Assembly (NCBI RefSeq): GCF_026247885.1
Contig: NZ_CP110921.1
Location: forward strand, 2,351,001 to 2,415,000
Direction: 5' to 3'
From: Methylococcus mesophilus
GTDB taxonomy: Bacteria; Pseudomonadota; Gammaproteobacteria; Methylococcales; Methylococcaceae
Length of the DNA stretch: 64,000 nucleotides
In this document: positions 1-64,000 of the stretch, piece by piece
Position numbering within the stretch: the stretch's first letter is position 1
Layout: every line of letters starts with the position of its first letter
Translations under genes and position numbers: made by a program
Notes under the pieces: model-generated
Database searches by the model: none
The model's input: the letters and a program-made list of their open reading frames with translations, nothing else
Told to the model about the DNA's origin: nothing

Positions 1-2
1 TG

Positions 3-395
3 GTCCCGAGATCGACCTTCGATGCGCTGCGCACGGAAGAACAGGCGCCAGACGATTCCTTCGCCGTGCTGGTGTTTTCCGAACACCATCTCGCCCTACA
101 TCTGAACCGCCACGCCGTCCTGGAACAGCCGCTGGGACGGGTGCAGGAGGTGGTGCTGAAACCCGGGCGAGGCAGCGACCGCGGCAGACTGGTCAGCGAG
201 CCGGGCGATGCCCAATCCGGCGAATTCGTCGGGAGTCTGGACCGCGTGGACGGGGAGCCCTGCCTTTTGATCGACAACAAAGGCGCCGGCCTGAGGATGG
301 CTGTCCCCTTGGGCGGCCTGAGTCCGGAGCAGCGGCATTACCTGGCTCATCATTACCGCCTCGGCTCGCAGAACCCATTGGAAGCGGCCGCCTGA
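3..395 (+). CDS. 3' end of an unrecognised protein (partial)
   Basis: An open frame enters from the left edge and stops at 395, so only the last 130 residues are visible and the start lies outside the window. The tail reads through short beta-like segments (FAVLVFSEHHLALHL, VGSLDRVDGEPCLLID) and ends PLEAAA. I see no catalytic motif and do not recognise the family. A faint resemblance to beta-rich adaptor domains such as CheW is not enough for a call. The next gene starts 31 bases downstream on the same strand, so the two may be co-transcribed. Confidence 0.6.
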   Translation, partial: VPRSTFDALRTEEQAPDDSFAVLVFSEHHLALHLNRHAVLEQPLGRVQEVVLKPGRGSDRGRLVSEPGDAQSGEFVGSLDRVDGEPCLLIDNKGAGLRMAVPLGGLSPEQRHYLAHHYRLGSQNPLEAAA

Positions 396-426
396 CGCGC
401 CGCCACACAGACCGGAGGTGACTGTC

Positions 427-2874
427 ATGCTGCTGACCGCTGCCGCGGGTTTTCTCGCCGCGATCCTGCTCAATCTGTTTCTTTACCGCCTGATGCAAAG
501 CCGCGGAAACGCCATCGTCCGGCTGTACCGGGCCGCGCTGCTGCTGCTGGCCGGTCTGGGACTGGCGGCCCAGGCGCTGGGTTCGGACCTCAACCCTTAT
601 CTGGTCACGCTCTGTTTCACCTTCGGCCTGGCGTTTCTCACGCTCGAAACCCTGGTCGCGGGATTCTGGGGCAAGATCGGTTACGGAAGCCTGACCGTCG
701 CCCATCTGTTCCTGGGCGGTTATCTGTACACCATGACCCAGGTGCCCTACGGCGACCGCCCGTTCTCCGCGCTTTCCGCCAACCAGCCCAAACCGCTCTC
801 TGACGCCGACTTGCGGGAGGAGTGGATCGCCGGCCTGCCCGTCGGCGGCGCCGCGCGATCCCCCGCACCGACCGAGCCCGCCCTCGCGGGAGGGAGTACG
901 AGGCCCGCGGGCAATGTCCGCCCCAGCCTGAGCTGGAGCGACGTCGAACCGCTGATGGCTCACGACTCCCACATCCGCGACGTGCTCATCGCACTGCGGG
1001 AGAAGCAGGAGCGCGACCTCTCCGAGATGCTCGCCAGCCTTAACGAAATTGCCGTGAACAGCACCGGCATGCGCCGCCACGCCGTTGTCCGCGACAACGT
1101 CGAAAACCTGTTGCACGACGGGGCGATTTCCGAGGCGCGCTACCACACGATCCTGGAGACCTGGCGGCTGACCGACCGGGACGAAGAGGCCTTCCGCTCG
1201 AAACAGGCCGAGGAACTGTTTCGCGTGATGCTCCAGCTGCTCGAAGACGGCGAAGTCGACGAGACCCATAAAGTCGAGCTGATCGATTTCATGGTGGACC
1301 GTTTCTCCAGCGACGTCAGGCTGGTCAAGCCCTTGATCAATCTCTACGAGGCGCTGGACAGCGAATATCCCCGCCAGAAACGCCTGAACCACGAGTTCCT
1401 CAGCCTCTACCTGCAGAAGCGGAATGCGATTCTCAGGGGATTCTCGCGCATCGGCCGGCCAGGCCTGCAGCCTCTGCTCGACTACCGCAAGAAGACCATT
1501 TCCGAGATCCACTACTCACAGGCCAGGCTCGACCGGTTTCTGGAACAGACGTTCCAGCGGCGCGTGCGCCCCCTCTACGGCACGGTCGAACCCGTCGCCG
1601 TCACGGACTTCCTGAACCGGGACAAATATCCACCGCTGGGGAAGCTGTCGGGCGCCGCCTACGAGCAGGATTACCTGCGGCACAGCCTCATCCGCATCGG
1701 CCTCGAAAACCGGGTTCCCGCAGCCGGGCAGCCTGTCATGGGTCTCGCCACGGAGGACTACGGAAAAATCGTCCGGGCTTTCGAAGAGGGCTTGCCCGAT
1801 GCCGTCGACGCCATGGTCATCGACAAGAATCCCGCCGTGCGCGGCAATCTGGCCTGGTATCTCGCCGAGCGCAAGGATCCTTACACCCTGCCGCTGATCT
1901 TCGAGCTCATGCAGGACTCCCACCCGGAAGTCAGGCGGCTGGCGGCGATCGCCGTAGGCAATTTCAAGATCACCGACATGCAGAGCGCCAACGACCGCAA
2001 GTTCACCGAGATCGTCCGGATGCTGGTGAATTACCGGACCAACGCGGATACCTTCGCCCGGGTCTTCGCCCTCTACGCACTGGCGACCGTCGGCGACCGG
2101 CAGAAAGCCCTTTACGTCCTCGACCTGATCTTCAATGACGGCGCCACGGTGCACTCCGTCATGGGACAGGCCGCGCCAGCCTGGAAAAGCGAGGAAGAGA
2201 AGGCGGCGGTGCAAAGCCTCATCGAAATATTGGGCGAAACCCCCGAGGAGCCCTATGTCAAAACCCAGGCGCTGAAGGTGCTTCTCGCCACGGAGTCACA
2301 GGAATCCATCGGCATCCTGCTGCATTACCTGAACCATATCTACGAATATACCCACAGCCGCCCGGGCCTGCTGCGCTATGTGGTACCGCACATGACCCTG
2401 CCGCAGGAGGCGGAGAACGTGGAGGACGTGGTCGACTACCTCGCCGCGCGCTACCGCGCCAATCCCGAACGCCTGCAACAGCCGCTGAAGGCGCTGCGCG
2501 CCTATCTCGGATCGGCCTACGGCAACCACCGCAGCGGGGAATTCTTCCAATTCCTCAAGTTTCTCGAGGAATACGACGGCCAGGAATACGAGGAATACCT
2601 GAAGCAAACCCAGGAACACGTCCTGCTCATGCGCATACTCGAGTATGTCAAATCCACTTACGGCTTCTGGCTCGTTTTCTGGCCGCTCTCACTGCTGATC
2701 CTGATCGTGGCGCAATACGGCTTCGGACTGTCTCCCCGCTTCGCCCGTGCCGGCGACGGCACGGCTTCGGCAAAACCCAACCGCCGCGCCAATCCGGCGG
2801 CGGACATCCGCAACCGGCGCCAAGCGCCCGCTGCGGCCGTGGTCCCCATCAAGATCACTTCCGCCGAATCCTGA
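427..2874 (+). CDS. Membrane protein with HEAT-like repeats
   Basis: An 815-residue protein. The N-terminus holds about four hydrophobic segments in the first 110 residues (for example around residues 2-25, 40-57 and 62-85). A final membrane segment near the C-terminus (FWLVFWPLSLLILIVA) precedes a basic tail. The large middle part is helical and includes HEAT-like stretches such as NPAVRGNLAWYLAERKD and SHPEVRRLAAIAVGN near residues 470-520, which usually serve as protein-binding scaffolds. The ATG at 427 is preferred over the GTG at 418 because GGAGG lies 9 bases before it. No enzymatic motif is visible. The function is unknown; its position before an outer-membrane factor suggests an envelope role. 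Confidence 0.75.
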   Translation: MLLTAAAGFLAAILLNLFLYRLMQSRGNAIVRLYRAALLLLAGLGLAAQALGSDLNPYLVTLCFTFGLAFLTLETLVAGFWGKIGYGSLTVAHLFLGGYLYTMTQVPYGDRPFSALSANQPKPLSDADLREEWIAGLPVGGAARSPAPTEPALAGGSTRPAGNVRPSLSWSDVEPLMAHDSHIRDVLIALREKQERDLSEMLASLNEIAVNSTGMRRHAVVRDNVENLLHDGAISEARYHTILETWRLTDRDEEAFRSKQAEELFRVMLQLLEDGEVDETHKVELIDFMVDRFSSDVRLVKPLINLYEALDSEYPRQKRLNHEFLSLYLQKRNAILRGFSRIGRPGLQPLLDYRKKTISEIHYSQARLDRFLEQTFQRRVRPLYGTVEPVAVTDFLNRDKYPPLGKLSGAAYEQDYLRHSLIRIGLENRVPAAGQPVMGLATEDYGKIVRAFEEGLPDAVDAMVIDKNPAVRGNLAWYLAERKDPYTLPLIFELMQDSHPEVRRLAAIAVGNFKITDMQSANDRKFTEIVRMLVNYRTNADTFARVFALYALATVGDRQKALYVLDLIFNDGATVHSVMGQAAPAWKSEEEKAAVQSLIEILGETPEEPYVKTQALKVLLATESQESIGILLHYLNHIYEYTHSRPGLLRYVVPHMTLPQEAENVEDVVDYLAARYRANPERLQQPLKALRAYLGSAYGNHRSGEFFQFLKFLEEYDGQEYEEYLKQTQEHVLLMRILEYVKSTYGFWLVFWPLSLLILIVAQYGFGLSPRFARAGDGTASAKPNRRANPAADIRNRRQAPAAAVVPIKITSAES

Positions 2875-2910
2875 GAGGCTTCGACCCGGAACCGGCTCGG
2901 GAGATCACGT

Positions 2911-4467
2911 ATGCGCACTACCCTGTTCGATCTGGCTCGCGCCCTGTTGCAGCGTCTGGCGATTGCTGCCGGGGCGGGACTCCTGCTATGCGGCTGCAAT
3001 AAAATCGGCCCGGATTTCCACCGCCCGGAAATCAAACTCACCGACGCCTGGCTGGATGCGCCGAAGAAAACCGCAAAGGCCGGCGACTTCAGCACCTGGT
3101 GGAAACTGTTCCACGATCCGATACTCGATCGCCTGATCGAAAAGGCCTACCGGCAGAATCTGGATGTCCAGAAGGCGGCGATCCGCATCTATCAGGCGCG
3201 CGCCCAGCTTGGCATCGCCAAAGGTTATCTGTTCCCGCAAAAACAGAATGTGGGAATGGACACGTTCTACGAGCGCATCAGCGAATTCTCGCCCTACTAC
3301 CAGGGGAGTGATTTCCATACGTTCACCTACTTCCAAACCGGATTCGACGCCATGTGGGAGCTCGACATCTGGGGCCGCTTCCGCCGCGGCATCGATGCCG
3401 CCGGCGCGGAAATGGCGGCGTCGACCCTGGAATACGACGACATGGTGGTGACCCTGACCGCCGAAGTCGCCGCCGCCTACGTGCAGATACGCACTTTCCA
3501 TCAACGCCTGGCTCTCGCCAGGGGCAACGCCGACCTGCAGGAGCGCAGCTTCCGCATCGCCGAATCGCAGTTCCGCAACGGCCTGAGCACCGAACTCGAC
3601 ATGCAGCAGGCCAAGGCGCTGCGGCAGGCGACCCTGGCGGAAATCGCCAGCCTCGAAGTGGGGTTGCGCCAGTCGAAGAACGCACTGAGCGTCCTCCTGG
3701 GGATGCAGCCCAGCCACCTGGACAAGGAACTGGGCCCGGACAGCGACATCCCCGCCGCCCGGTCGGAGATCGCCATGGGCATCCCGACCGATATCCTGCG
3801 CCGCCGCCCCGACGTACGCGCCCAGGAATACAAAGCCGCCTCCCAGTGCGCCCAGATCGGCATCGCCGAGAGCGAACTTCTCCCCCGGCTTTCCCTGGTC
3901 GGCACCGTCGGCTTCAATTCCGGCAGCATCGACGGACTCGACGTGGCCAATGCCATCAGCCCTTCCGGGCTGGCGGGCAAATTCGGACCAACCGTCATCT
4001 GGCCGATATTCCAGTACGGACGGCTGACCAACAACGTCCGCGTCCAGGACGCCAAATTCCAGGAACTCCTGACCGATTACCGCAGCACCGTATTGCGCGC
4101 CCTGCGCGAGGTGGAAGACGCGATCATCGCCTTCAAGAAGGCCGAGGAAAGGGTGGCCAGCCTGGAGGACGGCGTCCGGGCTTCACAGCGAGCCGCCGAA
4201 CTCGCTCTGCGGCAATACCAGAACGGACTCGAAGACTACACGCGGGTCCTCAATTCCGAGCTGTTCCTGGTGCAGCAGCAGGACCGGCTGACCGCCAGCC
4301 GGGGCGACGTCGCCCGCAGCGTCATCGCCATGTACAAGGCGCTGGGCGGCGGCTGGGAACTGCGGGAAGGGCGGGAACTGCTGCCGCCCGGCGTAAAGAA
4401 GGAAATGCGGCAGCGCACCGACTGGAACGATCTGCTCGAGGAACCGGTCGGCAGCGAAATCAACTAG
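2911..4467 (+). CDS. TolC/NodT-type outer membrane efflux lipoprotein
   Basis: This 518-residue protein fits the outer-membrane factor family that forms the exit duct of tripartite RND or MFS efflux pumps. A signal peptide ends in a lipobox (LLCGC, Cys29), followed by the NodT-like KIGPDFHRPE and WWKLFHDPILD. Two repeats carry the family's long helices: AQLGIAKGYLFP and GFDAMWELDIWGRFRRG in the first half, TDILRRRPDVRAQEY and LLPRLSLVGTVGF in the second. The length is typical. No inner-membrane pump or periplasmic adaptor gene lies beside it in this window, so its partner is unknown. Confidence 0.9.
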   Translation: MRTTLFDLARALLQRLAIAAGAGLLLCGCNKIGPDFHRPEIKLTDAWLDAPKKTAKAGDFSTWWKLFHDPILDRLIEKAYRQNLDVQKAAIRIYQARAQLGIAKGYLFPQKQNVGMDTFYERISEFSPYYQGSDFHTFTYFQTGFDAMWELDIWGRFRRGIDAAGAEMAASTLEYDDMVVTLTAEVAAAYVQIRTFHQRLALARGNADLQERSFRIAESQFRNGLSTELDMQQAKALRQATLAEIASLEVGLRQSKNALSVLLGMQPSHLDKELGPDSDIPAARSEIAMGIPTDILRRRPDVRAQEYKAASQCAQIGIAESELLPRLSLVGTVGFNSGSIDGLDVANAISPSGLAGKFGPTVIWPIFQYGRLTNNVRVQDAKFQELLTDYRSTVLRALREVEDAIIAFKKAEERVASLEDGVRASQRAAELALRQYQNGLEDYTRVLNSELFLVQQQDRLTASRGDVARSVIAMYKALGGGWELREGRELLPPGVKKEMRQRTDWNDLLEEPVGSEIN

Positions 4468-4526
4468 AAACGAACCGGGACCGGCGAGCGTACGTCGCCG
4501 CCGGTCTTGCAAGAGGGGGCAGGATA

Positions 4527-4841
4527 ATGAAACTGGTGACCGCGATCATATCCTCGCAAAAGCTGGATGAAGCCCGCGAGGCCTTGCTGGAAATCGGCGC
4601 AACCGGCCTCACCATCAGCCGCATTTTCGGCGATGCGTTCGAGAGGCACGGGTCCCGCACCGACGACTGCCTGTTCAAGCTGGAGATCCTCGCCGCCGAA
4701 CGCCTGGCGGACACCATCGTGGAATCCATCATCGGCATCCTGGGCACGGAGGCGGCCGACGATGCCCGGATATTGGTCTTCGAGCCGGAGCAGGCCGTGC
4801 GCATCCGCACGCTGGAAATCGGCGAAGAGGCCGTGGGCTGA
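4527..4841 (+). CDS. Divergent P-II-like protein with shortened T-loop
   Basis: The 104-residue product aligns over its length with GlnB/GlnK: MKLVTAIISSQKLDEAREAL matches the P-II start, and FEPEQAVRIRTLE matches the C-terminal segment with the RIRT nucleotide-contact motif. P-II proteins are usually about 112 residues. Here the T-loop region (residues 36-50) is about 8 residues shorter and lacks the Tyr that is uridylylated in GlnB. The B-loop GDGKI is also changed (ADDARI, residues 78-82). The gene converges on amtB, the usual P-II target, but is not in an operon with it. Family membership is well supported; the ligand and target are unknown. GGGGGCAGG supplies a ribosome site before the ATG. 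Confidence 0.75.
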   Translation: MKLVTAIISSQKLDEAREALLEIGATGLTISRIFGDAFERHGSRTDDCLFKLEILAAERLADTIVESIIGILGTEAADDARILVFEPEQAVRIRTLEIGEEAVG

Positions 4842-4901
4842 CCTCCCCCCTCCCGGCCTCCTAAATGTGGATTGGCCCTTACGGAACTGGCTTTTACTCA
4901 T

Positions 4902-6197
4902 TCAGAAGTAATAGCCCTTGCCGTTGTGCGAGCTCAAGTCCAGGCCTTCGGTTTCCTCGTCGGGGCCGACGCGCAGTCCCAGCCAGCGATCCAGACCTTT
5001 GAGCACGAAATAGCTGGCGGTGCCGCTCCAAAGTCCTGCGGCGGCGATCGCGGCAAGCTGAACACCGATCCGCTGCCCCAACCCTAAATCGCCCGGAAAT
5101 CCCGAGCCTCCCCAACCCCCGCCGGCGACCAGCGGAGTGAGAAGCACGCCCAGCAGGGCGCCGGCCGCATGCACCGGGAATACGTCCAGGGCATCATCGA
5201 TTTCCAGCTTGCGCCGGATCCACGGGATCGCGAAGAAGCAGGCCAGCCCACCCGCGCCGCCCACGATGAGGGCACCCTGCGGCCCGACATAACCCGCCGC
5301 GGGCGACAGCGCAACCAGACCGGCGATCATGCCGGTCACCAGCCCGAGCAGGGTCGGACGGCCGAAGCGCACCCACTCGGCGCCCATCCAGGCCATCGCG
5401 CCGGCGGAAGCCGCCAGGTGGGTATTCAGCATCGAGAGTCCCGCCGCGCCGTTCGTCATCAAGGCGCTGCCTGCGCTGAAGCCGTGCCAGCCGATCCACA
5501 GCATGCCAGCGCCGGCTGCTGTCAGGGTCAGATTGTGCGGGGGCATGAGCGCATCGGGGAAACCGCGCCGCGGCCCGATCAGCCAGGCTACGGTGAGGGC
5601 GGAAACGCCGGCGGTCGCATGGACCACCACGCCGCCGCTGAAGTCCGCCGCGCCGAAGCGTGCCAGCCAGCCGCCGCCCCACAGCCAGTGGCAGACCGGC
5701 GCATAAACCAGCAGCGTCCACAAGGCGGTGAACCAAAGCACGGCCGAAAACCTCATGCGCTCGGCGAAGCTCCCGACCATGAGTGTCGGTGCGAGCACGG
5801 CGAAGCTGAGATGGTAGATGCAGTACGCCGCTTCGGACACGCGGCCAACCGCCGAATCGGCCGTCAGGCCGCGCAGAAACAGCCTGGACGAACCGCCGAT
5901 CCACAGCGACGAAGGCTCACCCCCGCCCAAGGCGAGGCTGTAGCCGGCACCCATCCAAACCAGGGACACCAGGGCGGCGACGGCAAAACACTGGGCCAGG
6001 ACGGAGAGGACGTTCTTGGTGCGGACCAGCCCGGCGTAAAGCAAGGCCAGCCCCGGCACCGTCATGAACCAGGCGAAGCCGGTCGATGTGAGAATCCATG
6101 CGGTATCCGCTGCATTGAGCTCGTCCGCCTCGAGCGGCAGCGCCACCATCAGGCATCCCAACAAGCTGAAACCACGGAATTTCGGACCTTGCCCCAT
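4902..6197 (-). CDS. amtB: Ammonium transporter AmtB
   Basis: A 431-residue polytopic membrane protein of the Amt/MEP/Rh family, which conducts ammonia or ammonium across the inner membrane. Family signatures include FAWFMTVPGLALLYAGLVRTKN near the N-terminus, HATAGVSALTVAWLIG, WIGWHGFSAGSAL and FPVHAAGALLGVLLTPL. The conserved pore His regions are therefore present. A cleavable leader (FSLLGCLMVALPLEADEL) precedes the first core helix. The ATG at 6197 is chosen because a GGGGGGAG ribosome site precedes it; upstream in-frame codons lack one. In a diazotroph it likely recaptures leaked ammonium. The neighbouring P-II-like gene is convergent rather than in an operon with amtB. Confidence 0.93.
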   Translation of the reverse strand: MGQGPKFRGFSLLGCLMVALPLEADELNAADTAWILTSTGFAWFMTVPGLALLYAGLVRTKNVLSVLAQCFAVAALVSLVWMGAGYSLALGGGEPSSLWIGGSSRLFLRGLTADSAVGRVSEAAYCIYHLSFAVLAPTLMVGSFAERMRFSAVLWFTALWTLLVYAPVCHWLWGGGWLARFGAADFSGGVVVHATAGVSALTVAWLIGPRRGFPDALMPPHNLTLTAAGAGMLWIGWHGFSAGSALMTNGAAGLSMLNTHLAASAGAMAWMGAEWVRFGRPTLLGLVTGMIAGLVALSPAAGYVGPQGALIVGGAGGLACFFAIPWIRRKLEIDDALDVFPVHAAGALLGVLLTPLVAGGGWGGSGFPGDLGLGQRIGVQLAAIAAAGLWSGTASYFVLKGLDRWLGLRVGPDEETEGLDLSSHNGKGYYF

Positions 6198-6356
6198 CGC
6201 TCCCCCCGTCTGTGTCGTGGCGCGGCCCACGCCAACCGGAAGCCGTCTCTGCCGGATTATCATCCCTCCGGGAGACCGCTTGCACAAAACCGGTGCAATG
6301 AAACCACGATTAGGCGGGTGTGCCAAGATTCGAGGAGGCTTTCCGCCGGGATGCGA

Positions 6357-6521
6357 TCACTCGTTCATGTCGGGGAACAGAATCGCTTCGTCCGGCACCC
6401 CGTTGCCGTTCTGCTGCAGGCCGACGCCGCCGACCAAGGCATAGCCGGCATCGCCCTCGTAGAGCACGACGGCGTTTTTGGGCATTTCTTGCAGGGCTTG
6501 GATCAATTGCTCTACAGTCAT
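6357..6521 (-). CDS. Small unknown protein, end of nif/isc-linked series
   Basis: A 54-residue protein starting MTVEQLIQALQEMPKNAVV, with a compact hydrophobic middle and an acidic end (PDEAILFPDMNE). The ATG at 6521 has a GGGGGCC ribosome site upstream. It lies only 14 bases after the stop of the preceding leftward gene and is the last gene of the series that starts at iscS. I do not recognise a family. The phrase NAVVLYEGDAGYALV suggests a small beta-containing fold, nothing more. Confidence 0.55.
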   Translation of the reverse strand: MTVEQLIQALQEMPKNAVVLYEGDAGYALVGGVGLQQNGNGVPDEAILFPDMNE

Positions 6522-6535
6522 CGCGGCCCCCAAGC

Positions 6536-7018
6536 TCACATATCGTCCGAAATGACTTCCATCGCGATCAGTTGTTCCCGCAGGGCCATGTGCGCCGGGA
6601 AGCCCTCCCGGCCCTGGTAGAACGGGTCGCCGTAGAGGGCGTTCATCGCGGACTGGTCCGACAGGTAGACCCGGCAGCCCTCCAGCCCTTCCGCCAAGGC
6701 GGCGACGCAGGCTTCGAACTCGGAGACCGGTTCGGATTCATAGACGCCCTCGCCCAGCAGCTCGTCGGCCCGATACAGTTCGGTGTCCCAGCCGTGCTTG
6801 TCGGCCAGCTCGAAGATCCAGCCGTGGCTGGCCCCCGCTTCGGGCGAGTCCGGCGTGAAACCGGCGGCTTCGAGCAATCCGCGCGGGGTCGCCGCGGCGA
6901 AGATCACGCGGCCTTCCCGTTCTTTGGCGGCGCGGACCTTGAGGGAAAAATCCTCCCGGTCGAATGCGAACCAGGCATTCGCCTTGCCCGGAGCGGTGAC
7001 TTCGACGATATAAATCAT
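6536..7018 (-). CDS. Unknown 160-aa protein of the nif-linked series
   Basis: A 160-residue soluble, acidic protein starting MIYIVEVTAPGKANAWFAFD and ending LREQLIAMEVISDDM. It has no Cys pairs, no signal peptide and no membrane segment, and I do not recognise a domain. It sits between two other small unknown genes on the same strand with short spacing, so it probably belongs to the same transcript as the upstream nif accessory genes. Codon use resembles its neighbours, so it is unlikely to be a chance frame. Confidence 0.6.
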   Translation of the reverse strand: MIYIVEVTAPGKANAWFAFDREDFSLKVRAAKEREGRVIFAAATPRGLLEAAGFTPDSPEAGASHGWIFELADKHGWDTELYRADELLGEGVYESEPVSEFEACVAALAEGLEGCRVYLSDQSAMNALYGDPFYQGREGFPAHMALREQLIAMEVISDDM

Positions 7019-7043
7019 GGCTTTTCCCGATGGTGAGATGGGT

Positions 7044-7364
7044 TCAATGCGTCAGACTCGAAACGGCGGCGTCCGTGACGGCGTCGGCCCGCACCGCAAG
7101 CTTGATGTCGACGGCGCGGCTCAGCCAGCCCAAGGTCACCGCGCGGAAGGCGGCTTCCTCGGCCTCGTCCCAGATCAGGCACAGCAGCGCCTCTTCACGG
7201 TTGAGCAGTTCGTCTTTCTCCATTTTTTCAACGGCGAGCTGGCAGGCCAGCGGGTCCGCCTCGTTGCGCGCGAACACTTCGCGCGCCGCCGCGATGCCAT
7301 CGGCGGTTTCGTCTTCCGACGCGAGGGCGGCGTGTTCGCCTTCGATGCTGATGATGAACGACAT
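7044..7364 (-). CDS. Unknown 106-aa acidic protein
   Basis: The product starts MSFIISIEGEHAALASEDET and is rich in Glu and Ala, with helical character and one Cys pair separated widely (LACQL, LLCLIWDE). No known motif is visible. It lies 25 bases upstream of the next leftward gene. A 120-base spacer carrying an inverted-repeat element separates it from the preceding gene, so it may be transcribed from the same long series. Function unknown. Confidence 0.55.
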   Translation of the reverse strand: MSFIISIEGEHAALASEDETADGIAAAREVFARNEADPLACQLAVEKMEKDELLNREEALLCLIWDEAEEAAFRAVTLGWLSRAVDIKLAVRADAVTDAAVSSLTH

Positions 7365-7434
7365 GGGTCTCTCCGATTAAATCTACAAAAATGCAGTGGA
7401 ATATCCGCGTTTATTAGCCTAGGAAAGCAGTCTT

Positions 7435-7482
7435 CCCCTTCCCCTCTCCCAGAGGGAGAAGGGGAGGGGAAGGGGATGAGGG
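7435..7482. repeat. Intergenic CCCTCTCCC/GGGAGAGGG inverted repeat
   Basis: The spacer between two unknown genes contains a pyrimidine-rich arm (cttcccctctccc) and a matching purine-rich arm (agggagaaggggagggg) that can fold back. Related elements occur at 8448-8612 and 12915-12942. This is the look of a dispersed palindromic extragenic repeat; it could also slow transcription or protect mRNA ends. Confidence 0.6.
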
Positions 7483-7488
7483 CTCAAG

Positions 7489-7728
7489 CTATAAGGGCAC
7501 ACCGAAAAACCATTCCTCGCTGCCGCCCCAGGCGAGATGCAGCTGGTAGGCGGAGCGCCAGCGCGCCGCCTCGGCTTCGTCGGCCGGGCGGTGGCTCAGT
7601 TCCGCCTCCGGCGCGTCGGCGGTGAAATAGGCGCGGCCGTTGCGCAGGAAGCGGGCCAGATCCTTGCGGTCGTTGGGCCGGACCACGGCCTTGGGGACGT
7701 CGTTGACCAGGATGGTCGTCACCTGCAT
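7489..7728 (-). CDS. Small unknown protein linked to nif accessory genes
   Basis: A 79-residue protein starting MQVTTILVNDVPKAVVRPND and ending GGSEEWFFGVPL. The ATG at 7728 lies 12 bases after the stop of the FAH-family gene, indicating translational linkage. The sequence has a short beta start followed by a helix (DLARFLRNGRAYFTA) and a Trp-rich end. I do not recognise the family. Confidence 0.6.
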   Translation of the reverse strand: MQVTTILVNDVPKAVVRPNDRKDLARFLRNGRAYFTADAPEAELSHRPADEAEAARWRSAYQLHLAWGGSEEWFFGVPL

Positions 7729-7739
7729 GGCTGCCTCCG

Positions 7740-8417
7740 CTATCCGATGGTGACGATCAAGGGCTCCAGTCCCGCCACCGTGGCTTCGATCACATCGCCC
7801 TGGACCACGGGACCTGCCAGGCCCGGCGTGCCGGTGTAGATGAGATCGCCGGGGAATAGCTCCATCCGGGTGGAAAGATAATGCACCGTCTCCGGAATTT
7901 TCCACAGCATGTCGGCCACGTTGCCGCTCTGCCGGACCTCGCCGTTGACCTTGAGTTCGATCTTGCCGCTGGCAATGTTCCCTGCGTAGAACTCCGGCGT
8001 GATCGCCGAGCATGGGGAGGAATGGTCGAAGGCTTTGGCCTTTTCCCAGGGCAGCCCCTGTGCGATGGCGGTGTCGAGCGCGTCGCGCAAGGTCATGTCG
8101 AGGCCTACCGCATAGCCGAACACGTAGTCGTAGTCGACCTTGTCCGCAGGGATGTTGCGGCCGCCCTTATGCAGCGCCACCACCATTTCCACCTCGGGAA
8201 ACAGTGCGTCGGTACCGGGCGGATACGGCAGCACCGAATTGTTCTGCAGGATGGTGCCGGGCGGTTTCAGGAAGAAGCTCGGCTCGGCGGGCTTGACCGC
8301 TTCCTGGCCGGGCACCGGATAATTGCGGGCGAGGCAAAAAATGCGGCGCACCGGAAACGGGTTGCTCGACATGGCGTCGAGGGTAATTACGGGGGCGGGT
8401 GGGAAAGCGTAGTTCAT
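7740..8417 (-). CDS. Fumarylacetoacetate hydrolase (FAH) family protein
   Basis: A 225-residue protein of the FAH superfamily, which cleaves or decarboxylates 2-oxo acid or beta-diketone substrates with a divalent metal. Signatures are CLARNYP near residue 28, FLKPPGTI, the metal-binding FPEVEMVVAL, YVFGYAVGLDMTLRD, and LFPGDLIYTGTPGL near the C-terminus. The size fits the short single-domain members such as fumarylpyruvate hydrolases. It sits among nif accessory genes, where its substrate is unknown; a link to homocitrate or other organic acid metabolism is speculation. Confidence 0.88.
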   Translation of the reverse strand: MNYAFPPAPVITLDAMSSNPFPVRRIFCLARNYPVPGQEAVKPAEPSFFLKPPGTILQNNSVLPYPPGTDALFPEVEMVVALHKGGRNIPADKVDYDYVFGYAVGLDMTLRDALDTAIAQGLPWEKAKAFDHSSPCSAITPEFYAGNIASGKIELKVNGEVRQSGNVADMLWKIPETVHYLSTRMELFPGDLIYTGTPGLAGPVVQGDVIEATVAGLEPLIVTIG

Positions 8418-8447
8418 GTCTTCTCTTATCCGATCATGTTATTCCTG

Positions 8448-8612
8448 CCCCCTCTCCCTTTGGGAGAGGGCCGGGGTGAGGGAAAACCTTGGCTCGGACC
8501 ATCACTGCAAACGCCAACGATACACCCTCACCCTAAATCCCTCTCATGCCAGGCGTCGTGCCTAGCACCGCAAATCTGCTCCCGGCAGATTTGTCCCAGA
8601 GGGAGGGGGACT
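8448..8612. repeat. Composite palindromic intergenic repeat
   Basis: The 207-base spacer between the FAH-family gene and the preceding small gene holds several nested repeats. These are ccctctccctttgggagaggg at its start, complementary ggggtgaggg and ccctcaccct copies, and an 8-bp stem AAATCTGC/GCAGATTT at 8572-8592. It ends with agagggaggggga. It looks like two abutting extragenic palindromic elements. No gene is visible in it. Confidence 0.6.
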
Positions 8613-8624
8613 TTTAACCGTTTG

Positions 8625-8876
8625 TTACACCAGCCGGTCCGGCCAGCGGTATCCGGCGTCCATTTCGAATTCCAGGTAATAGATCCTGAAATGCTCTTCC
8701 ATCTTTTCCGCTTCGGGAAGGCTGCCTTCCCGTTCCGGGTATTGCGCCAGCAAGGCGCTGCGGTGCGCGGTCCAGGCTCTGAGCAAGGCCTCGCGGGCCA
8801 TGGCGGCGGTCGCGCCGGCGCCGCGGAACATGAAGTGATGCGTGTTCATTTCCGCGACGACGAAGCGTTCGCCCAT
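8625..8876 (-). CDS. Small unknown protein next to AAA+ ATPase
   Basis: An 83-residue protein starting MGERFVVAEMNTHHFMFRG and ending EMDAGYRWPDRLV. The ATG lies 2 bases beyond the stop codon of the AAA+ ATPase gene, so translation is probably coupled and the products may work together. There is a helical middle (AAMAREALLRAWTAHRSAL) but no motif I recognise. Confidence 0.65.
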   Translation of the reverse strand: MGERFVVAEMNTHHFMFRGAGATAAMAREALLRAWTAHRSALLAQYPEREGSLPEAEKMEEHFRIYYLEFEMDAGYRWPDRLV

Positions 8877-8877
8877 C

Positions 8878-10581
8878 TCAAGCCTCTTCCGCCGGTCCCA
8901 GGTCCATGCCGCGGAAGATGGAGCAGCGCTTGAACACCTCCAGGCTGGGCGCGACCCGCTTGTGTGAGCAATATTTGGCCACCAGCTTGGCCAAGCCCTT
9001 GATGTCGCGCCCGGTAGCGGCGGGGAAGACGTCCGCCAGTTGGCCGATCAGCGCCTCGTCCACCGCCAGTGCGAACTGGCCGGTCATCACCCGCCAGATC
9101 TTGCAACGGTCGTCGCGGTCGGGCGGATAGAACTTGATGAGGGCGATGCAGCGGGAGACGATGGCCTCGTCGATGTCGTCCACCCGGTTGGTGGTCAGGA
9201 ACAACAGGCCGTTGAAATATTCCAGCACCCGCAGGAACACGCCGACCACGGCGTTCATGGTGATGTCGTCGTCGCGGCGCTTGATGTAGACGTCAGCCTC
9301 GTCGATCAGCATGACGGCGCCCCAGCGCTGGGCACGGGTCAGCACGTCCTTCAGCGCGGTCTCCATGGCCGCCACGCTGAGGCCGAGCTGGCCGGAATGC
9401 ACCCGGTACAGCGGACGCCGGATGATCTCGGAATAGACCTCGGCGGTCAGAGTCTTGCCGACGCCCGGCGGACCGGCGCAGAGCACCGTGGTGCCGCCGG
9501 ACTTGCCGGCCACGATGTCGTCCATCAGCACGTCCATCTCGGCGGTGAGGATGTCGATCAAATCGGTCTGCTCCTCCGGCAGCACCAGCTTACGCTTCAA
9601 CTCCGGCTGGTACTCGTAGGGGCTGACGTCGTCGACATGCACCCACAGATAATGATGCAGCTCCAGGTGGAACATCAGGATGTAGGGATGCACCGGGAGC
9701 TGGGTGAACAACCCCTCCGGCATCGCGTCATGCAGTTCCTGGACTTCGTCCTCGGCGTCGTAGCGGTTGCTCTTGGCGGCCTTGCGCAGATAAGGCCCCA
9801 GAATGTCGCCGGTGGCGTCCAGCGTCAGCGCACGCTGGGTGAGGATGCCCTCGTCGTTCACCAAGCGGGCACTGCCGCCGCCGGAAGACAGCACGATGAC
9901 ATCCTTGCGCGACCAGTCGGTGTCGCGGTGAGTAGAAGACGGGTCTTCCGCGTAGAAGCCGATGCCTTGTCCTGAAAACTGGGCGCCGTAGCGGGCGCGC
10001 CAGTCGAAATAACGGGCCACGGTGCGCTCGTAGGCCTCGACCAATTCGGGCGTCTCCTTGAGAAACCCCTTGGCCGCGAAGATCTCGCCCACGGTCCGGC
10101 CGGCGACATCGCTGGCGGTGATGCGCAGGGCGACGGTAGCGAGATTGCCCTTGGCATTGGCCTTCAGCTCGATGATGATCTTGCCGATCTCGTCGTTCGA
10201 TTCCGGAATGTAATCGAGCCGGGTGATGACGTAGGGCAAGGGCCGGTTGGTGACGTTGGCAGTGAACACCCAGCCGCGGAGGGCGCCGGTCGCGAGATAG
10301 CGGGCGATGGCGGGCACGGCCTGCTCCAGCTCGTTCGCCTCGAAGCGCACGCCGTCGTCGTTGAGCGCTTTCTGCAGCACGGCAATCTGCACCGCCCGTT
10401 GCTTCAGGTCGGGGCCGGCTTCTTCGTACAGGTTGCGCAGGAAGTTGACCTCGGCATTTTCCAACTGGACGAAGGCGATCTCGGCCTTGTTCCCGAACCG
10501 CAGTTGCTCCTGCAAAGCCGCCAGGCGCGGGAACTCGGTAACCATGGCCTCGACGTAAGGCTTTTCGATCTGAAGTTTCAC
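8878..10581 (-). CDS. AAA+ ATPase in the nif accessory region
   Basis: A 567-residue protein with a unique N-terminal half and a C-terminal AAA+ module. The Walker A motif GPPGVGKT lies near residue 370, Walker B AVMLIDEADVYI near 422, a sensor-1-like FLTTNRVDDIDEAI near 460, and ARG-containing helical lid segments follow. Proteins of this kind remodel or disassemble protein complexes using ATP. The first 350 residues match no domain I know and probably bind the target. Position in the isc/nif series and coupling to the small gene downstream suggest a chaperone-like job in nitrogenase or Fe-S maturation, but this is inference. AAA+ ATPases of unknown role are known to accompany nif clusters. 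Confidence 0.85.
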   Translation of the reverse strand: MKLQIEKPYVEAMVTEFPRLAALQEQLRFGNKAEIAFVQLENAEVNFLRNLYEEAGPDLKQRAVQIAVLQKALNDDGVRFEANELEQAVPAIARYLATGALRGWVFTANVTNRPLPYVITRLDYIPESNDEIGKIIIELKANAKGNLATVALRITASDVAGRTVGEIFAAKGFLKETPELVEAYERTVARYFDWRARYGAQFSGQGIGFYAEDPSSTHRDTDWSRKDVIVLSSGGGSARLVNDEGILTQRALTLDATGDILGPYLRKAAKSNRYDAEDEVQELHDAMPEGLFTQLPVHPYILMFHLELHHYLWVHVDDVSPYEYQPELKRKLVLPEEQTDLIDILTAEMDVLMDDIVAGKSGGTTVLCAGPPGVGKTLTAEVYSEIIRRPLYRVHSGQLGLSVAAMETALKDVLTRAQRWGAVMLIDEADVYIKRRDDDITMNAVVGVFLRVLEYFNGLLFLTTNRVDDIDEAIVSRCIALIKFYPPDRDDRCKIWRVMTGQFALAVDEALIGQLADVFPAATGRDIKGLAKLVAKYCSHKRVAPSLEVFKRCSIFRGMDLGPAEEA

Positions 10582-10614
10582 GGCACTGCCCTCGCCCGTT
10601 CGGGGTTCAATGGG

Positions 10615-10848
10615 TCATTTCAAGCGCGGACGCTCGGACGGTTTGTAATTGCTGAAATGCCCTTCCTTGGCGGCCTGGGCGCGTGTCTTCTGGAGCATGC
10701 CCGGCGTCTTCATGTGCGGCGCGATCTGCGCCAACTGTTTCTCCATGTTGCTACCGCCGCAATGCGGGCAGACCGGCGTGTCGCTGAGCTTGAGCAGCAG
10801 TTCCGAGGTCTGGCCGCAGTCGCGGCAGAGGAAATCGTATAGGGGCAT
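10615..10848 (-). CDS. FmdB-type zinc-ribbon protein
   Basis: A 77-residue protein of the FmdB regulatory family. It opens MPLYDFLCRDCG, with the first CxxC at residues 8-11, and the second pair is CPHCGG at about residues 27-30, together forming a zinc ribbon. The tail is basic (PSERPRLK) and lacks the usual Ser/Gly-rich end. Such proteins are named after a putative formamidase regulator, but their role is generally unknown. It lies between bolA and the AAA+ ATPase gene on the same strand. Confidence 0.85.
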   Translation of the reverse strand: MPLYDFLCRDCGQTSELLLKLSDTPVCPHCGGSNMEKQLAQIAPHMKTPGMLQKTRAQAAKEGHFSNYKPSERPRLK

Positions 10849-10867
10849 GGCTGGCTCCTGGTCTAAC

Positions 10868-11116
10868 TCAAGCGGAATCGGCCAGACGGCTCCATTCCGC
10901 CGGCGTATAGACTTTCATGCTGATGGCGTGGAGGGCACCGGTGGACAAAGGCTCGGTGACGGTAGCCAGAACCTTCTGCTGCCGTTTGACCGAGTTCAGG
11001 CCCTCGAACGCCTCGCCGATGATCACCGCAGAAAAACTGCAGCCCTCGCCTTCCACCCGGACTTCACAGCCCGGAATACCCGTTTCGATGAGCGCGCGGA
11101 CTTCGGCGATTTCCAT
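10868..11116 (-). CDS. BolA family protein
   Basis: An 82-residue BolA/IbaG-like protein. It starts MEIAEVRALIETGIPGCEV, has the central FSAVIIGEAFEGLNSVKRQQKV segment and ends with LHAISMKVYTPAEW; the SV+RHQ-like helix and the C-terminal strand are family features. BolA proteins bind a [2Fe-2S] cluster jointly with monothiol glutaredoxins and help traffic Fe-S clusters. The gene for a CGFS glutaredoxin ends 6 bases upstream, so the pair is encoded together inside the nif/isc series. The ATG at 11116 follows the glutaredoxin stop directly. Confidence 0.9.
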   Translation of the reverse strand: MEIAEVRALIETGIPGCEVRVEGEGCSFSAVIIGEAFEGLNSVKRQQKVLATVTEPLSTGALHAISMKVYTPAEWSRLADSA

Positions 11117-11121
11117 GGGCT

Positions 11122-11454
11122 TTAACCTTCTGCCTGTCCGGCGACGGCGGCATCGAGCAGGGTCTTCAACTCGCCGCTGGCCGACAGTTCGCTGACGATG
11201 TCGCTGCCGCCGACCAGTTCGCCGCCGATGAAGAGCTGCGGGAAAGTCGGCCACTGGGAGATGCTCGGCAGCTTCTCCCGGATGGACGGCGCCGCCAGGA
11301 TATTCACGTAGGCGAACGGCACGCCGGCGGACTGCAGGCAGGACACGGCCTTGGCGGAAAATCCGCACTGGGGCATCTCCGGTACGCCCTTCATGTAAAG
11401 GATGACCGGATGTTTTGCGATCTGGTCGCGGATGGTGTCTTCGATATTGCTCAT
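11122..11454 (-). CDS. grxD: Monothiol glutaredoxin, Grx4 family
   Basis: A 110-residue monothiol glutaredoxin with the CGFS active site at residues 30-33 (PQCGFSAKAV), the cis-Pro segment WPTFPQLFIGG and the glutathione-binding GGSDIV. CGFS glutaredoxins hold a bridging [2Fe-2S] cluster with glutathione and pass it to apo-proteins, often with BolA. Here the gene is directly followed by a bolA gene, and both lie among ferredoxins and nif genes. The symbol grxD follows the E. coli Grx4 name. Confidence 0.92.
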   Translation of the reverse strand: MSNIEDTIRDQIAKHPVILYMKGVPEMPQCGFSAKAVSCLQSAGVPFAYVNILAAPSIREKLPSISQWPTFPQLFIGGELVGGSDIVSELSASGELKTLLDAAVAGQAEG

Positions 11455-11518
11455 GGCGATACCTCTCGAATTGGAAGAAACTGCACCCTCGTCCCCGCTC
11501 CTTCAGGGTCCATGCCGT

Positions 11519-11630
11519 TCAGTTAAGCCGTCTTTCCGGCAGGGGTTGCCGGAACCCAGGGGCACTAGGGTGTGCTAGGCCGTGACCATCATTGGTTCCT
11601 GGCCCCCGGCATTCCCTGCCGGGGTGACGA
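11519..11630. repeat. Dispersed 110-bp repeat, copy A
   Basis: The segment starting tcagttaagccg and ending ggggtgacga matches, by eye, the reverse complement of 49349-49458 over its whole length with scattered differences. A more distant third copy is at 57091-57203. Each copy has terminal palindromes of the type CCGGCANNNNNTGCCGG. This is the structure of a non-coding, mobile-type extragenic element. It fills most of the 237-base spacer between the glutaredoxin gene and the preceding ferredoxin gene. Confidence 0.75.
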
Positions 11631-11691
11631 GACGGTCCTTAATTTGACGATATTGCCCCAAGGGAGAAGGGAAGGGAGCGAAACGCGCTAC

Positions 11692-12000
11692 TTACAAGCC
11701 GGACGCGAAGCCCAGCAGCTCGACGGTGATGTCCTCGTCGCCGGTGACTTTCGCCTGGCACGCCAGGCGGGACTTGGAGCCGACGCCGACGATCGTGTCC
11801 AGTTTGGCGTTCTCTTCGGCGCCGATCTTGGACACGCTCTTGCGGCCGGTCTGCAGGAAGATGTGACAGGAGCCGCACTGGGCGTTGCCGCCGCACTTGT
11901 GCATGATGGCCTCGCCGGCTTCCATGATGAGTTCGAGCAGGGATGCGCCTTCCCGTGTCTCAATGGTTTTTCCGGCAGGCTGGATGGTCAGGGTAGACAT
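11692..12000 (-). CDS. [2Fe-2S] ferredoxin, nif-linked
   Basis: A 102-residue plant-type [2Fe-2S] ferredoxin. The ligand pattern CGGNAQCGSC supplies three cysteines at about residues 36-45 and SRLACQ a fourth near residue 83. The N-terminal MSTLTIQPAGKTIETREGASLLEL segment is typical of the beta-grasp fold. It is close in layout to another ferredoxin in the nifB operon (43115-43444), which also has CGGHARCGEC. It probably donates electrons or clusters in nitrogenase maturation; the exact partner is not known. Confidence 0.88.
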   Translation of the reverse strand: MSTLTIQPAGKTIETREGASLLELIMEAGEAIMHKCGGNAQCGSCHIFLQTGRKSVSKIGAEENAKLDTIVGVGSKSRLACQAKVTGDEDITVELLGFASGL

Positions 12001-12054
12001 GTAGCGTCCTCTTATAGTGTGTGTCTTAGGGGGTTTAAAAAATCCAAAGGTCGA

Positions 12055-12543
12055 TCAAGCGGCGCTCCCTTCCGCAAAAGCCCGGATCACGGAAGCGCCG
12101 ACGCTGTCGTTCCGGTCCAGCTCGCCCAGCTTGGCCAACAGGCGTTCGCAGTCCTCCCGCTCGCCCCTGCGCAGCCGGATGAAGGCCAGCGCCTTGAGCG
12201 AGAACAGGTAGAAATGCTGCGGCGCATCGTAGCGCTGCCAATCGACGGTGCCGGGCGTCAATGCCTCGATGTCGTTCGGAAAACCGCCTTGCAGCGCCGC
12301 CGCCTCCAGCGCCATCCGTACGACCCGCTCGGCATCGGCCAGGCGTCCCTTGTAGAAATAGAACTTGTACATCGAGAAATAGACCGACAAGGCCTCGGGC
12401 GCCTCGGCGTGCGCCTGCCGCAAGTAGGCTTCGGCCTGTTCGGTGTCGGCGTAGGCGCTCATCGCCTGCTCCAGGAGGCCTCCCACCTGAGCGGGCACCT
12501 CGCCGGCATAGAACGAACGCATGGGATCGGCGCTGGCGGCCAT
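12055..12543 (-). CDS. TPR-like protein, paralogue of 48085-48645
   Basis: A 162-residue helical protein with tetratricopeptide-like repeats: AEAYLRQAHAEAPEALSVYFSMYKFYFYKGRLADAERVVRMAL, with the conserved pattern of small and aromatic residues, then a second repeat around FSLKALAFIRLRRGEREDCERLL. A very similar arrangement, including the phrase FYFYKxRLAxA and a Phe/Leu-rich LF(T/S)LK, is present in the protein at 48085-48645 in the nifB operon. The two are therefore paralogues placed in different nif transcripts. They probably serve as adaptors for a complex; the target is unknown. Confidence 0.75.
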   Translation of the reverse strand: MAASADPMRSFYAGEVPAQVGGLLEQAMSAYADTEQAEAYLRQAHAEAPEALSVYFSMYKFYFYKGRLADAERVVRMALEAAALQGGFPNDIEALTPGTVDWQRYDAPQHFYLFSLKALAFIRLRRGEREDCERLLAKLGELDRNDSVGASVIRAFAEGSAA

Positions 12544-12556
12544 CGTCCGGCTCCCG

Positions 12557-12883
12557 TCAGCTCCAGAGCGCGGCCGGGGCGAGCAGCCTTTCGACCGGCC
12601 GGTCGTTCTTCAGATGTTCTTCGATGATCTCGGACACGTCTGCCGGACTCACCTTGGAATACATCACGCCCTCCGGATAGACCAGGACGGTCGGCCCGAG
12701 ATCGCAGGTGCCCAGGCAGCCGGTGCTGGTCAGCGCGAACTGGCCGTAGAGCTGGCCGGCCTCGAACTGCTGCATGAAGGTCTGGAACACCGCGGTGGAA
12801 CCGAGCTGGCCGCAGGAACCGCGCGGATGGCCGGGCGGACGGGTCTGGGCGCAGACGAAGACGTGCTTACTGGGTTTTGGCAT
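12557..12883 (-). CDS. Thioredoxin-like [2Fe-2S] ferredoxin
   Basis: A 108-residue protein of the thioredoxin-fold [2Fe-2S] ferredoxin family (Shethna protein I type). It starts MPKPSKHVFVCAQTRPPGHPRG, with the first Cys at residue 11 and the second in GSCG near residue 24, followed by STGCLGTCDLGPTVLVYPEGV with the last two cysteines. The pattern fits the known four-ligand arrangement. The ATG at 12883 is chosen because MPKPSKHVFVC is the usual family start and a GAGG-like site precedes it. Likely a nitrogenase-associated redox carrier. Confidence 0.88.
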   Translation of the reverse strand: MPKPSKHVFVCAQTRPPGHPRGSCGQLGSTAVFQTFMQQFEAGQLYGQFALTSTGCLGTCDLGPTVLVYPEGVMYSKVSPADVSEIIEEHLKNDRPVERLLAPAALWS

Positions 12884-12914
12884 GAAAAGTCCTCTCCTTT
12901 GTTGAACAATCGTT

Positions 12915-12942
12915 GGCTCCCACTCCAAGAGGGAGAGGGGAG
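12915..12942. repeat. Short CCCTCTCCC-type palindromic repeat
   Basis: The spacer between nifW and the thioredoxin-like ferredoxin gene contains ctcccactccaagagggagagggga, a short version of the purine/pyrimidine palindromes at 7435 and 8448. Nothing else is visible in this 64-base gap. Confidence 0.45.
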
Positions 12943-12947
12943 AAATC

Positions 12948-13286
12948 TCAGGCCCGCTGGCCGCGCGTGGACAGGCTCGCTTTCATGCTGTCCAGCGAGA
13001 TGCTCTTGCCTTCCTGATCCTGGAACACCTTGAACACCTTTTCCTGGGCCGCGTTCGATTTCACGAAGTCATCGTGGGCCTGGCTCAGCAGCGACTTGCA
13101 GGTCGCCATGGCGGTGGCCTCGTCCATGTCGTCCGGAATCGGGCTTCGGTTCAGGTACTGGTTGAAGCGCTTCAGGATGTGCAGCCGGTTGACGTGCACC
13201 ACCGAGGGCTCGTACTCGACGCCGAAGAAGTCGAGGAATTCCTCGGCTGCGGAAAAACTTTGTATGCGCTGCAACACCGGATTCAT
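12948..13286 (-). CDS. nifW: Nitrogenase-stabilising protein NifW
   Basis: A 112-residue protein that fits NifW in length and sequence. It has an [17 protein letters not shown] start, [16 protein letters not shown] in the first half, and [26 protein letters not shown] in the second. NifW associates with the MoFe protein and is thought to protect or stabilise it, with loss causing oxygen-sensitive nitrogenase in other diazotrophs. The gene lies directly after nifV on the same strand, as in many nif clusters. Confidence 0.92.
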
Positions 13287-13324
13287 GATGAGTCCCCTTC
13301 GGAAAATTAGGTTTGGAATTGTCC

Positions 13325-14479
13325 TCAGCCGAACAGACCCGGGCGCGGCTGGGACGACACCGAGGTTTCGGCGTAGAACAGCTTCAGCTCGGTCTCGCTG
13401 GGCGGCCGCTTGGTCTGGCAGGCGTGGATGCGGATGCGCTTGAGCAGCCTGCCGGCGTCCACCTCGGTCAGGTCGATCCCGAGCAGGCCGAAGCTCCGCT
13501 TCACCGCGTGAGTGCCGGAATGTTTGCCCAGCACCAGGCGGTGCTCGCGGCCGAGCTCCTTCGGGTCCACACCCTGGTAGTTGATGACGTTCTTGAGCAG
13601 GCCGTCGACATGGATGCCGGCTTCATGGGTGAACACCGCCTCGCCGACGATGCTCTTGTTGGCCGCCACCGGCCGGCCGGAAGCGGTGGCCACCAGCCCG
13701 GAAATTTCGGGAAAATGATCGACGGCGATGCCGGTATCGATGCCGTAAAGCTGGTGCAGGGCCATCACGGTTTCCTCGATGGCTGCATTCCCGGCTCGCT
13801 CTCCCAGGCCATTGACCGTGGTGTTCACATGACTCGCCCCGGCCTGCACCGCCATCAGGGTATTGGCCGTCGCCAGCCCGAAGTCGTTGTGGGCGTGCAT
13901 CTCGATTTCCAGATCGGTGCCTCCGGCCAGCCGGCGAATGCGCTCGAAGGTCGACATCGGCTCCAGCAGGCCCAGGGTGTCGGCGAAGCGGATGCGCCGG
14001 GCGCCGGCTTGCTGCGCCGCCTGGGCGACCTGCGCCATGAAATCGGGATCGGCGCGCGATGCGTCCTCGCAGCCGACGCAGACTTCCATGCCGGTATCCA
14101 ACCCCAGCTTCACGAAACGGTCGATGCTCGCCAGCACCCATTCACGGGTCCGGTTCACCTTGTGGCGGAGATGGATGTCCGATACCGGAATCGACAGGTT
14201 CACCAGATCGGCCCCGCAGCCGGCGGCCGCGGCCAGATCCTGCTCGCACATCCGGCCCCAGACCATCAGCCGGGTCGGCAACCCCAGGCCCGCGATCGCC
14301 CGGATCACCTCCTGCTCCTCGGCGCCCATGACCGGTATGCCCACTTCCATTTCCGGCACGCCGGCCCGAGCCAGCGCCTGGGCGATGGAAAGCTTTTCCT
14401 CGGCGGTGAATGCGACCCCGGCGGTCTGCTCGCCATCCCTGAGGGTGGTGTCGTTGATGGTGACCGTGTGCATAGCCAT
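13325..14479 (-). CDS. nifV: Homocitrate synthase NifV
   Basis: A 384-residue enzyme of the 2-isopropylmalate/homocitrate synthase family. It condenses acetyl-CoA with 2-oxoglutarate to homocitrate, the organic ligand of FeMo-co. Signatures are [12 protein letters not shown] near the N-terminus, the metal-binding [27 protein letters not shown], and [12 protein letters not shown]. The NifV-type length, without the regulatory domain of LeuA, and the nif context settle the assignment. The ATG at 14479 has GAGG six bases upstream and lies just after the fdx stop, so it appears to sit at the end of the isc genes in one transcript. Confidence 0.95.
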
Positions 14480-14487
14480 GGCTGACC

Positions 14488-14826
14488 TCACTTGAGTTCC
14501 TTCGCCAGGTTACGGCTGTAGCGTGGCAGTTCGATGACCAGATCGGCCTTGCTCACCACCGCCTGACAGGCCAGCCGGGAATGCGGCTCGAGACCCCAGG
14601 CCCGGTCCAGCATGTCGTCCTCGGCGTCGTCGGCAGCGTTCAGCGAGTCGTAGCCTTCCCGCACGATGACGTGGCAAGTGGAGCAGGCGCAAGCCATTTC
14701 ACAGGCATGCTCGATTTCGATGCCGCCGTGCAGCAAGGCATCGCAGATACTCTGACCGTAACTGGCCTTGATGACGGCGCCTTCCGGGCACAGTTCGGCA
14801 TGGGGCAACACCTTGATCTGCGGCAT
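14488..14826 (-). CDS. fdx: ISC-type [2Fe-2S] ferredoxin Fdx
   Basis: A 112-residue adrenodoxin-type ferredoxin. Ligand cysteines are in [10 protein letters not shown] and the distal SRLACQ, as expected of E. coli Fdx. It supplies electrons for Fe-S cluster assembly on IscU. The order hscB-hscA-fdx matches the standard isc operon, and here nifV follows. Confidence 0.94.
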
Positions 14827-14828
14827 GC

Positions 14829-16688
14829 TCAGACTCCCAGGCTGTCCAGCTTCTGGCCGGTGAGCGCGGCCTTGATGCTGTAATCCATTCGGCGCCCGGC
14901 GAATTCGGTGCTGGCGTCGTTCAACGCATCGGCGGCATTCTTGATCGCTTGCCAGTCCGAGCCCTCCATCGCACCTTTGAGAACCTGCAAGCCTTTCACC
15001 AGGACCTCGAGTTCTTCCTCGCTGAGAAGCCCGCCGTCCTCGGCCAATGCCGACTCGGTGGCCTCGACCAGACGCGAGGCTTCGACCTTCTGCTCCTGCA
15101 GCCGCCGCGCTTCCAGGTCGTCGCGGGCGTGCAGGTACGAATCCTCGATCATCCGCGCCACTTCACCGTCGCTAAGCCCGTAGGACGGCTTGACCTCGAT
15201 CCTTGCCTCGACTCCGCTGGTCTGTTCGGCTGCAGTCACGTTGAGGAGCCCGTCGGCATCGACCTGGTAAGTCACCCGGATGCGCGCCGCGCCTGCCGCC
15301 ATCGGCGGGATGCCGCGCAGCTCGAAACGCGCCAGCGAGCGGCATTCGCTCACCAGCTCGCGCTCGCCCTGCACCACGTGGATGCTCATGGCGGTCTGAC
15401 CGTCTTTCCAGGTGGTGAATTCCTGGGCCCGCGCCACCGGAATCGTGGTGTTGCGGGGCACGATCTTTTCGCACAGGCCGCCTAAGGTTTCGATGCCCAG
15501 CGACAGCGGAATGACGTCGAGCAGCAGCCAATCACCGCCGGCGCGGTTGCCGGCCAGCATGTTGGCCTGCATGGCGGCGCCCAGCGCCACCACCTTATCC
15601 GGATCGAGATCGGTGAGCGGCGTTTGCTGGAAGAATTCGGCCACCGCCTCCCGGATGCAGGGCATGCGGGTCGCGCCGCCGACCAGGACCACGCCCTTGA
15701 TGTCGTCGATGGCGAGTCCGGCGTCGCGCAGCGCCTTCCGGACCGGGGCGAGCGTTTTCTTCACCAAGCCGGCCGTCAGCTCCGCAAAGGTATCGCGGCT
15801 CAGCGTCAGCGCGATCCGGGAACCGTCCGACAGCGCGGTGTCGATGGCCGCCCCGGCCCGGTCGGAAAGCTGCTCCTTGGCGACGCGGGAGGCAGCCATC
15901 AGCAGCCGCGCGTCGCTGCTGGACAGCCCGCTGAAACCGCTCTGTGCGAGCAGCCAGTCGTAGACCGCGCGGTCGAAATCATCGCCCCCCAGGGCCGGGT
16001 CGCCGTTGGTGGCGAGCACTTCGAATACGCCGCGGGTGAGCTTCAGCACCGAGATGTCGAAGGTGCCGCCCCCTAAGTCGTAGACTGCATACACCCCCTC
16101 GGCGGCGTTGTCGAGCCCATAGGCGACCGCCGCAGCGGTCGGCTCGTTCAGCAGCCGGAATACCTCCAGCCCGGCGAGCTTTGCGGCGTCCTTGGTCGCC
16201 TGGCGCTGCGCCTCGTCGAAATAGGCCGGCACCGTGATCACCGCGCCCGCCAGTTCACCGCTCAGTTCCGCGACCGCCCGGTCGCGCAGAACCTTGAGAA
16301 TTTCCGCCGATACCTGAACCGGACTGATCCGGCCGGCGCGGGTGTCGAACTGCACCATGCCCTCGCCTTCAACGAACTTGTAGGGCGCCCCGTGGTGCTC
16401 GGCGATGTCGTTCAGGCCCCGCCCCATGTAGCGCTTAACCGAAACGAAGGTGTTCTCGGGGTCTTCGCTCTGCCGGGCCTTGGCCTCGTAGCCGACCTCG
16501 GCAGCCCCGCCGTCGAGGTAGCGCACTACCGAGGGGAGCAGGGTCCGGCCCTGAGCGTCGCCGAACACCACCGTCCGCTCGTCCCGGACGGTGGCCACCA
16601 GCGAATTGGTCGTACCCAGGTCGATGCCTACCGCGAGCCGCTGTTGCGGCTTTACGGCGGCGCCGGGTTCGGAAATCTGTAGCAGCAT
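14829..16688 (-). CDS. hscA: Fe-S chaperone HscA (Hsp70 family)
   Basis: A 619-residue Hsp70 homologue dedicated to Fe-S assembly. It accepts IscU from HscB, reads the LPPVK motif of IscU and uses ATP to promote cluster transfer. Visible features are the nucleotide-binding [13 protein letters not shown] near residue 22, [29 protein letters not shown] and the substrate domain with [13 protein letters not shown]. Length is that of HscA rather than DnaK. The ATG shares one base with the hscB stop (TGATG), giving tight coupling. Confidence 0.96.
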
Positions 16689-17221
16689 CAGTCCTCCAGC
16701 AGGGCGTGCGCCTGATCGAGATCACGTTTGAGTTTTTCCAGGAAGGCGAGCTGGCGCACCAGCACCGCGGCGTCCGGATGCGATTGCTTGATGTCGAGCA
16801 TGGCGCCGAGCGATTCGATCAGATGATCCATTTCCTTCTTCAGCCGAAAGCCGAGCCGGTCCAGCGCCGCTTCACTGCGGCCGGCGATGGCGTCCTGCAT
16901 TTCCTCCCGCCATTCGATCTGCTCCAGCAGGAATTCCGCCGGCATCGCCGTGTTGTCCTCCTCCCGCGTATCCACGCCATGGATCCTGAGCAGGTAACGC
17001 GCCCGGTCCAGCGGACGCTTCAAGGTCTGATAGGCCTCGTTGGCGAAAGTCGCCCATTGCAGAGACAGGCGTTTTTCCGCATCGCTCAGATGAGCCGCCT
17101 TGTCCGGATGGACACGGGCCTGCAGCTCCAGGTAATGGCTATCGAGCACGCTCAAGTCCAGCCGAAACATTTCGGGCATCTGGAAAAATTCGTAAAAATT
17201 ACGGGGCGCCATTTCGCTCAT
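16688..17221 (-). CDS. hscB: Co-chaperone HscB
   Basis: A 177-residue J-domain protein that recruits IscU to HscA and stimulates its ATPase. The J-domain carries the HPD tripeptide in [12 protein letters not shown], and the C-terminal helices ([17 protein letters not shown]) are the IscU-binding part. The ATG at 17221 is preferred because an AGGAG site lies 8 bases upstream; the in-frame ATG 6 bases earlier would be only 2 bases from it. It overlaps hscA by one base. Confidence 0.93.
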
Positions 17222-17232
17222 AGCCATCGCTC

Positions 17233-17556
17233 CTAAACGTTGAAACTCTCGCCGCAACCGCATTCGTTCTTGACGTTGGGGTTGTTGAACTTGAAGCCCT
17301 CATTCAAGCCTTCCCGCACGAAATCCAGCTCGGTGCCTTCCAGATAGACCAGGCTTTTCGGATCGACCAGCACGGTGACACCAAAACTTTCGAACAACTG
17401 GTCCTCCGGCGCCGGCTCGTCCACGAACTCCAGGGTGTACGCCAGGCCCGAACAGCCCGAAGTCTTGACGGCGAGCCGCAGCCCGACGCCCGCACCGCGC
17501 GCGGTCAAATGCTTCTGCACCTGGACCGCCGCCTTTTCTGTCAGGGTTACTGCCAT
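17233..17556 (-). CDS. iscA: A-type Fe-S carrier IscA
   Basis: A 107-residue A-type scaffold or carrier with the three conserved cysteines: Cys in TSGCSGLAY and the C-terminal CGCGESF. It carries or transfers Fe-S clusters to apo-proteins and can bind iron. It sits between the ErpA-like gene and hscB in the isc order. The start at 17556 ([10 protein letters not shown]) matches the usual family beginning. Confidence 0.94.
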
Positions 17557-17582
17557 CGTTGCCCTCCATTCAAAAAACAGTC

Positions 17583-17984
17583 TCAGTGGGACGAGCAGCT
17601 CGAACCGCCGCCACCTTCGACGGAGAAGGAACTGCCGCAACTGCAGGAAGAGGTCGCATTCGGGTTCTTGATGACGAAACGCGAACCTTCCAGCCCTTCC
17701 TGGTAATCGATTTCGGCGCCCTGCAGATATTGCAGACTGGTGGGGTCGACCAGCAGGGTCACGCCGTCCTTCTCCACCGCCGTATCGTCCTCGTTCACGG
17801 CCTCCTCGAACGAGAAGCCGTACTGGAATCCCGAGCAGCCGCCGCCGGAGACATAGACCCGGAGCTTCAGCGCCGGATTGCCCTCCTCGGCGATCAACTC
17901 GTTGACCTTGGCCGCCGCATTGCCGGTGAAAATCAATGCAGGGCCGGCCGGCGTCAGATCGACAATGCTGGTCATGGCTGTCAT
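17583..17984 (-). CDS. Second A-type Fe-S carrier, ErpA-like
   Basis: A 133-residue A-type carrier with Cys in [12 protein letters not shown] and a C-terminal CSCGSSF, followed by an unusual Gly/Ser/Cys-rich tail ([10 protein letters not shown]). The [12 protein letters not shown] form is that of ErpA rather than IscA. Standard isc operons contain one A-type gene, so the tandem here is extra. The ATG at 17984 has GAGGAA 7 bases upstream. The additional Cys in the tail might bind metal, but this is only a suggestion. Confidence 0.9.
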
Positions 17985-18000
17985 AACGGTTTCCTCGCCT

Positions 18001-18420
18001 TCAGGCCGCCGATTTGCAGATTTCGTAGCCTTCGTCGGCCACGCCTGTTTTTGCCTTGTAGTCCGAGACCGCAGCCTTGATCGCATCCTCGGCCAGCACC
18101 GAGCAGTGGATCTTCACCGGCGGCAGCGCCAGCGCCTCGGCAATCTCGGAGTTCTTGATGGCCAGGGCTTCGTCGACGGTCTTGCCCTTGACCCATTCGG
18201 TGACCAGCGAACTGGAGGCGATCGCCGAGCCACAGCCGTAGGTCTTGAACTTGGCATCCTCGATCACGCCTTCGTCGTTGATCTTGATCTGCAGCTTCAT
18301 CACGTCGCCGCAGGCCGGAGCGCCCACCACGCCGGTACCTACGCCGTCTTCGTCCTTGTCGAAGGAGCCGACGTTGCGGGGATTTTCGTAGTGGTCGATG
18401 ACTTTATCGCTGTACGCCAT
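18001..18420 (-). CDS. iscU: Fe-S cluster scaffold IscU
   Basis: A 139-residue IscU scaffold, on which [2Fe-2S] clusters are built from IscS sulfur. The conserved cysteines are in [22 protein letters not shown] and [13 protein letters not shown], and the LPPVK motif recognised by HscA is present just before the last Cys. No NifU gene is visible in this window, so IscU may serve nitrogenase here. A short extension at the C-terminus (GYEICKSAA) adds a fourth Cys. Confidence 0.96.
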
Positions 18421-18460
18421 TGTTGTTCTCCTGATTGGATGGTGAAGGGCTTCGGGCGCC

Positions 18461-19672
18461 TTAATGCGCTGCGGCCCACTGAACGGTGTTGAGATCGATC
18501 CCGTCCTTGTACATCTCCCACAGGGGCGATATCTCGCGCAGGCGAGCGACCTTGTCCTTGATCAGGGAGATGGCGAAATCCACGTCCTCCGCCGTGGTAT
18601 AGCGGCCCAGGGTGAAGCGGATCGAGCTGTGGGCCAGTTCGTCGCTGCGCCCCAGGGCGCGCAATACGTAGGAAGGCTCGAGGCTGGCCGAGGTGCAGGC
18701 CGAGCCGCTGGACACCGCCAGATCCTTGATTGCCATCATCAAGGACTCGCCCTCCACGTAGTTGAAGCTGATGTTCAGGTTGTGCGGCACCCGCTGTTCC
18801 AGGTCGCCGTTGACGAACACCTCTTCCATGTCCTTGAGACCGGCCAGCAGCTTGTCGCGCAGCCCGCGGATGCGTGCATTCTCCGCCGCCATTTCTTCGC
18901 GGGCGATGCGGAAGGCCTCGCCCATGCCGACGATCTGGTGCGCGGCCAGGGTGCCGGAGCGCAGTCCCCGCTCGTGGCCGCCGCCGTGCATCTGCGCCTT
19001 GAGCCGGATGCGCGGCTTGCGCCGCACGTACAGCGCGCCGATGCCCTTGGGGCCGTAGGTCTTGTGGGCGGAGAAGGACATGAGGTCGACCGGCAGCTTT
19101 TCCAGGTCGATTTCAACCTTGCCGGTGGACTGGGCGGCATCGACGTGGAAGATCACACCGCGCTCCCGGCAGATCTCGCCGATCGCCGCGATGTCCTGGA
19201 TCACCCCGATCTCGTTGTTGACGTGCATGACGGACACCAGCGAGGTATCGGGCCGGATCGCCGCCTTGAAAGCCTCCAGGTCCAGCAGGCCGTTCGCCAT
19301 CGGCTCGAGGTAGGTCACTTCGAAGCCCGCGGACTCCAGCTCGCGCATGGTATCGAGCACTGCCTTGTGTTCGGTCTTCACCGTGATGAGATGGCGGCCC
19401 TTGGTCTGGTAGAACTCGGCCGCGCCCTTGATGGCCAGGTTGTCCGATTCGGTCGCGCCGGAGGTCCAGACGATTTCCCGGGGATCTGCGTTGACCAGCT
19501 TCGCCACTTCCTCCCGCGCGTTCTCCACCGCCTGCTCGGCGGTCCAGCCGAAGCTGTGGGAACGGCTGGCCGGGTTGCCGAAGTTTTCCGTCAGGAACGG
19601 GATCATCTTCTCGGCAACACGTGGGTCGACCGGCGTCGTTGCCGAGTAATCGAAATAGACCGGTAGCTTCAT
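18461..19672 (-). CDS. iscS: Cysteine desulfurase IscS
   Basis: A 403-residue pyridoxal phosphate enzyme that strips sulfur from cysteine and hands it to IscU. Key features are [12 protein letters not shown] at the start, the PLP Lys in [19 protein letters not shown], and the catalytic loop [21 protein letters not shown]. There is no iscR gene before it. Instead the upstream region has a -24/-12 element and two NifA-type sites, which is unusual for a housekeeping isc operon. A separate nifS gene lies at 45173-46321. Confidence 0.96.
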
Positions 19673-19726
19673 TGCATGTTCTCCGAGTTCGCCATGAGGA
19701 TAGGCGGTTTGCCTTGATCTCTATCT

Positions 19727-19742
19727 TGCAAACCTCGGGCCA
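19727..19742 (-). promoter_or_regulatory. Sigma-54 (-24/-12) promoter before iscS
   Basis: Read leftward, the sequence TGGCCCGAGGTTTGCA has the GG and GC dinucleotides with the 10-base spacing required by sigma-54, one mismatch in TGGCAC and a perfect TTGCA. It lies 55 bases before the iscS start. Two TGT-N10-ACA sites lie farther upstream, as expected for NifA-driven promoters. Confidence 0.75.
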
Positions 19743-19808
19743 CTCTCGAGAATAACGCTAACAAACGGATTTTATTAACTTTAATCCGCAATAAGACGAA
19801 AACCGGTT

Positions 19809-19824
19809 TGTCTCGTTGTCGACA
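19809..19824. promoter_or_regulatory. NifA upstream activator site (TGT-N10-ACA)
   Basis: TGT at 19809 and ACA at 19822 are exactly 10 bases apart, matching the NifA binding consensus. The site is about 67 bases upstream of the -24 element of iscS. Confidence 0.65.
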
Positions 19825-19932
19825 AGGAGCGGCCGGCCCGGCGCCCTTCCAAAGCGCCCGGCGCGCAAAGAGGACCTGTATGGTACGGATTACGAAGGTT
19901 TGAGCAGGAAGGATGGGTGGTGCCGGTGTTTT

Positions 19933-19948
19933 TGTCGGATTTGCTACA
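19933..19948. promoter_or_regulatory. Second NifA-type site upstream of iscS
   Basis: TGT-CGGATTTGCT-ACA lies about 190 bases upstream of the iscS -24 element. One such match is expected by chance in about 4 kb, so two in this 380-base spacer suggest real activator sites. The rest of this spacer (19673-20051) holds only the clpX terminator. Confidence 0.5.
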
Positions 19949-20009
19949 ACTCGACACGATGCACCGAAACGGTGAAAGCGATGCGACGCTGCCTTCGTCT
20001 ACGGAAACG

Positions 20010-20037
20010 AGAAAGGCCGGGTCGCCCCGGCCTTTCT
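20010..20037 (-). terminator. Hairpin downstream of clpX
   Basis: An 11-bp stem (gaaaggccggg / cccggcctttc) with a 4-base loop lies 15 bases beyond the clpX stop. On the minus strand it is followed by a short T-rich run (TCGTTTCC). It fits an intrinsic terminator separating clpX from the iscS control region. Confidence 0.75.
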
Positions 20038-20051
20038 ACCCGCCTCACCGG

Positions 20052-21320
20052 CTAGGCTGAGACGCACTGCTTCTCGTCGGTCCTGTAAACCAGATAGGGC
20101 TCGGTTTCGCCCCGGATCACCTTCTCGTCGATCACAACCTTGACGACGTCCTCGGCGGACGGCAATTCGTACATGGTGTCGAGCAGGGCATGCTCGACGA
20201 TGGTCCGCAGGCCCCGCGCGCCGGTCTTGCGCTCCATGGCGCGCCGGGCGATGGCTCCCAGGGCCTCCGGCAGGATTTCCAGCTCGCAGCCTTCCATTTC
20301 GAACAACCGGGCGTACTGCTTGACGAGCGCATTTTTCGGCTCGGTCAGGATGCTGACCAGCGCCGCTTCGTCGAGTTCCTCGAGCGTCGCCACGACCGGC
20401 AGGCGGCCGATGAATTCCGGTATCAGGCCGTAGCGGACCAGGTCTTCGGCTTCGACCCCCGCCAGGACCTCCCCGAGGTTGGTGTTCTCTTCCTTGCTTT
20501 TCACTTCAGCCGAGAAGCCGATACCGCTCCTTTCCGAACGGGAACGTATGGTCTTGTCGAGCCCGGCGAAGGCGCCGCCGCAGATGAACAGGATGTTGGC
20601 GGTGTTGACCTGCAGGAACTCCTGCTGCGGGTGCTTGCGCCCACCCTGCGGCGGTACCGAGGCGACGGTACCCTCCATCAGCTTGAGCAGGGCTTGCTGC
20701 ACGCCTTCCCCGGACACGTCGCGGGTGATGGATGGGCTGTCGGACTTGCGCGAAATCTTGTCGATCTCGTCGATGTAGACGATCCCGTGCTCGGCCTTTT
20801 CCACGTCGTAATCGCAGGCCAGCAGGAGCTTCTGGATGATGTTCTCGACGTCCTCGCCGACGTACCCGGCTTCGGTGAGGGTGGTGGCGTCGGCGATGGT
20901 GAAGGGGACGTCCAGCACCCGCGCCAGGGTCTCAGCCAGCAGAGTCTTGCCGGAACCCGTCGGACCAATCAGGAGGACGTTGCTCTTGGCCAGTTCCACA
21001 TCGTTCTTGAAGGTTCTGGCCTTGAGGCGCTTGTAATGGTTGTACACGGCGACCGACAGGATGCGCTTGGCCTTGTCCTGGCCGATGACGTATTCGTCCA
21101 GAATCGCCTTCATTTCCTTCGGCTTGGGAAGGCCCTCTGCTGCACCGGCCTCGCTGCCCTGCAACTCTTCGCGGATGATGTCGTTGCACAGCTCGACGCA
21201 TTCGTCGCAGACGAACACGGCGGGGCCTGCGATGAGTTTCCTGACTTCGTGCTGGCTCTTGCCGCAAAACGAGCAATACAGCAGCTTGCCGGACTCTTTG
21301 TTTTTCCTGTCTTCGCTCAT
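20052..21320 (-). CDS. clpX: ATP-dependent Clp protease ATPase subunit ClpX
   Basis: A 422-residue AAA+ unfoldase that feeds substrates to ClpP. The N-terminal zinc-binding domain shows CSFCGKS and CDECVELC. Walker [13 protein letters not shown] lies near residue 120, Walker [11 protein letters not shown] follows, the IGF loop [12 protein letters not shown] contacts ClpP, and the C-terminal small domain is complete. Length is standard. It follows clpP at the usual short distance, and ends at a clear terminator. Confidence 0.97.
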
Positions 21321-21407
21321 GGCGCTTACTCCCCTGGTTAGGAACGGTGTTTGGCTGTCACTCTCCCTTTGACTGGCAAGTTGTGCGCCAAACTGCGAGC
21401 CAGCCGC

Positions 21408-22055
21408 TCAGGCCGCGCCAGCTGCGCGATTCACGAGTACTTTGTCGATCAGGCCGTATTCCACTGCGTCGTTTCCGCCCATGAAATTGTCGCGATCGGT
21501 ATCAACCTGGATCTTTTCGATGGGCTGGCCGGTATGCTGCGCCAGGATTTTATTGAGCCGTTCACGCACCGCCAGGATCTCACGGGCATGGATATCGATG
21601 TCGGAAGCCTGACCCTGGAAACCGCCCAGCGGCTGGTGGATCATGATCCGCGAATGCGGCAGCGAATAGCGCTTGCCCGCCGCGCCCCCGGCCAGCAGCA
21701 GGGCGCCCATGCTGGCGGCCTGGCCGACGCAGAGCGTGCTGACGTCGGGCTTGATGAACTGCATCGTGTCGTAAATCGCCAGCCCCGCCGTCACCAGCCC
21801 GCCAGGCGAATTGATGTAGAGGTGGATGTCCTTGTCGGGATTCTCCGATTCCAGGAACAGCAACTGGGCGATCACGAGATTGGCCATGTAATCCTCGACC
21901 TGGCCCACCAGGAAGATGACCCGCTCCTTCAGCAGCCGCGAATAGATGTCGAAGGCCCGCTCGCCGCGCGCCGACTGCTCCACCACCACCGGAACCAGTC
22001 CGCCGGCGGCCCGTGTTGCGTTGTCCATGCCGTACCTATCCTTCATGAAGTTCAT
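21408..22055 (-). CDS. clpP: ATP-dependent Clp protease proteolytic subunit ClpP
   Basis: A 215-residue serine protease. The active-site Ser is in [11 protein letters not shown], the His in [14 protein letters not shown], and the Asp in [19 protein letters not shown]. The protein forms the double heptamer degraded-substrate chamber of ClpXP. The first residues ([10 protein letters not shown]) include three possible starts; processing normally removes this region. clpX follows downstream, but tig, the usual upstream neighbour, is absent here. Confidence 0.97.
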
Positions 22056-22084
22056 CGGATTCGTCCTCGCTCCTTTGTAGCGGT

Positions 22085-22465
22085 TCAGTGCAGCCGGCGC
22101 GGGATCGCGAGGCTGAATGCTGCGATGGGCGCCTCAAACGGCATCCCGTCGTCGGCGATCAGCTGATAACTGCCGTGCATGCTGCCGACCGGCGTGGCGA
22201 TGGTCGCCGCGCTGGTATATTCGAAGGCCTCGCCGGGGCGGAGATAAGGGTGCTCCCCCACCACGCCTTCGCCGACCACTTCCACCGTCTTGCCGTTCGC
22301 GTCGCTGATGATCCAGCGCCGACCCAGGAGTTTGGCCGGCACGGTGCCGGTATTCTCCATCGTCACGGTATAAGCGAAGGTATATTGGTCGGCGTCGGGC
22401 TGGGAGTGCTCCCGCAGATAAACGGCCTTGACTTCGACCTTGAGCTCATAGGGCTTACGTCTCAT
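22085..22465 (-). CDS. apaG: ApaG domain protein
   Basis: A 126-residue ApaG protein, a fibronectin-like beta fold also called DUF525. Diagnostic parts are [45 protein letters not shown] and GSMHGSYQL. The role in bacteria is unclear; links to Co2+/Mg2+ sensitivity and diadenosine tetraphosphate metabolism have been reported for enterics. The ATG at 22465 is chosen over one 21 bases upstream because AAGGA precedes it at a good distance. Confidence 0.93.
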
Positions 22466-22500
22466 GGCATTGTCCTTTTCGTTCATGATTCGCCGGCCCT

Positions 22501-23571
22501 TCAGCAGCCGGCGTCGGAAGCCGGCGGCTCACCATCCTGATCGGCGAATACCAGCAGCGGACCTTCGGCATTCCCGAAATGGATGTCCCCCAACGCCTTC
22601 TGGTCGATTACCGCGACGACAAGTAAGGCGATCCGGTGCTCTCGGCCATCCTTAGCCGCCGAGACGACGAGGCCGACGCTTTCGTCGAAACCCGGCCGAT
22701 ACAGCCTGGTGCCCGGTACCGGGACCTCGGAATAGTCGGCATAAGCCAGAAACACCTTGCGCTTGAGCTGGCCCCGGTAATGCAGGCGGGCGATCACCTC
22801 TTGTCCGGGGTAACAGCCTTTCTTGTAGCTCAGGCCGCCGAGGACTTCGAGGTCGAGCATCTGGGGAATGAACTCGCCGGCGGTATCGGCCACAACGTGC
22901 GGGATGCCGGCCAGTATATCCAGCAACGCCCAGGCACCCGTTCCCGCCGGCCTGGCCGCCACTGCGAGCTTTTCCCAGAGGGCGATCACGGCCCGGGGGC
23001 TTCCGACCGCCAGCCAGCGCGACCGCGGCTCGCTGCCCAGGGCAATCAGAGTACAGTCACCGACCACCGCAGTCCCGCCCCTCTGCTCCGGCAAGGCCAA
23101 GCCCAGCGTTTCCGGGATCCCGGCACCGGACAACCCGATCCGGGCCAGCGTACCGCTGGCATCGGCGATAGCCGCCTTGGTGCGCAGGAGGAACATCCTC
23201 AGCCGCGCGATGACGCCCGGCAGCAGTTCTTCCGGCAACAGCAGGTAATAGGCTCCGTCCCGCAGGAACAGCCAGAACGTGGCCTGGATCCGTCCCTTGC
23301 CGTCGCACCAGCTGGTGAACTGGCCCAGGGTCTCCGATACCAGGCGTACGTCGCCAGTCAGCATGCTGCCCAGGAATTTGCCAGCCTCCTCGCCCTTGAC
23401 CTCGATCAGTCCGAAATGGGACAGGTCGGCGACGAGACTCCCACCCAGGGCGAGTTCCGCGCCGTCGCCCGCCGCAGGAACGAAGCGGTCCAGAAAATCC
23501 GCCCATTCGGTGGGAGCATTCGGGGCGGCACTCCCGGCCATCTGCACTTTCAACGCTTCACCGGCTGCCAT
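22501..23571 (-). CDS. ygfZ: Folate-binding Fe-S maturation protein YgfZ
   Basis: A 356-residue protein of the YgfZ/GcvT family. The signature KKGCYPGQEVIARLHYRG near residue 255 contains the conserved Cys needed for function. YgfZ is tetrahydrofolate-dependent and supports the repair or synthesis of certain Fe-S enzymes. The gene start overlaps the end of nifQ by 22 bases, so it may be read as the last gene of the nifENX-fdxB-nifQ transcript. It could equally have its own promoter inside nifQ. Confidence 0.92.
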   Translation of the reverse strand: MAAGEALKVQMAGSAAPNAPTEWADFLDRFVPAAGDGAELALGGSLVADLSHFGLIEVKGEEAGKFLGSMLTGDVRLVSETLGQFTSWCDGKGRIQATFWLFLRDGAYYLLLPEELLPGVIARLRMFLLRTKAAIADASGTLARIGLSGAGIPETLGLALPEQRGGTAVVGDCTLIALGSEPRSRWLAVGSPRAVIALWEKLAVAARPAGTGAWALLDILAGIPHVVADTAGEFIPQMLDLEVLGGLSYKKGCYPGQEVIARLHYRGQLKRKVFLAYADYSEVPVPGTRLYRPGFDESVGLVVSAAKDGREHRIALLVVAVIDQKALGDIHFGNAEGPLLVFADQDGEPPASDAGC

Positions 23572-24155
23572 GCATCATCCTCCTCGGGTCCGAAACAGTT
23601 CGCGTATTCGTCGCATTCCGCGCAGGTCGGCGAACGGCAAACGAAAGCGCCTTCCCGTTCACAGAGCTGCTTGTAAAAGAATTTCTTCCAGCGCATACCG
23701 CCGGTATTGCGGGCGAACAGCGCAGGGAAATGGCACGCCAGGAGCTCTGACAGCGCCTTCCGGTCCGCCAGCCCCATGTCCTGCCAAAGGTGGTCGTCGC
23801 CCATGCAGCAGGCGGCGATGGCGTGCGCAAGCCAACGGGATTCCGCTGCATCGCGCCCGCAGTAATCCAACAGGAGCCCCAGGAGCGAATCGAATTCATC
23901 GGCCGGCGCCCGCCGTGCCGCATCCATGACCGTCGGCGCCGGCTTGATGTAGACGCCACGCGCGCCGGGGAAATAGCGGTCAAGCAGCGCGCAGAATTCG
24001 GCGTGGTCGAGGCCGAAGCCCTCGCGGCCGGCCAGCCGCGAAGAACTGCGCGCGAGTTCGATGGCCGAGGCGAATGTGAGGATCAACGGCTCCCGCGGAT
24101 CCTTCGCGTACGCCAGCAAGGGGTCATAGCTGAAAACGTCGTTTCTGGCCAACAT
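23550..24155 (-). CDS. nifQ: Molybdenum donor NifQ
   Basis: A 201-residue NifQ protein, thought to pass molybdenum, as a Mo-Fe-S cluster, to NifEN/NifH for FeMo-co assembly. The hallmark C-x4-C-x2-C-x5-C motif is present near the C-terminus (CRSPTCAECDEYANC). The N-terminal helical part includes HLWQDMGLADRKALSELL. It lies downstream of the nif-specific ferredoxin gene fdxB with a 49-base gap. Confidence 0.93.
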   Translation of the reverse strand: MLARNDVFSYDPLLAYAKDPREPLILTFASAIELARSSSRLAGREGFGLDHAEFCALLDRYFPGARGVYIKPAPTVMDAARRAPADEFDSLLGLLLDYCGRDAAESRWLAHAIAACCMGDDHLWQDMGLADRKALSELLACHFPALFARNTGGMRWKKFFYKQLCEREGAFVCRSPTCAECDEYANCFGPEEDDAWQPVKR

Positions 24156-24204
24156 GCTCTGTGCTCCCCGGCATGAAGAAAAACCACACCCGGCAAGCCT
24201 TGGA

Positions 24205-24516
24205 TCAAGCCGCCAGGGGCACGTGAGTGTAGCACTGCTTAGGGCAGATCTTGGCGCAGGACTCGCAGCCTATGCAGTTGTCGACGTTGGCGATCGACAT
24301 CACCTTCTTGTCGTACTCGTCGTCGTCATCGTCATCCTCGTCGGCGCTGATGGCGACGGCTTCGCCGTCTTCGTTGATGCCGACCATCTCCAGCACCTCA
24401 CGTCCGCAGACCTTGTAGCAACGCCCGCAGCCGATGCACTTGTCCTGGTTGATCTCGCCGACAAACTTCGGCACCCAGACTTTCCCGCTGGGGAGGGTAA
24501 CGGAAAATTCACTCAT
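24205..24516 (-). CDS. fdxB: Nif-specific ferredoxin III (FdxB)
   Basis: A 103-residue ferredoxin with two [4Fe-4S]-type motifs, [11 protein letters not shown] near residues 27-37 and [11 protein letters not shown] near 81-91, separated by a strongly acidic Asp run ([11 protein letters not shown]). Family members sit beside nifX and nifQ and are thought to provide electrons for FeMo-co synthesis. The phrase [11 protein letters not shown] at the start is typical of this group. Confidence 0.94.
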
Positions 24517-24525
24517 GATTCACTC

Positions 24526-24717
24526 CTAACTGGCAGTGCTTTTGCGGAACTCGTCCAGCTGACGATAGGCCTCGTAGGTCTTTTCGGCGACCTCCATGAT
24601 TTTCGGCCAGCCCGTAGGCAGATCCTCGGCCAGATCGTGCAGGTCCATCTTCAAGGCCGTGGCCTGGGCATTGAGCTTTTTCAGCTTCGCCTTCAGTTCT
24701 TCTGCTTCATCGCTCAT
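24526..24717 (-). CDS. Small CCE_0567-type (DUF683) protein
   Basis: A 63-residue helical protein of the nif-linked DUF683 family, starting MSDEAEELKAKLKKLNAQAT and containing AEDLPTGWPKIMEVA, a family hallmark. Members are small two-helix proteins of unknown role found after the nifX-associated gene, with a metal-binding function suggested for a cyanobacterial member. The ATG at 24717 lies 13 bases after the upstream stop. Confidence 0.9.
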   Translation of the reverse strand: MSDEAEELKAKLKKLNAQATALKMDLHDLAEDLPTGWPKIMEVAEKTYEAYRQLDEFRKSTAS

Positions 24718-24730
24718 CGGACACCTCGAA

Positions 24731-25210
24731 TCAGCTGTAGTTCGCCACATCGGGGTAGCGGGTGATCATTTCCACCCCGGCATTCACCAGCTTCTCGCCT
24801 TCCTCAGCCAGCTTCTCCATGGTGGGGAAACCGAAGCGATGCACGTCGCGCAACTGCTTGTTGACCACGACCAGCCGGCCGGCGATCAGCACCATGCGGC
24901 CGAAGCCTTCGTGGGACATCTTCATCATCGGCGTGACCATCACCTTGGTGGCGCGCTCGATCGACAGGCCCACGGCGGCGTAGAACAACTCGAGACGCCA
25001 CAGAGTCTCCGGATCGGGGTCGCCGATGATGGGGATTTCTGCGCGCTTGGCCTTGTCGAGGATGTAGGGCTCGAGCAGTTGCTCGTCGCTCTTGCCTTCC
25101 CAAGTCCCGTAGGAATCCTGGGCCCGCCACTGCTTGACCAGTTCCTTGATGAACGCCGAGTCCATCGGCGAGGCGGGGGTTTCCGCCAGTACTGCGGCTG
25201 CTTCAGCCAT
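24731..25210 (-). CDS. NifX-associated protein (DUF269)
   Basis: A 159-residue protein of the NifX-associated family. It contains [23 protein letters not shown] and the hallmark [19 protein letters not shown]-like segment ([16 protein letters not shown]). It is regularly encoded between nifX and the DUF683 gene and is needed for full nitrogenase activity in some diazotrophs, but its reaction is unknown. The start at 25210 overlaps the nifX stop by 8 bases. Confidence 0.92.
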
Positions 25211-25628
25211 GTTGCACCTCTTCGTCGTCTTCAAAATCGAATGAGCGTTCCTGACCCTTGCCTTCTTTCGCCAGCACCTTGCGCAGCCAGGGCGGCGGAT
25301 TGCCTCTCAGAACGTCGCGCAGCTTGTCCAGCAGCTCGGCGATGGGCTCCGGCTGGGGCACCTTGATGGGATGGATGCCCTGGGCCACGACCCGCGCAGC
25401 CCCGGAACCGCCGATGGCGGCGACGTAGAGAATGGCGCAGTCCTTGATGGCCTCCAGCTTGGGCGCCAGTTTGTCCTCGTTGCCGTCTTCCTGCAGATCG
25501 CCCTCGAACTGGATCGCCTCGATGAACTCGCCGCCCTCGGTCGAGAGTTCGTAGATGGCGATGTTCTTGGCCCAGCCGAAGTGGGCGTCGACGCGCTTGA
25601 GATCCTGGGTAGCGAATGCGACTTTCAT
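25203..25628 (-). CDS. nifX: FeMo-co carrier protein NifX
   Basis: A 141-residue protein of the NifX/NifY/NafY domain family. It binds the FeMo-co precursor (NifB-co or VK-cluster) during transfer between NifB and NifEN. The N-terminal [21 protein letters not shown] and the central [23 protein letters not shown] are diagnostic. An acidic tail ([12 protein letters not shown]) extends the domain. The ATG at 25628 is followed by the typical start; gene order nifE-nifN-nifX is standard. Confidence 0.94.
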
Positions 25629-25671
25629 GCTTCCTCCGCGATTAAACGATTCGTCCGATACATCTTGGGGC

Positions 25672-27045
25672 TTAATGAGCCGCAAGCGCCTTCTCGCCAA
25701 CATGTCCCGTTTCCTCCGGTAGAGACCAAGTCCCAGGGTTAGGCTCGTGGCCGCTGGCGATAAACATGTTTCCGATCTCGAAGATGAGATCGCGGGTGCC
25801 CCGATAGCCGACGATGGTCTGGTGCGCCGCGCCCAGCCGGTCGAACATCGGGATGCCGATGCGGTAGAACGGGATCGCCAGCCGTTCCGCCGCCTGCCGG
25901 CCGTGTGAATGCGTCACCAGCAGATCGCAGTCGGCGGCGCGCTTTTCCAGGTCTTCCAGGTCGCCTATCAGCACTTCCGCCGTGGCGATGCGCTCCAGCA
26001 ACGGCGATTCGGTGGTGGTCACCGCCGCGGCAACCTCGGCGCCGAGTTCGCGGAACCAGCCGCTCAGCGTCCACAAGAGATCCGGCTCGGCGCCGATGGC
26101 GATGCGCTTGCCGCCGAAGTGGAAATGCCCGTCGAGCATGGCGTCCACCAGCTGGCTGCGCTGGCGCTTGATCTTGTTCGGCACCGGCCGGCCGCTCAAA
26201 CCCGCCAGCAGGGTAATGAATTCGTCATTGACTTCCAGTCCGGTGAGCCGGTCGAACAGGGTGTACGGGACGCCGGTCTTCTTCTCCATGGCCTCGGCGG
26301 CCGGCCGCATCTGCTCGCCCACCGCGATGGTGTGGCGCGAGAGCCCCATGGCGGCGATCTCTTCCAGCCCGATCCCGCCGATGGTGGTCGGGGTGAAATC
26401 GTCGGGCACGTGGCCGTCCAGCGAACCCGAGAGATCGGGCAGGATCACCGGCTCCATGCCGAAGGCCTCGATCAGGTCACGCAGCTCGTCCAGATCGCCC
26501 GGCGTCACGTGGGCGCCCGGCAACAGGTTGACCTTGGCCGGATCGCGTACCGCGTCCGCCGGCACCGGCTCGACCAGCTGCTCGATCATCCGGGTCACGG
26601 TCTTGGCCCAGCCGTCCTGGAACGCATCCTTGAAATCCGGGGTCGAGACGTAGACCAGGGCGATGTGATCCAGCTCGGGATGCTTTTCGCGGATCAGCTT
26701 GAGGTAGCCATCGACGTCGTCGCCCTTGGTCTCGGTCACCCCGGTGGAGGAGATGCCGATGATCGAGGGCTTCTGCCGGTTGGCGATGGTGACGATCGCC
26801 TGCTCGACGTTCTCCAGCCCGCCCAGCACGGTAGCGACCTCGCTCATGGCGGTGGTCTGCAGCGGTATGGCTTCCTTGAAATGGCGCACGAACAGCACCA
26901 GGCCGAACGAGGTGCAGCCCTGCGAGCCGTGGAACAGCGGCATGCAGTTCTTGATGCCCATGAAGGCCAGCGCGCTGCCGATCGGCTGGCTCATCTTCAG
27001 CGGGTTGACCGCGCAAGCCTTCTGGGTATGGGTGACTTTAGCCAT
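25672..27045 (-). CDS. nifN: FeMo-co scaffold subunit NifN
   Basis: A 457-residue NifN, the beta-like subunit of the NifEN scaffold on which NifB-co is converted to FeMo-co. Conserved elements are KACAVNPLKMSQPIGSALAFMG at the start with its Cys, GSQGCTSFGLVLFVRHFKE, and GISSTGVTETKGDD. Unlike NifK it lacks the long N-terminal arm. It starts 9 bases after nifE, so the two subunits are translated together. Confidence 0.95.
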   Translation of the reverse strand: MAKVTHTQKACAVNPLKMSQPIGSALAFMGIKNCMPLFHGSQGCTSFGLVLFVRHFKEAIPLQTTAMSEVATVLGGLENVEQAIVTIANRQKPSIIGISSTGVTETKGDDVDGYLKLIREKHPELDHIALVYVSTPDFKDAFQDGWAKTVTRMIEQLVEPVPADAVRDPAKVNLLPGAHVTPGDLDELRDLIEAFGMEPVILPDLSGSLDGHVPDDFTPTTIGGIGLEEIAAMGLSRHTIAVGEQMRPAAEAMEKKTGVPYTLFDRLTGLEVNDEFITLLAGLSGRPVPNKIKRQRSQLVDAMLDGHFHFGGKRIAIGAEPDLLWTLSGWFRELGAEVAAAVTTTESPLLERIATAEVLIGDLEDLEKRAADCDLLVTHSHGRQAAERLAIPFYRIGIPMFDRLGAAHQTIVGYRGTRDLIFEIGNMFIASGHEPNPGTWSLPEETGHVGEKALAAH

Positions 27046-27054
27046 GGAACCGCC

Positions 27055-28737
27055 TCAAGCCGCCTGCTTGGCCGGTTCGTTGACCGAGCCCGGGCGCCAG
27101 TCTTCGATGCTGTCGAGGATGCCGGCGATCGTTCCGGTGCAACCGGTGCAGCCGCTGCCAGCGTGGGTGCGCTCGGTAACAGCCTCGACGCTGTCCAGCC
27201 CGTGTTCGAGGATGGCATCCTCGATGGCGCCCCGGTCCACTGCCTTGCACTTGCAGATGCGGGCGGAACGGCGCTGCGCCTTGGCCAGCTCCGGATCGGC
27301 GGCCAGGGCGGCGGCTTCGGCGGCGATAGCCGCATCGGCCCGCTCTTCCCAGGTGGTTTCCTCCCAGGGCGCGCGCTTCCTCACCTGCTCCCACACGGGG
27401 TTGGCCAGGGCCTTGTCGATTTCCTTGACCAGTTCGACCATGCCCACATAGCCCATGTAGGCGTGATGGCGCTCCTGGTTGATGTCCAGCCAGGGCATCT
27501 TGGCCTTGAGGGCGATGAACTGGGAGCGCCCGCCCGACAGCATGATGTCGGCCTTGGCATCCTTCAGCATCTTGTACATTTCGCGCGGGCTCATATCGTC
27601 GATCATATGCGCATCCTCGCCCATGAGTTCCTTGATGCGCTCCTTGTCTTCCTTGGTCGATTTCTTGACGCTGGTGCCGACCAGTTCGAGCCCGGCCTCC
27701 TGCAGCGCAGCGACCACCGACCAGGATTTCACACCGCCGGTGATGAGCAACACCTTCTTGCCCGCCAGGCGCTGTTTGTAGGGTTCGATGCCAGCCCAGG
27801 CGCGCGCTTCTTCGCGGGCGATCAGGGCTTCGGTGCGCTCCATCAGTTCGGCCGGCGCGCCGCGCTCGATCAGGAATTGGGAGATTTCGCGCAGCGCGTC
27901 GCTGGTGTCCTCGATGCCGTAGAACGATCCTTCGAAGAAGGGGATGCCGTAGCGCTCCTCCATCTTGCGGGCAATGTTGATCATGGATTTGGAGCAGACC
28001 ATCATCGCCGCCTTGGCGCGATGCGAACAGGCCACGTCATGGTATTTGGCGTCACCCGAGATGCAGCACAGGATGCGGATGCCCAACTCGTCCAACAGCG
28101 GCTTGACCTGCCACAGTTCGCCGGACAGGTTGTACTCCCCGATGATGTTGATGTCGTAGGGCGTGGTGTATTCGGGTTCCTCAGTGCCGATGACGTGGTC
28201 GAGGATCGCCTCGCCGGCCAGCTTGTTGCCGAGATTCTTGGGGCCGACGAAGCCGGGCGAATTGACCGGGATCACCGGCTTGCCGAATTTCTTCGACGCC
28301 GCCTTGCAGACCGCGTCGATGTCGTCGCCGATCATCGCCGGCACGCAGGTCTGGTAGACGAAGACTGCGGGGGGATCGTATTTCTCGATGATTTCCTTCA
28401 CCGACTTGTACAGCCGCTTCTCGCCGCCGAACACCACGTCGGTTTCGTTGATGTCGGTAGTGAAGCCGGTGCGCCAGAGATTGGAGCCGGACGATTTCGA
28501 GCCGCGGTTATCCCAGGAATTGCCCTCGCAGGCGATGGGGCCGTGCACCAGATGGGCCACGTCGGTGATCGGCTGCAGAGCGATCTTGGCGCCGTCGAAG
28601 GCGCAACCGCCGGCGGCCCCGCCCGGCTGGAGTTGCTTGGTGCAGCCCTTCTTGCGCTCCTTCTCGGACTTGCCCTGGTTCTTGCCGCAACCGGGCTCGT
28701 TGAAAACGTCCTGAATCTTGCTCGATACGCTGCTCAT
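27055..28737 (-). CDS. nifE: FeMo-co scaffold subunit NifE with C-terminal BFD-like domain
   Basis: A 560-residue protein. Residues 1-470 are NifE, the alpha-like scaffold subunit: GCAFDGAKIALQPITDVAHLVHG, CVPAMIGDDIDAVC, and SGGRSQFIALK. NifE is usually about 470 residues long. Here an Ala-rich linker leads to an extra domain at about 493-548 with C-x-C (Cys495, Cys497), then 32 residues, then C-x2-C (Cys530, Cys533). This spacing and the AGSGC phrase match the central BFD-like [2Fe-2S] domain of NifU. No frameshift or stop separates the parts. It probably binds a cluster that serves NifEN; the biochemical role is not shown. Confidence 0.93.
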   Translation of the reverse strand: MSSVSSKIQDVFNEPGCGKNQGKSEKERKKGCTKQLQPGGAAGGCAFDGAKIALQPITDVAHLVHGPIACEGNSWDNRGSKSSGSNLWRTGFTTDINETDVVFGGEKRLYKSVKEIIEKYDPPAVFVYQTCVPAMIGDDIDAVCKAASKKFGKPVIPVNSPGFVGPKNLGNKLAGEAILDHVIGTEEPEYTTPYDINIIGEYNLSGELWQVKPLLDELGIRILCCISGDAKYHDVACSHRAKAAMMVCSKSMINIARKMEERYGIPFFEGSFYGIEDTSDALREISQFLIERGAPAELMERTEALIAREEARAWAGIEPYKQRLAGKKVLLITGGVKSWSVVAALQEAGLELVGTSVKKSTKEDKERIKELMGEDAHMIDDMSPREMYKMLKDAKADIMLSGGRSQFIALKAKMPWLDINQERHHAYMGYVGMVELVKEIDKALANPVWEQVRKRAPWEETTWEERADAAIAAEAAALAADPELAKAQRRSARICKCKAVDRGAIEDAILEHGLDSVEAVTERTHAGSGCTGCTGTIAGILDSIEDWRPGSVNEPAKQAA

Positions 28738-28770
28738 ACCCCACCTCCACGACTACGCATATCCGGGTCA

Positions 28771-28786
28771 TGCAGAGGCCGTGCCA
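28771..28786 (-). promoter_or_regulatory. Sigma-54 (-24/-12) promoter before nifE
   Basis: Read leftward, TGGCACGGCCTCTGCA matches the -24 TGGCAC perfectly and the -12 element as CTGCA, with correct GG-GC spacing. It lies 33 bases before the nifE start, and NifA sites lie 56 and 86 bases farther upstream. Confidence 0.8.
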
Positions 28787-28841
28787 CAAGCTCATTCGAT
28801 TGATATAGAACGTTTTTCCCGGCATGGAACGCAATTCATCC

Positions 28842-28857
28842 TGTAACCTTGCGAACA
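28842..28857. promoter_or_regulatory. NifA upstream activator site for nifE
   Basis: TGT-AACCTTGCGA-ACA is a perfect TGT-N10-ACA match, placed 56 bases upstream of the nifE -24 element. Confidence 0.7.
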
Positions 28858-28871
28858 AACTGCGGGGCAAA

Positions 28872-28887
28872 TGTAAGGAAGCACACA
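28872..28887. promoter_or_regulatory. Second NifA site for nifE
   Basis: TGT-AAGGAAGCAC-ACA lies exactly 30 bases from the first site, about three helical turns, so two NifA dimers could bind the same DNA face. Confidence 0.7.
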
Positions 28888-28913
28888 ACACCGGAACTCG
28901 GGCACGCCAAGTG

Positions 28914-28926
28914 CGTCAAATTGACG
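28914..28926. promoter_or_regulatory. Candidate operator of the toxin-antitoxin pair
   Basis: A perfect inverted repeat CGTCAA-A-TTGACG lies 35 bases before the antitoxin start. Ribbon-helix-helix antitoxins usually bind such short palindromes to repress their own operon. The right arm TTGACG could also serve as a -35 element. Confidence 0.5.
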
Positions 28927-28960
28927 TACAATCGCTCGAGTTCGTTAGAGAGACGCCACC

Positions 28961-29215
28961 ATGACCACCGAATCCGCCCGCATCAACCTCCGCACCAGCC
29001 CCGAGGCAAAAGCCCTGATCGAACGCGCCGCCGCGATGATGGGCACCACCGTGTCCGGCTTCATGCTGCAGAACGCCTACGAGGCCGCGCGTCGGATCGT
29101 GGCCGACAACGATACCCTGCTGCTTTCCCAGCAGGCGTTCGAGGCTTTCGTCAGCGCCTGCGAAAATCCTGATGAACCGAACGAGGCGCTACGCGCTCTG
29201 ATGGCGCGGCGCTGA
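28961..29215 (+). CDS. DUF1778 (TacA-type) antitoxin
   Basis: An 84-residue DUF1778 protein: SARINLRTSPEAKALIERAAAMMGTTVSGFML forms the ribbon-helix-helix, and the C-terminal part with FEAFVSACENPDEPNEAL is the toxin-neutralising tail. TacA antitoxins bind and inhibit a GNAT toxin and repress the operon. The partner gene follows immediately. A gene in this orientation interrupts the otherwise leftward nif genes. Confidence 0.9.
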   Translation: MTTESARINLRTSPEAKALIERAAAMMGTTVSGFMLQNAYEAARRIVADNDTLLLSQQAFEAFVSACENPDEPNEALRALMARR

Positions 29216-29761
29216 ATGGGCCGGCACATCGAATTGCTGGATCGGCGCCATCGCCGTGACGGTTTCGACTGTGGCCATGCCGCGCTCAACGATTTCCTCC
29301 TCCGGCACGCGGGCCAACTGCAGCGTCGAGGCTTCGGGAAAACCTATGTCGCGCTGGCCGGAAACAGCTTCGATGTCGTCGGATTTGTCACGGTAAGCGT
29401 GGGGCAAGTAGCGGCGCAAGCCCTGCCTGGCAGCCTGAAGCTACCCCGTCATCCCGCCCCCATCCTGCGGATCGGACGTCTTGCCGTCGATCGAAGGGAA
29501 CAGGACAACGGGTACGGCCAGGATTTGCTTGCCTTCGCTCTTCACTTGGCGCTGGAATTTTCGGTCCGTGTCGGCTTGTATGCCGTCGTGGTGGACGCCA
29601 AAGACGACAAGACGGCGGGGTTTTATCGGCGACTGGGCTTCGTGCCGACGCGGGACGATGCCTTGTGCCTGTTTCTGCCCTTGTCCTCGCTGGCGAAAGC
29701 GAAGGCGCAGCAGGACCTCGTCTCCGGCGCGGGCATTGAAGAACAATCGGCGAAGCGATAA
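29216..29761 (+). CDS. GNAT acetyltransferase toxin (TacT-type)
   Basis: A 181-residue GNAT-fold acetyltransferase. The acetyl-CoA-binding motif is QDNGYGQDLL near residue 95, and the C-terminal TAGFYRRLGF with VP is the usual core. TacT toxins acetylate the amino group of charged tRNA and stop translation. The ATG follows the antitoxin TGA directly, so the genes are coupled. The pair probably maintains itself in the chromosome and is unrelated to nitrogen fixation in sequence. Confidence 0.88.
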   Translation: MGRHIELLDRRHRRDGFDCGHAALNDFLLRHAGQLQRRGFGKTYVALAGNSFDVVGFVTVSVGQVAAQALPGSLKLPRHPAPILRIGRLAVDRREQDNGYGQDLLAFALHLALEFSVRVGLYAVVVDAKDDKTAGFYRRLGFVPTRDDALCLFLPLSSLAKAKAQQDLVSGAGIEEQSAKR

Positions 29762-29778
29762 TCCCCTGCGGCGGGGAA

Positions 29779-29802
29779 CGCCGGCGGCTCTGTCCGCCGG
29801 CG
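29779..29802. terminator. Hairpin between convergent genes
   Basis: A 9-bp GC-rich stem (cgccggcgg/ccgccggcg) with a 6-base loop lies between the stops of the toxin gene and the FeSII gene. It could end transcription from either side; a T-run is not obvious. Confidence 0.55.
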
Positions 29803-29831
29803 GTGTTACCGGATGAATCCAGCTCCGCACA

Positions 29832-30200
29832 TCAGACGACGCCGGGCTCACCGCTGAATTTGACCAGGATATCCTCGTCCCGGACGATGTACTGGCAGGC
29901 CAGGCGATAGCGCGGCGGCTTGTCGTTGACGACCGCTTCTTCGATCTCCGCCTTGGAGAGCTTTCCCGCCGCCACCAGGGTGGCACGCTCCTTCTCGGTG
30001 AGATCCTGCGCCATGAAGGGCTTGTCCGACAGCGACACCACTTCCATCACACAGGAACCGCAGTTGCCGTCCTCGCACTCGAAGGGCAGCGGAATCTTGT
30101 TTTTTTGCGCCACCTTCAGGAGGGTGTCCGTGTCGCCGGCCACCGCGTAGACGGTCACGTCCTTCGGCAAAAGCGGGGAGGAAAAAGTCACGTTAGCCAT
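29832..30200 (-). CDS. Shethna protein II-type ferredoxin (FeSII)
   Basis: A 122-residue [2Fe-2S] ferredoxin that closely resembles, from memory, Azotobacter FeSII, including the same length. It has the C-x4-C-x2-C motif FECEDGNCGSC near residues 41-50 and the closing YRLACQYIVRDEDILVKFSGEPG. FeSII binds the two nitrogenase components on oxidation and locks them into an inactive, oxygen-tolerant complex. The location just downstream of nifHDK fits such a job. A Lys/Asp-rich loop (LTEKERATLVAAGKLSKAEIEEAV) is the region implicated in that binding. Confidence 0.85.
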   Translation of the reverse strand: MANVTFSSPLLPKDVTVYAVAGDTDTLLKVAQKNKIPLPFECEDGNCGSCVMEVVSLSDKPFMAQDLTEKERATLVAAGKLSKAEIEEAVVNDKPPRYRLACQYIVRDEDILVKFSGEPGVV

Positions 30201-30322
30201 GTTGTTGTCCTTGATTGACCAGTTTGAAAGAAAACCGAGCTGCCTGGGTGAATCCGGTGCTCGCCAATCAGTTTATCGGAAATAACCATACTTTTCGTGA
30301 CGTATTTGCACCCTCTCGCGCA

Positions 30323-30368
30323 GCCATTGCGCTGCCCTGCCGGAAACCGGCCAGGGCAGCGCAATGGC
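30323..30368. terminator. Long hairpin downstream of nifK
   Basis: Arms gccattgcgctgccctg and cagggcagcgcaatggc, with an inner CCGG/CCGG stem and AAA loop, form an almost unbroken stem of 21 pairs. It lies beyond the nifK stop in the direction of transcription, so it may end the nifHDK transcript or protect its 3' end. No strong T-run follows. Confidence 0.6.
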
Positions 30369-30451
30369 TTGCGAACCGACCTTTTCCGGCCTGCCGCGCT
30401 GATGAAGGGGGCACCAGCGCGGACAGGAGGAAAAGACCTACGTGCCGCGAA

Positions 30452-32011
30452 TCAGCGAATGATGTCGAAGCTGTAGTCGGTTTTGGCGGGAATGTTGGTG
30501 TTGGCATCGATCGCATCGAACATGCGATCAAGGATCCAGACCAGAACATTCAGGCCGCCCTGATAGCCCCACACCGGGTAGCGGTGCTTGTGGTGGCGAT
30601 CGAAGATCGGGAAGCCGATGCGGATCAGCGGGGTACCGGTGTCGCGCTCCAGGTACTTGCCGTAGGTGTTGCCGATCAGGAAGTCGACCGGATCGGTGAA
30701 CAGCAGCGAGCGCATATGCCACAGATCCTTGCCCGGATAGACCTTGCAGTTCTTGCCGAACGGCGAGGAGTCGAACAGTTCCTGCATCTTCTTTTCCCAG
30801 GCCTTGCCGCCGTTGGTGGCGAGGACGTGGGTCGGCTCCGCACCGAGTTCCAGCAGGAATTCCGCCAGGCCGTAGCACAGGTCGGGATCGCCGTAGATGG
30901 CGAACTTCTGGCCGTGGATATGGGCAGTGGAGTCCGCGATGGCGTCCACCAGACGGCCGCGCTCCTTCTCCAGCTCGGCCGGGATCGCCTTGCCGGTCAG
31001 GCGCGAAATTTCCATCAGGAACTTGTCTGTCCCCCTCACGCCGATCGGATGATTGAGAGCGACGACTTCCTGACCGTGCTCGGCGATGAACGGCAGCGTC
31101 TTCTCCGTGCAGAATTCCTGCATCGAGATGGTGGCCTTGGCGTGCAGCGAATCGGCCGCCTGCTCCAGGGTGGTGCCGCCGTCGTACATGCGGAACTCAC
31201 CGTCGGTCGGGGTGTCCCATACGTCACTGTTGTCGCCGATGATGGTGTAGTCAATGCCGAACAGGCCGAAAATGCGCTTGATTTCGCGCAGGTTGCCCAC
31301 GGTGTAGCCATCGAAACCGCCGAGGAAGTTGATTGAATCGTTCGGCTGGCGCACCAGCGGCTCGACGGTGCCGGATTTGCCGTCCCAGAAGTGCTGCAGG
31401 ATGCCCTTCATGACGTTGTCGTAGCCGGTGATGTGGCTGCCAACGAAGGCCGGAGTATGGGCGAAAGGCACGTCGTATTCGGCAGGGATGCTGCCCTTTT
31501 CCTTGGAGGTCTTGATGAACGCGTTCAAGTCGTCGCCGATCACTTCCGCCATACAGGTGGTGGAGACCGCAATCATCTTCGGCTTGTACATGTTGTAGGT
31601 GTTCGCCAGGCCGTCGATCATGTTGTTCAGGCCGCCGAAAACCGCCGCATCTTCCGTCATCGACGAAGACACACAGGACGTCGGCTCCTTGAAGTGGCGG
31701 CTGAAGTGCGAACGGTAGTAAGCCACACAACCCTGCGAGCCATGAACGAAGGGAATGGTGCCTTCGAAGCCGACAGCTGCAAACACCGCGCCCAGCGGCT
31801 GGCAAGCCTTGGCGGGGTTTACGACCAACGCTTCACGGGCAAAGTTCTTTGCCTGGTATTCCTCGGTCTTGGCCCATTCGCGCACCTCTTCGACCTGCTG
31901 GTCGGGGGGCATGAATTCAAACTCTTTTCTCTTGTTCTCGAACAGATTGACGTATTCCGGTTCGCGGAACAGGTTGAAATGATCGAGAACCTTTTCTGCA
32001 TTCTGACTCAT
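30452..32011 (-). CDS. nifK: Nitrogenase MoFe protein beta chain NifK
   Basis: A 519-residue beta subunit. P-cluster ligands are visible as Cys in [18 protein letters not shown] and [12 protein letters not shown], with the bridging Ser region in [11 protein letters not shown]. The long N-terminal arm typical of group I NifK is present. It pairs with NifD to hold the P-cluster and FeMo-co. The 110-base gap after nifD contains a palindromic element. Confidence 0.97.
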
Positions 32012-32037
32012 GGCTTAACTCCTAAAAACGTCGGTTG

Positions 32038-32100
32038 GTAGGGTGCGCCCACCGGGCGCACCTTTGGAGCCTTGAACACGGTGCGCCAGGCGCACCCTAC
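32038..32100. repeat. Palindromic element in the nifD-nifK gap
   Basis: GTAGGGTGCGCC at 32038-32049 is mirrored exactly by GGCGCACCCTAC at 32089-32100, with internal partial repeats ccgggcgcacc and cggtgcgcc. It fits a REP-like element inserted between two genes whose products are needed in equal amounts. Confidence 0.7.
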
Positions 32101-32121
32101 TGACCTTTCTCCGGCTGCGGC

Positions 32122-33582
32122 TTAGGCAGCGCTCTTCCACGGGGCTTTGGTCAAACCCCAGACCGGGTTATTGATGGCCATGTCCATGTCCCTGGCGAAA
32201 ATGGCGAAGCCGTCATAACCGTGGTAAGGGCCGGAATAGTCCCAGGAATGCATCTGCCGGAACGGTACGCCCATCTTCTGGAACACATACTTTTCCTTGA
32301 TGCCGGAACCGACCAGGTCAGGCTGCACGGACTCGACGAACTTCTCGAACTCGTAGCCCGTGACGTCGTCGTAGATCAGCGTGCCGTCTTTGACGTAGTG
32401 CGTGGTGCGCTGGTAGTCGTCGTTATGGCCGAACTCGTAACCGGTGCCGACGATTTCCATGCCCAGATCCTCATAGGCGCCGATCACATGACGGGGACGC
32501 AGGCCGCCCACGTACAGCATGACCTTCTTGCCTTCCAGGCGCGGACGGTACTTGTCGATCACCGCCTGCATGAGAGGCTGGTACTTGGCGATGACGGCTT
32601 CTGCCTTTTCCTTGATGCTGTCGTCGAAGAAGCTGGCGATCTTCCGCAGCGATTCGGCGATCTTGGTCGGACCGAAGAAGTTGTACTCCACCCACGGCAC
32701 CCCATACTTCTCTTCCAGGTGGCGGGAGATGTAGTTCATCGAACGGTAGCAGTGCAGCACGTTCAGCTTGGCCTTCGGGGTGTTCTCCAGTTCGGCCAGC
32801 GAACCGTCGCCGGACCACTGGGCAATCACGCGCAGCCCCATTTCTTCCAGCAGGATGCGGGAAGACCAGGCATCGCCGCCGATGTTGTAGTCGCCGATGA
32901 TGGCCACATCGTAAGGCGTAGTCTGGAACTCGGGGTGCTTATCGCCGGCCTTGTCAAAGATCCAGTCGCGTACCGCGTCGTTGGCGATGTGGTGGCCCAA
33001 GGACTGGGACACACCGCGGAAACCTTCGCAACGCACGGGAACGATGGTATGGCCGTTGTATTCCTTGTTCTTTTTCTTGGAGACGGCTTCGATGTCGTCG
33101 CCAATCAAGCCGATCGGGCATTCCGACTGAACGGTGATGCCGTGATTCAGCGGGAACAGCTCCTGGATTTCGTCGATGATCTTTTCCAGCTTCTTGTCGC
33201 CGCCGAAGACGATGTCCTTCTCCTGGAAGTCGGAGGTGAACTGCATGGTGACGAAGGTATCGATGCCGGTGGTGCCGATGTAATAGTTGCGGCGCGACGC
33301 CCAGGAGTACTGGCCGCAGCCGACCGGACCGTGGCTGATGTGAATCATGTCTTTGATCGGACCCCAGACCACGCCCTTGGAACCAGCATAGGCGCAGCCG
33401 CGGATGGTCATGACGCCGGGGACCGACTTGATGTTGGACTTGACCCCGCAGTCGGGCTTGCCTTCTTCGAAGGTGCCAAGATGTTTGGCTCGGCGCTTGG
33501 CCGTCTTGTCGGGGTAAACCTCAAGAACCTCCTTGATGAGATCCTTGTTTCTCTGCTTGACTTGCTCAACTGTGAGGCTCAT
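32122..33582 (-). CDS. nifD: Nitrogenase MoFe protein alpha chain NifD
   Basis: A 486-residue alpha subunit. P-cluster cysteines lie in [19 protein letters not shown] and [12 protein letters not shown]. The FeMo-co ligands are the Cys in [10 protein letters not shown] and the His in [12 protein letters not shown]. Length and all motifs are standard. It follows nifH by 95 bases in the usual H-D-K order. Confidence 0.97.
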
Positions 33583-33677
33583 TTTCAGCTCCTGATTGAG
33601 TTAGTGAAAAACGACCGGAAGGCCAAGAGGCGGTGTGCGGCGTTAAAAGCCCGCACACCGCCGTGCCGCCAGTCTCC

Positions 33678-34616
<939 letters not shown>

Positions 34617-34710
34617 TCACGCTCGGCTTACCGCGGAGCAGGGCGCTTTCTTTTTCTTATTCTTGTCGCCACCACTTTTGCGGCAGTGAACACTGCACGC
34701 TTATCTCCGA

Positions 34711-34726
34711 TGCAACCGGTGTGCCA
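34711..34726 (-). promoter_or_regulatory. Sigma-54 (-24/-12) promoter of nifHDK
   Basis: Read leftward, TGGCACACCGGTTGCA carries perfect TGGCAC and TTGCA boxes with the required spacing. It is the best sigma-54 match in the window and lies 152 bases before nifH, implying a long leader. Confidence 0.88.
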
Positions 34727-34805
34727 CACCTAAAATAAAAACATAATGGCTTGAAATATCTGGGGTTTAACCCCATTAGAAAGCTCCACACCGACCAGGG
34801 TGGGA

Positions 34806-34821
34806 TGTCCACAACACTACA
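34806..34821. promoter_or_regulatory. NifA upstream activator site 1, nifH/divergent gene
   Basis: TGT-CCACAACACT-ACA matches the NifA consensus. It is 80 bases upstream of the nifH -24 element and about 120 bases from the divergent -24/-12 element at 34941. Confidence 0.7.
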
Positions 34822-34834
34822 AAACCGCACTGCT

Positions 34835-34850
34835 TGTAGGGAACAACACA
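34835..34850. promoter_or_regulatory. NifA upstream activator site 2, nifH/divergent gene
   Basis: TGT-AGGGAACAAC-ACA lies 29 bases from site 1 and 91 bases before the divergent promoter, so both sites can act on either side. Confidence 0.7.
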
Positions 34851-34940
34851 AGCTGCCGTTCGCCCGCGACGCCGCCGCCCTTAGACTCAACCCGTTGAAA
34901 ATGCTGCTGGCGTGCTTAGCCGCACGAATCGTGCCCGTGC

Positions 34941-34956
34941 CGGCACATCGATTGCT
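34941..34956 (+). promoter_or_regulatory. Divergent sigma-54 promoter for the receiver-like gene block
   Basis: CGGCACATCGATTGCT has the GG and GC positions, one mismatch in TGGCAC and an intact TTGCT, and lies 115 bases before the ATG at 35071. It shares the NifA sites with nifH. Confidence 0.7.
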
Positions 34957-35070
34957 TAGATTTGAGTGAAGGTCTCCATACTTCACCGGGGCGTCGACGG
35001 CCCCGGTGAAGTTCTAAGGAGAACTCGCGCAACCGCCGACAGAACCGGCAACCTTTAATAGGAGAAGCCC

Positions 35071-35496
35071 ATGCAGATAGGCGTCGATAGTGAAAGAGCA
35101 GTAGACGACCGACGTGTCTTCGTCGTCGACGACGATGAAATCACCAGCGCCGCGCTGCAGTTCATGCTGCACGACGAGATCGAAACCCATGAGCTGAGCA
35201 GCCTCGAAGCCGCCTATGCCAAGGCCGTGGACTGGAAGCCCGCGGTACTGCTGCTGGGGTTGGGCATCGTCAAGGCCCGGGGCATCGAGGTGCTGGAAGA
35301 AATTCGCGCCCGGCTGGAGGACATCAAGATCATCGTGGTGACCGAGACCGCGACCGATCCCCTGGCGCAGCAATGCCTCAAGCAGGGTGCGAACTCCCTG
35401 CTGGCCAAACCCCTGACCATCGAAAAGGCGCGTCAGAAGGTGGACATGCAACTTGGCCGCAAGGTCAATCTGGCCATCCCCGTCGTCGTCACCTGA
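35071..35496 (+). CDS. Receiver-like protein lacking the phospho-acceptor Asp
   Basis: A 141-residue single-domain protein with the fold of a response-regulator receiver: the acidic pocket VFVVDDDE at residues 16-23, the Thr in IIVVTETATDP and the Lys in SLLAKPL (Lys113) are conserved. The phospho-acceptor Asp, expected in the LLLDL strand, is replaced: the sequence is LLLGLG with Gly63. It therefore cannot be phosphorylated at the normal site and is a pseudo-receiver. It is the first gene divergent from nifH, under a shared NifA region, with a GGAG ribosome site. It might bind a partner constitutively; the target is unknown. Confidence 0.8.
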   Translation: MQIGVDSERAVDDRRVFVVDDDEITSAALQFMLHDEIETHELSSLEAAYAKAVDWKPAVLLLGLGIVKARGIEVLEEIRARLEDIKIIVVTETATDPLAQQCLKQGANSLLAKPLTIEKARQKVDMQLGRKVNLAIPVVVT

Positions 35497-35511
35497 CCGG
35501 AGTCGCCGGAT

Positions 35512-35540
35512 CGAACTGCCGCACGGTTCTGGGCAGTTCG
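35512..35540. other. Hairpin after the receiver-like gene
   Basis: CGAACTGCC and GGCAGTTCG form a 9-bp stem with an 11-base loop in the 111-base gap. It may attenuate transcription. The downstream half also has a weak GG-N10-GC arrangement (35530-35545) that could be a poor -24/-12 element. Confidence 0.45.
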
Positions 35541-35607
35541 TTGCCTGTTGCGCGCCGTTTTAATGCAATAACGTCGATTTTTCGCAAACCAACATTTTAG
35601 GAGCGTC

Positions 35608-36195
35608 ATGACCACCATTAGCGAAACCCCCTTCGCCTCCCTGGAAAACGAAAACCGGCTGTTGAGCCCGGTCTTCAAAGGCGCCACCGCCCAGCCGGGT
35701 GTCTTCGGCTTCCGCGGGATGATCGCCTTGAAGTTCGCCCAGCAATTGAGCGACGAGGCTCGCCCGCCTGAAATCAAGTTCGACCAGGTGATGACCGTGG
35801 CGAAAGCCGGCGAATCCACCATCCCCTTCTTGGCGGGGGTGGCGCTGTCGCTGGAATATCTGGATCTGCTGCTGGACGTCCTGGGCGACAAGCTGTCCCC
35901 CACCGGCAAGTATTTCTTCTTTGCCGGCAACCTGGACATTTCCAAGCGCTACCAGATCACCCACCGCGGCGCCACGTTCTGGGTGCTGCCGTTGGACGAG
36001 GCGACCGTCTACAACGAACTGCTGGAGCTGTTCCGCATCGAAAAGAACGACCTGAAGAAGCTCGATACCGCCGGCAAACTGGTTGCCGTCGCGGATGCCG
36101 CGGCCAGCTTCGACGAGAAGTTCGACGTGATCAGCTTCGAGGAGGGCCTGAAGATCATGGGCCCGATCCGGATTCCGGACAACCGCCCGGTCTAA
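35608..36195 (+). CDS. Unknown 195-aa protein of the nifH-divergent block
   Basis: A soluble 195-residue protein starting MTTISETPFASLENENRLLSP. It contains a long hydrophobic helix region (FLAGVALSLEYLDLLLDVLG) and ends with GPIRIPDNRPV. No Cys and no known motif are present; I do not recognise it. It has a strong GGAG site and lies between the receiver-like gene and a Rieske ferredoxin gene, so it likely acts in the same NifA-driven set. Confidence 0.7.
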   Translation: MTTISETPFASLENENRLLSPVFKGATAQPGVFGFRGMIALKFAQQLSDEARPPEIKFDQVMTVAKAGESTIPFLAGVALSLEYLDLLLDVLGDKLSPTGKYFFFAGNLDISKRYQITHRGATFWVLPLDEATVYNELLELFRIEKNDLKKLDTAGKLVAVADAAASFDEKFDVISFEEGLKIMGPIRIPDNRPV

Positions 36196-36205
36196 TCCTT
36201 CAAAT

Positions 36206-36231
36206 GGAACGCCGTCCGTAGACGGCGTTCC
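36206..36231. terminator. Hairpin before the Rieske gene
   Basis: An 11-bp stem (ggaacgccgtc/gacggcgttcc) with loop CGTA lies 11 bases beyond the stop of the 195-aa protein gene. It lacks a T-run and is 22 bases from the next start, so partial termination or mRNA processing is more likely than a full stop. Confidence 0.55.
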
Positions 36232-36252
36232 CCTGCCCGGTAGGGATCAACC

Positions 36253-36579
36253 ATGTACACCAAAGCCTGTGACGAAAGCGAACTGAAGGAAGGCAAGTAC
36301 GAGGTGGTGGCGGTCAACCGCACACTGATGCTGGTGGTATGGCCAACCGGCGCCCAGCCTCGTGCCTTTCAGGGCATGTGTCCCCATGCCCGCGAACCGC
36401 TGGCGGATGCCCGTTTCGACGGCAAGATACTGACCTGCGCGCACCACGACTGGGAATTCGACAGCAACGGCGCCTGCATCAAGGGCAAGCACTGCACCCT
36501 GGCCGAATATCCCCTGAAGATCGAAAACGGCGAGGTCCTGATCGACACCGACGGGGTTTCCGCCAATTATTTGAATTAG
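36253..36579 (+). CDS. Rieske-type [2Fe-2S] ferredoxin
   Basis: A 108-residue Rieske protein with the two ligand boxes C-x-H (MCPHAREPL) and C-x2-H (LTCAHHDWEF), the fold of soluble Rieske ferredoxins used by oxygenases. The ending KIENGEVLIDTDG is typical. No oxygenase gene is nearby; its position in the nif block suggests electron transfer to a nif-linked partner or a protective reaction, which is a guess. Confidence 0.9.
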   Translation: MYTKACDESELKEGKYEVVAVNRTLMLVVWPTGAQPRAFQGMCPHAREPLADARFDGKILTCAHHDWEFDSNGACIKGKHCTLAEYPLKIENGEVLIDTDGVSANYLN

Positions 36580-36642
36580 ACGAAAGCGGCCTCGGCACGA
36601 CTTTCGCGTATCGACTACACCTAACCCCTAAAGGAGTAAACC

Positions 36643-36894
36643 ATGACCTACCAAGTCATCAAATCGGCACTGAAATTATGCACCGGCGCGCGCAAAAGCA
36701 GCGGCGAACCCTGCAACGGCACGCTGTACACCTGCAAGGCTTGCGGCGCCACAGGATGCAAACAGTCGCGCGATGATCTTTGTTCGGACCAAGCCTTCAA
36801 CGTGCTCGAACATTGTCTGAAATGCGGTGCGATCGGCCAGATCGAACCCGTCGCCGCCGGCGATTACCGCCCGCAACAGGCTTGGCTGAACTGA
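36643..36894 (+). CDS. Small Cys-rich protein
   Basis: An 83-residue protein with eight cysteines: single Cys in LCTGA and PCNGT, CKACG, GCKQS, LCSD and the late CLKCG. The CxxC pairs suggest one zinc ribbon or an Fe-S site. There is no signal peptide. I do not recognise a family. The ATG has AGGAG nearby and the gene ends 7 bases before the NifO-like gene. Confidence 0.7.
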   Translation: MTYQVIKSALKLCTGARKSSGEPCNGTLYTCKACGATGCKQSRDDLCSDQAFNVLEHCLKCGAIGQIEPVAAGDYRPQQAWLN

Positions 36895-36901
36895 AGCCGA
36901 C

Positions 36902-37339
36902 GTGGCCCAGATACACTTCTACGAAAAACCCGGCTGCGCCAACAACACGCGGCAGAAGCAGATGCTCCGGGAGGCCGGCCACGAATTGGTCGTGCACGAC
37001 CTCCTGGAGACGCCTTGGCGCGCCGAGGAGTTGCGCGCCTTCTTCGGCGAACGCCCGGTGACCGAATGGTTCAACCGGGCCGCCCCCCGGATCAAATCGG
37101 GCGAGATCGTGCCGGAAGATCTGGATGACGCCGCCGCTCTGGCGCTCATGCTGGACGATCATTTGCTGATCCGGCGCCCGCTCATGCAGGTAGGCGACCT
37201 TCGGAGCGTTGGCTTCGACGCCGATAAGGTCCATGCCTGGATCGGCCTGAATCCCGACGAAGAGGCCGCCCGAGCCGATCTGGAAAGCTGCCGCCGGCCG
37301 CATCATTGCCCGTCCCCTAAGGATTCCGCCGACCGATGA
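36902..37339 (+). CDS. nifO: Nitrogenase-associated ArsC-like protein (NifO family)
   Basis: A 145-residue protein of the ArsC/Spx-like nitrogenase-associated family. The start MAQIHFYEKPGCANNTRQKQML has the CxxN site in place of CxxC, and the following LLETPWRAEELRAFFG and MLDDHLLIRRPLMQVG are family features. In Azotobacter NifO is tied to nitrate versus molybdenum use; the exact reaction is unknown. The GTG at 36902 is the start, and the last 4 bases overlap the next gene. Confidence 0.85.
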   Translation: MAQIHFYEKPGCANNTRQKQMLREAGHELVVHDLLETPWRAEELRAFFGERPVTEWFNRAAPRIKSGEIVPEDLDDAAALALMLDDHLLIRRPLMQVGDLRSVGFDADKVHAWIGLNPDEEAARADLESCRRPHHCPSPKDSADR

Positions 37340-38937
37340 ACGGCAACGCCGAAACCGATCTGCAGCGCATACTGGCCTATCACGAACGCACCAAGCACCG
37401 GCTGGAGCGCTATGCCGCAGGACCGGAAACCCTGGACTGGAGCGCCCAGCCCGATCCCTTCCGGAGCTTCGCCGGCGCCGAACGCATCCCGTTACCCCTG
37501 ACAGCCGACGCCCTCTCCGCCACTTATTCCGACCTGCACCGGCCCGGCGCACTCGTGCCCCAAGCGCTGACCCTCGAATCGGTCGCGCTGCTGCTGGAAC
37601 TGTCCCTGGCTTTGTCGGCCTGGAAGGAATACGGGCCCGACCGCTGGTCGCTGCGCTGCAATCCGTCCAGCGGCAACCTGCACCCCACCGAGGGCTATGT
37701 GGTCTGCCGTAATGTGGAGGGGCTGGAGGACGGCGTCTACCATTACTTCAGCCGCGAGCATGCACTGGAACGGCGGGCGCAGCCTGTGGAAACCAATGCA
37801 GGCGGCGGCCCGCCCTGCCTGTTCATCGGCCTCAGCTCGATCCACTGGCGGGAGGCTTGGAAGTACGGCGAGCGCGCCTTCCGCTACTGCCAGCTCGACA
37901 CCGGCCACGCCATCGGCGCCCTGCGCTATGCCGCGGCCGCGCTGGGCTGGGGCCTGCGCTTGGTGAACAGCGCGGGGACCGGAGAGATCGCCAGCCTGCT
38001 GGGACTGGACCGCACCGCCAATTTTATCGGCGCGGAAGCCGAAGAAGCCGAGCTGCTATTGGAAGTGACAGCCGCTTCGGGGACGGTGTCCTCTCTCCCC
38101 TTATTCGGCGACCTGGACTGGACCGGCACCGCCAATGTGCTCGATTCGCACCCCATGTACCACTGGCCGGTGATCGACGAAGTGGCCGCAGCCAGCCGCT
38201 GCCCCGGCGGGGCGCAGCCGGCCCCGCCCACCGCGGTTTACCCGCCCCGCTCCGGTTTGCCCACCGTCACCGCCTCGACGCTGATCCGCCAGCGCCGCAG
38301 CGCCCAGCGCTTCGACCGGAACTTCGAATGGGAAGCGGACGAATGCTATGCCTTGCTAGACGCCCTGCTCGCCCGCGAATGCGCACCCTGGGATGTCTGG
38401 AATTCCGCACCGGCCCTGCATCCGGTGCTGTTCGTCCACCGGATCAAAGGCTTAGCCCCCGGTTTGTATGCCCTGCCGCGCACCGCATCCGCCGAATCGA
38501 AGCTGCGCTCCGCGTTGCGGCAGGATTTCGCCTGGACCCAACCCGAAGGCTGTCCCGCCCATTTGCCACTGTTCCTGCTGGCGGAGGGCGGCTGCATGGC
38601 CGCGGCCCGCACCATCGACTGCCATCAGGCCATCGCCGCCGATAGCGCCTTCGCCTTGGGGATGCTGGCGGAATTCGAAGACACCTTGAACACGGCCCCT
38701 TGGCGCTATCGCCGGCTCTATTGGGAGGCAGGACTCCTGGGCCAGGCGCTCTATCTGGAAGCCGAGGCCCGCGGCCTGCGCGGCACCGGCATCGGCTGTT
38801 ATTTCGACGACGCCTTCCACGAACTGCTGGGGCTGTCCGGGAAGGCTTTCCAGTCGCTGTACCACTTCACCGTAGGCAAACCGCTGAGCGACCCGCGGAT
38901 CACGACCGAGGCGCCCTACGTCCGAACCCCAGCCTGA
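37336..38937 (+). CDS. SagB-type nitroreductase-like protein
   Basis: A 533-residue protein with two nitroreductase-like halves. The first contains CNPSSGNLHPTEGY and ALRYAAAALGWGLRLVN, the second STLIRQRRSAQRFDRNFEW and GQALYLEAEARGLRGTGIG. This is the layout of SagB/ThcOx-type FMN dehydrogenases in twin form. Single-domain relatives oxidise azoline rings in peptide natural products, but no precursor peptide or cyclase gene is seen here. Its start overlaps nifO by 4 bases (ATGA). Confidence 0.88.
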   Translation: MNGNAETDLQRILAYHERTKHRLERYAAGPETLDWSAQPDPFRSFAGAERIPLPLTADALSATYSDLHRPGALVPQALTLESVALLLELSLALSAWKEYGPDRWSLRCNPSSGNLHPTEGYVVCRNVEGLEDGVYHYFSREHALERRAQPVETNAGGGPPCLFIGLSSIHWREAWKYGERAFRYCQLDTGHAIGALRYAAAALGWGLRLVNSAGTGEIASLLGLDRTANFIGAEAEEAELLLEVTAASGTVSSLPLFGDLDWTGTANVLDSHPMYHWPVIDEVAAASRCPGGAQPAPPTAVYPPRSGLPTVTASTLIRQRRSAQRFDRNFEWEADECYALLDALLARECAPWDVWNSAPALHPVLFVHRIKGLAPGLYALPRTASAESKLRSALRQDFAWTQPEGCPAHLPLFLLAEGGCMAAARTIDCHQAIAADSAFALGMLAEFEDTLNTAPWRYRRLYWEAGLLGQALYLEAEARGLRGTGIGCYFDDAFHELLGLSGKAFQSLYHFTVGKPLSDPRITTEAPYVRTPA

Positions 38938-38988
38938 ACGCCCCCGGCGCGGCTTCGGCGGCTCATCCCGAGCGGATCGGGCCGGCCG

Positions 38989-40608
38989 CTACCTGCCGCC
39001 GAAATTGAAGATCGGCTCGGGGCGCAAGGTTTTGCTGAATATCGACACACCGTCGAGGTCCTTGAAGTCCACCGTGAGGCTCTGATCCGCCCGGTTGATG
39101 TTGACCTCGCCGAAGAACTGCAGGCCGGCGTAGGGCGACAGGTTGACCTGCCCTGCCGGCGGGGCCTTGTAGAACACGACCTGGGGACCGAAGGTGCCGT
39201 CGGTGCTGTTGGGGCCGAAGGTGCCCGCGTTGAGCGGGCCGGACACGAACTCCCAGAACGGTGCAAAATCCTTGCTGGCGGCCTGTGCCGGGTCGTAATA
39301 GTGCGCCGCGGCGTAATGCACGTCGGCGGTCAGCCACACGATGTTCTTGATGCGCTGCTTCTTGACGAAACTGAGCAGGCGGGCGATCTCCAGTTCGCGC
39401 CCGGCGGCGGGGCCGTCGTTGCCGTTGGCGATCGCCTCCCACCTGGCGCGGCCCTGGGCGTCGGTGCCGTCCCCGATGTTCAATCCGATCGGCATGTCGG
39501 CCGCGATGATTTTCCATGTCGCCTTCGAATTCTTCAGCCCCTGTTCCAGCCATTGGACCTGGGCCTCGCCCAGGAATGCAGTCTCCAGCCCTTCCTGGTT
39601 CTGCAGGTTATAGGTATTCGGGCCCCGATAATTGCGCATGTCGAGGACGAAGACATCGAGCAGCGGACCATAGGAAATCTGTCGATACACCCGCTCGGAC
39701 TCCTCCGTTGGGTAGGGGCGCATCGGCGCATACTCGTGGAAAGCCTCCGACGCCCGGGCCACCAGGAGCGGAACATCTTTCACCGTATATCGGGAATCGG
39801 CGCTCAGATCCTTGGCGTCGGACCAGTTATTGACGACTTCGTGGTCGTCCCATTGCCAGATCTGCGGAACCTCGGCATTGAACCGGCGAACGTTGTCGTC
39901 GAGCAGATTGTATTTGTAGCGTCCGCGGAATTCGTCCAGGGTTTCGGCAACCTTGGCGACTTCCGGAGTGACGATATTGGTCCAGACCTGGCCGTTCTCG
40001 GCGGTCACCTCCGGCTTGATGATGCCGTCGGAATAGACGTTGTCCCCGCTGTGGATGAAGAACTGCGGCTTGACCTGGCGCATAGCCTCGTAGATTTTCA
40101 TCCCGCCGAACGATGGGTTGATGCCCCATCCCTGGCCGGCGGTATCGCCGCCCCACACGAAACGGATGTCGTCACGCTTGCCGATGGTATGGAAATGGCC
40201 GGTCACGGGTTCGCTCTGACCGCGGGCATTGGTGAGATCTTCGAACCACACCTTCACATAGACGTCCTTACCGGCAGGCAGCCCGACCAGATCCTGGCGA
40301 GCGGTATAGTCGGTACCTTCCATGGCATAGGGACCGCGAATGACCTTTGAATCGGCAAAGTCGGAGCTGAAGGCGTATTCGACCATCATGCGCGCAGGAC
40401 GGTCCGACCGACTCCAGATCACCGCCTTGCCAGGGGCCAGATCGCCGATCTGAATGCCCTGCTCCACCTGCGGAACGGTATTCTCGGCGTTGACGGAGGC
40501 GCAGGCGGCCAGCGCCAGAATGAGGCCGGGAATGAGCGCTTGAACGGAATTTTTTCGGCTCCCGGATCGGAAGGCGGTATGCGGGTGAGACGCTGCGGCA
40601 GTGATCAT
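38989..40608 (-). CDS. PhoD-like alkaline phosphatase
   Basis: A 539-residue secreted phosphatase. A signal peptide with lipobox-like LILALAACAS precedes an N-terminal beta domain with DLAPGKAVIWSRSDRPARM. The catalytic domain has FVWGGDTAGQGWG, HSGDNVYSDG, WDDHEVVNNW and TADVHYAAAHYYDP, which hold the metal ligands of PhoD enzymes. It hydrolyses phosphate esters outside the cytoplasm. The ATG at 40608 has a GAGGAG site. It converges with the SagB-type gene and separates the nifH-side and nifB-side clusters. Confidence 0.92.
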   Translation of the reverse strand: MITAAASHPHTAFRSGSRKNSVQALIPGLILALAACASVNAENTVPQVEQGIQIGDLAPGKAVIWSRSDRPARMMVEYAFSSDFADSKVIRGPYAMEGTDYTARQDLVGLPAGKDVYVKVWFEDLTNARGQSEPVTGHFHTIGKRDDIRFVWGGDTAGQGWGINPSFGGMKIYEAMRQVKPQFFIHSGDNVYSDGIIKPEVTAENGQVWTNIVTPEVAKVAETLDEFRGRYKYNLLDDNVRRFNAEVPQIWQWDDHEVVNNWSDAKDLSADSRYTVKDVPLLVARASEAFHEYAPMRPYPTEESERVYRQISYGPLLDVFVLDMRNYRGPNTYNLQNQEGLETAFLGEAQVQWLEQGLKNSKATWKIIAADMPIGLNIGDGTDAQGRARWEAIANGNDGPAAGRELEIARLLSFVKKQRIKNIVWLTADVHYAAAHYYDPAQAASKDFAPFWEFVSGPLNAGTFGPNSTDGTFGPQVVFYKAPPAGQVNLSPYAGLQFFGEVNINRADQSLTVDFKDLDGVSIFSKTLRPEPIFNFGGR

Positions 40609-40732
40609 GGGACTCCTCGCGGGGGGTTGATCGAAGCGAGGAACCATAAGCCCGAATTAAGTCAGAGCCATGGCCGGCCAATGACGATTCGGTGACGGAC
40701 TGGCCAAGGCGGACTGCCTGCCCGGCTAAACA

Positions 40733-40760
40733 GCCCCGGACGGAGCGGCCCGTCCGGGGC
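40733..40760 (-). terminator. Hairpin downstream of the 100-aa gene
   Basis: A 10-bp stem (gccccggacg/cgtccggggc) with an 8-base loop lies 8 bases beyond the stop at 40769. It fits an intrinsic terminator, although the following T-run is short. Confidence 0.65.
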
Positions 40761-40768
40761 CTTGCCCG

Positions 40769-41071
40769 TCAATGGGCCTGAACGCCACTGTGCACGTTGA
40801 CGCCGGTCTTCGGCTGTACCCAGGCGAATTCCGCATCCGGCTTGGAAGCCGAAATCGCCTGTTCCTTCATCAGCCTGTCCGCCAGCATTGCCAGGCACTC
40901 CTCCAGGCTCTGGTTCGGATCGTTGTCCGGATCCTCGAAGCGGTCCAGGGAAATTTCCGGCCCCTCCTCGTCGTCTTCCAGCATGTAGATCAGGAACAGC
41001 TCTTCCTTGCCCGTACGCCCGTGAATCGTGGCCCTGAACCTTTCCCCGCGATACCAAAATTCGCCAACCAT
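40769..41071 (-). CDS. Small unknown acidic protein
   Basis: A 100-residue protein starting MVGEFWYRGERFRATIHGRTGKEE and rich in acidic residues in the middle (EDDEEGPEISLDRFEDPDNDPN). A GAGGAG site lies 6 bases before the ATG. No family is recognised. It is divergent from the YkgJ-type gene; its terminator suggests an independent unit. Confidence 0.7.
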   Translation of the reverse strand: MVGEFWYRGERFRATIHGRTGKEELFLIYMLEDDEEGPEISLDRFEDPDNDPNQSLEECLAMLADRLMKEQAISASKPDAEFAWVQPKTGVNVHSGVQAH

Positions 41072-41225
41072 GTTGTTCTCCTCGCTCCTCAGCGTGTACC
41101 AGTTGCTCCGGACACCCGGACCGGATGCCCTCAGCACAATTTTACTACAAAAAGTATGGTTATTAGCCGGCGGTGCCGATATCATGTGGATTTGCTGGAA
41201 AATTTTTGCGGAGGCGAAGAAGCGA

Positions 41226-41975
41226 ATGGCGGGCGCAGGCAGCGGCGATTTCGGACCTTTGTCCTTCTTCAAGGCTCAGCACCGAGCCTTTGCCGAAACG
41301 CTGAAGCAACGGCAGGGAACCGAAGGCCTCGTCGACGGCCTGCTGCTCCAGGCCTGGGACAGCTTCGACCGCAACGTCGACATCCAGGCGGAAGGGAAGC
41401 CCCCGCTGGCCTGCCACAAAGGCTGTGCGACCTGCTGCACGCTGCGGGTCACCGCCACGGCGCCCGAAGTGCTGATGATCGGCCGCTACGTCCGCTGGAG
41501 CAACGGCAGATTCAAATCCATCGGCATCGACCTCCCCGCCCGCATCGCCGACGCCGATGCCCAGACGCGCGGACTGGACGAGGCGCAGCGGGTCATGCTG
41601 CGGCTCCGCTGCCCCTATATCGAGAATGGCGTCTGCCTGATCTACCAGGTCCGCCCCCTGGCCTGCCGCGGCCATGCCTCCTACGACGTGCGCGCCTGCG
41701 TCGAAGCCGCCGCCGGCCGCGCCGACGAGATTCCCTATTCGGAACCCCATATGGTTGTGCGCAGCCTGGTTCAGCACGCTATGCAATCCTCCCTGCGCGA
41801 CGCGGGGATGGCATTCGGCGTCTATGAACTCAATCACGCCCTCTGCATTGCCCTGCAGAACGAAAACTGCTGCACCGAGTGGCTATCCGGCGCGGATGTT
41901 TTCGCGCCGGCAGCCGTCACCGAAGTGGGTTCCGACGAAATGGCTCGCCTGTTCGACGCAATCCTGGCAAGCTGA
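41226..41975 (+). CDS. YkgJ-type Cys-cluster protein
   Basis: A 249-residue protein of the YkgJ zinc/iron-chelating family, with CHKGCATCCTLRVTATAPE near residue 65, CPYIENGVCLIYQVRPLACRGHASYD in the middle and further Cys near the end (NENCCTEW). The three clusters form a metal-binding core, possibly [Fe-S] or Zn. Function in the family is unknown. The ATG at 41226 is preferred; a longer start at 41184 lacks a ribosome site. Confidence 0.88.
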   Translation: MAGAGSGDFGPLSFFKAQHRAFAETLKQRQGTEGLVDGLLLQAWDSFDRNVDIQAEGKPPLACHKGCATCCTLRVTATAPEVLMIGRYVRWSNGRFKSIGIDLPARIADADAQTRGLDEAQRVMLRLRCPYIENGVCLIYQVRPLACRGHASYDVRACVEAAAGRADEIPYSEPHMVVRSLVQHAMQSSLRDAGMAFGVYELNHALCIALQNENCCTEWLSGADVFAPAAVTEVGSDEMARLFDAILAS

Positions 41976-42016
41976 GAGAGCGGAACCGGACCCGCTGGGC
42001 ACGTTCAGGCGCAGCC

Positions 42017-42859
42017 TCAGGCCGCCTGCCTCGCGGCTTCGTCACCCAGCAACTGCCGCACGAAGTCCTCAAGGGGCATTTCGATCCGGCGAATGTTCTG
42101 CTCTTCCAGGAAGCGGGCTTCGTTGCGGGTCGGTTCGTCCGGCAGCACCGCCCAGTGCAGATCGGACGAGCGCTTCATGATCTGCCGGGCATAGGTCCGC
42201 TCCAACTGGTTGCGGAAGCGGCAGCCCAGGAACAGGAAGTGGCGTCCGCTGCGGATCTGCTTCACGGGTTCCGGAATCGGCGTCTGAATGTCGATTTCCG
42301 TCAGCACTTCGACGTAATCCGAATCGGACAGGATGAAGTTGGCGGCCGGCGCGATGCTGCCCAGCGGTTTGTACAGCAGCAGCTTCCAGTTCGCCGCCTC
42401 GGATTCCTCCGCCGGACTGCCATCGGCATGGAAATAATGCACCCATTCGCTGAAATGCTCGGCCCGGCTCACGCCCTGGACCTGCCCGAAATCGGACCGC
42501 CCCTCCAACGCCGCCGCCATGCTGGCGTCGTACCAGGCATCGACGATCAACGGCAACGGCAGCCCCGCCAGATACCGGTGCAGCCCGGTGGGCTCCGGCG
42601 CCGCGGCGAAAGCCTCCTTGAGCAGGCCGACCAGGGTCTTGCGATGCTTGAAGTTTTCGATGTACTGGCCCGCCGCGGTGAGATTCTTGCGGATCTTGTG
42701 GGGCACGGTCACCTTCGCGGTGATCAGCTCCACCAGGGTTTCCGGAGCGCTGGGTACGGTGCTGCCGCCGTCCAGGCCCAGCACGCCGGGACCGAGATAA
42801 GGAATGACCTGGCCGCCGGCCAGCGCCGCTTGAATCTCTGTGGGAATCGTTGCCGTCAT
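42017..42859 (-). CDS. SIR2-like domain protein at the end of the nifB operon
   Basis: A 280-residue protein whose start (QVIPYLGPGVLGLDGG) resembles the Gly-rich NAD-binding beginning of SIR2-like domains, followed by FRNQLERTYARQI and a helical end. It lacks the zinc-ribbon Cys of true sirtuins. SIR2-like domains often hydrolyse or bind NAD in defence systems. Here it ends the nifB gene series, with only a short gap to the upstream gene, so a nif-linked job such as NAD-dependent regulation is possible but unproven. There is no neighbouring defence partner. Confidence 0.65.
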   Translation of the reverse strand: MTATIPTEIQAALAGGQVIPYLGPGVLGLDGGSTVPSAPETLVELITAKVTVPHKIRKNLTAAGQYIENFKHRKTLVGLLKEAFAAAPEPTGLHRYLAGLPLPLIVDAWYDASMAAALEGRSDFGQVQGVSRAEHFSEWVHYFHADGSPAEESEAANWKLLLYKPLGSIAPAANFILSDSDYVEVLTEIDIQTPIPEPVKQIRSGRHFLFLGCRFRNQLERTYARQIMKRSSDLHWAVLPDEPTRNEARFLEEQNIRRIEMPLEDFVRQLLGDEAARQAA

Positions 42860-42865
42860 TGGTAT

Positions 42866-43096
42866 TTACCCCGCTGATGAAATGGCGGCCTTGAGCTCAT
42901 CCACTTGCGGACGCGGCAGGCGGAACATGCCGCGTCCGCCGGCCAAGGCCTGGTAGCTGTTGGAAGTCTGGTTGCTCAGATAGTTGAACCAGGTCTGAGC
43001 CTCGACGCCCTGCGGACGCTCGCCGATTTCCATGACCGTCCCATTGGGAGCGAAGCGGACATGGATCAAGGATTCGATTTTCTCTGTGGTCGTCAT
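42866..43096 (-). CDS. Small unknown protein in the nifB operon
   Basis: A 76-residue protein starting MTTTEKIESLIHVRFAPNGTVM and ending LKAAISSAG, with a helix-turn-helix-like spacing but no known motif. An AGGA ribosome site precedes the ATG. The stop lies 6 bases before the SIR2-like gene, indicating coupled expression. Confidence 0.7.
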   Translation of the reverse strand: MTTTEKIESLIHVRFAPNGTVMEIGERPQGVEAQTWFNYLSNQTSNSYQALAGGRGMFRLPRPQVDELKAAISSAG

Positions 43097-43114
43097 GGTG
43101 GTTGTCCTCTGTTC

Positions 43115-43444
43115 TTAGGTTAGCAACTCGATGGTGATCTCACGGGAGCCCAGGACCGCCTGGCAGGACAGCCTGGATAGGGTTTCCGTACCTCTTATGT
43201 TTTCGAGCTTTTCCCGCTCGTCGGGGCGGATCTTGGACAAGCCGCGTCCGCCGTTTCGCACCAGCACGTGACATTCCCCGCAACGGGCATGTCCGCCGCA
43301 TTTGTGGACGATCGCATCGCCCGTCAGCAGCACCGCGTCGAGCAGGCGGCTGCCGCTGCTGATTCGCACCGTCTTGCCCGAGGGCAGGACGGTCACGCAG
43401 ACCTTCGGGTTCCGCCGTATTCCGGTACGCAGATAACCGGACAT
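43115..43444 (-). CDS. [2Fe-2S] ferredoxin in the nifB operon
   Basis: A 109-residue plant-type ferredoxin with CGGHARCGEC near residues 46-55 and SRLSCQ near 90 as cluster ligands. The basic start (GYLRTGIRRNPKVCV) differs from the related ferredoxin at 11692. It probably carries electrons for a nif accessory step. The ATG at 43444 is 11 bases after the upstream stop. Confidence 0.88.
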   Translation of the reverse strand: MSGYLRTGIRRNPKVCVTVLPSGKTVRISSGSRLLDAVLLTGDAIVHKCGGHARCGECHVLVRNGGRGLSKIRPDEREKLENIRGTETLSRLSCQAVLGSREITIELLT

Positions 43445-43455
43445 CGCTTCTAAGC

Positions 43456-44610
43456 TCACAGATAGATCGCGGCCCCGGCGCCCACGTTGATGGACGAGTC
43501 CTTGGCGGTCTGCACGATGAAACCGATCTGGTCTTCGGTGAGGTGGCAATGGAACGGCAGGGCAATGGCCCGGTCCGCCAGCTTTTCCGTCACGAAGAAC
43601 TGGCCCTTGCGGTAGCCCAGGTCGACGTAATGGCGCTGGGTATGCAGGGGCGAACAAAAAGCCACCGATTCCACTTCCGCCGTCGCCAGATCCTGGATCA
43701 CCACGTCGCGGCTGGAGCGGGTGAAGCGGGTGCCCAGATGTACCAGGTAGACCATCCAGTGCAGCTCGTCGACTTCCGGCGCCTGGTAGGCCGGCTTGAT
43801 ACCTTCAAAAGACTGCATGAAGGCGTCGTAATAAGCTTCGACGTCTTTGCGGCGCTCGAGGATCCCGTCCAGCCGCTCCAGTTGGGCCAGTCCGAGGGCC
43901 GCATTGATGTCGCTCATCTCCGCCCGGTACGGCGGCAGGTCACCCAGCACCACCGACTTACGCTCGTCCAGGCGGCGGTTGCGGAAGCCCCGCAGGCGGA
44001 CCGCCAGCTCGCGGTCGTCGGTCACGACCATGCCGCCCTCGCCGGTGGTCAGGGCACTGGGCTGGGTGAAATCGAAGATCGAACAGTCGCCGAAGCTGCC
44101 GACCAGCTTGCCCTGATAGCGTGAGCCGATGGCCTCGCTGGAATCCTCGATCAGTATCAGGCCGCGCTCATCGGCCAGCGCACGGAGCTGCGCCCACAGC
44201 GCCGGATGGCCGTTGACGTTGCAGGCGACGATGGCCTTGGTCTGCGGCGTGACCGCCGCCGCGGCCTTGTCGGGCACGATGGTGCAGGTCCAGTAGTCGA
44301 TGTCCACGAACACCGGCTTCGCTCCGGCCAGCGCGATGGCGTGGGCGTTTTCGCGGAAGCCGAAGGGCGAAGCGATAACCTCGTCCCCCGACCCGATGCC
44401 GTAGGCTCGAAGTGCCAGCAGCAGCCCCATCGTGGCGCTGCTCACCGCCACAGCGTATTGCCGCCCGAGATAGTCGGCGAAGGCCGCCTCGAAGTCCTCG
44501 ACCACCGGCCCGCCGGACAGGCCGGGCGATTTCAGCACTTCCTCGACCGCCTCCAGCTCGCCGAGACTCATGTCCGGATCGGAAAACAGGATGCTCGGCT
44601 GCCCGCTCAT
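43456..44610 (-). CDS. DegT-family protein lacking the PLP lysine
   Basis: A 384-residue protein of the DegT/DnrJ/EryC1/StrS aminotransferase family, with AVAVSSATMGLLLALRAYGIGSGDEVI, the Asp of LIEDSSEAIG (Asp156), and the Glu/Gly loop LTTGEGGMVVTDD. The PLP Lys should be the residue before the LTTGEGG part (for example in HATKxLTTGEGG). Here the sequence is FDFTQPSALTTGEGG, so that position is Ser185. It probably cannot form the Schiff base and may bind PLP, a sugar or a protein partner instead. It is in the nifB series and overlaps the preceding gene by 4 bases. Confidence 0.85.
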   Translation of the reverse strand: MSGQPSILFSDPDMSLGELEAVEEVLKSPGLSGGPVVEDFEAAFADYLGRQYAVAVSSATMGLLLALRAYGIGSGDEVIASPFGFRENAHAIALAGAKPVFVDIDYWTCTIVPDKAAAAVTPQTKAIVACNVNGHPALWAQLRALADERGLILIEDSSEAIGSRYQGKLVGSFGDCSIFDFTQPSALTTGEGGMVVTDDRELAVRLRGFRNRRLDERKSVVLGDLPPYRAEMSDINAALGLAQLERLDGILERRKDVEAYYDAFMQSFEGIKPAYQAPEVDELHWMVYLVHLGTRFTRSSRDVVIQDLATAEVESVAFCSPLHTQRHYVDLGYRKGQFFVTEKLADRAIALPFHCHLTEDQIGFIVQTAKDSSINVGAGAAIYL

Positions 44611-44885
44611 TTCGCCGCTCCCTTGGGTTTCTCGGCCAGGATCAAACCGGTAGCCCGGCTTAGATCGCTAGTCACGTGGGCGCAATGATCGGCGGCATCG
44701 AGCAAATACAGGTTGAACCGGGCCGTCTCGAGTACCGGGGTTTCGGTATCGATATCGCCGACGTCGCAACGGGTGATGGACAGGCCGGGAAAAGCCTGGC
44801 GCAAGGCGGAGACATGCTCCACCGCCGTGGCCTCGCTACCGAGCTGGCCGCGAATCTGCTCGAGCGCTTCCGTCGTGAGCGCCAT
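44607..44885 (-). CDS. Small unknown protein after nifT
   Basis: A 92-residue protein starting MALTTEALEQIRGQLGSEATAVE, with helix followed by a beta segment (TARFNLYLLDAADHC). It has no known motif. The ATG lies 2 bases after the nifT stop, so it is probably translated with nifT. I have not assigned a family. Confidence 0.7.
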   Translation of the reverse strand: MALTTEALEQIRGQLGSEATAVEHVSALRQAFPGLSITRCDVGDIDTETPVLETARFNLYLLDAADHCAHVTSDLSRATGLILAEKPKGAAK

Positions 44886-44887
44886 GA

Positions 44888-45106
44888 TCAGTCGTCGCCT
44901 CCGGCGAGCTTCTTGGCATCGACCGTGATCGGCAAAGTCGTCCCCTCCGCCATTTCCGGCAGAGCGAGTTGCCAGCCGTTGGCCAGAGTCACCGTGCCGC
45001 CCCACAGATCGGCTTTTTCCTGGGAGACGATCGGCTCCTCCAGGTCTTTCTTGGGGACGTAGGCGGACAGTTCGCCGGCGGCATTTCTACGGATCATTAC
45101 CTTCAT
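44888..45106 (-). CDS. nifT: NifT/FixU protein
   Basis: A 72-residue NifT protein: MKVMIRRNAAGELSAYVPKKDLEEPIVS and LWGGTVTLANGWQLALP are the family core. Its role in nitrogenase maturation is minor or unknown. It is usually found after nifK; here it lies in the nifB series between nifS and a small unknown gene. GGAG precedes the ATG. Confidence 0.93.
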   Translation of the reverse strand: MKVMIRRNAAGELSAYVPKKDLEEPIVSQEKADLWGGTVTLANGWQLALPEMAEGTTLPITVDAKKLAGGDD

Positions 45107-45172
45107 GAAGACTCCAGGTCACGGTTGAAAAATCGATCGATCAATTCTTTTCGGATATCGCGGACGCTGAAC

Positions 45173-46321
45173 TCAGGCCGCCTCCGCCACCATAGTCCGC
45201 ACGATATCCGGCAGCAATTCGCACACGGCGTCCACTTCGGCCTCGGTGGTGTAGCGGCTCAGCGAGAACCGGATCGTGGCCAGCGCCCCTTCGGCGCCCA
45301 GCCCCATCGCGGTCAGCACATGGGAGGGCTCGGTGCCGCCGGCGCTACAAGCCGCACCGGCGGAGGCGCAAATCCCGGCGCGGTCCAGTTTGTCCAGCAC
45401 CAGTTCCGCTTCGACGGCGCCGAGGTTGAAACTGGACGTCCCGGCCACCCGAGGCGCGCCGCCGCCGTTGACCGAAGCGCCCGGCAACGCCGTCAGCAGC
45501 CGGGTTTCCAGGCGGTCGCGCAGGCGGGCGACGCCGTCGCCGCCGGTCGCCAAGTACCCCTGCGCCAGTTCCGCAGCCGCGCCCAAACCGACGATACCCG
45601 GCACATTCTCGGTGCTACCGCGGCGTCCGCGCTCCTGGTGGCCGAACAGCAGCGGGGGCAGCTTGCGTCCCTTGCGCACGAACAGCGCACCGATGCCCTT
45701 GGGGCCGTGCAGCTTGTGTCCGGAGAGGGACAGGAAATCCAGCGGAATCTGGCTCAGGTCGATCGGCAGCTTGCCGACGGCCTGCACGGCGTCGCAATGG
45801 AACAGTACGCCCCGGCTCGCCGCCAGCGCCGCCGCCTCTTCGATGGGAAACACTACGCCGGTTTCGTTATTGGCCCACATCAGGCTCAGCAGGGCGGTGC
45901 CGGGCGTGATCGCGGCATCCAGCAATGCCGGATCGAGCAAACCATGGCCGTCGACCGGCAGCCTGACCACCTCGAGCCCCAGCGCTTCGAGATGCGCCAG
46001 CAGCAGCAAGGTAGCGGGATGCTCCACCGCGCTGGTCACCACCCGGCGCTTGTCCGGCGCCAAGGCCAGAGCGCCCAGAATGGCCTGATGGATGGATTCG
46101 GTCCCGCCGCTGGTGAACACAATCTCCGCCGGCGAGACGCCCAGCAGGGACGCCACTTTCCCACGCGCGGCGATGGCCTCCATCTTGGCGGCCTCGCCCA
46201 GATGATGCTTGCTGGACGGATTGCCGTAATGCGCCTTGAGACAGGCCGTCATCGCTTCCACGCATTCCGGCGCAGGCGGCGTCGTGGCATTGTTGTCCAG
46301 GTAAATCGAGGTCTCGCTCAT
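45173..46321 (-). CDS. nifS: Cysteine desulfurase NifS
   Basis: A 382-residue PLP enzyme that releases sulfur from cysteine for nitrogenase Fe-S clusters. The start MSETSIYLDNNATTPP, the PLP Lys in SLSGHKLHGPKGIG and the catalytic loop ASAGAACSAGGTEPSHVL are those of NifS rather than IscS. The ATG overlaps the upstream stop by 4 bases. No nifU lies beside it; scaffold function may come from IscU. Confidence 0.93.
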   Translation of the reverse strand: MSETSIYLDNNATTPPAPECVEAMTACLKAHYGNPSSKHHLGEAAKMEAIAARGKVASLLGVSPAEIVFTSGGTESIHQAILGALALAPDKRRVVTSAVEHPATLLLLAHLEALGLEVVRLPVDGHGLLDPALLDAAITPGTALLSLMWANNETGVVFPIEEAAALAASRGVLFHCDAVQAVGKLPIDLSQIPLDFLSLSGHKLHGPKGIGALFVRKGRKLPPLLFGHQERGRRGSTENVPGIVGLGAAAELAQGYLATGGDGVARLRDRLETRLLTALPGASVNGGGAPRVAGTSSFNLGAVEAELVLDKLDRAGICASAGAACSAGGTEPSHVLTAMGLGAEGALATIRFSLSRYTTEAEVDAVCELLPDIVRTMVAEAA

Positions 46322-46659
46322 TGCCAGAACCGCCTTTTCGGGTCTTCGTTCAGGAGCGCCAGGATCTGCTGTAGAGACTGGTATTCGCCGTGCATGATCC
46401 AATGTCCGATCTCATGATCCTTATGGTACAGCCACCAGCAGCCTCTGTTCGGTTTGAACTCCAGCCGGGCGATGTCGATGACGCCGCCGTTGGGATCGAT
46501 GTTGCGCGAGCAGCACGAACTCTGGATCAGATAGCCGTCCTCGGTCGGATGCACCTCGGGGGTGACGTAGCGGTAACGCTTGCGGTCCTTGATGGAACGC
46601 TCGATACGTTTGCGGTCCAGTTCGTTGGGTTGAGGATTCGCCGCGCTGATGCCGCCCAT
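46318..46659 (-). CDS. Small nif-linked protein (DUF3024-like)
   Basis: A 113-residue protein starting MGGISAANPQPNELDRKRIERS. The centre has LIQSSCCSRNIDPNGGVIDIARLEF and an end KPNRGCWWLYHKDHEIGHWIMHGEYQSLQQIL, which resembles DUF3024 members. The role is unknown. The ATG at 46659 has a strong GGAGG site, unlike the one at 46701. It overlaps nifS by 4 bases. Confidence 0.65.
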   Translation of the reverse strand: MGGISAANPQPNELDRKRIERSIKDRKRYRYVTPEVHPTEDGYLIQSSCCSRNIDPNGGVIDIARLEFKPNRGCWWLYHKDHEIGHWIMHGEYQSLQQILALLNEDPKRRFWQ

Positions 46660-46704
46660 GACGCCGCCTCCGTACCCGATGACCCGGCCCACCGCCGCCA
46701 TCCG

Positions 46705-46974
46705 CTAGAGCAGACCCGCCACCTGGACGGACTTCTGCTCCGAGCTCAGTTCCTCCTCGAAGCAGCCGATGACATAGCCACCGGGAAATTCGACCAGATA
46801 CACCGGGATGTTGGCTTCCTCGTGATGGCCGATCTGGACGATCTCACCCTCCGTACCGGCGGCGACCAGCAGGGCCTCCGGCTCATGGTCGGGGTAGCTG
46901 CCGTCGTTGAAGATATCGACTTCGGTGGCGACCTTTTGTCCCCATTGATAAATCGGAGCGCGTTGGTCGATCAT
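46705..46974 (-). CDS. NifZ-domain protein, second copy
   Basis: An 89-residue NifZ-like protein: YQWGQKVATEVDIFNDGSYPD and VYLVEFPGGYVIGCFEEELS align with the NifZ core. It follows a longer NifZ protein directly, with overlap of 4 bases. NifZ helps P-cluster maturation on NifDK in other species. Two tandem copies may act on different substrates, but this is inference. Confidence 0.85.
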   Translation of the reverse strand: MIDQRAPIYQWGQKVATEVDIFNDGSYPDHEPEALLVAAGTEGEIVQIGHHEEANIPVYLVEFPGGYVIGCFEEELSSEQKSVQVAGLL

Positions 46975-47291
46975 GCGGCCTCCTCCTTCGTTTCCGGCGC
47001 CTCTTTCGGCGGCGGCGGGTTGTCGAGCGACTCGATCTCCCGCCCTTTCATGCCGACCGCGTAGCCCCGATCGGGGAAATCGACGGCATAGATGTAGAAC
47101 TGCTGGAGAAAGGTGTTGATGCTCTTGACGTAGCCGACCTCGCCTTTCTTGACCAGCACCTCGCCGATCTCCGCGCCGTTGAATGTGCCGTCGTTGCGCA
47201 CCACCTTTTTGGATTTGACCTTTTCGCCGAAGTTGAACTTCGGCGGGTCGTTCAATTCCATGCTATCGCTGTCGCGACTGATATCACCCAT
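46971..47291 (-). CDS. nifZ: NifZ protein
   Basis: A 106-residue protein with the NifZ core FNFGEKVKSKKVVRNDGTFNG and YIYAVDFPDRGYAVGMKGREIE, plus an acidic Glu/Lys/Pro tail. NifZ acts with NifH in forming the second P-cluster of NifDK. AAGGGG precedes the ATG. It is followed by a second NifZ-domain gene. Confidence 0.92.
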   Translation of the reverse strand: MGDISRDSDSMELNDPPKFNFGEKVKSKKVVRNDGTFNGAEIGEVLVKKGEVGYVKSINTFLQQFYIYAVDFPDRGYAVGMKGREIESLDNPPPPKEAPETKEEAA

Positions 47292-47312
47292 GGCTATCCC
47301 CTTGATTCATCT

Positions 47313-48104
47313 CTAGCAGGCTTCCGGCAAAACGTCGCCGGCCTGCGGTTCGTTAAACCGCTGCGCCACCAGCTCCCGCACCGCCTGGTCCGGGTCGGCC
47401 CGCATAGGCTCCAAATCCGCCAGTTCCAGGCGGCTGGCGACTTCGTAACGCAAGCGCCAGTCCGGATCCTTGATTAACTGCTTCAACTGCTTGTTGTCCA
47501 TGCGCCTGACCGCCGCCAGCCGGACTCCGACCTCCCGGTCCGCGGCCAGCGTCGGCAGCCATTCCGGCGCGATCCGCTGCGCCACCACTTTGCGCACTTC
47601 CGGGTCGCGGTCGTGGATCAGCTTCACCAGCAACCCCGGCGGCAAACGTCGCGCCACGATCTGGCGCACGAAATAGTCCTCGTCGCCGATCATCGCGGCC
47701 AAATCGCCCGGCTCCAGCCGCTCGGCCACCCTGACCCGGACGTCCCGGTGCGGATCGCGCCGGAGGATTTCGAACTGCTTGGAGCGCACCGGCAGTCGCT
47801 GGGCCACGCTCTGCCGCACGGTCTCGTCCGGATCGCCGACCAGCCGTGGCAGGTAGAACAGTTCCACGTGCTTGGCCGCCACCGCCCGGGTCTCGAAATA
47901 CGGATGCTCCAGGTAGGATTTGGCCAGATCCGGATTCCACTTGAAGAACCGGTCGATGCGGCGGGCGTAGCGGTCGTGGACGCAGGCGTGGCCGAGATGG
48001 CAGCGGCCTTCGGTCAGGCCCTCCCGCTGCTCGCATCGACCGCAGTCCAGCAGTTTGCCCTGCCAGTCGCGCGCCTCCTCGATGTCATTCGTCGTCGTCC
48101 CCAT
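47313..48104 (-). CDS. LRV protein with N-terminal 4Fe-4S domain
   Basis: A 263-residue protein. The N-terminal part holds four cysteines, in DCGRCEQREGLTEGRCHLGHACVHD, that form the [4Fe-4S] site of the Azotobacter leucine-rich variant protein. About eight LRV repeats follow, with motifs such as DPDETVRQSVAQRLP, DPEVRKVVAQRIAP and DPDQAVRELVAQRFN. A very similar gene lies in Azotobacter nif DNA. The repeats probably bind a protein; function is unknown. The start overlaps the TPR gene by 20 bases. Confidence 0.9.
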   Translation of the reverse strand: MGTTTNDIEEARDWQGKLLDCGRCEQREGLTEGRCHLGHACVHDRYARRIDRFFKWNPDLAKSYLEHPYFETRAVAAKHVELFYLPRLVGDPDETVRQSVAQRLPVRSKQFEILRRDPHRDVRVRVAERLEPGDLAAMIGDEDYFVRQIVARRLPPGLLVKLIHDRDPEVRKVVAQRIAPEWLPTLAADREVGVRLAAVRRMDNKQLKQLIKDPDWRLRYEVASRLELADLEPMRADPDQAVRELVAQRFNEPQAGDVLPEAC

Positions 48105-48645
48105 TGGCCTGCCTCTCCAGGACGCCCATCAACACTTTGCCGCCGAGCTTGTCGGCCGGGTCCAGCTCCAGCAACTTCTCCACCGCGGCCCGGCCTTCCT
48201 CCAGGTTGCCCAAGCGCATCTGCAGATAGGCATAGCCCTTGAGTGTGAACAGGAAGAACCGCGGCACGATGGCCTCGAAGCTGGTGAAATCCGCATCCGC
48301 CGGCTTGGCCTCACGCCAATCGGGTGACATGCCGTTGTCGAGCGCAGCCTTCACCAGGCATTCCTTTGCGATTTCCAAAGCTTCGGCCAGCCGGTTCTTG
48401 TAGAAATAGAACCGGTACTTGCCGATGTATACCGCCGCATGCCCCGGCGCAAGTTCCCAGGCCGCCTGCAGATGTCCCAGCGCCACCTCGTCCCGGTGAT
48501 AGTTCTGTCCGGCCAGACGCAGATGCCGCTCCGCTTCGGCGGGCAGGCCCTCGCCCAGGCATTCCGCCACCGGGTCGCCGTCAAGCGGGACTAAGACCGG
48601 CTCCTCCGTGCCTTTGAGCGCCGCGCTGTCAGCAGCCGTGCCCAT
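48085..48645 (-). CDS. TPR-like protein, paralogue of 12055-12543
   Basis: A 186-residue helical protein. TPR-like segments include HAAVYIGKYRFYFYKNRLAEALEIAKECLV and RFFLFTLKGYAYLQMRLGNLEEGRAAVEKLLELDP. The layout matches the protein at 12055, from the FYFYK helix on. It lies between an IscA-like gene and the LRV gene in the nifB series. The ATG at 48645 is chosen because MGTAADS begins the shared part. Confidence 0.75.
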   Translation of the reverse strand: MGTAADSAALKGTEEPVLVPLDGDPVAECLGEGLPAEAERHLRLAGQNYHRDEVALGHLQAAWELAPGHAAVYIGKYRFYFYKNRLAEALEIAKECLVKAALDNGMSPDWREAKPADADFTSFEAIVPRFFLFTLKGYAYLQMRLGNLEEGRAAVEKLLELDPADKLGGKVLMGVLERQANGDDDE

Positions 48646-48652
48646 GTCCGTC

Positions 48653-49036
48653 TCAGGCGCTCTTGATGGGGATGCTGGAAATGGACACCGCGGCTTCGGC
48701 CGGAACGGCACCCGGCGCGCTGGTGCTGCAGGTGCCGCAGCCGGTCGCTTTCGGATCGATGAACACCAAACCGCTCTGCAATGGAGTGTCCTTGAAATCC
48801 ATGGTCACACCCTGCAACAGCAAGCGGCTCTCCGCAGGCAGGAACAGCTTCAGCCCTTGCACGGTGACAACGGCATCGCCCGGCAAGGGCGCGGCTTCGA
48901 CGCTGAATTCCGACGCCAGACCCGAACAGCCGCCCGGGCTGACCAGCAGCCGGAAGCCGGCATCCGGTCCGGCCCCGCCGAAACGCACCATGCGCTGAAT
49001 GAACTTTTCCGCACTCGGAGTGATGGTTAGATCCAT
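48653..49036 (-). CDS. Nif-linked IscA/HesB-type protein
   Basis: A 127-residue A-type protein with the first Cys in SPGGCSGLASEF and the C-terminal pair as CGTCSTS in ATGCGTCSTS. It is a third A-type carrier in the window and the one in the nifB operon, as in many nif clusters. It likely delivers Fe-S units to NifB or another nif protein. The Ala/Ser-rich tail (PAEAAVSISSIPIKSA) is longer than in IscA. Confidence 0.88.
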   Translation of the reverse strand: MDLTITPSAEKFIQRMVRFGGAGPDAGFRLLVSPGGCSGLASEFSVEAAPLPGDAVVTVQGLKLFLPAESRLLLQGVTMDFKDTPLQSGLVFIDPKATGCGTCSTSAPGAVPAEAAVSISSIPIKSA

Positions 49037-49047
49037 GGATGTTCCCC

Positions 49048-49272
49048 TTAAGCCGCTTCGTATCGCGGGTAGTTGTCGTCAATGATGCAGGTGAGGTCGA
49101 TGGGACACACCGCCACACACTGCGGTTCGTCGTGATGGCCGATGCACTCGGTGCATTTGGCCGGGTCGATCACGAAAAGCCCGTTGCTCGCTTCCGAAAT
49201 GGCCTGGTTCGGACACTCCGGCTCGCAGGCGCAACAGCCCGTGCAGTTTTCTTCGACTATCGTGTAAGCCAT
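49048..49272 (-). CDS. fdxN: 2[4Fe-4S] ferredoxin downstream of nifB
   Basis: A 74-residue bacterial-type ferredoxin with [12 protein letters not shown] near residues 10-20 and [18 protein letters not shown] with a longer loop near residues 40-57. FdxN-type ferredoxins supply electrons for NifB and sit immediately after nifB, as here. The gene is 200 bases from nifB, with a dispersed repeat between. Confidence 0.88.
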
Positions 49273-49348
49273 GTTTCAAACTCCTGGGTGGCATACCCTC
49301 GTTCTCAGCCTTTCCCTTCCGGGCATTGCCGTAGAGTTAAATGTGCCT

Positions 49349-49458
49349 CGTCACCCCGGCAGGGAATGCCGGGGTCCAGGAACCAAGGATGGTTACGGCC
49401 TAACACATCCCTGTGCCCTGGATTCCGGCAATCCCTGCCGGAATAACGGCTTAACTGA
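49349..49458. repeat. Dispersed 110-bp repeat, copy B
   Basis: This element, starting cgtcaccccggcagggaatgcc and ending ggcttaactga, matches the reverse complement of 11519-11630 over its full length. It lies in the nifB-fdxN spacer and is bounded by CCGGCA-type palindromes. A third, more distant copy is at 57091. Confidence 0.75.
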
Positions 49459-49473
49459 ATCTATTTCCCCACA

Positions 49474-51042
49474 TCAAGCCGCGATCAAAGCGCCCTGGCG
49501 GATTTCCGCATCGCCTTTGACCACATGCTCGATCTCGCCGGCGGTAACCTTGTCCAGATATTCCCTGAAGTAGGCGATCGCCGACTGCTCGATGAACTGG
49601 CCGGCATACTGGTCCACCGGATCGATGCCAGCCGTCTTCAGATCGTTCTTCGGACAGCCGCCGATCTTGGCCACGAACACCGCATGGCAGTCGTTGATGG
49701 CCCGGATCACCGTGCCCAGCGCGTCCTCCTCGCCGTAGCCGCCCTGGCAGTACAGGTCCACCCGGCGATGGCCGACGAACTTGGCGCCCGAGGTCGACAG
49801 CTCGTAGATCTGGAACTCGGTGGCATGGCCGAAGTGCTCGTTGACCTTGCCGCCGCCCTTGGTCGCCACCGCAATCAGCATCTTGATGTCGGAATGCGCG
49901 CCGGCCAGGGTCTGCAGTTCTTCCTGCTTGGCCGCCACCACCGCCTGACGCTCGTTCTCCACGGCAGCCTGATAGGCCTTGCGGGCGTCCAGGTCGTAGT
50001 TGACCTCCATCTCCATGATCTTGTCGGTGGTGAACTCCGCGCTGCGGTCCTCGCCCAGCAGGCCCACCGCGTCGGCGCGGCACTGGCGGCAATGGCGCAT
50101 CATGTTCATCTCGCCTTCGCAGCTGTCCTGCAGCGCCTTCAGCTCCTGCGCCGTCGGGCCGCGCTGGCCGGTCAGGCCGAACACGGTGCCGTGCTCCGGC
50201 GCCGAGATCAGCGGCATGATGTTGTGCAGGAAGGCCCCGCGCGACTTCACCGCCTTGTTGACCTCGACCAGATGGTGGTCGTTGACCCCCGGAATCATCA
50301 CCGAGTTGATTTTCGACAGAATCCCGCGCTCGGTCAGCATCTCCAGACCCTGCAACTGGCGGTCGGTCAGAATCTTGGCCGCCTCCACGCCGGTGTAGCG
50401 CTTTTTCTTGTAGTAGATCCAGGGATAGATCTTGGCGCCTACCTCCGGATCGATCATGTTGATGGTGATGGTGACGTGGTCGATGTTGTACTTGGAAAGC
50501 TGTTCGACATGATCGGGCAGCGCCAGACCGTTGGTGGACACGCAAAGCTTGATGTCCGGTGCCGTCTTGGCGATCAGCTCGAAGGTCTTGAAGGTCTTTT
50601 CCGGATTGGCCAGCGGATCGCCGGGTCCGGCGATGCCGAGCACCGTCATCTGCGGAATGGTGGAAGCCACCGCCAGCACCTTCTTCGCCGCCTGTTCCGG
50701 GCTCAGCTTTTCGCTCACCACGCCCGGCCGGCTCTCGTTGGCGCAATCGTACTTGCGGTTGCAGTAGTTGCACTGGATGTTGCAGGCCGGAGCCACCGCC
50801 ACATGCATGCGCGCATAGTGGTGATGCGCTTCTTCGCTGTAGCAGGGATGGTTCTTCACCTTCTCCCAGATTTCCGGCGGCAGGTCGTTCTCGCCCGCAC
50901 CCGAACCGCAGCTCGCCTTGCCGGAACCGCCGGAAGTGCCGCAACCCTTGTGCTCTGCGACCTGCTGCATGATTTCTTCGACATTCACCGCGGCATTGAC
51001 GCCCGCGGACTCCGCCCCCGTATGGTTCTGCACTGTTTGCAT
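49474..51042 (-). CDS. nifB: NifB-co synthase NifB
   Basis: A 522-residue radical SAM enzyme that fuses two [4Fe-4S] units with a carbide to make NifB-co. The radical SAM C-x3-C-x2-C motif is in [15 protein letters not shown] (Cys87, Cys91, Cys94), with [12 protein letters not shown] and [11 protein letters not shown] following. The C-terminal 130 residues form a NifX-like domain ([24 protein letters not shown]). The ATG at 51042 has a TAGGAG site and is preferred over upstream in-frame codons. A -24/-12 promoter and NifA site lie upstream. Confidence 0.97.
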
Positions 51043-51172
51043 TGCTAGACTCCTAGATTCGTTTGCCCGTCGCTGCTTCTGCTTCGTCCCGCCACGCCCC
51101 TTGAATTCGTTCGCTACCCACCGGTAAAACCTGCCGGTGCGGAACACTGGTAGACACTCACGTTGAAGATAA

Positions 51173-51188
51173 AGCAATCGGCGTACCA
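51173..51188 (-). promoter_or_regulatory. Sigma-54 (-24/-12) promoter of nifB
   Basis: Read leftward, TGGTACGCCGATTGCT has GG and GC at the proper spacing, one mismatch in TGGCACG and a perfect TTGCT. It lies about 130 bases before the nifB start. Confidence 0.75.
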
Positions 51189-51244
51189 GAAACGGATATC
51201 TAGGGAAAACAAGCCCTTGATTTAATTACCACACGAATCGAGCG

Positions 51245-51260
51245 TGTTTAGGGGGGCACA
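51245..51260. promoter_or_regulatory. NifA upstream activator site for nifB
   Basis: TGT-TTAGGGGGGC-ACA matches the NifA consensus and is 57 bases upstream of the nifB -24 element. Confidence 0.65.
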
Positions 51261-51408
51261 AATCCGCCGGATTTGGTCGGGCTTGTCCGGAACGCGACAA
51301 ACTGAAGTGCCTCACCGATCCTGGGTAGCCCGTGCCTGCAAAGTCCCCCAGCAAGCGGGCTAGTGCGTAGGAAGAAGTGGCCTTGCCTCGCCGTCCAGAA
51401 ACAGGGAT

Positions 51409-51495
51409 TGTCGATGCCATCGACACATTGCCGTCTTATGTCGATTAAGCCGGAAACCATCGACACATTTGATTGACGTGTCGATGCCATCGACA
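51409..51495. repeat. TGTCGAT-GCC-ATCGACA palindromes upstream of the Fic gene
   Basis: A perfect 17-bp palindrome TGTCGATGCCATCGACA is repeated at 51409-51425 and 51479-51495. Between them, half-sites TGTCGAT (51439-51445) and ATCGACA (51459-51465) occur in mirrored orientation with a 13-base gap. The even spacing and exact repetition suggest operator sites for a dimeric regulator of the Fic gene, 12 bases downstream. The rest of 51261-51408 shows no gene. Confidence 0.75.
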
Positions 51496-51507
51496 TAGAC
51501 TGCGGAT

Positions 51508-52650
51508 GTGTCGAAAAACTTGATAAACGTCAACATGAGCCATTGGCAGGCCGACCGGCCTTATCACGATCTGCCGCCGTTGCCGCCGCAGGCGGATATC
51601 GAAACCAAGGCCATCCTCAAACGCTGTATCACCGCGCGCGCCGCCCTGGCCGAGCTGAAGCAGGCGGCCGAATTGATCCCCAACCAGGCAATCCTCATCA
51701 ATACGCTGCCGCTGCTGGAAGCCTGCGCCAGTTCGGAAATCGAGAACATCGTCACCACTACCGACAAGCTGTTTCGGCACCTGGGCAACGAGGGCCAGGC
51801 CGACCCGGCCACCAAGGAAGCCCTGCGCTACAGCCGCGCCCTGTTCGAGGGATACCGGGCACTCAACCAGCATCCGCTGAATACCCGCACGGCGGAGGAA
51901 ATCTGCACCCAGATCAAGGACGTGCAGATGACCGTGCGCCGCACGCCCGGTACCGCGTTGGCCAACGAGGCGACGGGCGAGGTGGTCTATACGCCGCCGG
52001 AGGGCGAACATCTCTTGCGCGACCTGCTTGCCAACTGGGAGCGCTTCCTGCACAACGAGGTCGAGGTGGATCCTTTGATTCGCATGGCTGTGGGGCATTA
52101 CCAGTTCGAGGCGATACACCCCTTCACGGACGGCAATGGCCGAACCGGGCGCATCGTGAACAGCCTGTTCTTGATCCAGGAAAACCTGCTGACGCTGCCG
52201 ATCCTGTATTTGAGCCGTTACATCATCCATAACAAGGCGGAATACTACCGTCTGCTGTTGGCAGTGACGCGCGAGCAAGCCTGGGAGCCCTGGATACTGT
52301 ATGTACTCCGCGGCGTCGAGGAAACCGCGGTGTGGACCGGCGCCAAAATCGCGGCGATGCGCGCGCTGTTCGACCACACGACCGAGTATGTGCGCGCCAG
52401 CCTGCCCAAAATTTACAGCCATGAACTGGTGAGTCTGATTTTCGAATTGCCCTATTGCCGCATCGGCAGCCTGACCGAGGCGGGTATCGCCAAGCGGCAG
52501 ACCGCTTCGCAATACCTGAAGCAGTTGGTGGAAATCGGCGTGCTGGCCGAACTGGAGGCAGGCAGGGAAAAACTGTTCGTCCATCCCAAGCTGCTGCAGC
52601 TGCTGACGCGCGACGGCAATGAATTTACGCCTTACGGGCGACAACCGTGA
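51508..52650 (+). CDS. Fic-domain AMPylase-type protein
   Basis: A 380-residue Fic protein. The catalytic HPFxDGNGRxGR motif is present ([12 protein letters not shown] near residue 204). An inhibitory S-x3-E-N motif (Ser75 to Asn80, in SSEIEN) lies N-terminal, as in class II Fic proteins that restrain their own AMP transfer. A winged-helix-like C-terminus ([17 protein letters not shown]) follows. The GTG at 51508 is a possible start; the ATG at 51535 gives 371 residues. Targets are unknown. Confidence 0.9.
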
Positions 52651-53113
52651 ACGAGCCGAAACCCGCGCCGAGCACATCGGCCCCGCCCTGGCGGCGGCGG
52701 GCTGGGGCATCGTGGAAGGCAGCCGCATCCGCCGCGAATATCCAATCACGCCGGGTCGCATAGAAAGCCATAGCCGGCGCGGCAAGGCGCTCACCGCCGA
52801 TTACGTGCGGGAGTACCGCAACCCCAGGCTGGCGGTGGTTGAGGCCTGGGACAAGCCGCTGACCGAGGGCGTGGGGCAGATCAAGGATTACGCGGACAAG
52901 CAGCAGGCCTTCCTCGACTTCGTGCTTTCCCACTACGTCTGCAGCGGGGTGGAAGAGCTGGATCAGGCCAAACTGGCGCCGTTGCTGCGCCTGAAGTATC
53001 ACGACTCGATCGCCGACGCCCTGGCCGATCTGGGCCGGCCGGAGGAAATCGGCCGGCTGTTCGCCGGCTTCCAGAAATATCTCTATCAGCGCGCCGCAGC
53101 CGCGTCGGCATGA
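52619..53113 (+). pseudogene. Internally deleted HsdR (type I restriction) remnant
   Basis: A 164-residue open frame that joins two far-apart parts of a type I restriction R subunit. Residues 11-93 match the N-terminal nuclease region (RAEHIGPALAAAGWG, ADYVREYRNPRLAVVEA). Residues 97-157 match the extreme C-terminus (FLDFVLSHYV, PLLRLKYHDSIADAL, FAGFQKYLY). The helicase domains, about 600 or more residues, are missing, with the join near residue 95. The nuclease Lys is also changed: VVEAW instead of VVEAK. It overlaps the Fic gene end by 32 bases. It is probably not functional. Confidence 0.8.
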
Positions 53114-53147
53114 ACGCCCAACACCGTAATGGCCATCGGGAGACACC

Positions 53148-53429
53148 ATGAGCAATCGCGTCGAAATACTCTACTGCACTCAATGCCGCTGGCTGCTGCG
53201 CGCGGCCTGGATGGCGCAGGAACTGCTGACGACCTTCGACCAGGAAATCGGCGAACTCACGTTGAAGCCGGGTACGGGCGGCATCTTCGAGGTACGGGCC
53301 AACGGCGAGCTGGTCTGGTCGCGGAAGGAGGAAGGCAGGTTTCCGGAAATCACCGAACTGAAGCAGCGGGTCCGCGACCGCATCGCCCCCGGACGCAGCC
53401 TCGGCCATGCCGACAGAAAGGAAAACTAA
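53148..53429 (+). CDS. SelW/SelT/SelH-family protein
   Basis: A 93-residue Rdx-type protein: VEILYCTQCRWLLRAAWMAQELL with a CxxC redox site at residues 10-13 and GTGGIFEVRANGELVWSR, the family's second motif. In vertebrates relatives carry selenocysteine; bacterial ones use Cys. A role in thiol redox balance is likely but not specific. The pterin dehydratase gene starts 12 bases downstream. Confidence 0.9.
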   Translation: MSNRVEILYCTQCRWLLRAAWMAQELLTTFDQEIGELTLKPGTGGIFEVRANGELVWSRKEEGRFPEITELKQRVRDRIAPGRSLGHADRKEN

Positions 53430-53440
53430 GGGTGCATGAC

Positions 53441-53818
53441 ATGACGACGCCGAAAGAACGGACTTATGAGGAAGCGGAAATCCGCGCCCGCCTGACGGCG
53501 GAACTTCCGCACTGGTATTACGAGAACGGTCAAATCAGGCGCAAGTACAAGACCCACGGCTGGAAAAGCACCCTGATGGTGGTCAACACCGTCGGGCACC
53601 TGGCCGAAGCGGCCTGGCACCATCCCGACCTGTCGGTGAGCTATGCCTTCGTCATCGTGAAACTGGTCACCCATTCGGCGCACGGCGTCACCGACAAGGA
53701 TTTCGCCTTGGCGAAGAAAATCGAGGCGGTGATCCAGTGGCAGCCGGCGCTGGAAACCGGCGGCTTACTCGAAGGCACGCCGGACGATCCCAGGTTCAAG
53801 TACCTGAAATACGACTGA
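53441..53818 (+). CDS. Pterin-4a-carbinolamine dehydratase family protein
   Basis: A 125-residue protein with the PCD/DCoH core: HLAEAAWHHPDLSVSYAFVIVKLVTHSAHGVTDKDF. The HH, H and D positions of the active site are present. The N-terminal part is longer than in small PCDs. It recycles pterin cofactors for aromatic amino acid hydroxylases or is involved in molybdopterin-like pathways. ATG at 53441 follows an AAGG site. Confidence 0.85.
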   Translation: MTTPKERTYEEAEIRARLTAELPHWYYENGQIRRKYKTHGWKSTLMVVNTVGHLAEAAWHHPDLSVSYAFVIVKLVTHSAHGVTDKDFALAKKIEAVIQWQPALETGGLLEGTPDDPRFKYLKYD

Positions 53819-54122
53819 ACAGCCCCCTCTCATCCAACCCCCACTTACACAAAATTCTCGACCCGATTCCCTCGGGTCATTTCTCTCCTCAAGCTTCCAA
53901 GAAGAAGCGCTCGCCCCGGCGGCAGGGATGGGCGCCACCCGTTTCCCAGGGAGCAACCTTTCGCCTGGACGAGGTCGGTTTCCAGCGATACGTCGCTCGG
54001 GATCTAAAGCGATTTGTAACGAAGGCATGTTCTACTAAATTTAACTTCATGACTTGTTTAGCGCTTCACATTGCCAACTGCCCACGCGGATCTTCTGATA
54101 CTTCATCTGATCCTGAACGAGC
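53819..54122. other. Intergenic region before the ThiF-like gene
   Basis: This 304-base stretch has no convincing gene. It changes from GC-rich to AT-richer DNA toward the ThiF-like gene, with ttctactaaatttaacttcatg near its end, suggesting the edge of a transferred segment. A possible promoter lies in the AT-rich part, but no clear -35/-10 pair could be fixed. Confidence 0.5.
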
Positions 54123-54998
54123 ATGACCCGCTTTTTTTGCTACGGCGACGCCTTTTCCCGCAATCTGGGATGGACTACTGAAGCCGAACAGGAGCGCCTT
54201 CGGGGCGCCCGTATAGCCATCGCCGGCCTAGGCGGAGTGGGTGGCTTTCATGCACTGACTCTGGCAAGGCTTGGGATAGGGGCATTCAACCTGTCCGATT
54301 TCGATCGTTTCGACATCGCGAATTTCAATCGCCAGGCCGGCGCGGCAGTGAGCACATTGGGACGCAGCAAGCTCGCTGTGCTCGCCGAGCAGGTCCGCGA
54401 CATCAATCCTGACGCCGACATCAAAGGCTTTCCGGAAGGTGTCAGCGAGCGGAATATCGACGAGTTTCTTGACGGTGTGGACGTCTACATCGACGGTTTG
54501 GACTTCTTTGCTTTCTCCGCTCGCCGGCTCGCGTTTTCCGCCTGTGCTCGCAAGAACATACCGGCAGTTACCGCGGCGCCGCTCGGCATTGGCACCGCAG
54601 TCTTGGTTTTCATGCCGGGCGGTATGACATTTGAGGAATATTTCCAATGGGAAGGCTGCGACGAAACCGAAATGGCTCTACGTTTCCTGGTCGGCCTCGC
54701 ACCGGCCGGCCTGGCCCGGGGTTACTTGGTCGACCCAAGCCGCATTGACCTCGCCTCGCATCGAGGACCTTCCACAGTCATGGGCTGCTATCTATGTGCC
54801 GGCGTCGCCGCAACCGAAACCTTCAAGATCCTGCTTGGGCGTGGCGAAGTCCGGGCCGCGCCGTGGGGATACCAGTTCGACGCCTACACGAACCGAATCA
54901 AACGCACCTACCGCCCGGGAGGCAACCGTCACCCGTTGCAAAAGCTGGCGCTGGCCATCGGCCGCCATGCCATGGAAAGCCGCCATGACCGCCATTGA
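54123..54998 (+). CDS. ThiF/E1-like adenylyltransferase family protein
   Basis: A 291-residue ThiF-type protein. The nucleotide-binding ARIAIAGLGGVGGFHALTLARLGIG is at residues 29-53, the Asp in LSDFDRFDIANFNRQ follows, and the closing CYLCAGVAATETFKILLG carries Cys residues where other members bind zinc. These enzymes adenylate the C-terminus of a small protein or a carboxylate. No ubiquitin-like partner is seen nearby. It starts an AT-richer three-gene group with a methyltransferase and an N-acyl amino acid synthase. Confidence 0.88.
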   Translation: MTRFFCYGDAFSRNLGWTTEAEQERLRGARIAIAGLGGVGGFHALTLARLGIGAFNLSDFDRFDIANFNRQAGAAVSTLGRSKLAVLAEQVRDINPDADIKGFPEGVSERNIDEFLDGVDVYIDGLDFFAFSARRLAFSACARKNIPAVTAAPLGIGTAVLVFMPGGMTFEEYFQWEGCDETEMALRFLVGLAPAGLARGYLVDPSRIDLASHRGPSTVMGCYLCAGVAATETFKILLGRGEVRAAPWGYQFDAYTNRIKRTYRPGGNRHPLQKLALAIGRHAMESRHDRH

Positions 54999-55224
54999 GT
55001 CAACCTCGCCGGAATTACCCCCCTGCTTGCCTAGGTCGGGTCGTGAAGTTTTCGTCAGCGTTCTCAGATACTCGGAGCTTGTATCGTAAAACTGGAATGA
55101 AGCAGATCAACGGAACTGGAATCGGCGCGGCACATCCTGGTGGATTTGCTGAGGCAGGTACTGCATGTTCGGGCTCATTCCGCTAATATCATAAACACCG
55201 TAGCCATAATGAAGCGAGGAGAAT
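54999..55224. other. Spacer between ThiF-like and methyltransferase genes
   Basis: The 226-base gap has no gene. An AT-rich part (ttctcagatactcggagcttgtatcgtaaaactgg) may hold a promoter for the methyltransferase gene; I cannot fix the elements. Confidence 0.4.
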
Positions 55225-55887
55225 ATGCCCGGAGCTAAAACACGCGAAGAAGTTGCACTTGCCTATTCGTCCGAGCCCTGGTGGTATGATATTCGTGGAT
55301 TTTTTATCCTAACATTTGCCTATAACAGCACAATTACTTCACAGATACGCTTTTTTGGACCCAACTTCGGGCCTCGCCACCTTGAAGTTGCCTGTGGGAC
55401 CGGAACCCTGCTAGAGCTTTTCCTGCGTTGGCGCAACTGGAAAAAACTGCCCCCATCCCAGATCGTCGGAATTGATTATGCCGAATCGATGTTGGCGGGT
55501 GCGGTCAAGCGTTTCGCTGGTATCCCCTCGGCGCGGTTTCACCATGCCGACGCCGCCAACCTCCCCTTCACTGACAACAATTTCGATACTGCAAATATTG
55601 CCAACTCCGTACATTGCTTTCCCGACGTCAACGGCGCATTACGTGACGTTTTTCGAGTACTCAAACCAGGGGGCAGATTGGCAGCCAACGTATTACTCTA
55701 TCCTCGAACCTCCTGGCCATTCAACCGGATTGCTCAGCGCATCAATCAATGGGGGATAAGAAAGGGAATACTCTTCACCCCCTATGAAAAGGATGATATT
55801 CGGCAACGGTTTATCGATTCCGGATTTGAAATTTCCACCGAGTCGGTCACCGGCAACTGTTACAACATTTTGTGCATCAAACCCTAG
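55225..55887 (+). CDS. Class I SAM-dependent methyltransferase
   Basis: A 220-residue methyltransferase with motif I LEVACGTGTLLELF near residues 53-66, the acidic residue in VGIDYAESMLAGA, and the later FHHADAANLPFTDNNFDT and VFRVLKPGGRLAAN motifs. The N-terminal segment contains an aromatic stretch (EPWWYDIRGFFILTFAYN) that could contact a lipid or membrane. It lies between the ThiF-like gene and the N-acyl amino acid synthase gene. GAGGAG precedes the ATG. Base composition is lower in GC than the nif part. Confidence 0.88.
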   Translation: MPGAKTREEVALAYSSEPWWYDIRGFFILTFAYNSTITSQIRFFGPNFGPRHLEVACGTGTLLELFLRWRNWKKLPPSQIVGIDYAESMLAGAVKRFAGIPSARFHHADAANLPFTDNNFDTANIANSVHCFPDVNGALRDVFRVLKPGGRLAANVLLYPRTSWPFNRIAQRINQWGIRKGILFTPYEKDDIRQRFIDSGFEISTESVTGNCYNILCIKP

Positions 55888-56128
55888 CAAGCCGTCACGC
55901 CCCGGATGACGGCTTGCGGCATGGCCTTGGCGCAGTGCGGCACGCACCCGGTGCAGACCCTGCCATGCCGCTTGATGGGACCGAAAAAGATACCTCCAAT
56001 TCGATCTCGCTGGATAACGGAATTGGAATTCGCAATGCTCAGCAATGCTTTTATGAATCGCTTTTCTGAGTTTCGCTTCGCTAATTATCCGTTCTAGTCG
56101 TGACCCCATTTTTATATAGGAACATGGC

Positions 56129-56965
56129 ATGGCCGATTGGCATGATAGATTTTATCGCTATTTCGAAGTGCAATCGGCAAATACGCCTGATTTACTTCGC
56201 GAAGCGATGTCTCTGAGGTATCAAGTTTATTGCGTTGAGCGGGCCTATAATGACCATCAACTCTATCAGGATGGCCTGGAGAAAGACGAATTCGATCAGA
56301 CCTCCGCTCAATCCGTATTGCGTCATCTGGAAAGTGGAGAGGTGGCGGCAACGGTACGTCTGATACGACCCACCGCAGAGATTGAGTGCGGTCTGCTACC
56401 GATGGAGCTGCACTGTCAAATTGATCCGGAATTTCGCAGTAAAATATCAGGTATTCCTCGCGAACAAATCGGTGAGATTTCTCGGCTCGCGGTTTCAAAA
56501 CAATTCCGCAGGCGCTTGGGTGAAGAACGGACCACACAGGGAGCCATCGAAATCTCAACACCTCAACAGCGGCGCCCGGATGACAGGCGAAGCATAATGC
56601 CGTTAATCACCTTGGGACTTTTCCAGGCGATTGTGACGATGAGTTCTGAACAAGATATTACCTTTTGGATGGCGGTCATGGAGCCACAGCTGTTGAGGCT
56701 GCTCAGGGGCTTTGGAGTAGCATTTGTGCAAATCGGGCCGGCTGCCAATTACCACGGGAAACGAATTCCGTGTGTTGGCCGGATATCTCAAGTCTTAGCG
56801 GAAATACGACGATCACGCCCAGATGTATGGGAGTTCCTCACACAGGATGGCATAAATACAGGAGGGACACCTTGCAGGCTCGAAGCTCACCCTGATTTCT
56901 GTTCTGGAAGGGGCTGTGGTAAGGCCATCGAATTTTCCGAAACAGATTTTGTATGTAAAGATTGA
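56129..56965 (+). CDS. PEP-CTERM-linked N-acyl amino acid synthase-like protein
   Basis: A 278-residue protein of the N-acyltransferase group tied to the exosortase/PEP-CTERM systems. It contains LREAMSLRYQVYCVERAYND and LESGEVAATVRLIRP in the first half and SRLAVSKQFRRR with GLFQAIVTMSSEQDITFWMAVMEPQLLRLL later, as in autoinducer-synthase-like acyltransferases. The end bears a CxxxC-type group (PDFCSGRGCGKA). No exosortase gene is present in this window. It may make an acylated amino acid that the neighbouring enzymes modify. Confidence 0.83.
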   Translation: MADWHDRFYRYFEVQSANTPDLLREAMSLRYQVYCVERAYNDHQLYQDGLEKDEFDQTSAQSVLRHLESGEVAATVRLIRPTAEIECGLLPMELHCQIDPEFRSKISGIPREQIGEISRLAVSKQFRRRLGEERTTQGAIEISTPQQRRPDDRRSIMPLITLGLFQAIVTMSSEQDITFWMAVMEPQLLRLLRGFGVAFVQIGPAANYHGKRIPCVGRISQVLAEIRRSRPDVWEFLTQDGINTGGTPCRLEAHPDFCSGRGCGKAIEFSETDFVCKD

Positions 56966-57392
56966 GGATCAGCACGGCACTTTGAGTTAGGGTCAGAACT
57001 GGTACAGAGGCAATGAGGGACACTGACTTTTTGTCATGCCAAAAGAAACGGGGGATGTTACTAAGCGAAAAGAAATAAATGTCGCATCGCTCGTCATTCC
57101 GGCATGGACTGCCGGAATCTAGAAGCCAGGGATGGCAAGGCCGATACATCCATGTCTCGGCACTCGCCAGAGTGCGTAGCGAATCCATGCCGAGGTGACG
57201 AGCTACTTTTCTTTCTTAACGTTTAGTAACCGGTCAAGAATTGGCGCGGCAAAAGTCCCGGAGCGGGATCGCTACCTCGCAGCTGACCTGGGGCGCCCCA
57301 AACCGCCCAACTCAGCTGGTCTAGACCGCACCTCCGTAAACCGAATAGCTCGATTCGATTTCGTTCTGTAACCGGGCTTCCAATCCACAGAG
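56966..57392. other. Gap carrying a repeat, after the acyltransferase gene
   Basis: This 427-base stretch has no gene I can support. Its central part is repeat copy C (57091-57203). The remainder near 57225-57392 is moderately GC-rich and shows only short frames. I see no tRNA. Confidence 0.55.
57091..57203. repeat. Dispersed repeat, copy C (diverged)
   Basis: It begins tcgtcattccggcatggactgcc and ends cgaggtgacgagc, with the same layout of palindromic ends, the phrase ccagggatgg and the ggccgatacatcc core as copies A and B, but lower identity. Confidence 0.6.
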
Positions 57393-58013
57393 CTACAGCG
57401 CCTGAAATAGCCTCCGCGCCTCCTTACGCATGCCGCTGCGCTGGAACAGGAGCTTCCAGCGCTCGCCGCCGCACTGCCGCCACAGGACCACGGCGCGGAT
57501 GCCGGCCAGGAGAAGCGCGCGGATGCGGTTGGCGTTGGCGCTGTTGGTGAGATAGGACGGTTGGCCGTTCACCATGACGCGGGGCCTTAACTGGCTCACG
57601 GTGCGCTGATAGAGATCGGCCAGGTTGGCGTAGACGGTGTCGTTGAGCTCGCCGAAATACTCGGCCTGCTCCTTGACCTGCTCGATGCCGGTGCGCAGGG
57701 TTTCGAGCATGCGGGGGTCGCTGACGAGCCTGCGCTCCAGCAGGATCAACGTGGCGCCGTAGCGCGCCAGTTCGGCATCGGGCGGCTCGAAGCCCGCGAG
57801 TTGGCGGTCCAGGAGCTGCAATCCCGTCTTGAGCCGTTCGATCCCGCCGTAAACGGCCGGCACGTCATCGGCATCGATCGCGAACACGCTGCGGACGACG
57901 GCGTCCAGGTCGCCGGCCTCCGCGGTGCCCCGCTGAGCGATCTGTTTGACAAGGTAGGTGGCCTGAGCCAGTCCGGCCAGCGCGATCACCTGGTTGGCGA
58001 GCGTCTTGATCAT
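57393..58013 (-). CDS. hflD: HflD family protein
   Basis: A 206-residue HflD homologue: MIKTLANQVIALAGLAQATYLVKQIA at the start, LLDRQLAG, YGATLILLERRL and NANRIRALLLAGIRAVVLWRQCGG at the end. HflD is a peripheral membrane protein first described as a factor limiting lambda CII. Its usual neighbour mnmA is absent; a MazG-type gene is upstream with an 11-base gap. AGGAA lies 8 bases before the ATG. Confidence 0.92.
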   Translation of the reverse strand: MIKTLANQVIALAGLAQATYLVKQIAQRGTAEAGDLDAVVRSVFAIDADDVPAVYGGIERLKTGLQLLDRQLAGFEPPDAELARYGATLILLERRLVSDPRMLETLRTGIEQVKEQAEYFGELNDTVYANLADLYQRTVSQLRPRVMVNGQPSYLTNSANANRIRALLLAGIRAVVLWRQCGGERWKLLFQRSGMRKEARRLFQAL

Positions 58014-58024
58014 GACTCGATTTC

Positions 58025-58399
58025 CTAATCCTCTTCCCGACAAGCCATCTTGCGCCGGTTGTACTTGACGGCGTTGCCCTTGGCCAGATGTACCGGATAT
58101 TTCTCTGCGTTGCGCTTCATCTTATCCCGAATGGCGGTTTCCAGATCGATCCCCAGCCGGTCGGCCAGGCGGATCAAGTAGATCGCCACGTCCGCCACCT
58201 CCTCGGCCACGGCCTGCCGGAGGTCGGGATCGTCGCCCACGGCGAGGGACTGTTCCGGCGTCAGCCACTGGAAATGTTCCATGAGCTCCGCGCTCTCCAC
58301 CGCCAGCGCCATCACCAGATTCTTCGGCGTATGGAACGGGTCCCAGTGCCGCTCGGCGGCGAATTCGCGCAACTGTTGCTGTATCTCGGGCAGGTCCAC
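58025..58399 (-). CDS. MazG-type nucleotide pyrophosphohydrolase
   Basis: A 124-residue all-alpha pyrophosphohydrolase. Metal-binding glutamates lie in ESAELMEHFQW and EEVADVAIYLIRLADRLGID, followed by KMKRNAEKYPV. The family hydrolyses dNTPs or related nucleotides to monophosphates and clears aberrant ones. It is the start of a two-gene unit with hflD. Confidence 0.9.
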   Translation of the reverse strand: MDLPEIQQQLREFAAERHWDPFHTPKNLVMALAVESAELMEHFQWLTPEQSLAVGDDPDLRQAVAEEVADVAIYLIRLADRLGIDLETAIRDKMKRNAEKYPVHLAKGNAVKYNRRKMACREED

Positions 58400-58541
58400 G
58401 ACCGGCTTTCTCCTTTTCGATGTCTTTGCTTGATTCCGCTCAACTCGTCAAAATAACTCCGACCCGCCGCGTCCAGGACCCTCCTCGTCATGGCATCATG
58501 TGGGCCAATTTTATGAATGAAGGCACGGGAGCTTACCGACT

Positions 58542-58856
58542 ATGGACCGACTGATAGCCGACCTGCAGAAAACCATCCAGGCGCTCGAAACCATCAGCAC
58601 CACCAAGCCGGCACTCGCAGAGCAGAGCGACGAGCTGCTGGACCAGTTGTTCCAGCAGAAAATCGACCTGGTGGCCGCCTCGCTCAATGCCGAAGCCCCC
58701 TCCTACCAGCAGGCATTACAAGCCATTTCGTCGGCGGCGGGCAAGGTCGAGAAGCTGGCCAAGAATCCAACGGATGCGGGAGAGACCTTCAAGTCCGTGG
58801 AAAACGCCATCGCCAAGCTGGCGCGTCTGCTCGATCAACTCGTGCATACGCAGTGA
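58542..58856 (+). CDS. Unknown helical protein
   Basis: A 104-residue helical protein with heptad-like leucines (LIADLQKTIQALETIS and LARLLDQLV), predicted coiled coil. I do not recognise it. The TGA overlaps the GTG start of the next gene, so the two are probably coupled. Confidence 0.7.
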   Translation: MDRLIADLQKTIQALETISTTKPALAEQSDELLDQLFQQKIDLVAASLNAEAPSYQQALQAISSAAGKVEKLAKNPTDAGETFKSVENAIAKLARLLDQLVHTQ

Positions 58857-59833
58857 CGGATCGGCACCCTGCCTGTCCGCCGATCCAGGCCGACGCGTAC
58901 GCCCGGCTGGAGCGGCGGATCGGCCGCTGCCACCTGAATCAGCGTCTGGGCATCGAGCACGATTTCGAAGCCCGGATCTTCGGGCAAGGACGCACTTTCT
59001 TCCATATCGAAAACTGGAACCGCCTGCACACCCTGCTGCGGCGCATGCTCAAGCTGAGCCTCTTGTACCGCCCCGGCCAGCGCGCCGCCCGCCGCATCGA
59101 AATCCGCCGAAACGAATTCCGGCTGGAGCATCTGCCGGACGCCTTCGAAGGCTACACCCTGCTGCATATCAGCGACTTGCATCTGGACATGGCCCCGGAC
59201 CTGCCCGATGCCCTGATCCGCGCCATCGCCCAGGCCGGGCATTACGATGCCTGCGTGCTGACCGGTGACTTCCGGGTTCGCACCTTCGGCCCTTACCGAA
59301 GCGCCATCGACGCCTTCGCCCGCGTGCGCCCCTCGATCGACAAACCGGTGTTCGCCATCTTAGGCAACCACGACACCATCCGCATGGCGCCCGAGATCGA
59401 AGACTTGGGGGTGCGCATGCTCCTCAACGAAGTCCACGAGATCAGCCGCGACGGCGCCTCCCTATTTCTTGCCGGCGTCGACGATCCGCATTACTACCGG
59501 GCGGACAACATCGAAAAAGCCGCCGACCCGATCCCGGAAGGCGCAGTCTCCATCCTGCTGTCCCACTCGCCCGAGCTGTACCGCCATGCCGCCTATGCCG
59601 ATTTCGACATCATGCTGAGCGGCCACACCCACGGCGGCCAGATCTGCCTGCCCGGCGGCTTTGCCCTGACGCTGAACGCCCGCTGTCCGCGCGCGTTCGG
59701 CCGGGGCTATTGGCGCTATCACCGCATGCAGGGCTACACCTCGGCCGGCTCCGGCGTTTCCATCCTGGACGTCCGCCTGAACTGCCCGCCGGAGATCGCC
59801 CTGCACCGGCTCTCCCGCCTCCCCGCTCAATAG
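58853..59833 (+). CDS. Metallophosphoesterase
   Basis: A 326-residue calcineurin-like phosphoesterase. The metal-binding motifs are LLHISDLHLDMAP, VLTGDFRV, LGNHD, LLSHSPELY and SGHTHGGQICLPGG, in that order. The basic residues before the first motif (RRAARRIEIRR-like) are unusual. Substrate is not evident; relatives cleave lipid A precursors or nucleotides. The start is taken as the GTG at 58853 that overlaps the upstream stop. Confidence 0.88.
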   Translation: MTDRHPACPPIQADAYARLERRIGRCHLNQRLGIEHDFEARIFGQGRTFFHIENWNRLHTLLRRMLKLSLLYRPGQRAARRIEIRRNEFRLEHLPDAFEGYTLLHISDLHLDMAPDLPDALIRAIAQAGHYDACVLTGDFRVRTFGPYRSAIDAFARVRPSIDKPVFAILGNHDTIRMAPEIEDLGVRMLLNEVHEISRDGASLFLAGVDDPHYYRADNIEKAADPIPEGAVSILLSHSPELYRHAAYADFDIMLSGHTHGGQICLPGGFALTLNARCPRAFGRGYWRYHRMQGYTSAGSGVSILDVRLNCPPEIALHRLSRLPAQ

Positions 59834-60324
59834 GGCCGGTTGCGGATGCGGAGCCGGTAAAGGACGGCGGAAAGGGCGAGTTCGAGGACGATGAACACGA
59901 TGACGAACCAGGCGATGTAGCTCCATTCCAGACCGAAGCGCTCCCGCACCGCCAGCAGCGGCAACAACGCCTCCGGCACCTGGTCCAGACCCAGCGCCAT
60001 GCCGCTGGAGCCGATGCCGAACCGCCGCTTGAGGAAGCTGGACAAGAGGTCTCCGGCCAGCGATGCCGCGCCGACCAGCGCTCCGACCTCCCAGGGCAGC
60101 CCCAGCAGCGGTGCGCAGCCCGCCGCTGCGCCTATGCCGCAGACCAGCCCCCGCCAGGTCTTGCTCGGACCGAGCCACGGACGCCCGTCCGGAAAGCGGC
60201 AACCGCTGTCCACCGGCCAGCCCAAGCGGTCGCCCAGCAGCTTCCGCAGCAGGATCGGCATGCCATTCGCCATCATCAGCAGGATGAGCAGTCGTGCGGT
60301 CATTCCCGTGGTTTCGGCGCCCAT
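59827..60324 (-). CDS. CDP-archaeol synthase family protein
   Basis: A 165-residue membrane protein of the CarS/DUF46 family. It has membrane helices at the start (LLILLMMANGMPILL) and in the middle, with LGPSKTWRGLVCGI and SLAGDLLSSFLKRRFGIGSSG as family motifs. It probably transfers CTP to a lipid to form a CDP-lipid. Bacterial members exist, although archaeol lipids are not expected. It overlaps the end of the metallophosphoesterase gene by 7 bases on the opposite strand. Confidence 0.85.
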   Translation of the reverse strand: MGAETTGMTARLLILLMMANGMPILLRKLLGDRLGWPVDSGCRFPDGRPWLGPSKTWRGLVCGIGAAAGCAPLLGLPWEVGALVGAASLAGDLLSSFLKRRFGIGSSGMALGLDQVPEALLPLLAVRERFGLEWSYIAWFVIVFIVLELALSAVLYRLRIRNRPY

Positions 60325-60391
60325 GTCGTTGCATCCGTAAATTCGCTACGATGCCGATCATAATCCGAACCGCCTTCGGCGTAGTATCCCG

Positions 60392-60823
60392 ATGACCGAC
60401 CCAACCCCTTCCCGCTGGGAGCATTTCGAGCACATGGCCGACATTGGCGTGCGCGGCTTCGGCCCCACGCCGGCGGAAGCCTTCGCCCAGGCGGCGCTGG
60501 CGCTGTCGGCGGTGATCTGCGATCCGGCCTCGATCCGGGAAACGGAAAAAGTCGAAGTGGAATGCGAGGCTACCGATCTCGAACTGGCGCTGGCGGACTG
60601 GCTCAACGCACTCGTCTACGAAATGGCGGTGCGGGGGATGGTGTTCGGCAGGTTCCAGGTCGACATCGCCGACGGCCGGCTGAAGGGCCGCGCCTGGGGC
60701 GAACCGGTGGACCCGCTGCGCCATCGGCCCGCGGTGGAAATCAAGGGCGCGACCTACACCGAGCTCAAGGTGGAACGCGAAGCGGGCGGTCTGTGGCACG
60801 CGCAGTGCGTGGTGGACGTTTGA
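60392..60823 (+). CDS. Archease
   Basis: A 143-residue archease, the activator of RtcB that allows repeated guanylation. It has EHMADIGVRGFGPTPAEAFAQAALAL, VECEATDLELALADWLNALVYEM and the ending KGATYTELKVEREAGG. Conserved Asp and Glu for metal binding are in place. It precedes rtcB by 14 bases, the standard operon. Confidence 0.93.
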   Translation: MTDPTPSRWEHFEHMADIGVRGFGPTPAEAFAQAALALSAVICDPASIRETEKVEVECEATDLELALADWLNALVYEMAVRGMVFGRFQVDIADGRLKGRAWGEPVDPLRHRPAVEIKGATYTELKVEREAGGLWHAQCVVDV

Positions 60824-60837
60824 CGGGGAGGATTGCC

Positions 60838-62268
<1,431 letters not shown>

Positions 62269-62326
62269 TGGACATTTCCCCGTGGCCGAACGCCCACTCG
62301 GAGAACAAACTTGCCTAAAACCTCCA

Positions 62327-62797
62327 TCAATAGATCAAGGTGACAATGTAGTAGCCTTTGATGCTCGTTCGGCTGGGACTCTGATAAACGGTGAGCGAGC
62401 CGTGCGGCCTCGCTGCCGTCGGCGTTTCCGCCGTGAGGTCCACATTGCCCGAATTGATGCTGGCGACCAGATGGCTATCCAAGGTGGTACCGGCGGCCTG
62501 CGAACCGTCGGAATTCGTGCCGATCCACGTCAGCTGACCCGACGAGGGATCCTTATTCACCAGTGCGGTCATCAATTCGCTGGGAAGCTGGGTACCGCCG
62601 TTCTTGCTCGTAACACTGACTGCGACCCGAATCGGTATTTGTCCAGCCGGCAGCGAAATGACTTTGGAATCCCCGGGCATCAGGGAGAATTTTACTTTAA
62701 CGTAATTAGGCGACGCCGCCGCCGCACTACCCGGCATCGCAATGGCTGCCAGGCACATGAGGCTGAGACTAATGATCAAGCGCTTTGTCTTGTTCAT
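62327..62797 (-). CDS. Secreted protein of unknown function
   Basis: A 156-residue protein with a signal peptide MNKTKRLIISLSLMCLAAIAMPGSAAA. The mature part is beta-rich with repeated small residues and ends SIKGYYIVTLIY. It resembles a chaperone-usher pilin or similar secreted fold but shows no conserved motif I can name. A strong ribosome site AGGAGAT precedes it. It lies convergent to rtcB and divergent from the macroglobulin-type gene. Confidence 0.7.
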   Translation of the reverse strand: MNKTKRLIISLSLMCLAAIAMPGSAAAASPNYVKVKFSLMPGDSKVISLPAGQIPIRVAVSVTSKNGGTQLPSELMTALVNKDPSSGQLTWIGTNSDGSQAAGTTLDSHLVASINSGNVDLTAETPTAARPHGSLTVYQSPSRTSIKGYYIVTLIY

Positions 62798-62934
62798 GGC
62801 TAGATCTCCTCATTTAGTGTTTCGCGCGGCTCCAGAGACAACACGGACGTCGAATTTTGTCAAGCACCTTGCGGGACTGCACCGTCATGCAACCGCTCGC
62901 TATTTTTGACCGTGAGCCGACACAGGAGAACATC

Positions 62935-64000
62935 ATGGAAGTATTGCGATGGGGACCGGGAAACCTTTTTCCCCGTCTTTTTCTTGCGGCCATCCTGCCG
63001 ATCCTGGCCGGCTGCGGAAAAGGCCAGGAAACGGTCAGCCCGTCGGTCTATCTGCTCAATCACCGGCATTGGACGCCAGCCCTGGTGCTCAATTTTCCCC
63101 AGGAGGTCGCCCCGCTGGGGGCGGTGGGCGAGGCGCCCGGGGTGCCACCCCAGCTGACTCCGCCCCTGGACGGCGCATGGCGCTGGGACGATCCGTCCCG
63201 CCTCGTGTTCCTGCCGGCCAGCACGACCATCCAGCCCGGCGCCGCGCTGACGATATCGCTGCAGGGCTTGAGCTTGCGCGAAGGTTACCGGATCGCCGCG
63301 GGTAGCCTGCCCTACCGCACCCCGCCGCTTTCTGTGCTTATCCAGACCTGCCGTTGGCAGGAGTCGCGGCAAGCGCCGTTCCAGCGTTCGCTGGAAGCGG
63401 TACTCGATTTCAACTATCCGGTCGAAACGCCCGCTCTTGCCGCGGTGCTGGGCAAAAACTCTCCCCTGGCCTTGCACTCGGACAAGGGCTCGCGCGTCAC
63501 CGTGCATTCGGGCGCGCTGCTGCGGCCGGACAAGGACAGCGTCCTGCGGTTCGAAGTCAAGCCCGGCGACCTCCAGCTACGCAACCGCGATGGGGCCGGC
63601 GGCGCCGCGCTGCTGGCGCAAGGCACAAGCTGCGAACTTCCGGTGCTGCGCGCCGACTGGGACCGCCTCGGCGAACCGCAGAAACCCGCACCCACGGTCA
63701 GCGACATCGAACTCGGGCTGGAAGACGGCGGGCTGACCGTGCGCCTGAAGGGCAAGGACCTGACCCAGTCCGCGACCAAGACATCCGCCGGCGAGCCGGC
63801 CGGGAACGGCATCGCGCTCGAACCGGCGACGCCCGGCGTCTGGCGCTACGGGGAGGCGGCCGGCGGGCCGGACCTGATTTTCACCCCGGCACAGCCGCTG
63901 AAACCGGGCACGGCCTATCGGGTGGACCTCGACGCCGCGGCTTTCCCCGGCGCGGCCTTCGCCCAGCCCCGCATTTCCAAGCCTTACCGGACCGCCGAAA
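62935..64000 (+). CDS. Alpha-2-macroglobulin-like lipoprotein (partial)
   Basis: The open frame starts at the ATG 62935 and runs out of the right edge (355 codons seen). The signal peptide ends LPILAGCGK, a lipobox with Cys near residue 27, as expected of bacterial alpha-2-macroglobulins (YfhM type) that trap proteases in the periplasm. The visible part contains MG-type beta segments such as AWRWDDPSRLVFLP and LLIFTPAQPLKPGTAYRV-like motifs. The thioester region is outside the window. A RBS AGGAG is 7 bases before the ATG. Confidence 0.8.
   Translation, partial: MEVLRWGPGNLFPRLFLAAILPILAGCGKGQETVSPSVYLLNHRHWTPALVLNFPQEVAPLGAVGEAPGVPPQLTPPLDGAWRWDDPSRLVFLPASTTIQPGAALTISLQGLSLREGYRIAAGSLPYRTPPLSVLIQTCRWQESRQAPFQRSLEAVLDFNYPVETPALAAVLGKNSPLALHSDKGSRVTVHSGALLRPDKDSVLRFEVKPGDLQLRNRDGAGGAALLAQGTSCELPVLRADWDRLGEPQKPAPTVSDIELGLEDGGLTVRLKGKDLTQSATKTSAGEPAGNGIALEPATPGVWRYGEAAGGPDLIFTPAQPLKPGTAYRVDLDAAAFPGAAFAQPRISKPYRTAE

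Follow-up and report, generated by a model that had tools for sequence, protein, structure and literature searches.

An ISC gene set inside the nif cluster of Methylococcus mesophilus seems to stand in for NifU

Introduction

ISC is regarded as the general system of iron-sulfur cluster assembly and NifU as the nitrogenase specialist. In Azotobacter vinelandii the nifU-nifS genes of the NIF system lie beside nifV, as the isc genes do here. That system is dedicated to nitrogenase, the role of NifU being described in two accounts (PMC11605450, PMC13382767), and the locus described here would share this dedication. NifU is a three-domain scaffold (scaffold, ferredoxin and Nfu domains), whereas the scaffold here is a one-domain IscU accompanied by HscA/HscB. 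According to one of these accounts, IscU replaces NifU partially in A. vinelandii; NifQ is said to be charged mainly by NifU, with limited delivery by IscU, and ordinary ISC would therefore be a poor substitute in that organism (PMC11605450).

Two further systems bear comparison. Paenibacillus polymyxa WLY78 is described as a diazotroph which, like M. mesophilus, lacks nifU and uses other Fe-S genes; in that account it has no IscU and a nif cluster free of isc genes, whereas here ISC lies inside the cluster (PMC8038749). A listing of 2011 places hsc genes within the NifA/sigma-54-dependent nif cluster of Herbaspirillum (PMC3093359).

Results

A complete ISC set joined to nifV and nifW

The window, a 64-kb stretch of the M. 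mesophilus genome, contains iscS-iscU-erpA-iscA-hscB-hscA-fdx followed by nifV-nifW in one run with no iscR at its head (Table 1). This is the gene set that the initial annotation had described, NifW scoring just under its NCBIfam cut-off. IscS, IscU, IscA, HscB, HscA and Fdx, the proteins by which an ISC system is recognised, are encoded together and all exceed their NCBIfam cut-offs. No Rrf2-family match falls within the genomic span of the window, and IscX of Methylococcus sp. EFPC2, used as a query, found no match in the window at E<=1e-5. The interval first assigned to the locus, 17583..19948, takes in the promoter through erpA and falls short of the whole block, which reaches at least 12557. 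The listed start of nifV overlaps the stop of fdx.

The operon has the protein families and nearly the gene order of housekeeping ISC (iscRSUA-hscBA-fdx). It differs in lacking iscR, in the insertion of erpA, in its junction with nifV, in its sigma-54 element and in the C-terminal tail of its IscU. The position of erpA between iscU and iscA is found in nif-linked isc operons and not in the housekeeping isc operons that were fetched. A NifS-like desulfurase gene further along the window is a member of the nif cluster that the earlier description had not listed.

Table 1. Positions of the operon, its neighbours and its promoter elements in the 64-kb window
Feature	Position	Strand	Basis and remarks
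BolA-family protein	10868..11125	-	Pfam BolA; downstream in 18/19 loci of the order
Grx4-family monothiol glutaredoxin, cluster carrier	11122..11454	-	TIGR00365 over cut-off; downstream in 18/19 loci of the order
[2Fe-2S] ferredoxin	11692..12000	-	Pfam Fer2
TPR protein	12055..12543	-	Pfam TPR_19; same position in 18/19 loci of the order (synteny)
Thioredoxin-like [2Fe-2S] ferredoxin	12557..12928	-	Pfam PF01257 over cut-off; NCBIfam fdxn_Azotob 124 bits, below cut-off 195
nifW	12948..13286	-	NCBIfam NifW 111.5 bits, slightly below cut-off 117
nifV, homocitrate synthase	13325..14491	-	NCBIfam 529 bits, cut-off 463
fdx, ISC [2Fe-2S] ferredoxin	14488..14826	-	NCBIfam fdx_isc 168 bits, cut-off 132
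hscA, chaperone	14829..16688	-	NCBIfam 897 bits, cut-off 709
hscB, co-chaperone	16688..17227	-	NCBIfam 228 bits, cut-off 198; Pfam HSCB_C
iscA	17233..17556	-	NCBIfam TIGR02011 168 bits, cut-off 151
erpA-type A-type carrier	17583..17984	-	NCBIfam ErpA 183 bits, cut-off 117
iscU, scaffold, 139 aa	18001..18420	-	NCBIfam iscU 228 bits, cut-off 192; the genome's only IscU
Codons of IscU C-terminal tail ending GYEICKSAA	18004..18069	-	Alignments
iscS, cysteine desulfurase	18461..19672	-	NCBIfam IscS 745 bits, cut-off 643; SSGSACTS motif present
sigma-54 -24/-12 element TGGCCCGAGGTTTGCA	19727..19742	-	0 mismatches to TGGCNC-N5-TTGCW
Proximal NifA-type site TGT-N10-ACA	19809..19824	-	Exact match; 82 bp from the -24/-12 element
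Distal NifA-type site TGT-N10-ACA	19933..19948	-	Exact match
nifH -24/-12 element, internal positive control	34711..34726	-	NifA-type sites 34806-34821 and 34835-34850; nifH over cut-off
NifS-like cysteine desulfurase, nifB-nifZ part of nif cluster	45173..46402	-	NifS 470 bits, below cut-off 531

The promoter region of iscS

Pattern matching recovered the claimed -24/-12 element and both TGT-N10-ACA sites, all upstream of iscS, and their layout is that of nifH in the same window. Single promoter motifs are not rare in the window; the ordered pair is. Allowing <=1 mismatch, the -24/-12 pattern matches 18 times against 10.55 expected (5 of 100 shuffles reach 18), and single TGT-N10-ACA matches also occur elsewhere. 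Joint sites, defined as a sigma-54 site that TGT-N10-ACA precedes by 50-250 bp in the same orientation, number 5, against a shuffle mean of 0.13 and a maximum of 3 in 300 shuffles. They precede nifB, nifH, nifE and iscS, the fifth being a divergent one at 34941.

The same arrangement recurs across the order. All 19 distinct loci, which come from several genera with 6 from one genus, have a -24/-12 element upstream of iscS (<=2 mismatches to TGGCAC-N5-TTGCW) and at least one TGT-N10-ACA site, with two or more in 14. (L045, L046 and L047 have contigs equal in length to those of L141, L132 and L138, with which they share their genomes, and are excluded from distinct counts; L155, with no iscS/iscU match in the stretch taken, stands outside them.) In shuffled sequences, 0.00 of 22 loci carried both kinds of site. 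Upstream of iscS in housekeeping loci we found a sigma-54 element in 2/19, TGT-N10-ACA in 3/19 and both in 1/19 (L162), a weak control because this region usually holds iscR, so that the shuffles are the better one. The motif matches are individually weak, which would fit a promoter match by chance in front of an operon that is constitutive or otherwise regulated; an ordered pair at every distinct locus of the order makes such an accident hardly credible. NifA control of the operon, and its use for nitrogenase, are predictions from sequence. With NifA and NifL of EFPC2 as queries no match was found in the 64-kb window, which counts against a module dedicated to nitrogenase.

NifU, ISC and SUF in the whole genome

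The M. mesophilus genome is complete, in one contig with completeness 100, and it encodes IscU, HscB and HscA once each. HscB gives a single match at E<=1e-8; the second-best HscA match (626 bits, below the cut-off of 709) is taken as DnaK. The initial annotation had seen no nifU in the window. Nor does any NifU match over cut-off occur elsewhere in the complete genome, its NifU_N matches being the operon IscU and SufU only, and it contains no second full isc operon; these are the two findings that the annotation had named as weakening its replacement idea. The reported lack of iscR holds at the operon and not beyond it: one exists elsewhere (G000:C1:2921943-2922338), beside iscS and iscA only, and no iscU, hscBA or fdx follows this partial iscR-iscS-iscA locus. 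SUF is also represented by a full operon, accompanied by a SUF regulator of the Rrf2 type.

Housekeeping ISC together with NifU elsewhere in the genome is rejected by the whole-genome searches, and an artefact of incomplete assembly is unlikely given the single contig and completeness of 100. Masking of isc genes beside iscR is likewise rejected, since six iscR neighbourhoods and the SUF locus are free of N-runs >=5, as are all of the 44 loci examined.

Distribution of ISC and NifU in the order

Among 151 sampled genomes of the order, ISC and NifU are mutually exclusive. HscB (E<=1e-8) occurs in 19, always beside nifV on a common strand and contig with 2.2-2.5 kb between the matches, and never with NifU; of the remaining nifV genomes, 60/61 have NifU. 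Together with the genome search, this pattern supports the earlier suggestion that ISC acts in place of NifU. It also bears on the proposal that SUF matures nitrogenase, as in Paenibacillus, and that the nif-linked ISC supports only ferredoxins or electron transport. SUF is present in this genome, and P. polymyxa is described as assembling nitrogenase Fe-S clusters with non-NIF genes in the absence of nifU while carrying a complete suf operon (PMC8038749). That Paenibacillus, however, is described without an IscU homologue or isc genes in its nif cluster (PMC8038749), and in the order ISC occupies the place of the missing NifU in 19/19 genomes, which leaves the proposal very unlikely.

In Methylococcus sp. 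EFPC2 (G025) a contig of 89,615 bases (C2), the plasmid NZ_CP070492.1, bears the sole IscU (E<=1e-25) and the sole HscB (E<=1e-8) along with nifHDK, nifENX, nifB, nifA and nifL. An iscX is present on the same plasmid. Dual use of the operon, NifA-induced for nitrogenase and also serving general Fe-S proteins via a basal second promoter, seems unlikely when the same ISC can be plasmid-borne, when HscB is found in 0/71 genomes of the order without NifV (E<=1e-8), when a full SUF operon with a regulator is available and when a weak scan finds no sigma-70-like site before iscS. It does draw support from the operon being the genome's only source of canonical IscU and HscBA, and from the separation of ISC from nifV elsewhere in the class: in a sample of 30 nifV genomes from other orders, 21 have HscB over cut-off and none of these has it adjoining nifV.

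Nif-linked ISC outside the order

Other organisms share the arrangement. We found a similar nif-linked ISC in another 17 genomes (16 betaproteobacterial), where it generally lacks hscB and accompanies a housekeeping ISC. (L070, with NifU over cut-off, and L091, with one IscU and no full nif-linked set, were searched alongside and stand outside the 17.) The betaproteobacterial sets (Herbaspirillum, Hydrogenophaga, Paraburkholderia aromaticivorans pBN1 and others) read, as here, iscS-iscU-erpA-iscA-hscA-fdx and then nifV and nifW; the M. mesophilus operon has the features of this type, namely erpA between iscU and iscA, no iscR, nifV downstream and a sigma-54 element. Further likenesses are (i) a sigma-54-like element before iscS in 17/17 loci (<=2 mismatches to TGGCAC-N5-TTGCW), against 1.25 expected from shuffles; (ii) absence of NifU over cut-off; and (iii) the IscU cysteine tail in 16/17. 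Unlike M. mesophilus, only one of the 17 has hscB inside the operon (L094), 16 have a separate HscB and IscU elsewhere in the genome, and strict NifA-type sites lie within 450 bp in 4 of the 17 loci (1.36 expected).

The cysteine tail of IscU

In alignments, a cysteine tail at the IscU C-terminus is present in 33/38 nif-linked sequences versus 0/18 housekeeping ones; the nif-linked exceptions, L126, L142, L063, L162 (G410) and L168, count against it as a general mark of nif-linked IscU. Eight of 36 tails were compared with 11 NifU; over an apparent likeness that spans ~11 residues, the tail cysteine aligns to the first ferredoxin cysteine of NifU in 7/8, L080 being four columns off. Speculatively, the tail may serve in docking on Nif clients or in cluster conversion. 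L168 is a lone IscU beside nifV and its sequence is identical to that of L082.

Discussion

An ISC set inside the nif cluster and behind a nif-type promoter seems to replace NifU in M. mesophilus, and we judge it likely that an ISC machine has here been converted to a nitrogenase-maturation module. From the promoter and the spacing, NifA and sigma-54 RNA polymerase would transcribe iscS through nifW during N2 fixation, the transcript perhaps extending to grx4-bolA. On the model of ISC and NifU as known elsewhere, clusters would be built on IscU with sulfur from IscS and electrons from Fdx. HscA/HscB would discharge them to IscA, ErpA and Grx4-BolA, and these carriers would serve NifH, NifB, NifQ, NifDK and the nif ferredoxins. 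SUF probably supplies the general iron-sulfur proteins, a division of labour that we infer. The NifS-like desulfurase retained in the nif cluster counts against so dedicated a module.

The alternation of ISC and NifU, the status of this set as sole ISC in Methylococcaceae and the IscU cysteine tail appear to be new, no earlier account having been found. Diazotrophs whose nitrogenase apparently depends on ISC alone, encoded on a nif plasmid in one case, make the scaffold requirements of nitrogenase directly testable. They would also offer an additional gene set for engineering N2 fixation into ISC-containing compartments such as mitochondria.

More tentatively, and with somewhat greater doubt than belief, we suggest a nitrogenase-dedicated ISC lineage spanning Methylococcaceae, Betaproteobacteria and at least one other family of Gammaproteobacteria, its IscU mostly reshaped by a NifU-like cysteine tail and the whole ISC of Methylococcaceae accessory and no longer housekeeping. 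Such a common nif-linked lineage was compared with relocation of a gammaproteobacterial ISC and with a betaproteobacterial duplication. The housekeeping loci fetched come from 12 of the 17 genomes that have two ISC sets and from 8 of the 21 genomes of the class in which HscB exceeded its cut-off. In the HscA tree each of four groups forms one side of a branch, the nif-linked L162 then being filed with the gammaproteobacterial housekeeping set. The five-protein tree unites the nif-linked sets on one side at a support of only 76, alternative groupings not being rejected; AU tests gave p 0.30 for Methylococcales with gammaproteobacterial housekeeping ISC and p 0.35 for betaproteobacterial nif-linked with betaproteobacterial housekeeping ISC (neither rejected), and p 0.068 for Methylococcales with betaproteobacterial housekeeping ISC. 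L162 is a long branch in the five-protein tree, where it is placed, with weak support (69, 58), among the betaproteobacterial nif-linked sequences.

Results

An isc operon joined to nifV

The initial annotation described an isc operon running into nifV and nifW behind nitrogen-regulated promoter elements, and this arrangement is present in the window and is real. Two TGT-N10-ACA (NifA-type) sites and a -24/-12 (sigma-54) element precede tightly spaced iscS, iscU, erpA, iscA, hscB, hscA, fdx, nifV and nifW, with the listed start of nifV overlapping the fdx stop. Residues of known functional importance are visible by eye in the translations: the SSGSACTS loop in IscS, three cysteines plus LPPVK in IscU and HPD in HscB. 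Beyond the 3' end of nifW lie genes for a thioredoxin-like [2Fe-2S] ferredoxin, a TPR protein, a second [2Fe-2S] ferredoxin, a Grx4 monothiol glutaredoxin and a BolA-family protein. The window also carries nifHDK, nifEN, nifX, nifQ, nifB and genes for two NifZ proteins and a NifS-like desulfurase. Other features are listed in the table (G and L numbers denote sampled genomes and fetched loci).

Locations of the isc operon and of further features
Feature	Location	Strand	Remarks
isc-nifVW operon with promoter	window, from 19948 down	-	
clpP and clpX	window 20052-22055	-	directly upstream of isc promoter
YgfZ/CAF17-like Fe-S protein	window 22501-23571	-	between nifQ and apaG; same position on EFPC2 nif plasmid
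Divergent sigma-54-like element	window 34941-34956	+	one mismatch; faces response-regulator gene at 35071; NifA-type sites 106 and 135 bp upstream
NifS-like cysteine desulfurase	window 45173-46402	-	near two NifZ proteins and a NifT match
Third A-type carrier	window 48653-49036	-	near nifB; additional to ErpA and IscA of the operon
iscR-iscS-iscA, then ndk	L039:8376-10342	-	own genome
SUF cysteine desulfurase	L003:7967-9430	-	N-terminal extension
Lone IscU adjoining nifV	L168 (G356:C7:36000-50000)		sequence same as L082

The -24/-12 pattern alone is not rare (18 one-mismatch matches in the window versus 10.55 expected). Joint sites, in which a TGT-N10-ACA site lies 50-250 bp upstream of a sigma-54 element that has no more than one mismatch, number five, before nifB, nifH, nifE and iscS and facing a response-regulator gene, versus a mean of 0.13 and a maximum of 3 in 300 dinucleotide shuffles. 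The nifH intergenic region may fire in both directions. Across the order Methylococcales, 21 of 22 iscS upstream regions examined have both elements in the correct order; the single miss (L134) is due to a split iscS hit, and both appear when the first hit part is used as the start. Three of the 22 rows are duplicates; with these removed and L134 included, both elements precede iscS in 19/19 distinct genomes, which are not independent because six belong to one genus. Shuffling gives 0.85 loci of the 22 with the sigma-54 element, 0.96 with the NifA-type site and 0.00 with both. The clpP-clpX pair occurs upstream of the isc promoter in five of six same-genus loci and in none of 13 other stretches fetched; Methylococcus sp. 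EFPC2 has clpP-clpX-lon elsewhere on its nif plasmid.

ISC alternates with NifU

Among 151 genomes of the order (NifV and NifU scored over cut-off, HscB at E<=1e-8), NifV occurs in 80, NifU in 61 and HscB in 19. In each of the 19 HscB genomes NifV is encoded on the contig and strand of HscB, the two matches being 2.2-2.5 kb apart; the gene order from iscS to nifW is identical in every locus, and none of these genomes has NifU over the cut-off. NifU is found in 60 of the 61 NifV genomes without HscB. The remaining one (G140) has neither, and a single genome (G092) has NifU but no NifV over cut-off. Within Methylococcaceae, the 29 NifV genomes divide into 18 with ISC and 11 with NifU, and one genus (g5) includes members of both types. 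This comparison lends good support to the proposal that ISC would serve nitrogenase in place of NifU.

The initial annotation saw no nifU in the window, and the same holds for the complete genome (4,343,116 bases): no protein reaches the NifU cut-off and the only NifU_N matches are the IscU of the window and SufU. Nor did the genome yield a second complete isc operon. HscB (E<=1e-8) and HscA (over cut-off) are each matched once, and the iscR-iscS-iscA locus elsewhere lacks iscU, hscBA and fdx; its IscS and IscA are 40% and 52-53% identical to the window copies. Matches to iscS and iscA lie near iscR in four of five relatives fetched (L040, L041, L042, L044) and not in L043. SUF is represented by an Rrf2-type regulator, SufB, SufC, SufD, SufS and SufU. 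The SUF desulfurase scores higher with the encapsulin-cargo desulfurase model (662 bits, cut-off of 800 not reached) than with SufS (608, cut-off reached).

In EFPC2, contig C2 (89,615 bases) holds the only IscU (E<=1e-25) and the only HscB (E<=1e-8) of the genome. This contig is plasmid NZ_CP070492.1 and also carries nifHDK, nifENX, nifQ, nifB, nifA, nifL, rnf genes, iscX, grxD and bolA. It is hard to regard as housekeeping an ISC set that moves on a plasmid together with nif genes. The third A-type carrier of the window is 87% identical to a protein of this plasmid annotated as an iron-sulfur cluster assembly accessory protein.

Nif-linked ISC beyond the order

A NifV alignment search, from which the best 80 loci were listed, gave at least 20 with iscS, iscU, erpA, iscA, hscA and fdx all upstream of nifV: three from Methylococcaceae and 17 from elsewhere, of which 16 bear betaproteobacterial names and one is unassigned. 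Part of the set is seen on short stretches in three more of the loci listed (L051, L054, L103). Each of the 17 genomes from elsewhere gave two IscU matches (for L079, one is partial), and none has NifU over cut-off. Fifteen have a single HscB, L094 has two and the draft L079 has none; only L094 has hscB within the nif-linked operon. A sigma-54-like element precedes iscS in 17/17 (1.25 expected) and a strict NifA-type site lies within 450 bp in 4/17 (1.36 expected). A named, annotated record, Paraburkholderia aromaticivorans plasmid pBN1, has the same gene order and the IscU tail cysteine described below. The plasmid also has a desulfurase adjoining nifT and nifZ; the window retains its NifS-like enzyme, near NifZ and NifT matches, despite the absence of NifU.

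NifV is found in 33 of 369 genomes sampled from the class, 30 of them outside the order; NifU reaches its cut-off in 18 of these 30 and in none of the other 12. In one of the 12 (G410), an iscS-iscU-erpA-iscA-hscB-hscA-fdx set lies roughly 2.4 kb from nifB and has both a sigma-54-like element and a NifA-type site; its IscU is the only one of that genome. In L168 a lone IscU adjoins nifV; its genome encodes HscB and a further IscU on another contig, and NifU does not reach its cut-off there. It may represent the same replacement in minimal form.

A cysteine tail on nif-linked IscU

A longer C-terminal tail with a cysteine near its end is found in IscU of 17/19 loci of the order, where it fits GY[DEKG][IV]C[KQ][ST]AA at fixed spacing, and of 16/17 nif-linked loci outside it. 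None of 19 loci fetched as housekeeping has it; one of these (L162, from G410) proved to be nif-linked, leaving 18. Overall the tail occurs in 33/38 nif-linked versus 0/18 housekeeping IscU, the 38 including L162 and the lone IscU of L168, which both lack the cysteine. Both IscU copies were compared in 12 genomes, and in 11 of them the tail is confined to the nif-linked one. For 7 of 8 nif-linked sequences included in an alignment, the cysteine lines up with the first cysteine of the NifU ferredoxin domain (EEGxxICKCF), a likeness that may be mimicry, a remnant or coincidence.

Discussion

In an HscA tree and a five-protein tree, the set of the order, the betaproteobacterial nif-linked sets and the housekeeping sets are largely separate. 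The branch uniting the nif-linked sets has support of 76, and rival groupings were not rejected. A single origin is favoured by the shared erpA position, the lack of iscR, the proximity to nifV and the tail of IscU, which is an argument from likeness rather than a test.

That hsc genes can be nif-linked is already known, such genes having been listed in 2011 for the nif cluster of Herbaspirillum, which depends on NifA and sigma-54 (PMC3093359). As far as seen, what is new is (i) the exclusive alternation with NifU; (ii) the sole-ISC status in Methylococcaceae with nif; (iii) the plasmid location in EFPC2; and (iv) the IscU tail. In the passages available, no open-access paper was found to report ISC as a substitute for NifU in Methylococcaceae or to describe the tail, and passages from PMC3916325, PMC3695564, PMC8305402, PMC10623323, PMC3464626, PMC8593673 and PMC2682760 held nothing decisive on the arrangement. 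For Methylococcus capsulatus, the passages located in the genome paper cover nifHDKENX and make no reference to isc (PMC517821). The nif-linked scaffold of Herbaspirillum sp. AP02 (L062) is a one-domain IscU, and therefore the nifU of the 2011 Herbaspirillum paper may be an IscU. On a fosmid from mine drainage, hscA and erpA reportedly lie between nifA and nifB, and the authors found no nifU anywhere on the fosmid (PMC3912193). Not all betaproteobacteria use ISC, since Azoarcus olearius BH72 has nifU within its nif cluster, according to an excerpt (PMC9769520). Excerpts on Azotobacter vinelandii state that NifU is reportedly partially replaceable by IscU and that NifQ is charged mainly by NifU (PMC11605450), and an excerpt of a further paper has GrxD delivering a cluster to NifU (PMC13382767).
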